DNA from: Erythrobasidium yunnanense
Lineage: Eukaryota; Basidiomycota; Cystobasidiomycetes; Erythrobasidiales; Erythrobasidiaceae
DNA length: 64,000 nucleotides
Assembly: GCA_001600175.1 (NCBI GenBank)
Contig: BCJC01000002.1
Coordinates: 2,453,111 to 2,517,110 of the forward strand
Direction of reading: 5' to 3'
Positions 1 to 64,000 of the stretch are shown in pieces. Both the position numbers and the translations under genes were made by a program. The notes below the pieces were generated by a model. The model saw only the letters and a list, made by a program, of their open reading frames with translations, had not been told where the DNA came from and ran no database searches. Position 1 is the stretch's first letter; every line of letters begins with the position of its first letter.

Positions 1-1810
1 TTGTAGAAGTTGACAAAGCCGGTTCCTCGGGATCGTTTCGTGTTGGGGTCCATTACGATACGGGCATACTTGACACCGCCAAACGATTTGAAGCTTTAAA
101 GATAGGTTAGCCTTTCGTCTTCGCCGGAAGCGATACCTGACTTACAGATTGTAGAGCTCATCTTCGGTCGCTTCAAACTGGATATTGCGAACGAAAAGGG
201 TGGTGCCCTCATCCGCGACTTTCGCTTTGCTCGCTTCGCCACCTTTCTCTGCATCTTCGTCCGACAATTCGGCGTCACTAGGAGGCTCCAGCTCAGTCAT
301 ATCGATGGGCTCAGGTGTTAGGTCATCTTCTTCGTCTTCGTCCTCATCCTCGTCGCTATCCTCTTCTTCATCTTCGTCTGAGTCCGAAGCGTCCGGATCT
401 TGCTCCATGCCATTCTTTGACTCCTTAGCCTCTTCTGGCACTGAGGTAGCCTTGTTCGCTTCCGCTTCCAGCTTCATGTACTGCTCTTTTCCAATGGCCC
501 AATCCACAGCACACATCCGCCCCTTGACGCCCACGATCTTGCCCTTCTCCTTCTTTCTCTTTATGCTCGACAGCTCGTGGCTCGCGGCTTCTGTTATGCG
601 ATCTTTCTCCATTCCAGCGTAGATTCGCTTGTTGTTCATGCCTTCCAAGGCCGCTTGAGCAGATGCCTTGGTGATGAATGTTATGAAGGCATAGCCTTTG
701 AGTAGTCGTATTGTTTGTATGGAGCCAAAACCAGCAAAGGCAGATGCAATATCAGGCAGAGTGACCTGTGGATTGGATATCCAAAGTCAGCAGATGTTTT
801 GCATAATGCTAATATATATTGAAACTCACGTCAAAAGCCAGATTTCTGACGATCAAACGGCCACCGCGCTGGTCTGTCACGCCTTTGCGGCTGAGAGTAT
901 CGTCTTCCCACTTGTTCTTGGCTCGAACGAGACATCCTTTGGTTACAGTATCGTGAAGCTTCCTCTCCAGCTGTTTGGCGACTTGCGACGACGGGCACTC
1001 AAGCAGGACAAGCGGCTCGATTGTCGTGATTGGCGTGGCATCTTCGTTATTCGACGTGATTACACGATGCGTTGATGGTGTGATATAGATTTGCGAAGAG
1101 TCTAAAGCGCCTGATCCAGTATTAATGCTGTAGCAGATCTTCTTCAGTTTCTTCTGCAGGGCTTTCTTGGTCGCTTGGTCATTGACATCGAGACCTCCTT
1201 CTAGAACGATGGTGCGACTGTCTTTCGCATTATCGATTCCTGACTCCGCTCCATTCTGCTTCTCGCCATCTGCCTGTCCACCTTGCCTTGCAGCTCGCTT
1301 GGCTTCTCTTCGTACAGCATACGCGTTCCGCACATTGGTATTCTCCGCTAACGGCACGAAGGAGGCATTGCTCTGCATTGGATCTTCCACATCGCTGTCC
1401 TCGTCTGCTGCTGCACCGTTCTTGCCTGGAGCACCTCGCTGCCTTCGCTGTGCCCATTTCACACTGATTTTCTTCCCATCTATGATTGTCCCATCGAGCT
1501 CCTTGATAGCTTTCTCCGCATCATCTTTCAATACGAATTTGGCGAACCCATAGCCTTTGCCTTGACCAGGGCTAGTCTGCGAAGTGACAATAAATGCAGT
1601 TCGTATGGGACCAATTGCGGAAAGCAAAGCAGAAAGGGACTGGGAAGTGTATGCGGAAGGTAGGGAAGATACGAGAAGGGTTGTGATGGATTGCGATTGG
1701 GATTTCGAGCTGTATACGAAACTGCGTCAGAAACTACTTGCTTGCCGGGCAGGATTTTCAGCGCACGTCGACGCAGCTGATGAAGCTGCCGTATTGGATG
1801 TTGTAGCCAT
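1..1810 (-). CDS. NOP4: NOP4/RBM28-like multi-RRM nucleolar protein (3' end beyond window)
   Basis: RNA-binding protein predicted to act in the nucleolus in 60S subunit maturation, by analogy with yeast Nop4 and human RBM28. At least three RRM domains are visible: the first has RNP2-like LLVSSLP and RNP1-like KGYGFAKF, the second has GRLIVRNLAF and KGYAFITF, and the third follows an acidic Asp/Glu/Ser stretch and has TLFVRNIQF and RGTGFVNF, where the window ends. The start at 1810 is inferred: the RRM1 frame is closed upstream by a stop, and a 45-nt GTGCGC...GCAG intron (about 1720-1764) joins MATTSNTAASS to the RRM frame in phase. Further introns lie near 770-832 and 95-148. RRM spacing with an acidic linker before RRM3 fits Nop4; another multi-RRM nucleolar protein is less likely. 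The gene is head to head with BUR1. Confidence 0.82.
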
Positions 1811-2266
1811 GGTGTGAATGTTGGCTAGATCTTCACGTCTAGCTTTCCAATGGTTTCAAACGCCGAAGCCTTCCTCAAGAACCGGATGCTTGATTGTGTA
1901 ACGTTCGCCTGTACCAGGCCTTAAGCTTTGATGTATACCTTGCAAAGGTCGTGTAAACCTTTGGTAACACTTCTTTGAATCGCTGTAAAGTCGACCTTCC
2001 AATTGATCTCCAGCTGACATGGGTTTCCCTTACGCGTTTCGCTCTAAGAACGCTCAAAGATCACGCAAACAAGCGAGGCATATGCAAGGCTATACATACT
2101 GCTGGCAGCATCAAGAAATCTAGCTAGAAAAGCTGTTAAAGCCCGGCTGTCTTTCGAGCTTCCAGGGCTGTTTCCCGACTTGAAGCGAACGAATGAGCTG
2201 TCATAACGATTTCAAGCTTCAGCAAGAAGTCCTGCAGACATAAGAAACAGTGCCGGCATTCTGGCC
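1811..2266. promoter_or_regulatory. Divergent promoter region between NOP4-like gene and BUR1 kinase
   Basis: This 456-nt interval separates two start codons that point away from each other. No RNA gene, repeat or convincing coding exon was seen. It must hold both promoters and 5' leaders, but no specific factor site could be assigned. Confidence 0.5.
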
Positions 2267-5200
2267 ATGTCTGGCAACCCACCAAAGCTCAGCTTCGCTA
2301 CTTTGGCCAAGACTGCAGCTGCCGACAGCAATAGAAGCAAATCGCAGCATCGTAGTACCGCAAGCACTAGTCGAGATGCTAATGTATTAGACGAAGACGG
2401 CAATGCCCTTGCTGCCACGTCGAGCAACAAGCTGCCTTCGAAAGGCCCGACAGGGCTAAGTATACGTGGTGCAGCTACAAGCAATGGGGTACATCCAATT
2501 CCAATTTCAGCTTCTCTACCACCCAAGCCAATGGCATCATCATCGTCCTCCTCACAATCGGAAGCGGTCTCGACGGCACCGCAATCTGCTGGACTGTCGA
2601 TCAAGGGTCGCTCCTCCTCTGGAAGTTCGGCGCCAGTATCAGCATCCAGTCAGGCTTCTGCAGAACCTTCTACTAAGACACAGGCGCCCAGTAATGGGGC
2701 TTCGAACGGCAGCGCTCGGCCAGGCTCCATCAACATAATGGGCATGAGTCGTGCATCACAAGCGCCATCTCGCTCGCCGCTCTCGCCTAACAACAAAGGA
2801 AAGAGTAGAGCTGTTGAACCTCTATCAGCGAATACTGAAGAAGGCGAGATGCGGGAAGAGCAGGATGCGCAGCTAGCAGTGCTGCATAATGGCTCAGCGG
2901 ATGCTGCACCTTCAAAGCAAGAGATGCTGTCTGACAAGGAAGAAGGGGAAGAAGAAGGCGCGCTGGAGAACACGCCATACAACGATTACGACAAGCCGGA
3001 ATCACGGCCAGCTGCATCTCCATTCTCGAACGGCCAGAGCCATGCAAATTCGAAAGATCAGCGTTATGCAGATAGTCCGAATGGACGAGACGCTGGGGAC
3101 AGAGGGAGGAACAGATATGACGACGCTGAAGACGATAGGCGCTATGCTGGGCATGGTGGTGGCTCGGAATGGGAGACATCCGAAGGATGGGGTTACAACA
3201 GTCCAGGCCTACGAACAGACCGCTATAGTGATTCCTACGAGAGCTCAAGAGACCGTGACTCGCGTCGACACAGGGACAGCTCGAGAGAACGACGAAGAGA
3301 TAGAGAGGCAGGATACAGCAGATACAGTCCGTCCAGGAGATACGATGACGATGATCGATATGACGACGCCGATAGACGGCGAAGGCGAGAAAGGGACGAT
3401 TATCGAGCCAGCAACCACCGAAAGGAAGACTCCTCGCGATATACAAGCTCCAGTCGTCACGCAAGCAGATACGAGGATAAAGAATACAGATCGCGATACG
3501 ATGCAGACGCACGCGAGTACGAGTCGAGCGCAAAAAGGCGCAGTCGTCGTGACTCTAGGTCATTATCGCCTGCCAGAGAACCGGACTATAAGCGAAGAAG
3601 AGAGGAGAGAACTACCTACCGGGTTAGTTCGAGATACGAGGATGATAGGGCAGATCCGAGGCGAGACTCCGGCCGCTCACCCCGACGTCGGGAAAGAGGG
3701 AGGTCTCGCTCACGTTCGCGTTCGCGCTCACGATCTACTTCTCGCTCGCCAAGAGTACAAGAACGCGCACCCGACTTTCACGATGAGCCTGGAGCACCTG
3801 CACATCCGTCGAGGGAGCTGGCTCCTAGTCTGACAGCTTCGAATACCCCTTCACTTCCGCCCGCACCACAATCAGCTCGATTACCTATCGGCATAGCAGG
3901 CTTACCGCCCAAACCATCCTTCATCCCTTCCTCGTCAGCTATGCAGCCATCGCTCAGCCGGACTGCCGCGCTTCCATCCAAGCCAACCTTACAGAGGTCA
4001 GACTCACAGGCCAAGGTGGTTCAACCGCCTCAGAACCCTGTAGCTACTCCCTTCTTCCTCCCGACACCTAAATCTGAGGCAAGCGTCAAGGAGGAGGTCA
4101 CCGCTAATGGCCAGGGTAGTCAGCAGGACGAGGCTTTCGTAGGAATGCAGATTGACGAGAAAGCATTGTCAGCGAAGGTCAATGTCCAAGCTCGTATGTT
4201 CACTCTGTTTGGGTGCAGCAAGCTTGACGACTATAAGCTGGAAGAAAAGCTGGGCGAAGGTACCTTCGGAGTTGTCCACAAAGCGCGGCGAAAGGCGGGA
4301 ACAGTCAAAGTCCTTAGCGAAGAAGAGAGCAAGCAACGTCGCCTGACTGAGCGTACTGCGCTGCCGAAACCCTACCAGAGCAAGGTGAAAGAAGGAGATG
4401 TCGTAGCTCTGAAAAAGATCGTCATGCACAACGATATGGACGGCGTGCCTATCACAGCTCTTCGTGAGATTAGAATCCTCAAAAGTCTAAATCACCCAAA
4501 TGTCGTGCCAGTCGTAGATATGGCTTTTCAAGAAGGTCAGCTGCTGCGAATCTGGCCTTCTTGCGCAACCGATGCTGACGTCAGTTCCAGGTGACTACCA
4601 ATCTCTAGCTCGCGGGACAGTATACATGGTCTTTCCGTACATGGCGCACGATCTGGCAGGTCTTCTAGAGAACAAGAAAATCCTGACACTGGAACCAAGC
4701 TTGCTTAAGCTATACGCCAAACAACTGCTAGAAGGCACCTCTTATCTGCACAGAAACAAGATCCTACATAGAGACATGAAAGCTGCCAATCTCCTCATTG
4801 ACGATGAAGGCGTTCTGCAAATCGCAGACTTTGGTCTTGCCCGAAGCATCGAAGATCCCAAAGAGGCCAACGGCTCGCGCAGAGTAAGTGGAATGACTTT
4901 AGTCTTGCTATCTGCTTCTGACCCCATCGCACACAGGAGTATACCAATTGCGTCGTGACGAGGTGGTATCGTCCACCTGAGCTGCTTCTAGGCTTACGCG
5001 CATATGGACGCCCCATCGATATGTGGGGAGTCGGCTGTGTCATCGGCGAAATGTTCTTCAGACATCCCATCTTTACGGGCTCTAGCGATCTCGACCAAGT
5101 GGCTAGAATCGTACAAATGTGCGGCACTATTGACGAAAACTCTATGCCAGGGTATATGAATATGCCAGATGCGAAGAACATACAGTTTAGCCACGCCAAT

Positions 5201-5566
5201 CGCAATGTGAAGCGCGAATTCTCAAGGTCAGTCGGCTTAGCGCAATCACAAATTATCTCGCTAACATTATCATACAGATTCTCTGATGAGCTAGCCGATC
5301 TTCTCGACAAGCTTCTTATACTAGATCCAGAAACGAGACTGACTGCCGATGCTGCTCTCGACCACGAGTGGTTCTGGAGTGATCCTCTGCCAGCTACGCC
5401 TGGCTCAGTCGAGGTCTTCCCATCATCACACGAGTACGACAAGCGGAAAGCACGACAAGACCGTAGCCGTCACGGTTCCGAGAAAAACAAGGCAGCACAA
5501 GAAGCAGCCTTCCGCGGACCCAACACAGTCGTCAAGATGCCAGGTCAAGTACAAATGCCTGCACCG

Positions 5567-5612
<46 letters not shown>

Positions 5613-6118
5613 CGGCTATGCAAGTGCCGTACATGTCGCAGCCTTTCAATGCAAATGCGAGAGCCGTACCCCAATATCAGGCGGTACAGCCGACTCAGCA
5701 GCAGTGGCCTGCACCTCTACCTTCGCGGCCAGTAGGCTTTCAACAACCGATGGCGGCTGCCCCTGGACCGCATGCATTCACTCAGGCAGTTCCACCAATG
5801 CCATACCCACAACCCATCTATTCACAACCTCCACCAGCCCAACATATACCTTACGGTCAACCGCAACAGCGCCCCTATCAGCCTACTTATCAAGCACCCG
5901 GATCAGCCTCTTCCCTTCCACCTCCTATATCATCGTTACCTGCTAAGCCGACCGGTATGCGCCTCGGCCAGATGATATCGACTGCTGCATCGGCAGCTTC
6001 ACGTATGAAGAGCACAGCTCCTACTGGAGAAACAGATCCGTACAGGCGGAGGAATTCGCCTCCTCGTAAAATAGCAGGAACGAGTGCAGCCAGTGATAGA
6101 TCAGGCAGATTACCTTAG
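2267..6118 (+). CDS. BUR1: BUR1/CDK9-type Ser/Thr kinase with RS-rich N-terminal extension
   Basis: Cyclin-dependent kinase predicted to phosphorylate the RNA polymerase II C-terminal domain and Spt5 during elongation. Four exons (2267-4535, 4591-4883, 4937-5226, 5278-6118) join in frame to about 1230 residues. Residues 1-650 are low complexity: Ser/Pro-rich, then strongly Arg/Asp/Ser-rich with RS repeats ([12 protein letters not shown]). The kinase domain follows: Gly loop [13 protein letters not shown] lysine, cyclin-binding helix [11 protein letters not shown], catalytic [11 protein letters not shown], activation segment ending [21 protein letters not shown] and the post-kinase SSHEYDKR motif are typical of CDK9/Bur1. 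The C-terminus is Gln/Pro-rich with a run of about 15 Gln at 5567-5611 encoded by mixed CAA/CAG. The N-terminus is much longer than in yeast Bur1 and recalls CDK12; see findings. Confidence 0.92.
5567..5611 (+). repeat. CAA/CAG trinucleotide tract (polyglutamine) in the kinase tail
   Basis: About 15 consecutive glutamine codons. CAG predominates at the start and CAA and CAG alternate afterwards. The mixture of codons lowers slippage compared with a pure CAG run, which suggests a maintained protein feature rather than a recent expansion. Confidence 0.9.
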
Positions 6119-6451
6119 ATACCACGTTAGACGACAAGTTACGACTATTGCTACACGCTGTTGTTACATGTATTACGCAGCCCTCGTTTTCTAGCGGTAA
6201 AGCTGACAGTCCCGCTCGAGCAATGTAGCCATAAATTCCTTCGGCAACACAACACGCTGTCGACAGGACCTGCCGGGTCGAAGATGGGTCTGTTGCTGTA
6301 TTCTGCCCATCATGTGACGTCGCTGCTTGGACATGGCGTTGCTGCCGGATATGCAGCTGATTGACCGTGAGACGGTATGATGGAGCTTATGGCTAGCCTA
6401 GCTTGAGACGTGTTTGACCAGCTGTCTATAGGACGTAAGATGTGCCCATGT
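6119..6451. other. Convergent 3' intergenic region (BUR1 / RPC9)
   Basis: 333 nt between two convergent stop codons. It presumably holds both 3' UTRs and poly(A) signals. No structured RNA, repeat or further exon was recognised. Confidence 0.4.
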
Positions 6452-7456
6452 CTATGTTTCCTGCACTTCGTCAATTTCTCGCATTTCTGCATCTCGGCCT
6501 GCATCGCCAGTACCCTCGTCGACTGAAAGGAAACAAGCAAGTTAGCGCCACGACCTGTCTTACTCCGCAAAGCAAGTGAGTACTTACTAAGATCGTTCTC
6601 CTCATCTGGCATGAAATCCGCCTCTCCGAGATTATCATCTTCGTCTGCATAGATCTCCTCGTTCATGCGTTCCTGATCCTCCTCAATCTCCTCTTCCAGC
6701 TCAGCTGCTTCTTCCTCCTCCTCCTTGACTGCGTCAGCTGCTTCATGCGCACTAGCTTCGGCTTTCTCTTCTTCCGCATTGTTCGCGGCTGATGGATCGA
6801 AGATCTCCAAGAGCTGACCAATAGCTTCTTCGGAGAAGCGAGATTCTAGCTCGTCGATTATCTAACAGAAGATTAATTACCTTCATTGCATCGAAACTGA
6901 GGAGCCTGGCCTGGACTAACCACATGTAAGTCGACTGCTGCCGTCGGTGCCAAGTTAACAAGCATGAGCTTCTCAGTCTTTGTCAAGGCATTTGTACTGC
7001 TGCCGCTTGAAGTGTCCGCCAGTGTAGGTATCGCTGAAAGCGCGTCTAGCGTCCTCTTTATACTCTTTGGCGTCTGCTTCTGACAAGGAAGGGAATCTTG
7101 CGTCAAGTACTTCAGGGTCTTCAACCAAGGATACGTCAGTCAAGTGCGTTATGTCATGCGACTTTAGGACCTACTTCAACCTGTACTGTCCGCAAATTGG
7201 AGGGGACAATCTTCTGAATGCCATTCTTGTAGTCGACATACGGCTGGCCTGGAATTGCCTCTTTTGCATTGCGCAACTTTGGCGGTACGCTCTTCTTATA
7301 GCGAATGATGGCCTTCTCCTGATCTTTCACGTCGGCCTGCATGAGGGCCAGAACTTCGTAGTTCGAGAGAAACGCAGCATGAACGTCGAGGACCTATATC
7401 GTTTCGCATGAGAATGTGCTTGACTTCGGTATACTCTGCTTCTGAATCACCTGCAT
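6452..7456 (-). CDS. RPC17: RNA polymerase III subunit RPC9 (C17/CRCP family)
   Basis: Stalk subunit of RNA polymerase III, which pairs with Rpc25 and contacts the TFIIIB factor Brf1. The spliced N-terminus reads MQVLDVHAAFLSNYEVLAL, matching the family start (M-VL--R-AFLSNYEV). The helical HRDC-like region follows with LTKTEKLMLVNLAPTAAVDL and then IIDELESRFSEEAIGQLLEI. The tail is very acidic and ends EIDEVQET. Length after splicing is close to the family norm plus this acidic extension. The start is set by a tiny first coding exon of two codons (7451-7456, ATGCAG), followed by a 57-nt intron; the conserved second exon has no in-frame ATG of its own at the right place. Four introns are inferred (about 7394-7450, 7103-7158, 6861-6920 and 6540-6590). 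Confidence 0.9.
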
Positions 7457-7635
7457 CTTGCTTTATCAAGCTGAGATTTGGTGATCTTTTAACAATATAT
7501 GGGTCGCAAGGCAGATGGCGAAGCTCCAGACGGATCTTGTACAGGGTTATCAAAATTCGAAAGGGTAGTCTTAAGGGAATCTGCGAATGTCGTTGATTTG
7601 TCAGAAGTACAACCTTGCGGCTCTCGTTTGTACCG

Positions 7636-9358
7636 ATGTTATCGAAAAAGGGCAAGAAAGGCAAAGGCCGTCAAGATACATCTGGACCAGCTTCGTACGA
7701 TGATCTCTGCGAGCTAGCAGACAAAGAAGCGCGTGTCGTAACTTGTCGAAATAGAGCCTCAGCTGACGATTTGTCATTAGGAAGGGCAAGGTACCCGCTA
7801 TCAGTTCGTAAGATACATGGCACTTATGGCATCGAGATGAATAGCGAATATGAACTCTATCTACCTCCTATGATCGCAGGGCGAGAAAGCCCAGAAACAT
7901 CTAGAGACAGCCTTGGATCTTTACAAGCAAGCTTCCAGTTATGCTGGTATAACATCTCAAGAAGGTCATGATGCTGTCTATAACGCGTAAGCGAAGAGAA
8001 ACTAACTTTCATGCGAGCCTAATACGATCACTCATAGAGGCCGACTTCAGTACATGCTCGCAACGGAGATTTATGGACTTCCGCAAGCATATACCTCGCT
8101 TCTAGACAGCATCGCATCGTCTCGCCAATGTCTGGCTCTTCAGCCAGACTCCGTCGATGCAGCCTTCAATCTGGCTCAGAGCTTGAATACGCTTGGCGAA
8201 TATGTTTCCGATGATACTTCTCAGATATCTCCTATCTCCTCCTTCTCTTCTTCTGCTGTATGGCATGAAGCGCGGACGATACTGCGCCAGGTTCAAGAGG
8301 CTCAGATGCGACTCTTGCAAGATACTCCATCCACACCCTCTTCTAGTCAAAACAATAGTGGAACATCAACGCCAATGGAGGCTGCACAAGAGAGCGATCT
8401 AGAGCGGAATGTATCGGAAGAAACTGTGATTACCGCCTCAGCTGTTATCGAGACGCTCCTAGCCGCTATCGAAGTGGATCTGGCGCTTATGAATGATACC
8501 TACGGTCCATCTATCTTGGCTGACATCGAATCACTGCTTGCTCTCGCTATGCAGCTTGATATGAGAGACGGCTATATGGCAAAGGAGATTCGCAGTACAA
8601 GGCACAGCGCAAGCACGGCAATACTCGAGGCACAGCAGGATGCAGGACTTCCATTCAACCTGGAACCCTTCCTCGCAATTATACAAGATCAGCAAAGCCA
8701 GCTTGGCCAGGGCAAGGCCGATCCTTCTGAGTTGACGGAACTGGCGGATAGTCTCGTCCTCATAGCGAAGATCAAGTCGCACTCATCTGATGTTTCAGCT
8801 ATGGCCGATCTGCAGACTGCCAAACAGCTTTACGAGCAAGCTCGCGCAGTTCTGCAAAATCCGCTCCAGAGACCGTCTGGAACCCCTTCGCACCATATAC
8901 CTGCCATTGTCTCTTCCATACTCTGCTCCGAAGCAGCTGTTACAGTCGCTTTGGGTATTCTAGGCGGAGGGTCATCTGAAGCACTTCAAGCAGCGCAGCA
9001 GTTGGCTCTACAGGCGCTCGATGTCCTTGGCGGGCCATTCAGACAAGCATCCACATCTTCTTCCCAAGCGCTATCATTCGCGAAGACGCCCAGGCATCTG
9101 GCGCGGCAGGATTACCGGACTATACTGGCGACTCAGGAAGCTGCCTTGTGGGTAGTCCGCTCGCAACTCATCGGGCAGCCATCGCCGGAGCGCATAAAGC
9201 CTCTGCACGCCTTACTGAAGGGAGTCTGGCCAGACAAGGGAGATCTAGAGAGGGCGGTCAAGGCGTGGTACGAGGAGGAGACGAAGGGCATAATCGCGAC
9301 CGTCGCGGGTCAGAACAACGATGCAGCTGTCTGGGAACAGTTTATGAATGGCATGTAG
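7636..9358 (+). CDS. TPR-like helical-repeat protein, uncharacterised (possibly Acl4-like)
   Basis: The N-terminus is Lys/Gly-rich (MLSKKGKKGKGRQ), followed by helical repeat sequence: AQKHLETALDLYKQASSYAG, then DAVYNAGRLQYMLATEIYG and LALQPDSVDAAFNLAQSLNTLGE, which look like TPR units. The rest is alpha-helical and Ala/Leu/Gln-rich and ends VWEQFMNGM. Fungal proteins of this kind include the RPL4 chaperone Acl4, but the identity is only a suggestion. The last exon runs from about 8039 to 9358. A 51-nt intron precedes it (gtaagc...tcatag), and the first exon is joined by one long or two short introns between 7738 and 7889; that boundary is not settled. A 179-nt gap separates its start from RPC9, so the two are divergent. 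Confidence 0.6.
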
Positions 9359-9537
9359 CGGTAGCGGTTGTCAAAGAAGTGCAACTACCGCATCTCCGCT
9401 CTACCAAAAACTTGCATCGCCGTCCGCTCAGGCCAGCCTCATCGAGAAGCGTACTGTGACACATTCGGCAGCGAGATATCCTCACGTTCATATGACTATC
9501 CTTAGCAGCAAGGTCTAAAAAGCTAGCCAGCTGGAGC

Positions 9538-9541
9538 AAAA
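9538..9541 (-). terminator. RNA polymerase III T-run terminator of tRNA-Cys
   Basis: Four T residues on the minus strand, four bases beyond the discriminator base of the tRNA. This is the minimal fungal Pol III termination signal. Confidence 0.6.
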
Positions 9542-9581
9542 GAAGAGCGGCGAGGGCGGATCGAACGCCCGACCATTGGCA

Positions 9582-9601
9582 AACCCTACAGGAGGATGTA
9601 G
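9582..9601 (-). other. Canonical-position tRNA intron in the anticodon loop
   Basis: 20-nt insert after nucleotide 37, where nuclear tRNA introns normally lie. It contains a small hairpin, CTACA pairing with TGTAG. This one should be a substrate for the normal tRNA splicing endonuclease. Confidence 0.75.
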
Positions 9602-9622
9602 CTGCAAACCAAAGCTCTACCA

Positions 9623-9675
9623 CTATGGAGATACGTTAGAGACTGCGTGAACGGTCGGCGATAAGGTTTATTTAC
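9623..9675 (-). other. 53-nt GT-AG insert within the tRNA-Cys D-loop
   Basis: The insert begins gtaaat, carries ctctaac about 14 nt before its end and finishes ccatag. These are the donor, branch-like and acceptor signals of the protein-gene introns in this window, and its length matches theirs. It lies between AG (9677-9676) and TGGTA (9622-9618). Because AG also occurs at the insert's own 3' end, the exact junction is ambiguous by two bases, but the mature sequence is the same. Confidence 0.75.
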
Positions 9676-9899
9676 CTGAGCTATCTCCGCGCGCTGCAAG
9701 CCACGCTAGTACAAAACATACATAATGCCTTTTTGCGCAAAAAACGCTGTCGAGCCGTCATCTTGCAATGCCTTAAGGGCTTCTCCGCTGTCATGTCTAT
9801 CTAAGCTTCATCGAGAACTTAGCAGTCTACAACAAGCTTGCACTATCTCTCAGTCTCCTGTTCGTTTCCGTTTGTCCAAATTCCGACTCATGACAGGTC

Positions 9900-10831
9900 T
9901 TAACGGTCCATTCCCCTAAAGGTATAATTGGCGATTCTGTCGCGCATAGCAATAAGTTCAGGTGAGAACTTCATCCTAATAACGATTCCTGGACCTCCAG
10001 TATTCAGAGAGAAGCAGGACAGACTATCGATTAAGAAGCTGTCGAAAAGCTCGATGCGCAGATCATACCTTGCAGCCAGTAGCGAGTCTCTTCCTCCGCT
10101 CCCAATGTCAAATCTTAATGCCATAGCTTCATACTCCTCCACGGCCCCATAATGCTCCTCGTACAGCTGCTTGGCATACACATGAAGTGATGGCAGTCCG
10201 CCGTCTGTCTGGTAGCTACTAAGACCGATCGGACAGTCCGCAACTGTCATCACAGCATAATGAAGATACCTCGGAACAGCTGCGATCTCTCTGCTAAGCT
10301 GCAGAATTACTCGAAGATGCGGCTTGTACTGCGGATAGTCCAACACGAGAGCGGTCAAGAAGCCAGTCAAGTCGTGGTGCGAGTTGAACATCAAACGATG
10401 TAGGAAGAACTGAGCTTTGTCGTCATCTGTGGGAAGTTCTTGGGCGCCCGCCGTATCGAGTTTTCGGAAGTACGAGGAGAATGAACTGATATCGAAAGTC
10501 AAGGGTTCGAGGAACAACTTGGATAGGCCGAGAGCAGAAAGTTATGAAGAGGAGGAACCAAGGACTTCTCGCTGGCGGTGAGGTCGTGACGCTTGTCCGA
10601 GTCTCGAATCTTGTCAAGGACATCGAGAAAGTCATCGCTTGTGACGGGGAGAGATAAGTTCTGCATCAAAGCTCGAGCGATTCCAGCTCTTCGATTCCAA
10701 CGTGCGCTGATATTCGCAAGGGCCCAATCGACCTTGCTATGCTCTGGATAATCCTCCCAAACGCGTCTGACCTTAAGATTTTCGTCATGGGCTGCTGCAC
10801 CAGAAGCGAGAAGAGAATCGCGTAAGGACAT
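9900..10831 (-). CDS. Hypothetical protein, family not recognised
   Basis: The start MSLRDSLLASGAAAHDENLK at 10831 leads into a helical region rich in charged residues. The downstream exon runs LFLEPLTFDISSFSSYFRKL to the C-terminus YTFRGMDR. The two open stretches are in different frames and join through a 41-nt GTTCCT...CCAAG intron (about 10514-10554) that has a CATAAC branch-like motif. No signal peptide, membrane segment or catalytic motif was recognised. Length is about 295 residues. Continuous coding sense across a clean frame-restoring junction supports a real gene, but the function is unknown. The gene is convergent with the TPR-like gene, with tRNA-Cys between them. Confidence 0.6.
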
Positions 10832-11083
10832 AATGCTGCGTACACAGTATACATAAGCCCGCGTGCGCTTCACGGAGTATCGTTCATTGCCGTAATGGGG
10901 ACAGGCGCGTAACTTACCTGTTTCAGGCTGTAAGCAGCTTCTACTGCAGGGCAGCGCAATAGTACCAAGTCCAGAGCTGCCTAGAGTGTGAAATTTGTGA
11001 ACACGCCTGGCGTGGGATGTAAAGATCGTAGAGAACCAAGATGCAAACACGCAAATTTATAACCTTATGAAGCTGATATTAGC

Positions 11084-11910
11084 TCAATCGGACCTCCTCG
11101 CTACATTATTCGAAACAGCAAAGAGCAGAAATTGCACGACTGACGGTCCCGTCACTGTCACGAGCGCTCCTACTGTCTGGACCACAGCTCCCGTTGTCGA
11201 GCGATACTTTGCTTTAGGCTGCGGTTTCGAGTTTATATCTAAGTGACTGCCAGAAGGGACGTCAGTACTAGCAGAGGAATCGTCTGGACGACTCACTATA
11301 AGATGGTCCCCACCACACCCCCTGCAGCAGCGAGACCTGGCCAAATCATTGCTCTGATAAAGGCCTGCTCCATAACACCTCTCCTGTAGTCCACTGGCTT
11401 GTTGAATTTGCCTTTATGCTGCACATCGCCGCCGTTATTGATGTTGCGATAGCTCATCAGGAGGACATCGATGAGGATGAGAGCAAGACCCATAGCGATA
11501 CCACCTAGTGCGCCGATCTCGACGATGGCCTTTGCATTCATATGAGTCTTGAAGTCGAAGCCGTTATACTTGGTCTGCGATAGGACAAAGCTGCCTACGA
11601 GCTCGAAGATCTTGCATATCATTGTCAGCTCGGACGCGAATCCAAGAGAGGTATCACGATCTCACTAGACCCATGTCAACACCAAGTAGTAATCGTAGGA
11701 AGATGTAGTTGATGTATACGAAGCCGGTATTCGGCCGATAGCGCTTGGCACCCGGCAGAATAGGTAACACCGTGCTAGACTGTCCCATCAACTTGTTGCG
11801 AGCGAACGCCAATGTGAAGCTGTAGCCTAGTAACGTGTAGTCTGCCTTGAGCGCAGCGCTCGAAACGCTAGCTGGCGAAACAGCTCACCCAGTGGACCAT
11901 AAGATGTCAT
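11084..11910 (-). CDS. Hypothetical multi-pass membrane protein
   Basis: Four exons give about 218 residues starting MTSYGPLGYSFTLAFARNK. Likely membrane segments are FVYINYIFLRLLLGVDMGL, LGGIAMGLALILIDVLLMS, IRAMIWPGLAAAGGVVGTIL and VVQTVGALVTVTGPSVVQFL. There is no clear signal peptide. Introns with standard ends restore frame at about 11833-11887, 11618-11669 and 11246-11296. The last exon ends SNNVARRSD. I do not recognise the family; small fungal integral membrane proteins of this size are common and mostly uncharacterised. Confidence 0.6.
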
Positions 11911-12413
11911 GCTTGGGTGGGTGAAAGAGTGTATAGAGGTGAGTTTGTGTGTCTGTTGCTGCTAGAGATGTGGTAAGGGCTGGAGAAGCAAGTACACATC
12001 GTGGATGACAGAATTTTTCAACTGGACCTCAAGCTGTGCCGCAGGTTGCGCATCGCAGAGCAGTACGTCGTGAGCTCTTCCGCCGCATCAGAACTTACGT
12101 AGAAGAAGGACAGAGGCTATTGCATCAGTGAAGGACGAGCACTTCATGTCCATTGTGACGGTGAACTTTCTAAAGGTGGAAGAAGCCGTGTCAGCAGCAG
12201 CAGGCACTCCCCTCCTACTTTCTGCGCGTGTATGCCATAACTCAGACGTACATTACTGCTAGGCCATTGTAGACAGGTTTACTCGATTTCGCTTGCGAGC
12301 GAGTGATCGTTGCCAGCAACTACACGAAATACAGGGAGAAGCGAAGCTGGATGACGCGACAGGGGATCAGAAAGGACAATATGGGGTGACAGGTGTAACT
12401 TACATTGAAAAAT
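11911..12413. other. Intergenic region, possible unassigned short exons
   Basis: About 500 nt between the membrane-protein start and the HDEL-protein stop. On the minus strand an ATG at about 12151 opens MDMKCSSFTDAIASVLLL, followed by a good donor (CTAC|GTAAGT), which could be a first exon of a small gene or a spliced 5' leader of the membrane protein. No convincing continuation was found, so no gene is called. Confidence 0.3.
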
Positions 12414-12814
12414 TCAGAGCTCATCATGTTGACCGCGATAGGCAGCGTGGAGCATAGCTAGGAGGTCATCCGCACTGCATTTCGTCAGAACAGCATCAGT
12501 AACACTCGATAATGAGTAGCCTGTGGAGTGCACCTCAGATCATCCATGCTATCAATGACCCGCTCGCCTTCAGGCTGATTATCTTCTGCATTCTCGAGTA
12601 TGGCGTCCTTTGCGCGAGCTCGTTGATCTCCAGCATCGACTTCATGTTCTTCTTTATGGAAGCCTTTCCTTGGTTTCATAAGCTTAGGCTTGGTCGGCTC
12701 TTCGAATTCGACAGCATCAGGGACGGTGATTTGCTGGCTGTCTGCCACTGCATTGACAAGGAGGAGGGATGCGACTAGCAGCAGAGAGATGGATGTGAAT
12801 CGCGCAAGATGCAT
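12414..12814 (-). CDS. Small ER-lumenal protein with signal peptide and C-terminal HDEL
   Basis: Two exons (12534-12814 and 12414-12474) separated by a 59-nt GT-AG intron encode about 113 residues. Residues 1-24 form a clear signal peptide (hydrophobic SISLLLVASLLLVNA). The middle is hydrophilic with Lys/Glu-rich blocks. Reading across the intron gives SADDLLAMLHAAYRGQHDEL and a stop, so the protein ends in the HDEL signal for retrieval to the endoplasmic reticulum. Without the splice the frame ends in an unrelated tail with no signal. No known domain was recognised; a small ER chaperone or cofactor is possible but not shown. It lies next to a secreted GH5 enzyme. Confidence 0.75.
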
Positions 12815-13077
12815 TCTGGAATATCTGGAGTTGATGCGAAAGAGACGAGAGCCACGTGTGCAGAGTTGAGGAACAGATTGTACTAAGGATACTGTAGATT
12901 ACTTCTCTACTTCGTCTGAAAGAGTGTGACGTGTAAGGCCGGGTATCTTTAGCTATGATACACGAAGTAGTGCTAAAAGATTGATTGTCCATTAGAACGA
13001 AGTACAAAATGGGTATCTTGTAGGCGCGTTCAGATGAAGCGGGGTAACACAGTGTCCTTTCAAGCTCCGGCAATGCT

Positions 13078-15458
13078 CTATCTAGCCAGGTTGTCAACCA
13101 GGCCTTGCGCTCCGGAGCTGATGCCGTTCCCGTTTCCGCCAGATGGGGTGCAGCGTGCAGAAGGGACAGATGCACCAACGCCAGAGTAAGCCTGAAGTGC
13201 ATTCAAGCATAAGCAGATGTCATAAGGCGTGTGAGATGGTCGACTTACGTTAAGGTAGCTGCAACCGGCGATAGGTGTATACCACCCTCCCAGGCTTGCA
13301 GAGCCAGTCGTAGGCACCACTGAGAGAGGTGTCGGAGCCGTAGTAGGCCTCGCTGGAGCAGTACCCGTAGCAATATACTGAGGCAGATTGGTCGCGGCCG
13401 GAATGTTGGTCAAGCTCGTTGGCGGGAAAACACCGTACGAAGACCGCTGAGCAGCAACGACGGAGGAAGAGGTGCCGGTGCCGCCCGTTTGAGACGGCGC
13501 GAAGGTCCCAGTGATGGGTACGCGACTGCCATAGCTCGGTAGGCCCAACTCCGCGGCATTGCGATCGCAGGCGCCTGTAGTATAAGATTCTTTAGCTGAG
13601 CGGACAATGGAGGATGGAGAGCTTTACCTCTAGCTTGACGAGGGTCAAGTGGCACGTAGCCGTACTGAAGCCCGCAGCTGTAGCACCACAAAGGATTGTA
13701 TGGTCTGCCAGTGTTCAGGTTGTTCTGAGTTTTCCAGGCTGTGGAATGACAGCATGTCAGTATCTCAACTCCACAATGCGCGTATAGTCACACTCACTCC
13801 AAAACATGAAATTCTGGAAGGTGTCCATCTGAGCCAATGTGAACCGAACGAGTTGATCTTTGAAAGTGTCACTAAAATCTGCGACGTCCGTGAAGCCGTT
13901 GCAGCTGCCAGTAGCGGATCCGCCATCGGAGTGCGATCCATCGTATCTTGAGCCTTGTCCAACAGCATTCAACCAAAGACCGCAATCATTCGGTGCCAAA
14001 CTCCATTCTCCTCCGTGCGTGAGACCGTATGTGTTTGTAGAGGTGTTGAACCCAGACGCCCACCATTGGCATGGGCGGTTTATCATTTCTCGGAAGTTGG
14101 TAGTGTAGGCGTCTCGAGAGAAGGCAAAGTAGTAGTGAGAGTCCAGAGACATTCGATCAGCACCTGTCAAGAAACCTTCCCAGGCGGCTAGGCCGATGAA
14201 GCCATCGTGGATGGCGATGATTGGTCCTTGACCTTGCCCGATGCCGGTGATGTTGCGGATCGTATCGTAGGCTTCCAGGTAGAAGGAGCGCATAGCTTGC
14301 GGGCCGGTGGTTGAGACGCTAAGTATTGCAATTGTTAGTATTATGGCTTCACATGTAATCAGGTGAGTCCAGCTTACTAGGCCTCGTTGACGATGTTGAA
14401 CATCTGAACATGCGAGTACTCAGGTCGGCTCACTGTCTCCGTAAGTAGACGGATGTAGTTGATAGCTCGCTGAGCATTCGCGATACCCATCACTCCGTTG
14501 AGGCTGAATGCTATTGTTAGAGGAGCTCAACGGTACAGGCGGCTTCTTCCACTCACAACCCGACATTTCCTATCTTTCCACTATGGTTCTGTCCATTCTG
14601 ACTGCCTGGGACAGCATGTAAGTCGAGAACAATCCGAAGACCGTACTTTCTAGCCCATTCTATTGAGCGAGATGGCATTAGTGTTGAACAAGCGCATGGA
14701 TGTAGGATCGGCGCACCGAATGCCTGCAGCATGTAGTTCCAGGAAACACCCTCAAGGTAAGGCTCATTGCCGACAGTCTCTATCGCCCAGAAGCCAACCG
14801 GCAAGCGAATCCAGTTCATGCCAGCCGCTACGATGTTGACGAAGTCTTGCTCAGTTATGAAGGTCTCGTAGTGGTTGACCATCGTGCTGGCCAAGCTGCT
14901 GCCCAACGCTTGCGAAAGAGTATACTCGTCGACTGCTTGCGGAGTGCTGTTCTGGTACGGGAGGTATAGATTGGGCGTAATGAACGGCTCTGTGACTAGC
15001 CAACCCCCTAGATTGACTCCAAACATTCTATACTGATTGTAGTTCCACTCCTCATCTAAAGCAGGTGACCATGACTGAGCTCTTGCGCTCATATTGCCGG
15101 GTTGGCTGTTCCAAGTTCCTCCGAAGGGGTTTGTGTATGTGAACGTCGTACCATTGCTGTAGATTCGATTCTATCAGAATATGGCCTGTTTGCAATGCTC
15201 TTCAAGTGGCGCGACCTACGACATCGTGATAGTTGAGCCATCCCCACCAGACGTGGCAGCATTAGCCTGTCTAGCGACTAGTGGTGCACTCTCTGATCCA
15301 TGCTTGAGGCTACGAGCAGTTTTCGCGAATGAAGATTTTCCAGCGTGCGCAATGGCCTCTACGGGCGAAGCTTTGACGGTTGAAGACAGCAACAGCAGGC
15401 CAGTAAGAGCAGCCTGTGCGTACCCAGCAGCAGTAGATTGCCGTGACTTGGGCGCCAT
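13078..15458 (-). CDS. Glycoside hydrolase family 5 exo-beta-1,3-glucanase, membrane-anchored or secreted
   Basis: Cell-wall glucanase of the EXG1/GH5_9 type. The N-terminus MAPKSRQSTAAGYAQ carries one hydrophobic segment (ALTGLLLLSSTVKA), a signal peptide or type II anchor. Family motifs appear in order: GVNLGGWLVTEPFITP, GMNWIRLPVGFWAIE, GLRIVLDLHAVPGSQNGQ(N)HSG, FNIVNEA with the likely acid/base Glu, then a Ser-Leu-Asp-Ser-His-Tyr-Tyr segment and GEWSLAPNDC with the likely nucleophile Glu. The C-terminal 150 residues are Thr/Ser/Pro/Gly-rich after the catalytic domain, with a few Cys. Several introns are present (for example 14322-14381 and 14511-14557). The chosen start is the second in-frame ATG, directly before the hydrophobic segment; a start 21 codons upstream is possible. 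It should remodel or degrade beta-1,3-glucan at the cell surface. Confidence 0.88.
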
Positions 15459-16066
15459 CCTTGAAACGAATGTAGGTATGGAAATGCAGTCAAGCCCGAG
15501 GTCTCGACGATTTGTAAACAAGGCCAGGCCAGTTAAGTCCGTCCAAGTAGCCAGCTAGAGGAGGGATGCAGGAGCTGACAGAAAGTAGTAGTCAAGTGGA
15601 AGTGAAGGAAAGGCGAAGCTCGACGCAGCCTCAACGGAGCGATGCAAGGATTTTGTTTGCGCGAGAAAGCGTTGCCGAGCCAAGAGGACGCAAGGCTGAG
15701 TGGCGATCATGAGGCCTTGTCAAGCTGTCATCGACTGATATCAATCACAGACGCGTTCTCTTGGTGCAAGTAGTGTGTAGATGTTACACAAAGCAGCACA
15801 ACATTGCCGGGCATGCGAAGCAAGCCTGTGAATAAGCTTCACGAGATGCATGGTGACATATTACGTGCACAGTATGTATTGACTATGTACTATTACACTG
15901 CAAGAAGTAAAGCCGTACTTTATACATTCTTAGACCTTGTGAAGCCTGAAAGGCCACTCACTGCTTACTTGCCTCAAGCTTAACGCGTTTTCACTGTCCG
16001 GCGATAACAGCGCACTTCTTGCTTCTTCTACAATTGATCACTTGTGGTGTTCTCTTGTATTGTGTC
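15459..16066. other. Intergenic region upstream of the GH5 gene
   Basis: About 600 nt between the GH5 start and the stop of the sugar transporter, both on the minus strand. It holds the GH5 promoter and the transporter 3' UTR. No further gene was seen. Confidence 0.35.
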
Positions 16067-18369
16067 TTAGACCAGAGTCCTCTCATCGGCTGAAGGACGT
16101 CCGTTGACAGGAGCTGCCTTGCCGTTGCTCTTCTTGGAAGCTTTACCATCTGGCCCAAATCCCGCATCTTCCAGGCGTTTCTCTTGTGCATACGGCTTGC
16201 GTCTCTCCATAGCCTCTGCTTGCTGGTTGACGTCGTTTCGGCTTGTATACCCTGGTGGGCACCACTTGCGCGAAGTCCAAGGTTTGCAGTTGGGCTGAAG
16301 CGATTGCTCAGATTATGCTACTCAGTAGTACGATCATTAGTAGGACCTACGTCGTTGTACATCACGTCAACAGCTGGGAACACATATCGTCAGCTCTTGC
16401 TGTAAAGTAAGACCGAATAGCCGGAGAGAGATTACCTTCGAGCGAGATTCCGGATGACTCGTATAGGAAGAAGAAGACGATGATAGCACCAGCTAAATTG
16501 CACCCAGCGAAGACGAAGCCATAAGAATAGCCGATAGCGCCATCGATGAAAGGTGTGAAGAAGGCGAGCAAGAAGTTAAACAGCCTATATAAGAGTCCTT
16601 AGCATATGCTATACAAGACACTCGCAATAATGACTCACCAATTGCTGGATGTGGCAAGGGCACCTTGCTTCGCTCTCGTGCGGGTGGGGAAGGTCTCTCC
16701 GATAAGAATCCAGATTCCAGGCGCCCTGTATGATGTCTTGTCAGTCTATGTGTCTAAACTCCAATGGTGCATACGCTCACCATGTACTGGCGTAACCCAA
16801 GATGAACATGCATGCGCTGATGATCATGAGGTATCCGATATTCTGGTTGTCTTCTGGGTTCTTAGCTGTTCCTGCGGCAGCGAAGACAAACAGCCAGGCC
16901 GATTGCCAAAGTCCTCCGATGATCAAAGGCCAGCGACGTCCACTGCAGCAAGTTTGTCAGATCTGATTTGCGCATTTTTTTCCCGGAAAGGAATGGCAAA
17001 GGAGAGTCTTACAATCGCTCCATCACGTAGAGACCGAGGAAAGTGCATCCGAAGTTTACGGCACCCAGAATGATCTGCGTGACGAAAGAGTCCGAGATAC
17101 CGACGGACTGGAAGATGGTTGCGCCGTAATAGAAGAAGTAGTTCGCGCCAGTCAACTGCTGCCCAGCTTGCAACGTGATTCCCAGCTGCAAGTCGACTCA
17201 GCATATGTGCGAAGACAGTAGAGAAAGTAAGCTCACGATTGTTCGGTATAGAGTCTTGTTCTGCGGTCTGAAGCAGTCCAACCAGCCAGCTTTACCAATC
17301 TGTCTTTCATAGTCTGTCGCGTCCCTCTGTTCATTGTACATTCTCGTGACATCGTCATTCTCCTGATTGTACGGGACTCTCTTGACTCTCTGGATGGATC
17401 TTTTCGCTTCTTCGTCTCTGCCCTGTCGCAGGAGCCATCTTGGTGATTCAGGCATGAACTGGATAGTGATTCCTAAGAAGGCTGCGAAGAAGATGCCGAT
17501 GCCGATGACAATCCGCCATGAACCTGATCCGGGGGCTTCGCGAGAACCAATAGAAATGCAATAGGCGACTAGAATGCCGGCGGTGATGAAGAGCTGATAG
17601 GTGGCAGTGAGGGTACCACGAACAGCTTTTGGGGCTGTTTCAGCTTGGTAGAGGGGTACGGCGGCACTGAGACCTGCACATTTACGCTTGTCAGAGTTTT
17701 GCACAAGCGGTTTGAAGCGAATTAGCATCACCTCCTACGCCCAAGCCAGCGACGAAACGTCCGATAGCGACTTGATACCAGGCCGTGAAGGCAGTGAGCT
17801 GGATGATGACTCCGATGATGAAGACTGTGCACTCGATAGACATGGCGTTCTTGCGGCCCACGCGATCGGCAAGGGATGCTGCGTGCGGACTTCTTGAGCT
17901 TGTTTCTGCTTTTGGTATGGGATTTACTCACCACCCATCAGAGCGCCGAAGAGGGTACCGATGGAAAGCAAGCCAACGATGAGGCCTTCGATAGCCCGCT
18001 TGAACTCGCATGTCGCGACATCGCCAGGTACACCGCAAGTCGCGAAACGTAACAAGAAATCGTCCATGAGCAGGATATCGGAGATTTGACCGGTATCATA
18101 ACCAAAGATGAAACTGAGGAGAGGGAGAAGTCAGCATCAACCGACGACCTTTGGTTGATCATTCGAAACTGACCCTCCCCTGCGGACATCCGGATCAAGA
18201 GAACAAAGTCAGCAGAAGTTAGTAACAGAGAAGGAGTTCAACGAACATGGAGGCCACCCCTGCGAACAAGTGAACGGCTTAGTAATCAGTCCGCCTTGAA
18301 CTGCCATACTCGCTTCATACCGGCAATCAAAAAAGTGAAGGGGGTCAGCTTCTCCCCTCGAATGTGCAT
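16067..18369 (-). CDS. MFS sugar (hexose-type) transporter
   Basis: Major facilitator superfamily sugar porter of the plasma membrane. Motifs in order: an N-terminal [14 protein letters not shown], the loop 2-3 region with [24 protein letters not shown], the [12 protein letters not shown] motif after helix 6, [13 protein letters not shown] in helix 7 (sugar-binding Gln-Gln region) and a late [19 protein letters not shown]. About twelve membrane segments are spread over roughly nine exons. The C-terminal tail is hydrophilic and Lys/Pro-rich, ending ADERTLV. The start at 18369 ([17 protein letters not shown]) precedes the first membrane segment after splicing of two short introns. Substrate cannot be read from the sequence; fungal relatives move glucose, fructose, xylose or quinate. 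Confidence 0.88.
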
Positions 18370-18889
18370 GTTGGCAGTCAGCTGGTGGTAGGTGAGGGAG
18401 TGGAATCAAAGAAGAGAAGAGAGGATATATAGCTCTCTGCTGTCAACCAGAGTTTGTGTTTATGCTTGCATCATTTCTTTTCGTGGACCCGCGTGATCGG
18501 CGACCTGTCAAGTATTGAAAGCCGGCAATTTACGTCATTCTGGAGACCGCTTCTCCCACTCGCCCCGCTAACTCCAAAAAGGTCACTCTGACAGGTCCTG
18601 CTTGTCTAGGACCACAGCTTCGACTGGGTGAAAGCTTCGCTCACCTCTCAGAGCCAAAATGTAACGCTGGAAGTTGAAACTCGAATCTGCCAGAAACCGC
18701 GACAGACTTTTGCTGCTTCAAGAAGTTTGGCTTGTCCCGTCTACGAACCTATAGTACCGCTCAGCAGTCCATCATGAACCACGCGACGGTCGTTGAGCTT
18801 GCACGGAACCCTTCCGCAAACTAGACCGAGCTTTGCTGTCTTCTCAGAGCAGAAACTTCTTCGCTCCCTGTTCATTGCGCTCGCCGACT
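18370..18889. promoter_or_regulatory. Divergent promoter region (sugar transporter / PAN-domain protein)
   Basis: 520 nt between two divergent start codons. It should contain both promoters. No repeat, RNA gene or named factor site was assigned. Confidence 0.4.
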
Positions 18890-21327
18890 ATGCGCTCCTT
18901 ACGCTCATCGATCTTATCACTACTGACTTCAGTGCGCAATAAGCGTACAGGCCAGACGCGCTGAATCGACCTCGGCTGAAAAACACTTTCCCAGGCTGGC
19001 GCTCTCGTAGCTGCCCAAGGAGGCCCAGCTGGGATGGGATCCGTATCTACCAGCAGCAACAATTTCGCACTGTTTAGCAATGTCAATTTCCAGGGCAATG
19101 CAAGTCTGAACTGCATCCAAAGTTTGGCATAGCGGGACTCACATGTCCCTCACAGGTCTGCGGGAGGTACAAGACACCGTATTTAAGCAATAGCATCGAT
19201 GATTGTGCTTCTCTCTGCGTGACTGGGTGCGGCGCAAACTGCGTCGCGTTCGTTCACGACAAGAACCAAGCCTGCTGGCTCTACAACCCGGACAATTATG
19301 CGGGGGCACAAGAGCCTACACAATGGGAGGACTTTACATTCGGCCTACGCAGCGCTACATGCCAGTCAGGCGCAGGAAGTAACCAGGTTCTGCAGAATGC
19401 GATCGGTCAATGCCGGATTCTACAAGGCACTGCACGACCGTCACAGTCCGGCAACAGAGACACGCTCACTTTCGCAATGTTTCCGAACACGCGTCGCTAC
19501 CTGAATGTGCGTCGGATTCGCCTACTCTCGTAATATCCTTTGACCATACTGACCTAGTACGCCCTCAGCACTGTGCCGAGTTCAGTAACGTCAACACAGC
19601 GCAAGGATGTGCAGATCTATGTCGCGACGGATCACAATGTAACGGCGTATGCTCTGGGTTCAGCTATCTCAGTGATGCGAAACAATGCCTCTTGAAGAAC
19701 AAGGAAGACATGGACAACGCTGATGCTCCGCGAGGATGGGCGAACACGGTTCTCGGAGTTGTGAGCGACAGTTGTTCTGCAGCAGCTGGTGAAGGTGAGC
19801 GCTCATCTAGAGACAGGGAAAGGCGATGAAGCTGACCTTTGATGGTATTGACTTAAGAGGCATACTTACAGGGCGTCTCAGGCTGTCAGACCTATATCAG
19901 CAGACGGGACGGCAGTGGGCAAATTAGCGACCCTTTACCAAGTGAGCCTGCTTGCCGCGTTTCCGATCCCCTCATCTAACAAGAGCAGCCGTGCTGATAC
20001 ACGAATAAATTGATAGGTACACCAGACGCTCCAGCAGGCGCTGATACAGTGACTGAAGCACAGTCGCCTGCCAGTAAGTGATATGTATTCCATTTCCGCA
20101 ACCGCAAGTATGCTAGGCAATTGACGAGGGTTTCACACATAGCTGTTGCGACTACTTCCTCTTTCTTTCAACAATCTGCCCCTTCCAATATGCCAGCTAC
20201 TGCTCTGCAGCAAGCAACATCTCCCAACACAACTAGCGATGCGGCGCAAGCAGACGGTTTCGGTGCAAACGACGGCGTAGACGACGTTGGCAATGACTTT
20301 ACCGTATTTTCCAACATCGATATCGAAGGTGGCGTCAGTTACAGCATCGGACGCTGCAAAACAAACCGGTCCTAACCTTTCTTTCGGGCTCGCAGTATAC
20401 TGGTCGATATACGAGGTATTACAACAACACTCTGGAAGATTGTGCTTCCTTGGGTATCACTGGCTGCGGCGGGTCCTGCGCCTCTTTCGTCTATAAACAG
20501 AGCGATGGATCGTGCTTCCTGAAGACCGTTGCGCAACATGCAGCTTCCTCAGATCCGATCTCGGCTGCAGGAACTATTGTAGGATTACGGAATGCTACCT
20601 GTGAAAGAGGTGCTGGCCAGGATCAGAGCTTGTCGGCCCAGCTTCCGCAATGCTACATCCTTCCTGCTGTTCCTAGACCTCCAACAACTCCAGACAGTGA
20701 TGCGCGGACATTCGCTTTATTCCCAGACTCCAGACGCTTCCTAAACGTACGTCCATGCTTTCTGCCTCTTTCGAATGTGACTAACTAGAGCAGTGCAGCA
20801 CTGTGCCCAGATCAACGGCGTGCAGTCTGCTGAAGCTTGTGCGGACTTGTGCCGAGAGGGAAAGAACTGTAGCGGAATCTGCCAAGGGTTCAGCTATCTC
20901 AACTCTGGCTCTCAGTGTCTCTTGAAGAACGAGATCGACATCGAGAATAGCGATGGTCCGCGCTACTTTGCGAATGTGACGATGGGAATGGCTAGCGAGA
21001 GCTGTGAAGCAGCTGCAGGAAATGGTTAGCGGCCTATATAGAATCGCCGTCTTTACTGAGATTTGGCCATTAGATCCATACCTGACTACCATCCGGAACT
21101 GTCGAGCATACATCAGCAGAAGACCCGGATCCCAACGTGAGTCACCCCTAATGCAATGCTTGCATAACAGCCAGCTCAATGCATGTTTCGCAGCAACGAG
21201 TCTTGACCCACCCACTTCGCCGAGCAGTGTTGTTGGATCGAACGCCCTATGGCAGATCAAAAGCACAAGTACTCTAGTTCTTCTCACCATCCCGAGCTTC
21301 AGCATTCTTCTCGGTCAGGTTCTGTAA
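18890..21327 (+). CDS. Secreted Cys-rich protein with tandem PAN/apple-like domains
   Basis: The start MRSLRSSILSLLTSAGALVA is a signal peptide completed across a first intron. The body holds two copies of a two-part unit. Part one reads DCASLCVTGCGANCVAFVHDK in copy 1 (split here by the intact flanks) and EDCASLGITGCGGSCASFVYK-like in copy 2. Part two reads HCAEFSNVNTAQGCADLCR and HCAQINGVQSAEACADLCR. The Cys spacing and C-x-F-x-Y-L pattern suit PAN/apple folds, which bind carbohydrate or protein. Each unit is followed by a short linker with YISRR. The C-terminus is Ser/Thr-rich and ends in a hydrophobic stretch (TSTLVLLTIPSFSILLGQVL), consistent with a GPI-anchor signal. One intron at 19100-19155 is GC-AG. 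Likely a cell-wall or surface protein; the ligand is unknown. Confidence 0.7.
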
Positions 21328-21398
21328 TAGTAGCTTCACGTGTTCTTGTCGTTCGTTCAATCGCATCAATTTGACCAGGACTCAGTCATCTAGTCACT

Positions 21399-22977
21399 AT
21401 GGATCGCTTCAAGAATATGAACTTTAGCGTCGACGCATTGCAGAAAGAGCTTAAACCGGCTGCGTTAAAGTCGAGAGCTCAGAATCTGAATGATCGGTAC
21501 TCGTCGGCAAGCTCCTCCAGCAGCTATAGACCGCCAGCTGCTTCTGCACCTCCAGTCAGACCAAAACCTCAGTCTTCACCATCTCTACATGCTCCTCCTC
21601 CATCCTTTGTCAGAAATACAGCTCCGGCTCCTCCGCCAAGACGGTCTCCTCAGAATGTACATAACGACACGGCACATACTGCAAGAGAAGACCCACAAAG
21701 CTCAGATAGTCAAAGGATAGATTGGCGTAATCTGCGACAGGCGGATAAGGATTCGCTATTCAAGGCGTTTGATGCGGTAGGGCAACGCTATTCGGCTCGA
21801 ATGTAGCAATGGAGCTGATGAAGCACCTTAGGTCTTCACTCGTGGCAGGGATCCACCAGCCTATAGCGACAACGCAAGCCCGAGTACCGCTCGTCACGCT
21901 CCGGGCACAGTTCAGCAATCCACATCTCGTGCAATACAAGCTTCAGATTCGCCAAGCGCTAGCGGTCCATACCAGTATCCTACAGCAAGCAGAGGCACTA
22001 GTCATGCGCAAGATCTCGCCTATTACTTTTCCTCATCAACTTCCTGGGATTCTGCTTGGTTCACCGGCGAGTCTATATCGCCGCCAATGATAGAAGGGCG
22101 ACGTGACGTCGCAGTCACCGCTTCGTGGCAGCAGATGGGAACACGCAAGACGCTCATCGGTTCTGCGCTTTTCTCCGATCTATCCGTAGCGTGGTGGTGG
22201 GTAGAATGGGACCTGCTTCGCGAGCATGCTCCAGACTTTCCGAATACCGTCAGCAAGCAAGCGAAGTACATGGACGGTCCAGCACCTTTCGAAGCAGAAG
22301 ATCTTTGGGATGCATGTTATACCTATGGAGAACAGGTAGCTCAGTTCGCTGAACAGGCGGAAAGGAACGGAGTACCGATTGCGCATGGCGAGTGCTGGGA
22401 TCTGGCCAACGAAGCGCTTAAATCGTTGGCGGATCTTGAGCCAGCTGTGCCATCCATCTCGCGGACTCATGGACACTTGATCTTCTCTGGATCGGCCCAT
22501 GGCAAGGACTGCAAACGTGATCAATCAGGGACATGGCGTGGCGGCGATACTGCCGTCCGGAGAGGCGACATTGTGGAGTGGAGGAAAGCGAGAGTGCGGA
22601 CAAGCGATGGTCGAGGCTGGAGCGAACTAGGCGCACCAGAGCACACCGGCATCATTGTCCAAGGTGAGTCTCTCCTATACTACTGTTGTTTCATGTTCCA
22701 ATGACCATCTTCAGCCTATGCACCCGAAGATCCTGCAGCGAATACGCAGCCGAGAGATGGTGAGCAGATCGCACCCTGGTCTGTAGCGATCTTAGAGGTC
22801 ATCGAGCAAAGTCAAGGAAAGCCTCCTTCGAAGGCCATGTATGATCTCGCTGGTCTTGAAAACGGGCACATCTGGATCTATCGACCGGTGTCTATGAAAG
22901 CGTACGTTGGCATCCCCGAGCTGCAGGCGGACTGGGAGCAGGAGAGTACAAGAGGGCAGATACATCACGTTCAGTAA
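21399..22977 (+). CDS. BBC1/AIM3-type protein with cysteine-proteinase-fold C-terminal domain
   Basis: Three exons (21399-21802, 21849-about 22661, about 22713-22977) form one frame. The N-terminal third is Pro/Ser-rich with Pro-Pro repeats, followed by IDWRNLRQADKDSLFKAFDA, like the short helix before the C-terminal domain of fungal BBC1/MTI1 and AIM3. The C-terminal domain contains GRRDVAVTASWQQMGT, HGECWDLANEALKSL with a candidate Cys, and HTGIIVQAYAPED with a candidate His, consistent with the cysteine-proteinase fold annotated for that family. Yeast relatives act at cortical actin patches and bind type I myosin. Unlike BBC1, no SH3 domain is present at the N-terminus. The stop TAA is at 22975. 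Catalytic activity is not implied. Confidence 0.68.
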
Positions 22978-23037
22978 CTACCCAGAGCCTAGGCCTGACT
23001 GTATATTCCGAAGTTGGCTTGACGTTGTAACAACCGC

Positions 23038-23987
23038 ATGCCTAGCAATCTACTGCGCGCCGCTCCTACTGCTCTTCGCTTACAACGTCACTACACAATG
23101 CCAGCCTATCTCGGACAGAAAAATGCTCAGCAACTGGATCAGGATCTCATGTCTGATGAAGGGGCGTTCAAGCTCGAACAGGTCCGCGTCTGGCTTGTGT
23201 ACCTCCCGGAGACGCCTGCAACCTAACGTGGTGGATCTATCTACCAGCTCATGGAGCTGGCCGGACTATCTTGCGCGCAAGCGCTGCAGGATGCCTATCC
23301 TGATTTGAGCAAGTACCGCAAAGTATTAGTCTGTTGCGGTCCAGGCAACCAAGTGAGGCGATCCTTTGCGTGTCTCACAAGAGCTGTAGCCTGCTTGTCT
23401 TTGTTCTAACAGGGTGGAGATGGCCTGGTCGCCATTAGACATCTATTGCATTTTGGCTACAAACCGCTGCTCTACTACCCCAAGCAAGGCAGCAATGAAT
23501 TCTACAAAAAGCTAAGAAAGCAATGCCTCAATCTGTCTATCCCCGAGATTGGATCATCTGAGCAAGACTTCCAGAATGCTCTCGATGATGCCGATGTCGT
23601 GATGGATGCGATCTTTGGCTTTTCCTTCCATGGAGATCCGAGGCCGCCCTTCGACACCGTTATCGAAGCGCTCAAGCAGACTAAGAAGCCAATCGTGTCC
23701 GTAGACATCCCTTCTGGCTGGACAGTCGAAGAAGGCGATCCTTCAGGGAGATTCTTTGTGCCATGTAGCTTGAAGAGATCTATCACAGCTTCAGCGAATA
23801 CTGACCTACTTTGGCAGCGGTGCTAGTCTCCCTGACTGCCCCTAAATTAGGCGTCCGGTCTTATAACGGCAAACACTATCTCGGAGGTCGCTTTGTCCCA
23901 CCGCAAATCGCAGAGAAGTACAAGCTAGATCCGCCGCCATACAAAGGCTCGTCGCAGATAGCAGACATCACCGATGCGCGCGTATAA
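23038..23987 (+). CDS. NNR1: NAD(P)H-hydrate epimerase (NNR1/YjeF_N family)
   Basis: Metabolite-repair enzyme that converts R-NAD(P)HX to the S form so that the partner dehydratase can restore NAD(P)H. After the start come MPAYLGQKNAQQLDQDLM, YQLMELAGLSCAQAL, VLVCCGPGNQ|GGDGLVAIRH (the conserved GPGNNGGDG motif, split by an intron), the substrate-site VVMDAIFGFSFHG and VSVDIPSGW. The C-terminus has VSLTAPKLGVR and the conserved GRFVPP. The first ATG at 23038 adds about 20 basic residues that could direct the protein to mitochondria; the second at 23098 would give a cytosolic form, an arrangement common in this family. Three introns are inferred. Confidence 0.9.
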
Positions 23988-24071
23988 ACAGCTTGTAATG
24001 TATATAGACAAATGTAGCGACTAATGTACCTCTATAACTACGACCCGCACATTCGACGAATAGTGCCCTCT

Positions 24072-25018
24072 TTAAGGCTTGTATTGGTTTGGAAGCGGGG
24101 GTAAAGGCGGTAACGGCCTTTGGGAATCTGCATCAAGGAATCTGCTAAACCTGCCTTTATCTTTGGCATACGACTGCCGCTTGTTCACACTAATGACATT
24201 CCCATTAGCGTCTACGGTGGCAGATGCTTTCGAAACAGGGCTTTGCTCCGCCCAAGAAGCCGAGGAGGCCCTCTTTGCATGGCCTCCTAGAGGTGCTCGA
24301 GGAGCAAAGGAGGAAAGGGCCGGCGCTCCAGCAACCTGAGCTGCACGAGGTGCTGCGTACACTGTCAATTTGACAGATAGAATTGTCAGCTCAGGCCATA
24401 TAGCGTTTTCGTGCTGCTTACAAGGGATCTGAGCGATACCAGTTTCTGTCGAGACGAGTTAGACATAATTTTTTCCGTATGGATGTCACGTAACTCACCT
24501 TTGTCGTACATGATACTCCCTCGAGCCTGTCTTTTCGCGAGAAAGTCATGTCTAGCGTCGCGAAGCTTTTGTAGGTCGGCAGACGAATGCGTAGAAGATA
24601 TCCTCTCTGTCGCCTCCGACATTGTAGACGTAATTGGCGCGGTTCTGCTCTTCCTCTTGCGGCCCAAGCAGCCAAACAGGGTCCAGCGCTGGCTCTTCGT
24701 GCTTTCCGCAGCTTCTTGCTCCTCCCAGCCAGATACACTCTTTTCATCAATATCGATACTAGCGAGCTCCGCTAGAGAGGGATTGCATTGTACGGGCAGA
24801 GCTGTCAAAAGATTCAGCATGATCTTACAATGACAAATGGAAGAAGCCTTACGGAGGGCTGGAAGGTTGTGCTTGCCGGATACTGGCTTCGCTGCCTCCC
24901 GGAGAGCGTTTGATGTTGCTGCCCACCCATGCTCTAGCTCACTTCCAGTAGCATTCTCTGTTTGCCTGTTTCGGGAGTTAAGGTCTGCATAGTAGGTCGA
25001 GCTGCGCTCTATTCGCAT
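24072..25018 (-). CDS. Hypothetical low-complexity protein
   Basis: The start MRIERSSTYYADLNSRNRQT at 25018 leads through three or four exons to a C-terminus rich in Pro (LPPLPPLPNQYKP). A basic, Cys-containing segment (LFGCLGRKRKSR) and a short helical stretch (DLQKLRDARHDFLAKRQARG) are the only notable parts. Frames join through introns near 24790-24855, 24434-24500 and 24360-24420. It is convergent with the epimerase gene. No domain or function recognised; disordered content is high. Confidence 0.5.
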
Positions 25019-25666
25019 CGTCAATAGAGTTCAGAGTATCCGAAGGCCGTTCAAGGTACCTTTCATTAGGGTCGACCGCGTCTTAGTGAGACGAGGCTTT
25101 TGGAAGGCTGATTCTGCATAGATAGGTGACACGGGAGGTGTGTACTCGTTCCACATGACTGGGGTCGTCAGGATGCAGAAGGTAGGCTATTATGCTATCC
25201 AAAGTACTGGCTGAAGATTTGGGCATATCAGCTCGAGTCCAGCGGTTCCCAAGCGTGCTAATGGTCGTTTGGCAACTGCGAAGAGTAGCGGTCGTGACAA
25301 GCCAAAGAAGAGTTCAATTGCTGCGTCGGAGCATGTCTCGGTACGCGGAGCTTCTCCAAAGTTCGCTGCAGAGGATAGCTCGATTCTGACCAGCAGGGTA
25401 GGAGGACAGCACAGTGTTGGATTGGGAAAGTATGTGAGAGGTGAATGATCAAGTTCGTATTCGTCTGAAAGACAGTAGCTTCTGGCAGAGAATCCGCATC
25501 ATTGCGTTGCGACCACTTGCGCGTCGAGCTTGCGTTTCTGCCAATTCCATCTCGTAAAACGTTCAGCTCTCGTCTCCTCTGCAGAATCTGTCTGTCCATC
25601 AAGATCCCCCTGCCATATCGTATTGACCGAAAAGCAACCCCGTCATCTGGATTCGCGACCATTACG
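25019..25666. promoter_or_regulatory. Divergent promoter region (hypothetical protein / NAS6)
   Basis: About 650 nt between divergent start codons. Open stretches here have no family likeness. No repeat or RNA gene was seen. Confidence 0.35.
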
Positions 25667-26676
25667 ATGCCATCTGATATTCACGCCCTCGCAAGGGAAG
25701 GACAAGCTAGACTCTTGACGCAAGCCTTATCTGATAATCCTGCTGTCATCAACGAGAAAGATGCTGTAAAGTCGATAGCTGCTCAAGAAGCGTTCTCGGA
25801 CCACCAGCTTACGCGCTCTGACAGGATGAAAGAACACCTCTCGCCAATGCAGCGGCTTCTGGGTCGTACGAGACTGTACAAGCTGTGTTGCAACACAATC
25901 CGGATGTCGAAGCTAGAGACACTTTAGGCTGGACACCCCTGATCATAGCAAGTAGGTCGTCCTGTTCCGTGTTGAGGCATACAGCCGATCTTCTAGCCCT
26001 GCTGATATATGTATCGTCTCAAAGCCAGCGCGGGAAATCTTGATGCCGTCACAGAACTGGTCGGTGCAGGCGCAAATGTGACGGCGAGTAATGATAGAGA
26101 GCAGACAGCATTGCACTACGCAGCTAGCAAAGGAAAGATGGAGATAGGCCAGCTTCTCATCAGCAAAGGAGCGGACATCAACGCGCGCGACAAAGCAAAT
26201 CAACTGCCGTTACATCGCGCAGCGACGACAGGCGCCATTCCCTTTATACGCTTAATACTGGCTTCAGAATCTACTGGATCCTTCAAGAAGCCACGTCTCA
26301 ACTTGCAGGACAGAGCTGGGAATACGCCCTTGCATTTAGGTAAGTCCGATGCAGGCTCCCTTTGTACAAATAGCGGCTGACATCAGCTTAGCGGTGGAGA
26401 GTGGGCACGCAGAGGCAGCTGTAGTACTGTAATCTGCTCCTTTGCAACTCAGCAGCCAGAAATACTCTAATAAATGGTTCTTGCAGTATCGAGGCAGGCG
26501 CGGATAGGCAACGTACGAACTCTGACGGGTGAGTGCGGCAGCTTGATATGTATTTAAGACATTACGTCTAATCTTGCGTGTACAGGGAGCGTCCGGAAGA
26601 GATACTCGGTGTAGGTGGTCAGGAATCGAAACGAGTATTGCAGTATATACAGAGTAAATGCGGGAAATTAGACTAA
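25667..26676 (+). CDS. NAS6: 26S proteasome assembly chaperone NAS6/gankyrin (ankyrin repeats)
   Basis: Ankyrin-repeat chaperone that binds the Rpt3 ATPase during assembly of the proteasome base. The spliced product starts MPSDIHALAREGQARLL and carries about six to seven ankyrin units, for example DERTPLANAAASGSYETVQA, REQTALHYAASKGKMEIGQL, ANQLPLHRAATTGAIPFIRL and AGNTPLHLAVESGHAEA. It ends SKRVLQYIQSKCGKLD. Repeat number, size (about 230 residues) and the end of the last repeat fit NAS6/PSMD10. Five or so introns of 45-65 nt break the repeats. Another small ankyrin protein is possible, but the length and the C-terminal helix favour NAS6. Confidence 0.8.
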
Positions 26677-26777
26677 AGACTAAGATATAGCCTGTAAACT
26701 GCTAAAAGAATGCACGATACGAAAGTGTCCGCTACAAGCTCATGACGACGAGACTACCCAAACATTGATCATAATGC

Positions 26778-28985
26778 TTACGCTGGCGAGCGCGTGCTAC
26801 CCAGGACATTGTTGAGAAGCTCATCTATCGATGAGCCACTACTAGTGCTCTCGCGCAGTTCACTACGTATCCTGGGGTTCCACGGCTGCTTGGGAACGCT
26901 GTTTTCGCTTGACTGACTGCTGATGCTACTACCTCTAGCCCGAGACTGCTGTATCACTCTGCTCACTGCCCTGTGCGGGTTGTGGGAGTCTGCTGAGGCA
27001 GCAGGAGTGACCGTCACACCAGGAATATCCGGTCTTGTCTTCGCCAGTGTCGACTTTCTCCGTGGCTTGCGCGGAGGTAGATCGGTATAGCTACCATCAC
27101 TCGGCGAAGCATCCTTGTTGTAGAGCAGACCTGCCATCCCGCTTAGCGAATATGTCGTGCCGCTCTTGGTGCTTTGCGTAAGAGCGGAATTTGTCGGTTG
27201 GTTGTAGGCTTTGTAGTAAGGATGTGTCTGAATGGCAGGAGATGCTGGACGACTGCCTATTGCCGGAGACTTTCCAGGTTGGAGAGCAGTAGGCGGTGAG
27301 AAGGCACCGTGGCCGTTGGTCGAAGGTGAGTAGAGGGAAGGAGAGTCACAGTCGCTTTGGCTAAGAGTCTTTGAGCGCCAGCGTCGCGGTGTACCCCCTC
27401 CAGCGGTTGAAGGACTGAAAGCAGGAACAGGATTGTCTCGCAATGTGACCCGTCTTAGCGGACCTGTAGCACTATCGGACAGTGAGTATTGCATACTAGA
27501 CCCTCCAGCGACTGTCATAGCCGTGTCATCGTCGTCATAGAGCGTATGCGAATCGCGCCCGCTGTTCCTCGAAGGGCTCTCAGGCGGTGTATACGTGGAA
27601 TAGCCTTTCTTGCGGGGTGTCTCATCAACACATGCTAGAAGTGGTCGCCCTTGCCCGTCGTCTGAGCGTTCTTGCAGATGAGCTCGCTTCCTCTTGTCGT
27701 CTGCGTTGTCCAGGTCGTTCTCCAGCTCCCATACGCCGTGCTCGTTCCACGAACCTGGACCACTGCTATACGCACTTCGCGAGCTTGCTCTGCTACCGTA
27801 CCGCTTTCCTCGGCCAGACAAAGAGGAGTAGATAGCTGAAGCAGTTCGTTCTAGGGCATTGCCAGTATTCTCGGATGTCTGACGTGGTTCATACCCCGTT
27901 CGTGACTCCGCTATCATGGCATCCAGGTCCGCATGAAGGGATTCTAGCGTATCTGCTCTTTGAAGATCTGTAGATGCGGCTTGGGGTGTATTCGGCAGAG
28001 GACCTCGACTTTGCTTTAGGGGATTTTGAGGCTCATTCGCGCCCCATTGCCAGCCTCTCTCGGATGCATCCCTCTGTCCGTTTATTTGGTAGATTGGCGA
28101 AGCTGCAGAGCCAAGTCCCGCCATACCAGATCCCTTCTCGACATCATCGTATCTGGGAGCCTGGTTGAAAGTGGTCCACTGTCCAGGCCCTTTCTCATCG
28201 TCTTCCTCGAAGTCCTCGTCACCATGCGCATTGCCAGTATACCTGAAGCCAGCCTTCTCTGTATCATCATCGTTGTATCGTCTACTTTCCAGCATCCGTC
28301 TCTTTCGCTGCCGCCTTCGCCATACGAAGAATAGCAGTATACCCAGTAGAAGTGCAAGCACACCAAGCGAGAGAGCTACCGGGAGAATAGCCGTCAAGGT
28401 TGTACGAGAACCAGAGGATACACCAGTACTGTCGTTGAAAGGTGTAGCGGTTCCTGTTGTCGAAGCGGAAGTCGATGATCTGGTACTGCGTGATGCGAAT
28501 GAGATGGTGGACGAAGATGAGGAAGTTGATAATGTGGATGTCGATGAAGTCGCAGCGGTAGACGATGTCGAAAGCTCAGTCGACGCTTCGGTAGAGTCTG
28601 CTGTTTCTGTAGACAGAGTGTCTATGGTGACCGATGGACTGGCGGCACTGGTAGGCTGTAGATATATACTGGAGGCAGGCGAAGCTGTCACAGGTGCCTG
28701 TGAGGTGGCTTGCGTCGACTCTATCGACGCTTGAGTTGCTTCTACTTGATCTGTTGGCGTCCATGGAGTGTATAGGCCATCGTTGTAGGTGACGGGGACG
28801 CTGGTTGCTCCGGCCAAAACGCTCGAGGGTACGCCTGGCCGAGCGACATTTGGCGTCGCAGATGCTCCATCCATCACCGGAACAGATTCCACGCCTTCAG
28901 TCGGAGCGCCTTGGACAGATTGCGCTCTTGCAGATCTCGAAGCGGCCAGGAAGGTAAGAAGAATAGGAGCTCTAGACCAGCGCAT
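26778..28985 (-). CDS. Mucin-like single-pass membrane protein with long cytoplasmic tail
   Basis: A single exon of 735 codons, unusual here where most genes are split. Residues 1-22 are a signal peptide (ILLTFLAASRSARA). Residues 23-195 are a Ser/Thr-rich ectodomain that should be heavily O-mannosylated. A membrane segment follows (ILPVALSLGVLALLLGILLF) with a basic stop-transfer run WRRRQRKRR. The remaining 500 residues are a Ser/Pro-rich, probably disordered cytoplasmic tail. The plan recalls Mid2/Wsc-type wall-stress sensors, but there is no WSC cysteine domain and no sequence identity that I recognise. Role is therefore only a suggestion. Confidence 0.8.
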   Translation of the reverse strand: MRWSRAPILLTFLAASRSARAQSVQGAPTEGVESVPVMDGASATPNVARPGVPSSVLAGATSVPVTYNDGLYTPWTPTDQVEATQASIESTQATSQAPVTASPASSIYLQPTSAASPSVTIDTLSTETADSTEASTELSTSSTAATSSTSTLSTSSSSSTISFASRSTRSSTSASTTGTATPFNDSTGVSSGSRTTLTAILPVALSLGVLALLLGILLFFVWRRRQRKRRMLESRRYNDDDTEKAGFRYTGNAHGDEDFEEDDEKGPGQWTTFNQAPRYDDVEKGSGMAGLGSAASPIYQINGQRDASERGWQWGANEPQNPLKQSRGPLPNTPQAASTDLQRADTLESLHADLDAMIAESRTGYEPRQTSENTGNALERTASAIYSSLSGRGKRYGSRASSRSAYSSGPGSWNEHGVWELENDLDNADDKRKRAHLQERSDDGQGRPLLACVDETPRKKGYSTYTPPESPSRNSGRDSHTLYDDDDTAMTVAGGSSMQYSLSDSATGPLRRVTLRDNPVPAFSPSTAGGGTPRRWRSKTLSQSDCDSPSLYSPSTNGHGAFSPPTALQPGKSPAIGSRPASPAIQTHPYYKAYNQPTNSALTQSTKSGTTYSLSGMAGLLYNKDASPSDGSYTDLPPRKPRRKSTLAKTRPDIPGVTVTPAASADSHNPHRAVSRVIQQSRARGSSISSQSSENSVPKQPWNPRIRSELRESTSSGSSIDELLNNVLGSTRSPA

Positions 28986-29574
28986 GCTGCGGTAATGTCA
29001 ACAAAGCCGTGATCGAGGGCGAGCTCTGTAACGTACCCTTGTCGGAAGAAGGCACCGGGAAGTTGCGCTGGGAGTTGGTTTCGATAGCACTCGAAAAGCG
29101 GTCGACGGAACGTCGGGTTAGCTGAGGGAGTTGGTAAGACTGTGTTTGCGCTTTCGGTGTTGTGCTATGTTTATTGGCGGGAGCTTGCAATAAAGCAGTC
29201 CCGTTTGAAACCAGACTGGAGGAAAAGAAACCCATCTCTTCGCAGGCAGCTTGCTCTGGCTCTTCTTCTCTGCTGGCAGCGTAGATGTTGAACATCATTA
29301 GTGATCGTGTGCGTCGCTTCAGAGTTTTGCGGCAGAAAAAGTCATGAAAAGGCTGCGCCGAGGAATGTGATCGGACCAAAAAATAGTCGCCAAAATTGTA
29401 AAGGTGTGCGCGTAAAGTGCTGTAGAAATTGCATGTATACACTGTCAAGCCTGTAATGAGGTCTTCGTCGAAATTGAGAAAGAGTCAGTGTGACGCTGTT
29501 CGGGGACGGGAAGGTGTGCGTTAGTCAGTCTTTCGCAAACCGAATTGACTTTCCTCTATACTGCAACAACTGAT
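28986..29574. other. Upstream region of the mucin-like gene with long leader reading frame
   Basis: About 590 nt. On the minus strand a 158-codon open stretch (28972-29448) overlaps the start of the mucin-like gene in another frame. It shows no family likeness and is more probably a 5' leader than a gene. The rest is the 3' flank of the SPE3-LYS9 gene. Confidence 0.35.
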
Positions 29575-32258
29575 CTATAGGATTGCCTCTACCATGGTGA
29601 TGCCCTCCTTCTCTACCTCTGCGATCAGGAGATCGACCAAGTCACGCTCATACGGAGCGAGTACGCCTGGTGTGTTGATCTTGCCGTCGAGGATGAGCTG
29701 CGTAGCAATACCGCATGGCACACCGACAAGTTTAGCCATGGAAGATGGGCCATCGCCAGTGTGGAAAGGTGCGCCATAGTCCAGAAGGGTGGACGTCTGC
29801 GTGACCTTGCTGCCGTCCTTGTTCTCGATCTCAAACTTGTGCTGCAGCATGACCATGTCCTTCTCTCCCTTCTCGTACTGCATCTTCTCCTCGAGAGTTG
29901 CGCAAAGGGTATCTAGCAGAGATCCGCGAGCGGTTACTGGCGAGTTGGAGAAGAGACCAATCCATCGGAGACCTTGGATGATACGCTGTTCTTCTGAAAC
30001 ATCAGGGAAATCCGCAAGGGATGTGATCTTGGCGATAAGATCCTGCTCGGAGGTGGACTTGGCACCGACGGCCTTTTGCGTGACCTCAGCCTGCGCAGTA
30101 ACTGTTAGCAAAACGTGGAAGACAAGCAAGTAAGAGAATCCTCACCCAGGTTGCGTTCGTGCCAGGCTGCAAGTAGTCCTTCTTCGACTCGTCAAGGAAG
30201 CCAATCTCTACGAGAGCCTTGATGAATGCAGGGAAACCTTGATATCTCAAGGTACCTCGAACGACAGTTCCAGCTTCTGGGATCTTGTACTTCTCGCGGA
30301 AGCTTGTCGAGTCACGGTTGGGGTATGCGACGAAAGCGAATGCAGGGTTGATAAAGTATGGCTTTGCGCATGACATGAGATCCTTGCCTTCAACAGAGAC
30401 CATCTCGCCTGCTTGGTAGAACTTGGCGCTGTTCAGCAGAGCGAGAAGAACACCTCGCGAAGACCAGCTGAACTTGTAGCCGAGAGGGTTGCCAGCTGCG
30501 CTAGGAGCAGGCAGACCACCACAGTAAGAGATGAAGGAGTTGATCTGATGAAGGGATTTGTCAGCGTTCAATCTCACTGTAGAAGAGTTGTGTTCCTCAC
30601 CTTTCCTCCGGCCTTGTGGGTGTCGTCAATGGTCTTCACGGCATACAAGTGATCGATACCAGGGTCAAGGCCAATCTCGTTCATGACAACGATGCCTGCC
30701 TTCTTGACCTCCGGTTCAAGCGCCTTCATGGCGTCAGAGACGTAGGAAGTGGTGACTACGTTCTTCTTGAACTTGATGGCAGACTTGATGACATCGGCGT
30801 GGTAGATGTAAGGAATGAGGGAGATGACGAGATCATGCTGCTCGACAAGCGCGTCCAAAGAAGCTGGGTCTTGGACGTTGACGGCGGCAGTCTGGGCTTC
30901 CCGAGGCAGCAGAGCTGCTAGGGAGTTGGCGTTCTCGATGTTGGAAGACGCTGGAGGCATGCTGCGTTAGTGTAAGGATATGTACGAAATAGCGAAAGTC
31001 TGCTTACCGATTGTAAGGCTGTTCTCTGATCGGCGCAGAACGTACTCGGCACATGGCTGAGCAACGAAACCAGATCCGAGCAGCAGAACCTTCTTGGACT
31101 TGCCAGCAGATGCGTTAGTCGAAGCTGAAGAAGGGTTTGCAGCTGCTACGGCCTTTCCTGCGAAAGATGGGAGTACGAAAGCGGCTTCGTGGACCTTGTT
31201 GTTGTAGTACCTTGTGTTCTCTACAGTTCGCAGAGGCTTCTTGAGGTTGTGCGATGCATCTTTGCTGCATAGAACGTAGCCCATGTTGCCGGAAGGGTAG
31301 GTAGGGATGGAGCACCAGGCGTATTCGACGACTGGGAAAAGCGTCTTCATCGTGCTGAGTACGCTGGTGATGAGGGGAAGATGCAGCCACATGCATTCTC
31401 CCTGGGTAGAAATGTGACCGCCAGGCTTGAGTGCTTCTTGCAGCAGAACGAAGTAGGGCTTCTCGAAAAGCGCATTTGCAGGCCCGACGGGATCTGAAGA
31501 GTCGGTGATGATGACATCGTACATTCCCTTCTTGTCGGCTAACCACTTGAAGCCATCTCCAATGTGCAAGGTCACTCGAGGATCCTGGAAACCTTTATAC
31601 ATGTGAGGTAGGTAGTCCTTGCTGACTCGAGGTACGGCCTCGTCAATGTCGCAAAGGGTCGCGTCCTTGACAGACGGGTGCTTGAGGATCTCACGGAGTA
31701 CTCCTCCATCTCCTCCGCCAATGACCAGGACGGACTCTGGGTTCGGATGCGAGTTGAGCGGAAGGTGAGCAATCATTTCCTGGGCGCGGGGACTCATCAG
31801 AGGAGGATATAGAACGTCTAGATTATGGCGAAGCTTACTTGGTAGGAGAACTCGTCATTCTCGACGCATTGGATAGCACCGTCCAGAACCAAGACGTTTC
31901 CGTGGTCTGTCGACTCGAAGACGAGGACGTCCTACCATTGCACAAAGATCAGATAGATCTATGAAGGATGATGCCGGATCTAACGCACCTGGTACTTGCT
32001 CTGCTCGGTGTGCAGGATCTTTTTGACCCGTAGACCCATAGCTTGACCAGGCCATTGGGGACTCTTCTCAGCGAACCTGTATACATTAGCATTAGATACA
32101 GAGGGTTTGCAACGTCGGGATCAAAGGGAAAATGCTGAAGCTGACCAAAGCTCGCCGTTCGAGTCGGTAGTGATAGCAGGGTGGGAGAGCGACACTACGG
32201 ATACGCCAATCAGTTATAATGCTCATGGATCGTCTCTCATATCGTGCTTTGTCTCACT
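29575..32258 (-). CDS. SPE3-LYS9: Spermidine synthase-saccharopine reductase fusion (SPE3-LYS9)
   Basis: One bifunctional protein. The N-terminal part (about residues 1-290) is spermidine synthase, which moves an aminopropyl group from decarboxylated S-adenosylmethionine to putrescine: [66 protein letters not shown]. The C-terminal part (from about 310) is saccharopine reductase of lysine synthesis: [67 protein letters not shown], ending [20 protein letters not shown]. The two halves lie in one reading frame with a short Ala/Ser linker. The start codon is split by a 63-nt intron: A at 32258, TG at 32194-32193, giving CAACAATGTCG in the mRNA and [17 protein letters not shown]. The fusion is a known basidiomycete trait. 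Confidence 0.93.
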
Positions 32259-32685
32259 TGTTGATTGTCGTACAGTAGTTGTCGCGAAACAGAAAATTTG
32301 AGGAAGACTCCGACTCCCATCTCTCCCTTAGATGGACTCCGGCTTTGTCGAAACTTCAAGCGGGAGCAAGGCATTTCTAGCGGAAGATGTGCAAGATAGT
32401 CAATTGCTACCAGACTCTGGCTTCTAAGCGAATGTGCTATGCGAAATCTACGCTCCTCTGCGACCCTACAATGCTCTCAGGCTTAAACGATACCGGAATG
32501 CTGCTGCGCCTACGACTATGATACCTCGAGTTCCAACTCTGTGATGCTCCAGCCGATGCTTCCACGCTGGATCGGACACTGGTGCTTCTTCCAATAATGC
32601 TCTTGCGTCTGTCGCCGAGCCTGTACGAATGACGACGCTGCGCGTTGTCGACTATATACGATATCTGGATACGACTGCTCTACGT
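32259..32685. other. 5' leader and flank between SPE3-LYS9 and the MGC gene cluster
   Basis: About 430 nt upstream of SPE3-LYS9 and downstream of the first MGCxxSK gene. It contains the untranslated first exon of SPE3-LYS9 next to 32258. No other gene was seen. Confidence 0.35.
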
Positions 32686-33022
32686 CTAGCCGATCCATCC
32701 ACCGCCAAAGTCTCTAGGTGCTTCGCGCGACCTTTTGGTTTTCTTCGCTTTCGTGCCATCTCGGCTTTTCTCGTCGAACAGCTCGACGTGTACATCAAAT
32801 TGCTCAATGTACATTGACTATACCGCATAGTCAGCAAGCAACCTCCTCCCTCGACTGTAAGAACGCTACATACTGTCTTAGGCTCCTGGATCAGGCCGGA
32901 GGCTGTGAGATTCCGGTATAGTTCTTCCTCGTAGCTTGACTGGATCGAATAACCGCACGTCAGTCAACAACCTTCGATTCACTTCGTAGAAGATGGCTCA
33001 CCTTGCTGATGCCGCAACCCAT
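32686..33022 (-). CDS. MGCxxSK family protein 1 (MGCGISK), predicted acylated
   Basis: First of four same-strand genes that share a seven-codon first exon. Exon 1 encodes MGCGISK and ends in phase 0 at a strong GTGAGC donor. Gly2 and Cys3 are the classical sites for N-myristoylation and palmitoylation. Exon 2 begins SSYEEELYRNLTASGLIQEP, and a second intron (gtatgt...ctgac...gtatag) leads to SMYIEQFDVHVELFDEK and a basic end, about 72 residues in all. There is no His-rich tail. Beyond the anchor no domain was recognised. The exon 2-3 junction is chosen because it has a good branch motif and restores an open frame; reading through instead gives a longer basic tail. Confidence 0.6.
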
Positions 33023-34617
33023 GATGATGATAACAGATTCTTTGATTGATGGAAGAGGATTGTGTGCAGAGGATGGAGCGATGAATAGGAAGACAAGAGA
33101 GGTTCGGGGAGCTCGCTCTTGCTTCTTATACGCAGATTTTCAGCGAAGAAAGGGCGGCTAAGAAGCTAGCGCTGTGCTTGGTCTGTTTGGCACGCTAAGC
33201 TAAAGTAGCATCGGCCATTACCAAACACAAGAAAGCGTGGGTTCGGCATGACAAATCAGCCAGTGGTCCCGTTGAGCTGTCAACGACACTTATCTCGGAG
33301 CACTAGATTAGCTTCTCTCCACGAGGCCTAGCAGCAAGACCGCGAATCTGGAGGGCAGCAGGTTCCTAACAAGAAGCATACCCGAGGTCAGCCTACCCAT
33401 GCGCGTCTGAACAAACTGGTCTACACCTGCAGAGATGCATGGATGCAGGTGGAAACTATCAGAGCCAATTCATACGCGAAATTCAAGAGCTTCTGTTCTG
33501 TTAGTTCGTTGAAGTGTACCAGATAATGCTGAAGAGATATCTACAGAGATGCTTGTTTTTCAGATCTTACAGCACAAGGAAAGATTATACAAGCTTAAAG
33601 ATTGACGACCAAGCATTGTGCAGCAGAGCTAAACGATTATAGTATATCTATGGACTGACGTGTGCGGATTTAGATGCCTGGAATTGCCTTCAAAACTACT
33701 GCAACTCTCTCATTTCACCCCACCCATCCTCCTCCAAAGTCTTTGGGTATCTCGCCATTCTGCCGCCGAGCTTGCGCTGAACCGTTGCCGTTCATCTGAT
33801 ATTGCTATTGATGTCAAAGAGAACATGCGTCGGCAGTCTGCCTCATGAAGGCAGCAAATCTTCAGCCAGGCTCACAGAGTCATTGTCTCCGCCTTGATGG
33901 GGATATGCTTGATATCGCTCGTCGTCCTGGTGTGACTGGTGATGGTATACCAAGTCAGTATGTATCTAGACTATGCAGCTCTGCCAGAGCCAACTGACCT
34001 TGCTGGAAAAGCAGCCCATCGTGACGCCTTCGAAGCGGCCTGAATCGAACAACGAGTTTCGACAGCACTTGAGTGTTAGACTGAGCAAAAGCAAGAGCTG
34101 AAGGACACTCTCACCAGCCAGCCAGAAATTCGTGACGGCAACGCACCTACCGGAACCTTACGGCCGTGCGCATTGGCCCTCTTAGCAGCTACGCCATCAC
34201 CGGGCCTTTCCTGCCTAGCCATAAATCTGTGGACGTTCCGCTATGCCACGCTACGCCCAAAGCAGGTCTGGGCGGATCAGGAACAGCTTGTGTTCAGCTT
34301 GCTTGCTTGAAACCAGGTTGCCTTCAGTTCCTTTCTGGTTGGCAGCAATCCCTCATACATACCAAGGCTCCTACCTCCTCAAGAGAACGTCTGCAGTTTA
34401 CAATCCTGGAATGAATCGTCAGCCAATCTCAAACTTTTTCCCCTAATGAGCTTTCTGAGCTCCCATGCGTTATGCTTGCGATCCTCTATCATATCATTAC
34501 TTCGCAAATGCACCCTGCTACAGATTGACTGACTACAAGGCTATGAACACGCATGCCTGGATATAAATGCCCAACTGATCTGACCTCCTCCTCCCGTTGC
34601 GTGCGATTAACATCACA
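33023..34617. other. 1.6-kb gap inside the MGC cluster
   Basis: No reading frame with family likeness or plausible exon chain was found on either strand. An exon encoding MGC-x-x-SK was looked for and not seen. It may hold the promoter of gene 1, a decayed family member or a non-coding transcript. Confidence 0.3.
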
Positions 34618-35011
34618 TCAAAGCGCTCCCCCACTATATCCAGCACTGGCAGCACCTCCATCTCCCACTGCATAGCTACGTCCACGGTCCCTGGGGTTGA
34701 CACTTTGTCCGTGCCCTTCGACCTCTAGTGAAGGATGAAAGAGTTTCGTGAATGCATTACCACCTCTGTCAAGGCCAGGAATGTCGTAATATTCCTGAAG
34801 TAGAGAGTGCGCATGTTAAAGCGCCCTGAAATCAGACCTTCACGTCGGAAACTGGTAGAACTACTCACTCGTTGCTTGCTGCACTTCTCTTCAGCCAATG
34901 TACCGTGATTAACCGTGTAGCCTTCGCGAGTGGACTGCATAAATGAACCTCAGGCCATAACGCGAGCCAAAGATACGATATGGTTCTTACCTTACTCGCT
35001 CGGCAACCCAT
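34618..35011 (-). CDS. MGCxxSK family protein 2 (MGCRASK), predicted acylated
   Basis: Exon 1 encodes MGCRASK, again exactly seven codons followed by a phase 0 intron (gtaaga...atgcag). Exon 2 reads STREGYTVNHGTLAEEKCSK and exon 3 EYYDIPGLDRGGNAFTKLFH, ending GGAASAGYSGGAL. Total is about 87 residues. The Ser-Thr-Arg start of exon 2 recalls the S/T-S/T-R-N-N start in members 3 and 4, but the rest differs and the tail is Gly-rich without the His run. A predicted lipid-anchored small protein; function unknown. Confidence 0.65.
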
Positions 35012-35798
35012 AATGATGTTGTAGAGAGCTCGTTTTGACTGAGAAATCTCGAGGTACGTCAGGAAGGTTGCATGTCGATACCCGGTTCCTCAGATTACGA
35101 CCAATTCGTCGGAAGTCAAGCCGCACGCCGTGTCACAGCGAACGAAGTACAACCATGCAATTAGCCAGCTTCAACTACACATACTCTACCAACCGAAGCA
35201 GGCCAGATAGCTTGTAAACTTCATCTGGCTTGCGGCTTGCATGAGGCCGGATTCTGGAGTAGACAGCCTGCAAGATGACACCTTCACCGCGCTCTAGAGC
35301 ACCACGAACATACGAGAATGACCTACTATATACTTTCAAGCCTCTTCCTACTGTCCATAGACCAAGCCGACCGACTTCAACGAAGCCTTCACGATGTTTG
35401 TTGCGAGAAGCGAATCGTACGACAGATATGGCCAATACACAGCTGTTCAGACACACTTTATGCGAACCATCTCTGTTGGGTCTTGGTACGAGCGTGCGAC
35501 TTCTATCACCTTCGAGCCCGTATGGCAGATCTCGAAACCTAAGGTCTAAAGACTGTCGGAGGTCTTGCATCACTATCACCTTCTGGGACACAAACATCGA
35601 CGCAAGCTCTGTGAAGGTTACTGTTCGATTCGATCGGTACAAGCTATAACACGGTTGTATATACGGACACACAACAAGGGCCCTCATGCACATGTGAGAG
35701 CGACTATGAACACACTATGAACAATACATCAACAGTCAAATTCGATGCAGGGAAAGCCGAGTCCTCGAGGAGCGCTAGACGCAATGCCGGCTAGCGCT
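35012..35798. other. Gap between MGC genes 2 and 3, with one doubtful reading frame
   Basis: About 790 nt. The minus strand carries an open stretch of 172 codons (35175-35693) starting MCMRALVVCPYIQPCYSLYR. It has no recognised domain, and the opposite strand is open over much of the same interval, so it is not called as a gene. Promoter of member 2 is expected here. Confidence 0.3.
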
Positions 35799-36510
35799 TC
35801 AATCGCATCCTCCTCCTCCGCCAGAGTCATGCCCTCCGCCGAAGTCATGCCCTCCTCCGTAGCTGTGGCTGCTGGCGTCTACGTGGCTGTGGCTGTGTCC
35901 GTATCCTGAGCTGTGGTCATGGCTTCCATATGTGCCATGATGATGGTGAGAAGAGGGAGGGGAGTAATGATGATGATGATGATGGCGGTGATGACCGCTG
36001 CTGCTGTTTTCGGCCTTGATAGCTGACGAAATAACGAGAGCGTTCATGACCGCTGCCGCGTCTCCAGAGTCGGCAGCCTTCTGTCAGTATGAACACATTA
36101 GCCTCAGCTAACGAGATTGGCGATATCTACTGACCTTCTTGTCCTTATCCTCCGCTTTCTTGGTGCCAGCACCCGCAAGCTCGTGAGTCGTAGCTTTCTG
36201 ATTTAGAGAAGGCATTCCATCAGGCTCGGCCGTCGTGACGCTGATGCTGTCCCTGCTTACCTTGGCCTTGAGGTCGGATTGCGTGTACGCATAAGTCGTA
36301 GCGGCCTGCTTAGGCAGGGTTACCTCTAAAGGTGCCCTTGCAGAAGTTCTGCTCCCTCTAACCTCGTTGTCCTTCTCATGGAACGCTACTGCATCTTCTT
36401 GGGGAGTGAAGTTGTTTCTAGTGGTCTGTACGCGCCTCGACATCAGCCTGATACGATGATATGTCTTGGTCTAATCCAGCTAAACTCACCTTGCTCGGAT
36501 GACAACCCAT
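35799..36510 (-). CDS. MGCxxSK family protein 3 (MGCHPSK) with His/Gly-rich tail
   Basis: Four exons give about 174 residues. Exon 1 is MGCHPSK (Gly2 and Cys3 for myristate and palmitate). Exon 2 begins TTRNNFTPQEDAVAFHEKDN, closely matching member 4. Exon 3 is Lys-rich (GTKKAEDKDKK). Exon 4 begins KAADSGDAAAVMNALVISSA and then runs into a tail of His clusters (HHRHHHHHHY, SSHHHHG) alternating with Gly/Ser/His and ending GGGGGCD. All introns lie between codons. The His clusters could bind Zn, Ni or Cu ions; the near-terminal Cys could be a further lipid or disulfide site. Function unknown. Confidence 0.78.
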
Positions 36511-37196
36511 ATTGAATGCAGAAGTCGATCAAGAAGAGGTGAATGAAGAAGAGAGAGGATGTAGTAGAAGGACAAGAGGGAAAATGAGAGTACAAATACT
36601 CCACCCTGTCCAATCTAGTCCTGGAAATTCGCGTTCTTCGACCAGCCCAGCCATCAGACATCCTTCACGTCCTGCAGACGTGTTCAAGGAGCTAGTTTAC
36701 ATTCTTAAGATCACCGTGATCGTGCACTGCGAGCTACCTGAGAAGACACACTAGATCTCGATACTCTGAAAGGACAAGTCCCAGAACTCAAGGAACGGAT
36801 GAAGACCCCACAGCTCGCACACGAGCTGCACATACAGAAGGAACAGAGTACAACGCAACGAAAAGTGCAACTTTCCCTGCCGCTGGACTATCTATCCTGG
36901 ACCTGCCCGACTTTCTGCTTCTAATATCTTTCCTTCACTACATACACGACCGTACTTCGCGAGCATTAAGTGTCCGAAAGCGGAAAGATATCCTAGGCGT
37001 CAAGCCAGTTTCAGCTGTAACCACTGGCCTTTCGAGCTATGTCAAAGCGCCGATGCACGAACAGGACAATTGGTATTTACGTGCGTGTATATGAGAGAGG
37101 TACTACGAACATTACATCAACAGCTACTTCACATACTTCCCTCAACCTTGAAACAGCCAGTCTGGGTTTACAAACCGAAGATCTGAAGGAACGACT
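36511..37196. other. Gap between MGC genes 3 and 4
   Basis: About 690 nt expected to hold the promoter of member 3 and the 3' flank of member 4. No coding exon or RNA gene was seen. Confidence 0.3.
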
Positions 37197-37786
37197 TCAG
37201 CAGCCTCCTCCTCCTCCGCCTGAATCTCCTCCTCCGCCTCCACCACCACCTGAATTGCCTCCTCCCCAGCTAGACCCTCCTCCATCTCCATGCCCGTGAC
37301 TATGCCCTCCTCCAAATATGCCATGATGGTGATGTGTGGAAGGAGGTGAATGATGGTGATGATGATGATGGCCATGACTGTGTCCTCCTGAAGTGATAGC
37401 TGAAGAAGTGATGAGATCGCTCATAGCTGCTGTAGCATCGCCTGCAGACTGCCAATTCGCGGCTTTCTGCGATGTTGAAGAGAGGCGTCAGTCTTCAGTC
37501 TGGGAAAGCAAGACTATTGGTGCTGACCTTCTTCTTATTGTCAGTAGTACCTGGGTAGCCGTAGCTAGTAGAGACCTGTTTGCATAAGGCGTCTCAGATC
37601 ATAATTTCTCGAGAATAATGAGGATCTACCCACCTTGTTCTTGTTGTTCTTCTCATAGTACGCTACTGCATCTCCTTGAGATGCGAAGTTGTTTCTCGAT
37701 GACTGCACTCGGTCATGACAATCAGCCTGATTGCGATGCGAAGCGTGTGTCGAGCCTAGACACACCTTGCTCGGGCGGCAGCCCAT
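37197..37786 (-). CDS. MGCxxSK family protein 4 (MGCRPSK) with His/Gly-rich tail
   Basis: Four exons give about 123 residues. Exon 1 encodes MGCRPSK. Exon 2 reads SSRNNFASQGDAVAYYEKNN, exon 3 VSTSYGYPGTTDNKKK, and exon 4 starts KAANWQSAGDATAAMSDLIT followed by HSHGHHHHHHH, THHHHGIF, a Gly-rich stretch and a final Cys. Exon number, phase and the R-N-N-F/D-A-V-A and G-D-A-x-A-x-M blocks match member 3, so the two are tandem duplicates. Gly2/Cys3 predict stable membrane attachment; the C-terminal GGGGGC may add a further acyl or metal site. No database family is recalled. Confidence 0.8.
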
Positions 37787-38176
37787 GTTGCGATATATTG
37801 AGTCTGATTGATGAAGAGTAAGGTATTGGAAGAAGCGAAAGAAAGCACAGAACTGTTTGATAGCCGGTTCTCAATTTAGCACTCTCGCGTCGACGTCTTG
37901 CTTGGCCTGGTCTTGCGGTGCATGACGTTCTTTCACAGCATAGCAGAGAACACAGCAGCCAAAGCAATGGCAGTCCAGCAAGCTTACGACATGCGATGAC
38001 TAGAGAACATCGTCCTGCTGACCGCCCTCATTGTAAGCTCTCATAGATCGAGACGTCGCGATTATTGGGATAGACAGCTGGTTGTGGTAACAGACTAATG
38101 AACGACAAAAAAAGTGCAGACGTAGAGCATATAAGTGAGAAAGGGCTAGACAGCGTACTTCTATCGATGGCTCTAT
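37787..38176. other. Upstream region of MGC gene 4 and 3' flank of SUMO
   Basis: About 390 nt with no coding or RNA feature recognised. It should hold the promoter of MGC member 4. Confidence 0.3.
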
Positions 38177-38777
38177 TCAGAGTGAGCCTCCGACCTAGGA
38201 TTTGGCGTTGTCAGCCTATGTCGAGTGAAGAAATGATGGTATCGGCCCACCTGCTCAATCACCACATCGATAGAGTCGTTATCTTCCATTTCTAGCTTTG
38301 CAGGCGTGTCGTCTGCCATTATTCGAGCTCCGTCATACAAGAATTTGACCTGTTCGAGGGGTGTCAGAGGCTAGGAAAGGTGGAGAGAGTCGTTGCACAG
38401 CTTACCGTTGACCTTTCGAGACCTGGATACATACTCGTCAGGATGCGGTGACAGCCAGACACAAGGTGATAGCAGCTTACCGTTTCTGTCAGCAAATGCG
38501 TTCATGAGTTTCCCCAGCTTCGTCGACATCTTGATCTGTGGATAGCAGGTATATATAGGTCCCGGAAGCATCGCAGTTGCTCCTTTAGGTCGCCCACCTT
38601 GAAGAAAGTCTCTGCGTGCTGGGCATCGACGACTTTGACTGGAGGGCATCAGAACGAGACATGGAAAGGGCGGGCAAGCGGTTAGATCTTGTAGTAATCT
38701 TCGAGGAAACCCAGCGCACTGTTGATGTGGTCATCGCCGACCTGCTTTGTCTCTTGCTGCTCCTCGTTGTCCGACAT
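38177..38777 (-). CDS. SMT3: SUMO (SMT3)
   Basis: Ubiquitin-like modifier attached to target lysines by the Uba2/Aos1-Ubc9 pathway. The spliced protein starts MSDNEEQQETKQVGDDHINI, continues KVVDAQHAETFFKIKMSTKL, GKLMNAFADRNGLERSTVKF, LYDGARIMADDTPAKLEMED and ends DSIDVVIEQVGGSL. Gly-Gly followed by Ser-Leu is the precursor form that a Ulp1-type protease would trim. Six exons include an internal exon of only 17 nt (38406-38422). The last intron separates EQ from VGGSL. It is head to head with a second SUMO-like gene at 39124. Confidence 0.92.
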
Positions 38778-39123
38778 GTCTCAGGCTGCTGGATCTATCT
38801 GGCTGACTAGCTGGCGTCTATCCGCTATCTTCTTGCGTATTTGTATCTGTATGGTCGCTTATCGACTCTATAACGTCTTCTAGCCTTGCTGGGAGATTGA
38901 GATGGAACAAAGAAGAGGCCAGATTCAAAGGTCAAGACTGAGGTTTAGCTTTCAAGCAAGCAAGCAAGCAAGCAAGCATAAGACCTTCAGATCTAAGATG
39001 TATACATGTATATACAAGTGTCTAATAACTCTTAAAGGCTTCTCGCAAATCGGGCTGGCTGGCTGTAAAGCTCGTCGTGCTTGTTGTGCTTGCTCTGACT
39101 TCTGCACATTCACGCGCGTAACA
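38778..39123. promoter_or_regulatory. Shared divergent promoter between the two SUMO genes
   Basis: 346 nt between the divergent start codons of SMT3 and the second SUMO-like gene. It contains a CAAG tandem repeat. No specific factor site could be assigned. Confidence 0.5.
38953..38977. repeat. CAAG microsatellite (six copies)
   Basis: Tandem tetranucleotide repeat of CAAG within the promoter shared by the two SUMO genes. A length-variable repeat here could alter spacing of promoter elements, but no effect is shown. Confidence 0.85.
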
Positions 39124-39773
39124 ATGAGCGACGAAACGCCGCAGAAACCAGACATTAAAGGAGAGAAAGACAAGGGAAAGGTGCGTACAAAGCCAGGCCA
39201 GCTGCAGGCTGCCCGAGAATTGAAACGCGACGTGTTGATTGTGTGATTTTTTGGCATTGCTTTCCTGCTGCAGATAGCTGTACGGACATTGATCCCATAT
39301 GCGCTGTGTCTGCCTGGCTTCAAGCTGCTGATAATCTTGTTCTTCCCTTATCCCCATCTCCTACTGTGCATTACAGATTCACATCGTCTTTCCAACCGAG
39401 GATGCGCTTATTATCAAAGTCAAGCCAACAACGCCTTTCGGAAAGATCTACGACAACGTAATTTACAGACCACCTGGCTCCCTCTTGGGCGAAAGCATAT
39501 CGTGCTGATGAATTGTCGGTATGCCTGCTAGGTCGCGTTAAATAAAGGCATAGATGTCAGTGCTTTCTCGCTGGCGTACGACGGCCTACGGTGAGCGCAC
39601 ATGCTTGGGTAATTTTCTAACGCTAAAACGGCGGAGCTGACGCGAGGCGTCTCTGCTTGTATCCCAGGATTGGGAGGGAACAAACGCCCAAGATGCTCGA
39701 AATGGAAGATGGAGATCAGATAGACGGGCAGCTGGCGCAGATAGGAGGAGGGAGAAGCAACACAAGGCCATAA
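39124..39773 (+). CDS. Second, divergent SUMO-like protein
   Basis: Spliced product begins MSDETPQKPDIKGEKDKGK, followed by IHIVFPTEDALIIKVKPTTP, FGKIYDNVALNKGIDVSAF, SLAYDGLRIGREQTPKMLEM, EDGDQIDGQLAQIGG and a tail GRSNTRP. The beta-grasp order, the YDG-R-I and LEMEDGDQID motifs and the final Gly-Gly followed by a removable tail identify a SUMO paralogue. It differs strongly from the neighbour SMT3 and has a shorter acidic N-terminus with no obvious SUMOylation site. The first intron is long (about 195 nt, 39181-39375), then introns at about 39460-39530 and 39591-39667. The intron positions differ from SMT3. Conjugation is expected but not proven. Confidence 0.82.
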
Positions 39774-40146
39774 TATGTGCTTGTGTTCCGCACTGGACGA
39801 CGGACGCGCCTGATCTAGCACCTATTTTCTCTGTCTTTTTCGGCCACTTCTCTTTGTTGTTTCATGCTATACGTATAGCTTTTGATTGGTAGTGTTGAAT
39901 GGTGTCTTCATTCGAATTCGGGCCGGGTAACTTTGTGAGGGGTGCTAGAAAAGCCTTTTCGTCTTCATTGCCTTGTCATTATCGCGATATATCCCGATAT
40001 ATGGCACTATAGTGTATACATACGAGCTAGTGTCTACTGCTATTGATTATCGCCCCTGACCGCACAAGCGTACCTACATCCCTGACGCTGAAGGCTTCAT
40101 CCGTTCTCAGTTCCCGTGGATGCACCCTTCAGCGGCATAAGGCAGT
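39774..40146. other. Convergent 3' region (SUMO-like / TOM70)
   Basis: 373 nt between convergent stop codons. No coding or RNA feature was recognised. Confidence 0.35.
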
Positions 40147-42629
40147 TTACATCCTAGATTGAGCTAATCCAAGCTTGTGCGCGTACTGTTGAATCACAAA
40201 GTCAGTCAAAGAGGCTCAGGTAGGACCGTAAGAAGCTAGCTTACCTCAGGGTATTTCTGAATAAAGTCCAGCTGTGCCTTCGTAGCAGCTTCGTACGCCA
40301 GTGCATTGACGAGTTCCGGCTCTGTTCTAGCGATCTCTGCGCTCTTTTCAAATGCTTTGACAGCTTCTTTGACCTTGTTTTGCTGGAGAAGGAGCTGGCC
40401 GAGCGTGGCTACTGCGATGTCGCAGCTGGGGTCTAACTCGAGCGCTTCGTTGCAGATCACCTCGGCTTCGTCCAAGGCTTGGCGGGATTGATATAGACAC
40501 AGCGCTTTGTTGACCATAGGCAGGACGTTGACGGGTGCGGAGTCAGTCCTGTCATGCATAAGCTTAGTAAGTCGTTCGCCGCTACAGTTAGATAGAATGA
40601 CTTACGATCCCTTTGCCTTCTCGAGGGAGATAGCCTTGTCGAGGTTTTCCAACGCACTCGTAAATTCTCCTCGATCCAGCAGAATCTCGCCATAATAGTT
40701 GTATCTGTCAGATCTCACATCAGTCGAAGTCATCACGAGTACGCAGAAGCACTTACACCTCGGGGCTCTCGGTGCCGAACTCCTTGATGATCTTCTTGAA
40801 CAGATGCAGCGCTCGTTCCGCTTGTTCATTCTTGTAGAGCGCGACGGCGAGCTGGATCTGGCTGAAGACGAACTTGTTGTCGAGCTCTGTCGAACGCTTG
40901 TATTCTTCGATCGCAGCGTGGAATTGGCCAGTGATGAAGTACACCTGGCCTCGATGGTAATAGCTGATTTTTTTTCGTCAGCATCGATCCCTAATAGCAT
41001 CATACAGGAGTACTTACATATCTGGATCCTTGTCATTGATCTTGATAGCCTCTTCGAAGCTTTCGAAGGCTTGCTCAGGCCGAGCTGCGCAAAAATCCGT
41101 AAGCAGGACGTTTTCAGAGAGATGGTGCGCAGCTTACACAGCTCCATGTAGACGCTTGCCTTCTTGACCCATGTCTGAGTGAACTCAGGGCACAGTTTGC
41201 TGCTTTCGTCCAGAGCCTCCAGGGCACCAGGTGCGTCTCCAATGATGAACTTGAAGGTTCCGAGCATGTTGAGTGCTCTGCCTTTGAGCTTCTTGTCCTC
41301 GATACCCTGCTCGATTGACTCGTTGAACAGCGTGAAGGCATGTGTGTAGTTCCGAGCATCCAGAGCATCGAAAGCGAGGAACATAGTCTCTTCTCCTTGC
41401 GAAGGTGAATCCGATCGGCTCGGCCTCGCTTGTTCTCGGAATGCTTCCATATAGGCCTTGATGAAGGTAGGCGAGGGCAGGCGGGGTTCGCGTTCGCTCA
41501 TAATCTTACTGCCCTTCTCGGTTGCGTACTGCTTCATCACGCGATCGACTGCTTTCGCCATACTTTCATTCTGGAAACCATCGATGATCGCGCCAGCCGT
41601 GAAGTCTGTAAATCGTGTTCTGTAAGCTACGCATTTGATCCTCGTGTTCAGTCAGACATACCGCATAGCGCTGCGAAGAGGTTGTCCTCCTTGCCAAGTG
41701 ACTCTCTCGCTTGTCCTCTGCGGTTCAATGCTTTCACATACGTAGGGTCCAGCCGCAACGCTTCTGTGCAGTCCTTGATCACTTCTTCGTGCTTCCCAAG
41801 ATTCGTATAGCCTGAGGAAAGATGTCAGTATCATGTTCAGCTTGATACACCAGAAGTAGTGTATTGCACATACATGCAGCTCGATTCGAGAAGTAGACCG
41901 CTTGCTCATCGCACTCTATCGCTTTGCTGTAGATATCGATGGCCTCCTTGTACTTTTTCGCAGAGTAGGCCTTGTTGCCGCGTGTCTTGAGTTCCCCAGC
42001 TATCTGCTTGCGCTTCTGTTATTGCGACTTTGAAGTCAGGACTGGTACCTCGACCGGTAGAATCGTCAAAAGTTTACCTCGATTGGCATGGCTGCAAGCT
42101 CATGCGAGCTGAGCTTCAATGCATCTATCATCACATCAACTTTCAGCCTTCGACTCTGCGCAGTTCGTCTCGCCTTACCGTCACTGCTTCCTTCGCTGTC
42201 GCCGTCAGCTTCTACGCTGGCAGATCCTGGAGCTGCCGTCGTCGTAGTCGTCGTTGAAGCGGTACTCTTCTTTGACTTCTTCTTTTTGGTCTTCTTCCTG
42301 GCTGCAGCAGCGCCGTCGTCGTTTCCTGCAGTCGGGCTACCAGCTTCGTCGACTTCGCTGTCATCGCTCTTTCCTCTCGACGACGAAGACGGCCTTCCTG
42401 ATTGCGACGAGGATGCGCGATAGTAGTAGTAACCTGCGGCACCTCCTACGATGACTATGCTCGCTCCAGCAGTGATGGCCAACGCCCGCTTGTTCTTTTC
42501 CACGAAATCGGCGACCCGCTGGGTCAAGCTTGACGAGGTAGCGCCAGAAGAGCTCGAACCCAACGATGAGGCCAGCTGGCCATTCGTCGTACTGACTTGC
42601 GCTCCAGAATGCGCAAATCCACCCGACAT
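40147..42629 (-). CDS. TOM70: TOM70 mitochondrial import receptor
   Basis: Outer-membrane receptor that takes carrier-type preproteins from Hsp70/Hsp90 and passes them to Tom40. The N-terminus has one membrane anchor ([20 protein letters not shown]) after a short Ser/Thr-rich segment, then a Lys/Ser-rich linker. The TPR array follows: [20 protein letters not shown] clamp repeat, YSNRA-like [20 protein letters not shown], then [19 protein letters not shown], and further repeats through [11 protein letters not shown]-like [20 protein letters not shown]. It ends [15 protein letters not shown] across a last intron (40187-40242). About eight short introns. The start [11 protein letters not shown] is the first ATG before the anchor. 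Order of anchor, linker and TPR is diagnostic. Confidence 0.92.
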
Positions 42630-45101
42630 CTTGGTCAATCGGTTGATGCCAAAAAGACGGTCCTCAGCTGGACAACCTTTGCTACTGCTAGACCTGAAGG
42701 CTATCCTTCACTGATCTGGTATACAGGACCACCACTATCGTCTCCCCGAAGGTTTGCAGGCAGCCCGTCTAACTGACCTCTAAGCTTCCGAGGCTTCGCT
42801 CTCAAGGATGGACAGCAGCTCAAGACATGTAAAATGACACTACGAACGATACGGCCTATCGCATACTACTGCCGCTTCAGGCCGTAGAATCTGACTCGAT
42901 CTCTTGGGCAAAGCATCTCAATATGCCTAATGGTGGTCTTCTCCACGAAGTGCAAACGGATTAAAAACCTGAATCTATGTACGAGGACATGAAGTCGGCG
43001 AGCAGCACATCACATCACAATCGCTTGCAATCCAACACCATCGGACCTCGACAGAGTAGATCTGACCCAATGAGCGCCCGCCTGGAGGCTGATTGGCATG
43101 TCAGTCGTGAAAGGCAGCGTATCCTTAAAAGCTGACCACCGACGGCTGGTCCGCCGCGTCAGTCTCGGGCACTGTGCAGCGAACTGCTGTATATGCTTCA
43201 AGCGATAGAAGACCCACAAGATGTTGCACGAGAGTCAAGAGTCGGAGCGCGAGTCTCGCAAGAGGTCTGATTCTAGACGATCACGACACAAGTGACAGCT
43301 CTAATGGCACACATCGAAGGTCCTCTGCCGATCCATTATAACAGCCTCGAAGACCAGTGTCGAAAGCAGCGGACTTCGGCATATTCCGCTAATTTATCGT
43401 GCAATCCACTGATTGTGATTGTGACGAGCTTACTTTCCTGGCCATACATTGCACCTTCGGCACCCAGATACCTGCGAGAGCTACCACAGCCGTTCCAAGG
43501 TTATACGCGTCGTCCAAGCCACTAGGTACCTTTGAGACTATAATCTTCATGCAGTAGTGCAGCTGGCGCTGTGACAGTGACCGAACAGGTGGTAGAGTCG
43601 GATTGCCTTGCTTTCGACTCTGTGGGTTCTGTGCCTAATCTTTCACAGCAAAAGGCGCAAAAGGAGACAGGACCGCCAAGACACCCCACTTGATACTAGG
43701 TATCCTCTGGTGTGAAAGATGTGAAGAGCTGACGCATTGGTTGGAAGTCGTGCGATGGCTCCAAGGGCGGAAGTCTGAACTCCTACGCCATATCGATGCC
43801 GCCTTTTCTTCGGCTCGGAGTTGGGGAGAACAAACTTAACCTTATTCTGCTAGCGCTCCCCGCTCTAGTCGTTTGTCTTACCTAATAACACTGAAGGACG
43901 TGAGCTGTCACGATAGAGTCAGACACTCATGATGTAAAGAATTGACAGGTCAAAAGGCTGCTGGGTACGTTCTCCAACGCCGCTGGCCGTCACATCTGTT
44001 ACGTCCAGCATTGGGTGGCAGAGCATCACTGGCCGCTAGTCATTCATTTTGTAAAGCAATTGTTAGATAGAAATCATAGGGTACACGAGCGCTTTTTGCG
44101 ATAACGCATTGGATTTCTTACGGATCTCTCTTGTCAATTGTCGCACTCAGCGGTAGCAGCGCAGACGAGGGCAATATCTGTAAACGGCAGTAAGAACTCT
44201 TGCCCGAGCTGGACGAAAAGAACTCCCTCAAAGCCAAGCTCGAGACGATATCGAAGAGCATTTTCCGCAGATACAGTACGGGCGTCGGAGTAGGATAGGA
44301 TTAGCATACGTAACTATACATATACAGGTAAGGGATCACCCTCGTACGCTGTATCTCCAGCAAGGAGAATGTCATCCGGGACCTAGGTCTCAGCCTGCTG
44401 GCCGACACGGGCGGACGAAATGAATGAATGAGTGCTGGCATCTCAAAGACAGCCTCTGCCAATCCCCAACCAACAGATTTCAATGCTTTCTGTCATTTGC
44501 TGACATTTGTCCTTTCCTTTCTCTACCGCATGCAGAGTAGGCATATACATCAGTGCCGTCAAGCCCGTCCCGTATCAGCGAGACAGCCAGTCAAACGTGA
44601 CCTTCAAGCGGAGTACGTAAAGAAGGAGCACTGCAAGGCAATCGGAAGGCTTTCAAATCATCGCATCCATTCGTATACGTGCCCTCTAGCTGCAGAAGCT
44701 TCTTGAAGAGGGAGCTCGTCGGTCAATTCGGCATTCTCTGGACGGTTTTCCTGTCGTTACGCAAGTCGCACCTTAGTCGCATCGCAAGGCATTCATACTT
44801 CATCTATCCTTCTATCTACTTTCCTCTCTTGGAGTGCACTGGCTCAGCTTGCACTATCCAGTCATCGAAGCTCCAGGGCGGTAACCCACATCGCAAAGCC
44901 GGCCTACCTCTATCGTACCGACAATAGGCACCTACGTCGAATCTCTTATACTACAACATTCACGCATCTGCTACTACGCTTTGAAGCTCGTGTTCCGTCA
45001 GCCGGACTTAACCCTTCAACACCTTCTCAAGGACTTGCGATCATTGCAGGTCGCCAAAAGCAACATTGCAAGCAAGGAGAAAAGAAGTGTAGGCCGCTCC
45101 A
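42630..45101. promoter_or_regulatory. 2.5-kb gene-free region upstream of the WOPR regulator
   Basis: Largest non-coding stretch in the window, between divergent TOM70 and WOPR-family genes. Open stretches here are short and show no family likeness. It probably serves mainly as the regulatory region of the WOPR gene; long upstream regions are known for WOR1 in Candida. A near match to the Wor1 motif core (AAACTTAA at about 43832) is present, but an exact TTAAAGTTT was not found by eye. Confidence 0.4.
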
Positions 45102-47184
45102 ATGGGCGATGACGAGAGCGATGCCGTGCAGCCCGCCCTGCTCAATGCCTTTCTTCTCACAACTCGCGACGCCCTCATGGTTCTGGAAGCTGCCCGCAGA
45201 GGTATCTGCCCAGTAGTAACTAGGCGGCTACACGATAGTGAGAAGACTGCGCTCGTCGGGAGTGGCACAGTGTTCGCATTCGACGAGAATGCAACCGGCA
45301 TAAAGCGGTGTAAGCTTGGTTCATCTTTCATAAGCTCCAATACTGAGGGGCTGCAATTATAGGGACGGACGGCGCTTTGTGGAGTCCATCACGGATCATC
45401 GGCAATTTTCTAGTCTATCGAGGTGATTTACAACGCGATAGTTACAGATACAGATGCTAATCCTCGTTCGCTATCAGAACTGGAAAAGAAGAATGCCAAT
45501 GACAACGACAAATCCAACTCTGCGCGCCCATCGACAAGCAACAGCGAGCGATCCTCATCACCCAGGCAGCCACTCAGCGATCCTTTCGGTGCGATCCCCG
45601 TCGACTCTTCCCTCCCTGCAAATGCTTCCGGCGACGCTCGTAACACAGAGCAGCCCTTTGCCGCTTCCCCTTCAGGATCTACCGGCCTACAGCGAGATCT
45701 CGAAAGAGCGCTTGTAGGCAGCCTGACCACAAGTTACCGCTTCAAGAAGGATGGCCTAGTTAAGAAGACTATAAGCAATGGCAGTCTGCATATCATGTAA
45801 GGAGAACCTGTCCAAGCCGCTCTGTATCGGAATATACTGACGTCCGCCTTCTGCCTCAGATGTTACTATGTAAGGGCATCGCAGGCTGCTACACGCTTCT
45901 TCGCTTACACAATGCTCCTGCAGACCATCGATGACGTGATAGCTGGCCGCTTGCGGACACCCTCAAGTCTCAATGAGCTCGCAAGTCTGGAGATCTCTCC
46001 CGGTCTTCTAAACCCGAAGAATTTCAGAGTTCCTCCTATGTTGGAGTACGGTATGTCATCCTACTGAGTCTTTGTCTGTGCTGCCAGACTAACGCCTATT
46101 TCTGTTTCAGATATAGCCGGCAATCCTCGCTACGCAGGGGAGGAGACCGAGGCTACGACTGGCCCGTCTGTTTTAGCTCCACTTCTTTCAACATCACGCT
46201 CGGCGCCTATTCCTATTCCGCCAAGTGCTTACGAGCCATACCGTCGCCAATCCTTGGGAGTAGTCACCTCACCTGGCGCTATCTCCCCTGTAGCTAGACA
46301 GATGTCTGTCTCTGTCCCTTTCTCGGACGGTACTCCAAGTAGCTATACATCAAGGTTGAGCGCAACGCGACCTTCAGCGCCGTACCCGGAGGGATGTAAG
46401 TGACTATCAATTTCCTGTTGCCTAGTTACTTCTGACATGGATGCAAACATCCAGCCGGGCACTATCCAGCGCCAGCTTGGGATGCTCCTCACCCATCCTC
46501 CGCTATATCTCCTACCCTACCTCAATTCGAGGCTTCATACAGCAGCAAACCTCCATATTCCCACACTCCGCCGGGATCTTTAGGCTTGTCCATCGCCCAC
46601 ACTCATGCACACGCGCCACATCAGCGACCTTCGACTGCTGGGCCTCTAGCTGGGGCTTCGGCTCTACAGCCTATGTCGTATACAAACAGTAGACGGGCCA
46701 GCGACGCCAGCTATAGCACAAGCTACAGTAACAGCTACGGTGGCTCGCACTACCACGCTGGCCCTTCGACCTATGCGCATTCGGAGCGCCAACGGTCGGA
46801 GACAGTGCCAAGCTACATAGGCTCAAGCAGTATACAACCATCTTTTCAGCAAACACCAGGAACGACACCTTCCTATACAAACTATCCTGCGGATTATAGC
46901 ACGAATGGCAAGTATCTCCCAGGCCGGACCTCTGGCCAAGCCTACTATTCCGGGAGACCGACATACAGTGCCGACATGCACTTCCAGCAATCTGAATTCC
47001 CAGCTTCACACCCAGAGGAGCCTGCTTCCACCGGCTTACCTGGATTCGTGGAGCCAGGCTACTATCGCAACGAGCATCCTCCGCTAGAGGAGCACCCACA
47101 GGAACCGCCAGATACCTATACATACGACCAGCAAGTACTAAATGGACGCTCGCCGTGGCAGAGCATGCCGAGGCAGTTTCCGTA
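45102..47184 (+). CDS. WOPR-domain transcription regulator (Wor1/Ryp1/Sge1/Gti1-Pac2 family)
   Basis: DNA-binding master regulator family that controls cell-type switching, morphology and virulence in many fungi. The first half of the WOPR domain reads TTRDALMVLEAARRGICPVV, TRRLHDSEK, SGTVFAFDENATGIKRW, TDGALWSPSRIIGNFLVYRE. A Ser/Pro-rich insert follows. The second half reads YRFKKDGLVKKTIS, HIICYY and TIDDVIAGRLRTPSSLNEL. HIICYY is assembled through a 10-nt exon (45860-45869) between two introns (45797-45859 and 45870-45923). The C-terminal half is Ser/Tyr/Pro/His-rich with no fold, typical of the family. The stop follows PRQFP. Direct targets cannot be inferred. Confidence 0.92.
45860..45869 (+). 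other. 10-nt coding micro-exon in the WOPR gene
   Basis: Bases between CTGCCTCAG and GTAAGGG. Joining the flanks through these ten bases keeps frame and yields the conserved -CYYTIDDVIAGRLRTP segment. Skipping it shifts the frame and removes the tyrosines; reading through the second intron inserts an 18-residue stretch with no family match. Confidence 0.7.
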
Positions 47185-47508
47185 AGTAATCTGGGGGCGT
47201 CGTCTCTGTCAGCAAACGAAGTAATCACGCAGTTAGCAATGAGTGAAGCGCTTCCGTACAGTGCTTTCTGTGATGTGTGTGCGTAGAACGGATACCTAGA
47301 CAGCGGCAAGGTGTCAAACTAATCAGAGAACATGTGGGCGAGCAAAGGGAAGGAGTACATCAAGGTCTACCACCTTGGGTTCAGTGTACTTTAGCTGTAG
47401 TATATCGCATGGGTGTTGGGAGCTAGAACACGCAAAGAAGGATCAGAAATGTGATTATCCTGTTGAGCGATCGCATCGTACATCGCTTCTGGACCGCTGC
47501 ACCTTTTA
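47185..47508. other. Intergenic region WOPR / MRS2
   Basis: 324 nt between two same-strand genes. It holds the WOPR 3' UTR and the MRS2 promoter. Nothing else was seen. Confidence 0.35.
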
Positions 47509-49541
47509 ATGCAAAAAGAGCTGCCCAAGCGATGCTCAAGACTCCTGCAAGCGTCGCTGTTATCCTACAGAAGCTGTTCGCCTGGCCGTGATACTTTCCG
47601 GTTGCGACATGTTCTCACCTCGAGCAAAACTCGTCACCGCTCTGCAAGCTCTCTTTCCGCTGCAGCTATCCAATCCAGACCATCATACCGTACACTGCGA
47701 AGCGCGTCTGGCTTAGCTACCGTCTCCGACAACTATTTCAGTCCGAATCCTCAGCCGAGATCTGACGAAATACTGGCAAAGAAGCGAGCGCAGGATATAG
47801 AGAAAGCATGGGCAGAAGCACACAGACGCGGGAAGGAAGCTGGTAGATACGTCGAAGAAGCAGAAAAGATCCTTGCCGATCATACGGGCTCCCTTCTATC
47901 GCGAAATGCGAATCGCATTGAACAGGCGAGACTCGCCAACGCTCGACTCAGTCTAGACAGTGACAGCGATGATAGCAAAGTATACGCAGATTCAGCCTCG
48001 AGCTTGGGGCATTTCGGGTATCGAGATCTGGTTATAAGAGTTACGACTCTGGACGCCCAGGGCGATGTTCAGGCGAGGAATCAGATAGTCGCAAAGAATA
48101 CACTATGCACCCAGAACGGAGTCCAGGTAAGCTCTCTGAAGGCCTTCCTGCCTGAAGCATGACTGAGACGATCGCAGCCCCGCGACCTGCGCAAAGTCGA
48201 CAGCGGAGTCACCAATGTCATACCTCAAATGTATGTAGTGTGATTGAAAATCTGCGAACCTAACTGACATGATGGTCTTAGCCTCGTACGCCGAGAGGCC
48301 ATCTTGGTCAACATTCTTCACATCCGGATCCTGATCAAGCAGAACTCGGTTATGCTTTTTGATGCTATGGGAACTCACGATTCTCAGATACAAGAGCAGT
48401 TCCTCAAGGAATTGTCTGCAAGCCTGAAACTGGGCTACCGCAATTCTGGAGGGATGCCTTACGAGTTTCGGGCGCTCGAAGCAGCTCTATCCAGCATTGC
48501 CACTGCACTTGAAGATGAGCTTCGAGTCCATATGACCGAAGTCAACCGGCTTGTGACTCGCCTAGAAAGTCACATTGGCAAGTAATCCTTGATGTGCACT
48601 TAGGGCTACGCGCTGACATGTCGGACAGTCGCACAAGAACTTCATGGACTCTTACACTACTCGCGACAGCTTGCAGCTTTCCAGCGTAGAGCCAAATCGG
48701 TCCTGTCTGCTATCGACGAGGTGCTGGAGCAGGACGACGATCTGTCCGCAATGTACCTATCAGAGGGTGCTGTGCGACCTAGGGATGCAGATGACCATCA
48801 AGGTATGTTTTCTTCTCTCGCACAGCGTATTGTAACTGAATGGTCCACGCAGAGGTCGAGATGCTATTGGAAAGCTTTAGCAAGCAGGTGGAAGCTACCG
48901 TCAGCGAAGCCGACTCCAAAGTGGCAGACCTGCATCAGACGCAAGATGTCATCGAACTCATCTTGGACTCCAGCCGGAACTCGCTGTTGACACTGGACTT
49001 GCAGGTGCGCGGATCATCGATGTATTATCATGACTTTTGCTGACTTTCATGTCCCAGGCTTCTATAACTACTATGGGGCTGGCGTGTGGAGCATGTAAGC
49101 AAGCAATTTCCTGACTTTTCGATATGCAACTTAGTCACATACGCAGTTATCGCTGGTCTATTCGGCATGAATGTACGTAAGATTCGGTAAACTTAGCAGA
49201 TTAAGTTGCTTACGAATCATTCCCAGCTTCATTCCTCGCTCGAAACACACCCTAATGCCTTTTGGGTCACGACTGGCCTTGCTGCAACGTTAGTCAGTCT
49301 GGTAACTCTCGGCGGTCTACGAAGAGTCTCTCGACTTCGCAGTATCGGCCTTGGCCAAGGCATCTTCGGCGAGTACAGGCCTGTCCAGCAGAAAGGCAAT
49401 CTCGCTGCACGACGGCCTGCAGGACTATTCGGAGGAGACAGTGCCGTTGGCGGAAGGAAAGCATTATACTACGAGAAGATGAGGAAAGCACACGTGAAGC
49501 GGGATAGAACCGGCTCTTTCAGCCAAGCTCGCGGAGGCTAG
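47509..49541 (+). CDS. MRS2: Mitochondrial inner-membrane Mg2+ channel MRS2/LPE10
   Basis: CorA-type channel that brings Mg2+ into the mitochondrial matrix. The first 60-80 residues are basic with few acids (MQKELPKRCSRLLQASLLSY), a presequence. Matrix-domain motifs follow: PRDLRKVDSGVTNVIPQILV, REAILVNILHIRILIKQNSV, FEFRALEAAL-like YEFRALEAALSSI, LLHYSRQLAAFQRRAKSVLS, AIDEVLEQDDDLSAMYLSE. Near the C-terminus come LLTLDLQASITTMGLACGA, the signature GLFGMN that shapes the pore, and a second membrane segment (VTTGLAATLVSLVTLGGL). Eight or so short introns break the second half. The Lys/Arg-rich C-tail is a matrix tail. A coiled segment near residues 100-140 is an insertion relative to yeast. 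Confidence 0.92.
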
Positions 49542-49987
49542 GACATCCACCCCAGGTTTCCTGCTTGAGAGCAACAGCTTGCACAAGTGGCAGAAGCTCA
49601 GATCCCTGCCTGAAGAGGTCTACAAAGGCTACAAAACTCTCCTCATCTACCTTGGCAATTGCCTTTGTAGCCGGATACCCTCCACAACTGCCTCGCCCCT
49701 CCCTGGTCGACTGGCTCATTGCTGGCGATGGTCTCTGCTTGTGCTTGAACTGAACACAGGACCGAAGCAGACAAAACCAGCCAATGACACTCCTTCAAGC
49801 ACTCGCGAGGCCAAACAGTCGTGCCTCGATGTACGTCTGGGCCTGTCTCTACGCTATCGCGTTGCAATGCACTCGTGGTGAGTGACGCAGGCGTCTCGTC
49901 TGTATCGTATGCTTATGCTGAGGCTGCCACCCAGTCTTCGCATCTGTGGGCATTGGCGAGCGGGATTTGCCGATGACCCCTACTACG
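49542..49987. other. Intergenic region downstream of MRS2
   Basis: About 450 nt. Several overlapping open stretches on both strands, none with a recognised family or convincing exon ends. It should contain the MRS2 3' UTR and the promoter of the small gene that follows. Confidence 0.3.
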
Positions 49988-50344
49988 ATGTCGAACCTGG
50001 TAGCGAGAGCAGCTAAAACAACACAGTGGGTCTGCCATTGGTCAGACGTCATCAACGGTACGCGGACAACACCCATGATGTAAGCCAGCTGTATCTGCTA
50101 TACGTGCCGCCTTTAGTCGCTGACGCTCGATACTGCAGTCTGGTCATTGGACTCTCGGTAGGAGGTGCAGCGGGCATTGCTGTGAGTGTCAACGACAGCA
50201 CCGTTACAGAATGCGTTCAGGCGGCTGACTTGCAGGATCTCACATCTTGTTTAGATCGCTGCCTTTACATTCTATCAAGCTGGAGCGAATGCTCGAATGA
50301 GCGCGAAAGGAGGCATGGGAGGAGGCGGCATGGGTGGATACTAA
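49988..50344 (+). CDS. Small single-pass membrane protein, Gly/Met-rich tail
   Basis: Three exons (49988-50079, 50139-50181, 50255-50344) give 74 residues in a continuous frame. It starts MSNLVARAAKTTQ, has one membrane segment (LVIGLSVGGAAGIAIAAFTF) and ends YQAGANARMSAKGGMGGGGM and GGY. The Gly/Met tail and the basic, amphipathic start suggest a mitochondrial or ER small membrane protein, but no family is recognised. The two introns have good ends and both lie inside or just before the membrane segment, which supports the model. An upstream start (MTPTTMSN) is possible. Confidence 0.55.
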
Positions 50345-50904
50345 GCAGTAAGCCCCGTCTCGCTCGCTCGTTTCATCTGCATACCTTTGCTGGCAGACAT
50401 CGATTCCTCATCCGATGTTGAATGTTCTCACATATACCCTATCTGCAGACTGATACAATAGAAGGATTAGCTTCACTTCGTGCAATGCGTTGCAAGCGTC
50501 CCTGGAGGTCTGATTCGGTCCCGAGCACGGCCATTGCTGATTGGCCAGGATGCCTTAACCAGGATCTTTTTGGGCAGGTAAAGCGAGCAGGCAGCACAGA
50601 GCGCAGACTATGATGGTAGATGATCAGATCTGGCGGCTTGTATACCCAGCGGGCCTTCAGACGTTACTTGTTGCTCGCTGTTGCGGAACCAGGAACCGAT
50701 ACTTACTTTGAAGCCGTTCAGTGCGTTCGCTCAAGCAGTTCAGCGTGAAGCTCTGGTGTCTCGTAATGTACACTCGACGCTCTGCGCATCTGCCCTTCAT
50801 GTTTTGTCGTCGAGGCCTGGCAGCGAGGTCCCCTTTCTTTCGTCCAACTCGAGCCTTTTCGACCCAACTTGCACCCATTTTCCAGCCAGAAAACCCCAGC
50901 AGAA
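50345..50904. promoter_or_regulatory. Upstream region of the 14-3-3 gene
   Basis: 560 nt before the 14-3-3 start. It is expected to hold a strong promoter and 5' leader, since 14-3-3 is an abundant protein. No exon or RNA gene was seen. Confidence 0.35.
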
Positions 50905-52523
50905 ATGTCAGGAGTAAGTAGCAGCAGAAACAGCAGCAAGTCCCGCGATGCCATCCGTGTCCACGTCCGCCTGGTCATCGTCCCTCCCTGGCTGGCCTTC
51001 GATTTTCCCGCCCTGGCGTCGAGCCGCGAAAACCAGGTCAAGACAGTCAGAGGGAAGCACTGCTTTGCTTGTAGATGTTGGAGGGATACTACACGCTGGT
51101 TTGGCGAAGCGTGGCTTCGTTTTCTAGCGCAGTTTGGCCTGGCCCCTTCCCATTCCAGCGGTCCCGTCGACAACGCTCTACGACGAAGGACAAGAATCGT
51201 CGCAGTAGGATATGCAGCCGGAAGTTGCGTGGACACTGGATGGCTCGCGGACATGCTCTTCGTCGCGCTTGACGGGCTGTTTGGGCAACGAGGCTGATTG
51301 CGCGTTTTTACTTCAACCCTTGTGACAACAGGAACGGGAAACCGATGTCTACATGGCCAAGGTGGGTTCTTATAGCATCTTGCTGGGTGCGCGAGCGTAA
51401 CTGACCTACGTTGTTTCTGCATTACAGCTTGCCGAGCAGGCAGAGCGATACGATGAGATGGTAGGCTCCTCGCCTATCAGCCCGAAAGTACCTAGTCTGA
51501 TATTATCAACGTGTGAAGGTCACATACATGAAGAACGTCGCCAAGGTGGGTGCTATTTCCACGCCAGTTCGCGGGTTGGCGCTGACAGGTCGCCACCTTT
51601 TACAGCTCGGAGTTGAGCTTTCAGTCGAGGAGCGCAACCTGCTGTCCGTCGCATACAAGAACGTAGGCTACTCTCGAAGATTGCAAGCGCGCACCCGCTC
51701 ATATGTTTTTTCAGGTCATCGGCGCGCGCAGAGCTTCATGGAGAATCATCTCGTCGATTGAGCAGAAGGAGGAGTCCAAGGGTAACGATGCCCAGGTCAC
51801 CAAGATCAAGTCTTACCGCACCAAGGTCGAGGCCGAGCTTGCCGACGTCTGCAATGACATTCTCGGCGTACTCGACCAGCACCTCATCCCATCCGCTCAG
51901 GCTGGCGAGTCCAAGGTCTTCTACCACAAGATGTAGGCTGCGCATGAGTTTGACGACCAGGAACCTCTGCTGATCACGTCGGACAACAGGAAGGGTGACT
52001 ACCACCGTTACTTGGCTGAGTTCGCCTCCGGCGACAACCGCAAGGGTAAGCCTGCGTATTGGACATATGATCGATCGTTGCCTGACTCTCGCATCTCCTC
52101 AGGCGCTTCCGAGTCTGCCCACGAGTCTTACAAGCAGGCTACCGAGATTGCCCAAACCGACTTGGCACCAACCCACCCTATCCGCCTGGGTCTAGCCCTC
52201 AACTTCTCCGTCTTCTACTACGAGATCCTCAACTCCCCAGACCGTGCATGCCACCTCGCCAAGCAGGCGTTCGATGATGCCATCGCTGAGCTCGATACTC
52301 TGTCAGAGGAGAGCTACAAGGACTCTACGGTATGCTGCGCCTACAAATTCTATCATTCGATCAACACTGACTTCCTTGCCTTTCGCAGCTCATCATGCAA
52401 CTCCTCCGTGACAACTTGACATTGTGGACGAGCGACATTCAGGATAATGCCCAGGCCGAGGAGAAGCCCGCTGCCGAGGAGACCAAGCCAGAGGAGTCCA
52501 CCGAGGCGCCTGCTGCCGCATAA
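50905..52523 (+). CDS. BMH1: 14-3-3 protein
   Basis: Phosphoserine/threonine-binding dimeric adaptor. Spliced sequence: [75 protein letters not shown], later [60 protein letters not shown] and LTLWTSDIQ. Phosphate-binding Lys, Arg-Arg-Tyr and Val-Asn contacts are all in place. The acidic Ala/Glu/Pro tail is typical of fungal 14-3-3. Exon 1 is only 9 nt (ATG TCA GGA), followed by a 416-nt intron, the longest in the window, then exons of about 30, 33 and 27 nt. The intron holds open stretches in other frames that are not genes. Confidence 0.94.
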
Positions 52524-52905
52524 GTTGTCTTCGTGTGTGTTATCTGCGTGGGCTGCCCGGTGACCCGATGGGCATATTTAGAAACTTCGATGTAGAGGAT
52601 GCCTGATCAAGTGCTAGCATTCTCTTTCCCCTCTATGCTCTTCTTCCATTCTTATACTACCGAAATACCATTCTCTCGTCTACTATTCAATACTCTTTCC
52701 AAGTATTTCTCCCTAGCTTTCCCATCCGGTTCTGAAGTAAATCAGCAAGAATATCAAGCTTCTTACAGTCATCGTGCTCTCTTTTGCCCGCTCACCCGTT
52801 TGCTCAATACTTTCGTCGCGCCTGGTCGTGCCTTGTTCGTACACAAATACTTCGAGGCTTCAAAGCAGCCAGTTCTGCTACGCGTATGCAGAACTTGAGC
52901 TCTCT
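52524..52905. other. Intergenic region 14-3-3 / UBLCP1
   Basis: About 380 nt between two same-strand genes: the 14-3-3 3' UTR, which is pyrimidine-rich, and the promoter of the phosphatase gene. A 99-codon open stretch here has no family likeness. Confidence 0.35.
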
Positions 52906-54810
52906 ATGATGAACGAAGACCGCAAGGATGAGCGGTCAGATGTCGCGCAGCATACCGAAGTCATACAAGAAGTACGAAACCTCAGACTGCCAGGAACGAC
53001 CTGTAAAAAGCCTGACGTCCATGTCAATGGCAGCAGTCAACGCAGCAAGAAGCTGACAAGATAGTCGAAGTCTTCCTGGATCTGCGCTACAAGTGGTCCG
53101 GGACGATTGTAAGGCTTGTCCGCAGAGAATCACGATGCATGCTGAGTCCTCGGATCCACCGCCAACCCTCTTCACTGCGATTTTCCTTACCCATATCACT
53201 GTACTGACCGTGCTGTAGTATGCCTTGAGCGGTGAGACGCCTGGCTGAAGTGTTGTGACCTCGCGCTGACATGCCCGTTCTACGCGCGCCCAGTTGGCGA
53301 AAGCGATACTGTGGGAGATTTGAAAGCTCTCATCTTTTCTCAAACTACCGTACCTCCCGAAAGACAGAAGATCCTGAACCTGGTCAAAGGGAAATTGCCG
53401 GACGATGAAGTCGCCTTGTCTCATCTATCACTACATGAGCGGGCAGGCAAGGAGTTCACAGTGCTAGGTGAGAGGTACCGTACGTGATAGCCTGACTGAA
53501 ACAAGCTGAACTCGGTCTCTCAGGGACGCCTATCGGCAAAGAACTACAAGCTTCTCTGGCCATTGGTCCCTCCGATAGTCTAGACGAGAAGGTACGCATA
53601 TCTCAATACTTCAGTCTGTTGTCGTCTGACTTGTGCCCCGACAGGATGTCGATCCTGCTAATGCCTTGAGCGTGAATGACCCGGTGCAACAGCGTCGGAA
53701 CCATCGCAAACTGCTAGAAGCGACGAACAAGCTAAATATCAATATCATGAATGAGCCGCGGCCGGGAAAGAAGCTTTGCGTGCTGGATTTGGATTACACG
53801 ATACTCGTCCGTCCTTCCGGGCTTTAGAAGGGATTCTGCTGATCTATGCACCAGGACACGCATGCTTGGAAAAGCAACGAGTTTCACGCAATAGACTATA
53901 TGCGGCCGGTATGGCACCTCTCTTCCATCATTCTAATGAAGCTAATATCGTAAATTAGGGAATGCACGACTTTCTGGCTGCGATCTATCCGCATTGTAAG
54001 GAGAGTAGCACTTCCCCATGACCTCACTCACAAATTACGCTTGTTGCACAGATGATATCGTGATCTGGTCTCAGACAAGCTGGATGGCAAGTAATCTTGG
54101 ACCCTATATATTGGGGTCTGACTTATGTTGCTGTATAGTGGCTAGAAAGTAAGCTTATCGAGCTAGGGATGGTAGGCGAAGAGCAGCAGCGATACAAGAT
54201 ATCCTTTGGTGAGGTATGCATAGACTGATCTGATCTATCGAGCTGAACCTGCTTTCGGACTGCAGTGTTGGATAGAACACCGATGTTCTCTGTATATTCT
54301 GCACGGCATGGCAAAGCTTTCAAGCATGAAGTGAAGGTAGATCAAAGTCTGTCCCTAATTTCCGACATCCCGCTGAAATGCATATAGGCGCTCGAGATCA
54401 TATGGAAGAAGGTCAGTAGGAATCTAGATCGCTGTAGCTACATTTTCTGAAAGATGCTGCGCAGTTTCCAGGAGTATATTCAGCAGCCAATTCTATCCAT
54501 ATAGACGATCTTAGCAGAAATTTCGCTTTGAAGTGCGTTCACTTCGCTGTTTTCAGACCTCCAGCTAACTTGATCGTGTATAGTCCGCACCAAGGCTTGA
54601 AGATCAGCCCATACAAAGACGCGTCAAAAGCGCGCTATACAGACAAGGAATTGCCGGATCTAGCAGAGTCAGATAGCCCAAGCCTCCGAAGTGAAGTTGC
54701 GTGCTGACACCATTGGGAACAGGTACTTGGTCGCAATAAGCTCGTTGGATACGCTCGAAACTCTGGACCATAGCAGATGGAAGCATCATAAGACGCGGCT
54801 GGACCCGTGA
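52906..54810 (+). CDS. UBLCP1-type proteasome phosphatase (ubiquitin-like + HAD/FCP1 domain)
   Basis: Phosphatase that in animals binds proteasome subunit Rpn1 through its ubiquitin-like domain and removes phosphate from the 26S particle. The ubiquitin-like part reads IVEVFLDLRYKWSGTI, GESDTVGDLKALIFSQTTVP, PERQKILNLVKGKLPDDEVA, TVLGTPIGKELQA. The catalytic part has KKLCVLDLDYTIL (DxDxT nucleophile), RPGMHDFLAAIYPHYDIVIW, SQTSWMWLESKLIELGM, FVLDRTPMF, WKKFPGVYSAANSIHIDDL and FALNPHQGLKI. It ends YLVAISSLDTLETLDHSRWK and HHKTRLDP. At least eleven introns; that at 54087-54138 is GC-AG. Domain order matches UBLCP1 and its plant relatives. The first exon (MMNEDRKDERSD) is less certain. Confidence 0.88.
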
Positions 54811-55003
54811 GATGCCGGCATCCGCAAACAGGGACGCAGCCTCATTCAAATCCTACGCGATGTGGAGTATGAAGGCTTGTTGATGCCCAGATAAGTTGCT
54901 CAATGAGTATGTACGAATATTTTGTTGTTCCGCCACGACACTGCAGCTTTCATTGCAAAATATCGTTACGTCTGGGAGAAAGAGGTACACTGGTCGAGAC
55001 TGT

Positions 55004-56541
55004 CTATGCCGTGGATGCTTGCGGCCAGCGGACTCTCATGACCGTCCTTTCCACACCTCCCGTACTGCTTGCCCAAACGTTGTCCACCTCCGCATCATCA
55101 CCTATCTCATGCTTGAAAGCAATCTCTCCTCCTCCTACACCAAAGTAGATCCTCTTACACGCTACGAGCGTCAGCTGATCTTGCCTCGGCCTTGCGCTGC
55201 TTCTGAGGAGGTCCTTCAAGTGCGGTAAGTTGTCGAGATCATAGACCGTTTCGCTCGTTAAGATAGTATCGTATCTCTCGCTTTCAGGTACTTCGAAGCT
55301 GCTCCACCCGCCCGCAAAGCATTCTATCCGTATATTCCACCTCTTCAGGAAATCAAGCAATGAGTCAACTAGCTCGTCCGTCATTTCTAGCTCGTCGAGC
55401 TCCTCTTCGGTATCTTGCTGAGTAGTATATGAAGTGTCGCCGGAGATGATCGCCTCGCGCTTCTTCTTTCTAGTCTTGGGCATCCCGTCGGGCTGCTGTG
55501 TTGGGGTAGCACTTTTCTGCTCAATCGTCGTCTTCGCATCCCAGTACGCGAGTACGACATTGCAGAACGTAATGTACTGTAACACTGCAATTGATGGCAT
55601 TAGCATGAATACTCACAGAATAACGCAGCCAAGCTTACCTTCGACATTGTAGTCTTGCAGGTGAACCACAGTCTCTTCATCGCTCTCAGGCTGTTTTCCC
55701 GCAGCTTCTTCTGCCAATAATTGTTGGAAGAGCAATCCGAGCAGGTAGATTGTCGGGACAGCGGTACCACAGCCGACTTCGAGTACCCTCGTACCACGTA
55801 TACTCCTGCCTTCGCTAGGATAGCCTTGTTCATGTAGGCAGTCCTGTCAATATCACCAGTCTTCAGCTTCCGTCGACATCTGCTTGTTTGCATAACACGT
55901 ACGACTAGGTCCAAGCTGCCTTCCCATGTCTTCAACCCTCCTTCATATACACCTTTGATGAGATCCGTATCCCCGCCAAAACTAACACCTTGTATCGGCG
56001 ACTCGTTTCGAGGTATCGCGTTCCCATATGCACTCCCATCGTCATCTGAGCCATCTTCCTCATTCGCGAGCTGAAACCGCGCATCGAATAAATCTCTCCT
56101 CAGTATCTTTGCTGAAGAAACGGTTGCTTTGCCTGACTTCGTCAGGGGAACTTCTATGGCGGAGTAGGAGAGGGCGGGTGGAAGATGCTGGATCTGATAC
56201 GGGAGAGCACCGCATCAGTATATATGTAAGGAACACAAGTTGAAGATGAACTACCAGCTGGTCCAGGGAGAGCTTCCGGCACACGTTCCGTCGCTGCGGC
56301 TCGTTATTCGTTTGCTTCTGTAATTGCAGCTCGGCTAGACTTGATTCAAGGCCAGCTGCATGGTCTGTAGCATCTTGATGGTGAGAGATGACGGATGCAG
56401 GAGGGGTAGGATCATTGTCGTCAATCAGGTCGGCAGAGTCGAGGTCCTAGAGAAGCCAGAGCGTTGATCATGAGCTATACACTTCACATAGTTGTTGCCT
56501 TAAGATGCGTGTAGTACCCAATTGAACTTGAAGGCTGCCAT
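55004..56541 (-). CDS. HPM1: Protein-histidine methyltransferase HPM1 (METTL18 family)
   Basis: Seven-beta-strand methyltransferase; in yeast Hpm1 methylates a histidine of ribosomal protein Rpl3. The start MAAFKFNW joins across an intron to DLDSADLIDDNDPTPPASV. Motifs: GGLKTWEGSLDLVVRVM, then TRVLEVGCGTAVPTIYLLGL (AdoMet motif I), VVHLQDYNVEVLQYITFCNV, an acidic insert, YDTILTSETVYDLDNLP and LVACKRIYFGVGGGEIAFK. The FGVGGG motif and KTWE signature are particular to this family. The enzyme should act in the cytosol and nucleus. The insert of about 70 charged residues between motif III and IV is longer than in yeast. Gene is convergent with the UBLCP1-type gene and head to head with SPC1 (99 nt apart). 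Confidence 0.9.
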
Positions 56542-56640
56542 AATGCAACCGGGTCACGTATAGATTTCAAGGCTTTGCTCTTGACTTTATCTCGAAACTC
56601 CTGACAGTAACGACCAAGGGTTTCGCCCACTTCTTCAAGG

Positions 56641-57151
56641 ATGTCTGCTCTTCTGGATCAGCTCAAGCAGGCGTTTGAATGTCCAATCGTGCGACCTTCT
56701 TGCGGTTCTGGTTGAAGCAAGACACAAAGGACTGAATCGCATGAATATGGTCGCAGGACTTTGATGGACAGCGCAAAGCTGAACGATACTCGTACTGGAT
56801 CCTCATATCATCTGCCGTATGCTCCTCCCCTGCCTGCATATCTAGCTTCGGGCCTCATGAACCGTCTCGTTACGCGCAGGTCGTCGCTTTCTTCGTTGGT
56901 CTCGTGCTGCAGAACCTCTTCTATACTCTCACAATCTATGGCGCTGGTTTTTTGACAACATTAATCGTAGGTCCTAGTGTCTCCCTTGTTGGGCTTAATT
57001 ATCGCCCGAACACGACTGATGGCCGTTCTGTATCTAGGTCGCGTGTCCACCTTGGCCGATGTACAATCAGCAGAAGATTGCATGGCTGCCAGTGCAGCCC
57101 TCTACGGGTACAGACTCGCAAGCGGTCGCAGAATCACGGAAGAAGCGGTAG
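56641..57151 (+). CDS. SPC1: Signal peptidase complex subunit SPC1 (SPCS1/SPC12)
   Basis: Small ER-membrane subunit of the signal peptidase complex. Four exons give MSALLDQLKQAFECPI, then DFDGQRKAERYSYWILISSA, VVAFFVGLVLQNLFYTLTIY, GAGFLTTLIVACPPWPMYNQ and a basic end SRKKR. The PIDF-GQ start, two membrane segments joined by a short loop, and PPWP-YN after the second are the SPC1 signature. Both ends face the cytosol in the known complex. The start and first intron are set by family likeness: exon 1 ends after CPI with a GTGCGA donor and a 71-nt intron ending GTCGCAG. The promoter is shared with HPM1 (99 nt between starts). Confidence 0.88.
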
Positions 57152-58016
57152 CATCGACTGCATCCCTCGCACTGGGTGGTTGTTCTAGCAGTATAAGTTG
57201 TTGTTACACTACAAAGGGGTATCCATTTGAAGGCCAAGCTACTCTCTCGCTCGTGTCGCTATAAGTCATCCTGGCTGCTCTATGCTACCGTAGGCCGGTG
57301 GAGACTGCTGCATTCGCGATGAAGCAGGGTATGCTTTCTGCGAATGTGTTGCGCCTGTCGCTGCGTGGCTCATATGCTGCTTGCTTATTGTTTCCTGCCT
57401 GTCTTCGGCCTCTTCATGCTCCGGTAACTCGTCATACTGTGCATCGCAGCAGCTTGGACAGCACAGACATCCGCAAGACCAGCAACAGAAGGAAGGAAGA
57501 ATGCGACCTGCGATATGGCACTTTCAGCATACAGCTCGCGAAGTTGCCAGATGCAAGATTGCGAGGGTCCATCGACATACGAGTCTGGCTGAGCTCGACG
57601 AGACAGCCGTCAAAGACTGTGCAACAGATGGCTGCTAGGATGTCCATTGCATACTCCAACCGGTACGTCGGACCCGTAAATTGGATGTTGAGCGAATGTA
57701 AAGAGATTATATTATGGCAGCGGAATAATAAGCACTACAAGTAGATAAAGAAGGTGACAGATCTAGCAATGACGAACGATAAGTCTACGCGTCGGGTTCT
57801 TGACTAAAAAGCGCGTCGTGGTGGTTGGACGAATGAGGGAGCTTGGTCAATGGGTATACGATGCGAGCCGAATAAAGCCATTTAGGATCTCATAGCTGCA
57901 TCTTGTGCTTCTTGCTGTAGCTCCTCACCTGTCCATCGGCGATTATGCGCGCTACAGGCGTTACGATCTGATAATATCGCACGATACGATTCGCCGCATC
58001 AGCCAGGGTCCAGCTA
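57152..58016. other. Intergenic region SPC1 / TSC10, with one doubtful reading frame
   Basis: 865 nt. A plus-strand open stretch (57298-57744, METAAFAMKQGMLSANVLRL) covers half of it, but it has no recognised family and the minus strand is partly open as well. Not called. The region holds the convergent 3' ends of SPC1 and TSC10. Confidence 0.3.
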
Positions 58017-59323
58017 TCAAGAAGGATAAGGACGCACGGGACTTAAGATTGTCCAGAGAATGTCTGTCGGACCATGCCACACTGGAGAAACTCCCGCTCC
58101 GGCTTTTCGGAAGACGTGCCCGAAGAAATCGGTAGTGATGAGGTAGTGTCCGCTCTCCAGGCCTGTTTGTGCAGGGTACAAGGTGTTCAAGTGATGTCTG
58201 ACTAGCTCAAAGCCCAGAAGAGAGCAGAAACGATAAGAACTTACTGCTAAGCAGTTTGGAAGCGAGGAGGTCAGGCGTACTGCCCACATCGCTCTCTTCG
58301 ATGATCTTGGTGATTTCATGTTTCGTCTTGTTTTCTTCTTCCAAACCTGGCGTGAGGATGGTCGCTGGAACATAGCAGTGTATTCCGATTCCGTATAGAA
58401 GCATCTCGCTCCGCAAGGCGTCGGCAAGGCCTGGACATAGGGATCGATTATATTTGGTCAGCATCATATCAGAATCAAGAATCGGCATGTGCGGCCACGT
58501 ACCCTTAATGGCGTATTTTGCGGGTGAATAGCCAGAGTAGCCGGCGTATGAGATGAGACCCGCTACCGAGCTCACAAAGACTATCTTGCCCTTCACATGA
58601 TTCTTGATCATAGTCTTCGCGGCGCTCTGCGGACCACAAGCAGTATCAGATCGGGTTCGGCAGCATTAGAAGTGGCAGAAGGACTTACATGAGCACCCCA
58701 CAATGCGGTATAGTAATTCATGTTCATTCCATCTTGTAATTGTCCTTCTGAGAGGTCTGCGAAGAGGCCCATCGAGCTTGCCGCTCCCCCTGCACACAGA
58801 AGAACATAGTCCGGGCATGGGGTACCAGTGTTCTGCTGGGCGTACTGCGCAAATGCTTCTTCTGATCCTTTTGCAGACATCAGATCTGCTGATACGGTCG
58901 TGAAGCGTTGCGAAGCATTCTGACAATGTGTCTAGTATGTGGACATTGGATCAGCTTCTTCTTGCGTGATTCGCACGAGCATAGAGTCACCTCAATCTCT
59001 TTCAGAGCAGCATCTAGTTTTCCTTGGTTCCGTGCGACGATGCATACGTTTGCACCTCTTCGAGCAAACAAACACGCGAGGGACAGACCGAGTCCTTGCG
59101 AACCACCAGTGATGAGGACGTTCTAAGGAAAGGCAGCACAGAAGTATCAGGATGGATCGGGGGACAGATAGTGGCATAGCCGAGTATCAACCTTTGCTTG
59201 GAGAGGGAAGCAGTTTCGTGAGAATAGAGGCATGATGACCAGGATGATGGTTGAAGCAGCGACGAGGGAGAGCGAGACAGAAGTGAGAGAAGCGTCAGCC
59301 AACCAGGATGGGAGGTCAAGCAT
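58017..59323 (-). CDS. TSC10: 3-ketodihydrosphingosine reductase (TSC10/KDSR, SDR family)
   Basis: NADPH-dependent reductase of sphingolipid synthesis, on the cytosolic face of the ER. N-terminal hydrophobic anchor (VSLSLVAASTIILVIMPLF), then cofactor site NVLITGGSQGLGLSLACLFA, NVCIVARNQGKLDAALKEIE, PDYVLLCAGGAASSMGLFAD, KGKIVFVSSVAGLISYAG, the catalytic YSPAKYAIKGLADALRSEM (YxxxK) and ITTDFFGHVFRKAGAGVSP. The loop between cofactor and catalytic parts and the C-terminal ITTD-F segment are KDSR features. Start MLDLPSWLADASL at 59323 sits just before the anchor; an upstream start adds about 42 residues. The exact C-terminus is uncertain: the frame runs to SPVRPYPS, but an alternative intron there would give a more hydrophobic end. 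Confidence 0.85.
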
Positions 59324-59794
59324 ATCGTCGCAAGGACAAGACAAGAAAAGCGACGGGCTAGCAGAGCAAGCAGCAAGCAAACAACAAAGAGGGCGCGAGT
59401 CCAGTCCCGAATGCCGCAAAGACGATAACTTGGATTCTACGACATTCATTGCGAAGTGATGATCTACGATACATTCAAAGCTCAAGGTATTCTCTGCTTC
59501 TCCTGTACGCGCTCGAGCTGGGCCTGCTGGATTCTAGGTGTTTCTGCTGTTGTCCAACTTCCGAGACACCCTGATTATAGTGACACTGCCTGTATTGCTC
59601 CATGATCTTGGTCTTTCTCTTCGTAATCTCTGCACTTGCGAGCATCTGTGTCGTTTGGAGGCTTCACTTTCCATCTTGCTCCTTCGTCCCAACTCCAGCG
59701 CCAGAAAAGAAGTACCGGCTTGAAGCAAAACCTGCTCTTGACTACGATTATACTGGTCCATCTAACAGCAGCCAGCTTCTAGCTTGATTCAACC
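59324..59794. promoter_or_regulatory. Divergent promoter region (TSC10 / PAP1)
   Basis: 471 nt between divergent starts. A 61-codon plus-strand stretch (59602-59787, MILVFLFVISALASICVVWR) predicts one membrane segment and ends 8 nt before the PAP1 start. It could be a short upstream reading frame of PAP1 or chance; evidence is too weak to call a gene. Confidence 0.35.
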
Positions 59795-62841
<3,047 letters not shown>

Positions 62842-64000
62842 TTCAGCACGCTCCCTGAATCACAAGCTGGCGATGACAAGGCAGCACACGCGCTTCAAGC
62901 TTAAACAGCAACATATACATACGGGAGCGGTCAGGAATGGATACATACAGTACCTCCTGGACTTGCAAGCGAGCACGTAAGGCTGGCTAGCCGCAGGCTA
63001 CCGGGCAGTATTGGCAGGCCCGGCGCCGTCATAGAAGTAGAGACTAATAGGACAATCCTCGCTAATAGTCATGGTCAAGGCACAGGAAGCAATGGCGCGA
63101 TATACCAGGCTTATTGCCTGTCGAATGCGACATCACGCATCACTCCCGCCAAACAGACATATTGCGGAGTACAGATAGGGACAGATGCTGCTATTGCTGA
63201 TATTATACTAGACCTTCTCAATATGTTGTATGTACTACTACTATGCGCGTTCCTTGATTGGTAATTGAGCCCGGATGAGCCATATGTAGAGATGCCGCGC
63301 CTCGGTCCTTTCCTGATTCCTGATTGCGGGTCAATTGTCCGTTGGTCTCAGATGCGATGAGGAGCCCTGAGACAGATACTTGTGCTGCAAGGTCTCTCGT
63401 TCTCACAGCTTCATGCACTTCAGACTGGGTGACTGGGTAGCAGTGTGTGTATTCGCCGCCTGAGCTTGATATGCACTCGTTGAAAGCTCACAGACGACCG
63501 CAGTATTCTGGCTCGCTGCGCGAAATGCATGCTTATGATTCTCCTTGATGCTCTTGTGCTTCGGAAGAGGTGCCCCGAGTGACCATAAGACAAGCTTGAG
63601 TTAGTCACTGAGTACTCTCTGGCCAATAAGGAAGGCCGCTTTGCGTGCATCAGCATAGCATGGTGTTGCGGTAACATACTGTAGCATGTAGATAGATTGC
63701 CCTTATACCTACATCTAGTCAGCAGTACGCGCAAGTCAGATTCCATCAGCCTGACTTGGAGTCGCCCTGACTGTTCCTAGCAAGTCACAACACTGCGGTA
63801 ACGGGACCGTGCACTCAGAGTCATCACAACAACCCATCAACTCATCTGTCATTGCATTGCGCGGTAACGGGTTAGGCTTCTTGTCATAATTTCGCCACAA
63901 CGGTCTCCCGGTAAGGCTAGGGGTCGATTGATCACCGCGAGCAGCACCAAGAAGTAGGCTCATCTCGCTGCATAACCTCAGCTTTACAACAAGCTTCAAG
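62842..64000. other. Right-edge intergenic region
   Basis: About 1.16 kb after PAP1. Open stretches on the minus strand are short and have no family likeness. It may contain the 3' UTR of PAP1 and the flank of a gene beyond the window. No repeat or RNA gene recognised. Confidence 0.3.

Follow-up and report, generated by a model that had tools for sequence, protein, structure and literature searches.

A tRNA-Cys gene with a probable spliceosomal intron in its D-loop, and mRNA-type introns in 19 of 36 decoded tRNA genes of a basidiomycete

The tRNA-Cys(GCA) gene on the minus strand of the analysed stretch of DNA (64,000 nucleotides, here called the window) runs from window position 9690 down to 9546, is 145 bases long and is very probably functional, with two introns of two kinds, a GT-AG intron in the D-loop and an intron of the tRNA-endonuclease type. 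Introns with the same mRNA-like signals interrupt 19 of the 36 tRNA genes decoded from the genome, and the best explanation, which we hold with high confidence, is that tRNA genes of this fungus contain spliceosomal introns, probably carried by precursors of RNA polymerase III (Pol III) and removed beside the action of the ordinary tRNA endonuclease. The following parts of the tRNA-Cys gene and its flanks can be read directly from the sequence:

9719..9724, minus strand: TATA-like TATGTA matching at 5 of 6 positions, a candidate upstream element for Pol III that lies 34 nt before the gene
9676..9690, minus strand: exon 1, mature nucleotides 1-15, 15 nt, GCGGAGATAGCTCAG
9623..9675, minus strand: D-loop intron of spliceosomal type, 53 nt, assigned from its splice signals and the genome-wide set of 29
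9602..9622, minus strand: exon 2, mature nucleotides 16-36, 21 nt
9582..9601, minus strand: canonical (tRNA-endonuclease type) intron, 20 nt, ctacatcctcctgtagggtt, not GT..AG
9546..9581, minus strand: exon 3, mature nucleotides 37-72, 36 nt
9538..9541, minus strand: first four-T run downstream, candidate Pol III terminator

A first-pass annotation had described a 53-nt GT..CTAAC..AG insert that splits the A box in the D-loop of this gene, and the minus-strand sequence bears this out: in genomic order, GCGGAGATAGCTCAG is followed by the insert (gtaaat...ctctaac...ccatag) and then by TGGTAGAGC, and the D arm is restored once the insert is taken out. Exon 1 contains the beginning of the A box (TAGCTCAG, 9683-9676). 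Within the intron, the 5' site gtaaat occupies 9675-9670, the branch-like CTAAC 9639-9635, with its second A 13 nt before the intron end, and the 3' AG 9624-9623. With its GT/AG ends, branch motif and mRNA-like length and 5' site, the insert has the features of a spliceosomal intron, and its position after mature nucleotide 15 is not that of a canonical nuclear tRNA intron. Exon 2 comprises the remaining D arm, the 5' half of the anticodon arm and the anticodon GCA plus the next base, directly after which, at the canonical site after position 37, the 20-nt intron begins. Exon 3 contains the 3' part of the anticodon arm, the T arm with an uninterrupted B box core (GTTCGATCC, 9566-9558), the 3' acceptor strand and T73; A5/G68 is the single mismatch read in the acceptor stem. 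The rest of the cloverleaf had been taken to be intact, and T73, GCA and the B box are indeed present, but the 20-nt intron had been overlooked. Once both introns are removed, ARAGORN reports tRNA-Cys(gca) of 72 nt with a score of 115.9 and with cloverleaf, GCA and T73 in place; with introns allowed it names the genomic stretch tRNA-Thr, and default ARAGORN and Rfam gave no match in the window or around the gene. About 140 nt downstream lies a 15-nt stretch, TGGTAGAGCGGAGAT (window 9392-9406, minus strand), which resembles a fusion of the 3' half of this tRNA's D arm to its 5' start and is either a chance occurrence or a rearranged fragment.

The likeness of the D-loop insert to surrounding mRNA introns, already remarked on from the letters alone, was upheld by six mRNA introns in two genes of the window, which were anchored by protein homology in that their removal lets the proteins align to solved relatives across the junctions:

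31932..31988, minus strand: intron of the Spe3-Lys9 fusion gene, 57 nt, homology-anchored
31780..31838, minus strand: intron of the Spe3-Lys9 fusion gene, 59 nt, homology-anchored
30951..31007, minus strand: intron of the Spe3-Lys9 fusion gene, 57 nt, homology-anchored
30545..30600, minus strand: intron of the Spe3-Lys9 fusion gene, 56 nt, homology-anchored
4536..4590, plus strand: intron of the CDK9-like kinase gene, 55 nt, homology-anchored
4884..4936, plus strand: intron of the CDK9-like kinase gene, 53 nt, homology-anchored

All six are GT..AG introns of 53-59 nt with a CTRAY motif (6/6), and their 5' sites are similar to those of the tRNA introns, the mean 5' site scores being 3.8 for tRNA introns, 4.0 for mRNA introns and 1.4 for decoys. 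When 5' site, branch motif and YAG were combined into one splice-signal score, with weights of our own choosing, the tRNA introns reached a mean of 7.0 and the anchored mRNA introns 8.0, against 2.3 for 3026 GT..AG stretches of the window serving as decoys. The tRNA-Cys D-loop intron scores 7, which was equalled by 78 of the 3026 decoys of like length. A heuristic set of 16 mRNA introns was dropped as a yardstick, since it had been chosen partly by the branch motif and was circular for that feature. At window 30545-31988 (minus strand), spermidine synthase is fused to saccharopine dehydrogenase; this fusion is typical of basidiomycetes and therefore marks the genome as that of a basidiomycete.

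The basidiomycete genome comprises 20.9 Mb on 10 contigs. The Rfam tRNA model gave 18 matches, 17 of them above the cut-off, with 63 of 397 candidates scored. The match to Lys-CTT (L018) is incomplete, with GT..AG between acceptor base 5 and the remainder, that to Arg-CCT (L019) is incomplete with GC..AG within the D-loop, and that to Lys-TTT (L008) has GT..AG inside the anticodon. Searches with patterns for a T arm plus T-run yielded lists of about 100 of 171 matches, of 97 matches (complete) and of 60 matches, and D-arm patterns yielded lists of 12 matches (complete) and of about 100 of 148. Forty regions and four further ones were retrieved, and tRNA genes were decoded by eye and by script. 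The first 40 regions contained 12 distinct tRNA genes (L051, L052, L056, L058, L059, L060, L063, L065, L066, L068, L073 and L082) and, besides these, L061 as an identical copy of L060, the undecoded L057 and 26 regions taken to hold no tRNA; one of the four further regions was decoded as a tRNA gene (L127). Altogether 36 tRNA genes were decoded in this incomplete catalogue, 19 with and 17 without mRNA-type introns; the proportion is not a genome-wide figure, because the patterns used recovered no genes for several tRNAs, among them those for Pro, Asn, elongator Met, Gly-GCC and Ser-GCT. These missing isotypes may be more heavily split or may have been overlooked by the patterns. The only genes found for initiator Met, Phe and Tyr carry mRNA-type introns, as do 4 of the 5 Leu isoacceptors found, whereas the tRNAs for Asp, Glu, Gly-TCC and Ala-TGC come from genes free of introns.

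Several loci around this catalogue deserve mention in their own right. L057 (C4:1080892-1081519) has a tRNA-like T arm, an acceptor 3' end and a T-run, but trials of 1097 spliced variants did not yield a decoded 5' part. The initiator tRNA-Met gene L092 (C1, around 1847324) combines a 58-nt intron at the canonical position, which is unusual for an initiator tRNA, with a GT-AG intron in the variable loop. The unspliced form of the tRNA-Lys(TTT) gene L008 (C2:626475-626613) is named tRNA-Gln by ARAGORN, and L118 (C2:633185), 6.7 kb from this full gene, is a 5' Lys-TTT fragment that includes the intron and diverges just past it. L060 and L061 (C8:146430- / 149479+) form an inverted Leu-AAG pair about 3 kb apart, identical over the compared stretch including the intron, and L015 and L016 (C6:207813- / 217161+) form an inverted Ser-CGA pair with the same tRNA sequence and different downstream T-runs. 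Glu-CTC-like T arms near contig ends (C6:1963542-, C9:217+; G000) are perhaps subtelomeric copies. L061, L015 (the copy of L016), L118 and the Glu-like T arms near two contig ends stand outside the count of 36.

In the 19 genes, 29 mRNA-type introns were observed at non-canonical sites, distributed over the mature tRNA as follows:

After mature nucleotide 5 (acceptor stem): two Lys-CTT genes
Sites 13 to 24 (D-loop and its edge): Arg-CCG.2, Leu-TAG, Cys, Ser-TGA, Leu-TAA (twice); further, Ile-AAT.2, Arg-CCT, Gln-CTG, Phe, Leu-CAA
Sites 25 to 28: Lys-CTT.2, Thr-CGT, Val-AAC, Leu-TAG, Ile-AAT.2
Site 35: Lys-TTT, splitting the anticodon after its second base
Sites 45 to 51: initiator Met, Arg-CCG.2, Arg-TCT, Phe
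T-stem/T-loop border: Ile-AAT.2 and four Leu genes
Within the T-loop: Tyr

These introns are 51-69 nt long (median 55), and 28 have GT-AG ends and one GC-AG ends, AG thus being present in 29/29, although the GT..AG rule helped to fix the borders of most of them and the borders are independent of it only in pairs of paralogues. A CTRAY motif 6-40 nt before the 3' end is found in 22 introns and absent from the other 7, against a mean of 4.3 expected from shuffled interiors; a count of 22 was reached in none of 2000 shuffles, the highest of which gave 11. Canonical anticodon introns, with borders set by eye, are present in 27 of the 36 decoded genes, always one base 3' of the anticodon, and none of the 27 is GT..AG (length 7-58 nt). 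A query with the tRNA-Cys gene and its intron matched only itself genome-wide at E <= 0.001, so near-identical copies were not seen and, for the Cys intron at least, an introner-like repeated intron was discarded. Similarity within the set of Leu T-loop introns, and within the pair of Lys-CTT acceptor introns, was at best marginal against shuffles, and no homology is claimed for either.

Comparison of intron-bearing with intron-free paralogues fixes the ends of six introns independently of GT-AG. Arg-CCG.2 (L068) has two introns with no counterpart in Arg-CCG.1 (L012), the mature parts being identical at 69/72 positions; Ile-AAT.2 (L052) has three with none in Ile-AAT.1 (L051; 73/75 identical); and of the two in Lys-CTT.2 (L065), one is missing from Lys-CTT.1 (L018; 72/73 identical). 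All six introns delimited in this way can be read as GT..AG, five unambiguously and one (Ile, T-loop border) within a three-base slip. At the site after nucleotide 5 that the Lys-CTT genes have in common, their introns match in 37 of 62 aligned columns, which was equalled by 26 of 500 shuffles; since the exons are near-identical and the introns hardly match above shuffles, selection keeps the exons and not the intron sequence.

Removal of the introns also decides how the genes are called. The spliced forms of all 19 intron-bearing genes were named by ARAGORN as the expected tRNA, with scores of 106.8-121.5, whereas this finder missed or misnamed the split genomic forms, 14 being missed, 4 given another identity and 1 given the right anticodon with a wrong intron. 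From the 17 genes without mRNA-type introns, 16 entered the genomic test and 16/16 were called, the anticodon intron leading to a wrong anticodon in 5. The spliced forms of 15 of those 16 were called at first and that of Leu-CAG only after the border of its anticodon intron had been moved, and tRNA-His joined the spliced-form test together with this re-test.

It is hard to reconcile these observations with a reading of the tRNA-Cys gene as a pseudogene or as a tRNA copy that a chance insertion has disrupted. We consider this reading very improbable even though insertions in the D and T arms of eukaryotic tRNA genes are, according to PMC4090602, usually supposed to mark pseudogenes and the acceptor stem has one mismatch. 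The first-pass annotation had proposed that an uninterrupted tRNA-Cys family elsewhere would expose the gene as a pseudogene. No second tRNA-Cys was seen when the genome was queried with the mature tRNA-Cys or when the pattern lists of 97 and 12 rows were inspected by eye, a test of limited power because a mature tRNA-Ile query of the same kind recovered only 1 of two known copies. Against a pseudogene also speak the recurrence of the same signals in 19 genes, including the only ones found for three isotypes and most Leu isoacceptors, and the Lys-CTT copies, which keep their exons while their introns diverge. Equally improbable, in our judgement, are non-canonical tRNA introns cut by the tRNA endonuclease at a bulge-helix-bulge, as in Crenarchaeota, nucleomorphs and Cyanidioschyzon. 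The insert positions do resemble the archaeal sites 25/26, 45/46 and 53/54 given in PMC4090602, and the 27 canonical introns imply that the endonuclease is active in this fungus. However, when a bulge-helix-bulge (a 4-bp helix between two 3-nt bulges) was sought, three or more of the four possible pairs of the central helix, with both orientations considered, were found in 4 of 29 inserts, two of these four being testable in one orientation only, as compared with 29% of random placements, while 11 of the 27 canonical introns reached this pairing. Moreover, cutting by an endonuclease would not call for GT..AG ends, a branch motif and lengths like those of mRNA introns. Between an endonuclease of unusual specificity and the spliceosome, the two routes considered from the start, the genome-wide pattern of the 29 introns thus favours removal by the spliceosome.

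Which polymerase makes the transcripts is less certain than the involvement of the spliceosome. Spliceosomes normally act on RNA polymerase II (Pol II) transcripts, and the introns might be spliceosomal with the transcripts coming from Pol II or from read-through of a neighbour, which would supply the link to the spliceosome; the first-pass annotation had leaned this way, and the split A box of Cys and split T-loop of Tyr agree with it. We regard this origin as unlikely, though considerably less so than a pseudogene or the endonuclease, and favour Pol III with external help, because of TATA elements, T-runs and the TATA-dependent tRNA transcription reviewed in PMC3978253. TATAWW starts 18-65 nt upstream of 15 of the 36 tRNA genes (with only 33 nt of upstream scope for Arg-TCT and an N in the Ser-CGA stretch) as compared with 2.1% of random stretches; the 15 divide into only 6 of 19 intron-bearing genes, a point against our explanation, and 9 of 17 other genes, so the enrichment extends to tRNA genes without mRNA-type introns, and by eye such elements are seen at 5S and U6 as well. 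Downstream, 35 of 36 genes have a T-run within 30 nt. Among the 19 intron-bearing genes, 18 are followed by a four-T run within 30 nt. This count is biased, many genes having been found by a pattern demanding a T-run, yet such a run also follows 6 of the 7 that came to light without the pattern, as compared with 4.8% of random stretches. In addition, fission yeast splices its U6, which is itself transcribed by Pol III (PMC10484740). The review PMC3978253 refers to work in which TATA boxes upstream of tRNA genes are important for transcription in some plants and fungi, and to yeast tRNA genes with TATA elements that are transcribed in vitro independently of TFIIIC. Where an intron sits at the T-stem/T-loop border, its final G recreates the GTTC of the B box, so that TFIIIC may still find it, and in tRNA-Tyr the T-loop is truly split. 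Four-T runs occur inside 7 of the 29 introns (6.6 in shuffles) and might stop Pol III; five-T runs occur in none, with 2.1 expected and too few to judge, and avoidance of Pol III terminators within introns therefore gave no clear result. The doubt raised earlier about transcription of the tRNA-Cys gene stays, softened by the common upstream TATA elements and downstream T-runs.

What the sequence itself shows is the anatomy of the gene, the splice signals, their recurrence across the genome and the differences between paralogues; from these features we infer the polymerase and the order of maturation steps for a functional tRNA-Cys with spliceosomal removal of the D-loop intron. The precursor would most likely be made by Pol III, aided by the upstream TATA-like element because the A box is split, and would end at the T-run. 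The spliceosome would then take out the D-loop intron, after which the D arm and the cloverleaf could form, and tRNA endonuclease and ligase would finally remove the 20-nt second intron. The same route would apply to 19 of the 36 decoded genes, so tRNA supply in this fungus would depend on the spliceosome, and the cell probably needs its mRNA-splicing machinery to make tRNAs. Taken further, and with somewhat less confidence than the presence of spliceosomal introns itself, it seems likely that a large share of the tRNAs (Cys, initiator Met, Phe, Tyr and most Leu) can be made only via the spliceosome acting on Pol III transcripts, with A box, T-loop and, in Lys-TTT, even the anticodon split, that translation consequently hangs on pre-mRNA splicing and that the promoters for Pol III rely in part on sequences outside the genes.

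Teaching treats the introns of tRNAs and those of mRNAs as two systems, each with its own machinery. If the explanation is true, spliceosome-made tRNAs would join the two systems, and spliceosomal introns would prove able to enter genes for small structured RNAs far outside U6 and U3 and to stay in them. The intron-free and intron-bearing paralogues of one genome would also offer a place to test intron gain, and the split genes one to test how Pol III works with split internal promoters. The first-pass annotation knew of no fungal precedent; no report of spliceosomal introns in tRNA genes was found in the open-licence literature, judged mostly by title or abstract start, which is no proof of novelty, and the accessible sections of PMC11782384 and PMC6461891 contain nothing on the subject.

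Among other small RNAs of this genome, the U6 gene L050 (C3:382073-382137) scores 23.5 bits against an Rfam cut-off of 44 and is cut by mRNA-type introns between ACAGAGAAG and ATTAGCATGGCCCCTGCACAAG and between ATTAGCATGGCCCCTGCACAAG and GATGACAC, its exons having been placed with the U6 consensus. At least two of its introns fall within the most conserved part of U6, and a third is possible, with an ambiguous 3' exon. Two 5S rRNA genes are uninterrupted, and the best U2 match, of 28.3 bits, lies below the cut-off.

U6 introns occur in basidiomycete yeasts, together with spliceosomal introns in their U1 and U5 genes, and like the introns described here those of U6 are short GT-AG introns in a small structured Pol III RNA. 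The same likeness holds for the fission yeast U6 intron, which PMC10484740 describes as of mRNA type and thought to stem from reverse splicing; unlike in U6, the host here is tRNA, many genes and sites are affected and endonuclease introns are present in the same gene. PMC5832005 names U3 and U6 as the only small structured RNAs in which frequent interruption by an intron has been known so far. Fungal U3 snoRNA introns, as presented there, are likewise of mRNA type in a small structured RNA and broadly distributed in Basidiomycota, but occupy few sites of one RNA, unlike the tRNA introns. Canonical nuclear tRNA introns after position 37, such as the 20-nt intron of tRNA-Cys, differ from the 29 in ends, length range and their fixed place beside the anticodon. 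In Crenarchaeota, nucleomorphs and Cyanidioschyzon merolae, according to PMC4090602 and PMC3978253, introns similarly lie in the D arm, at 25/26 and 45/46 and in the T arm, with several per gene. The majority of tRNA genes in C. merolae are disrupted, and a role of TATA-like elements in transcribing them is under discussion. In these systems, however, the introns have bulge-helix-bulge or related motifs and are removed by the tRNA endonuclease or in an unknown way, whereas those of this fungus combine GT-AG ends, a branch motif and mRNA-intron length with no support for a bulge-helix-bulge.
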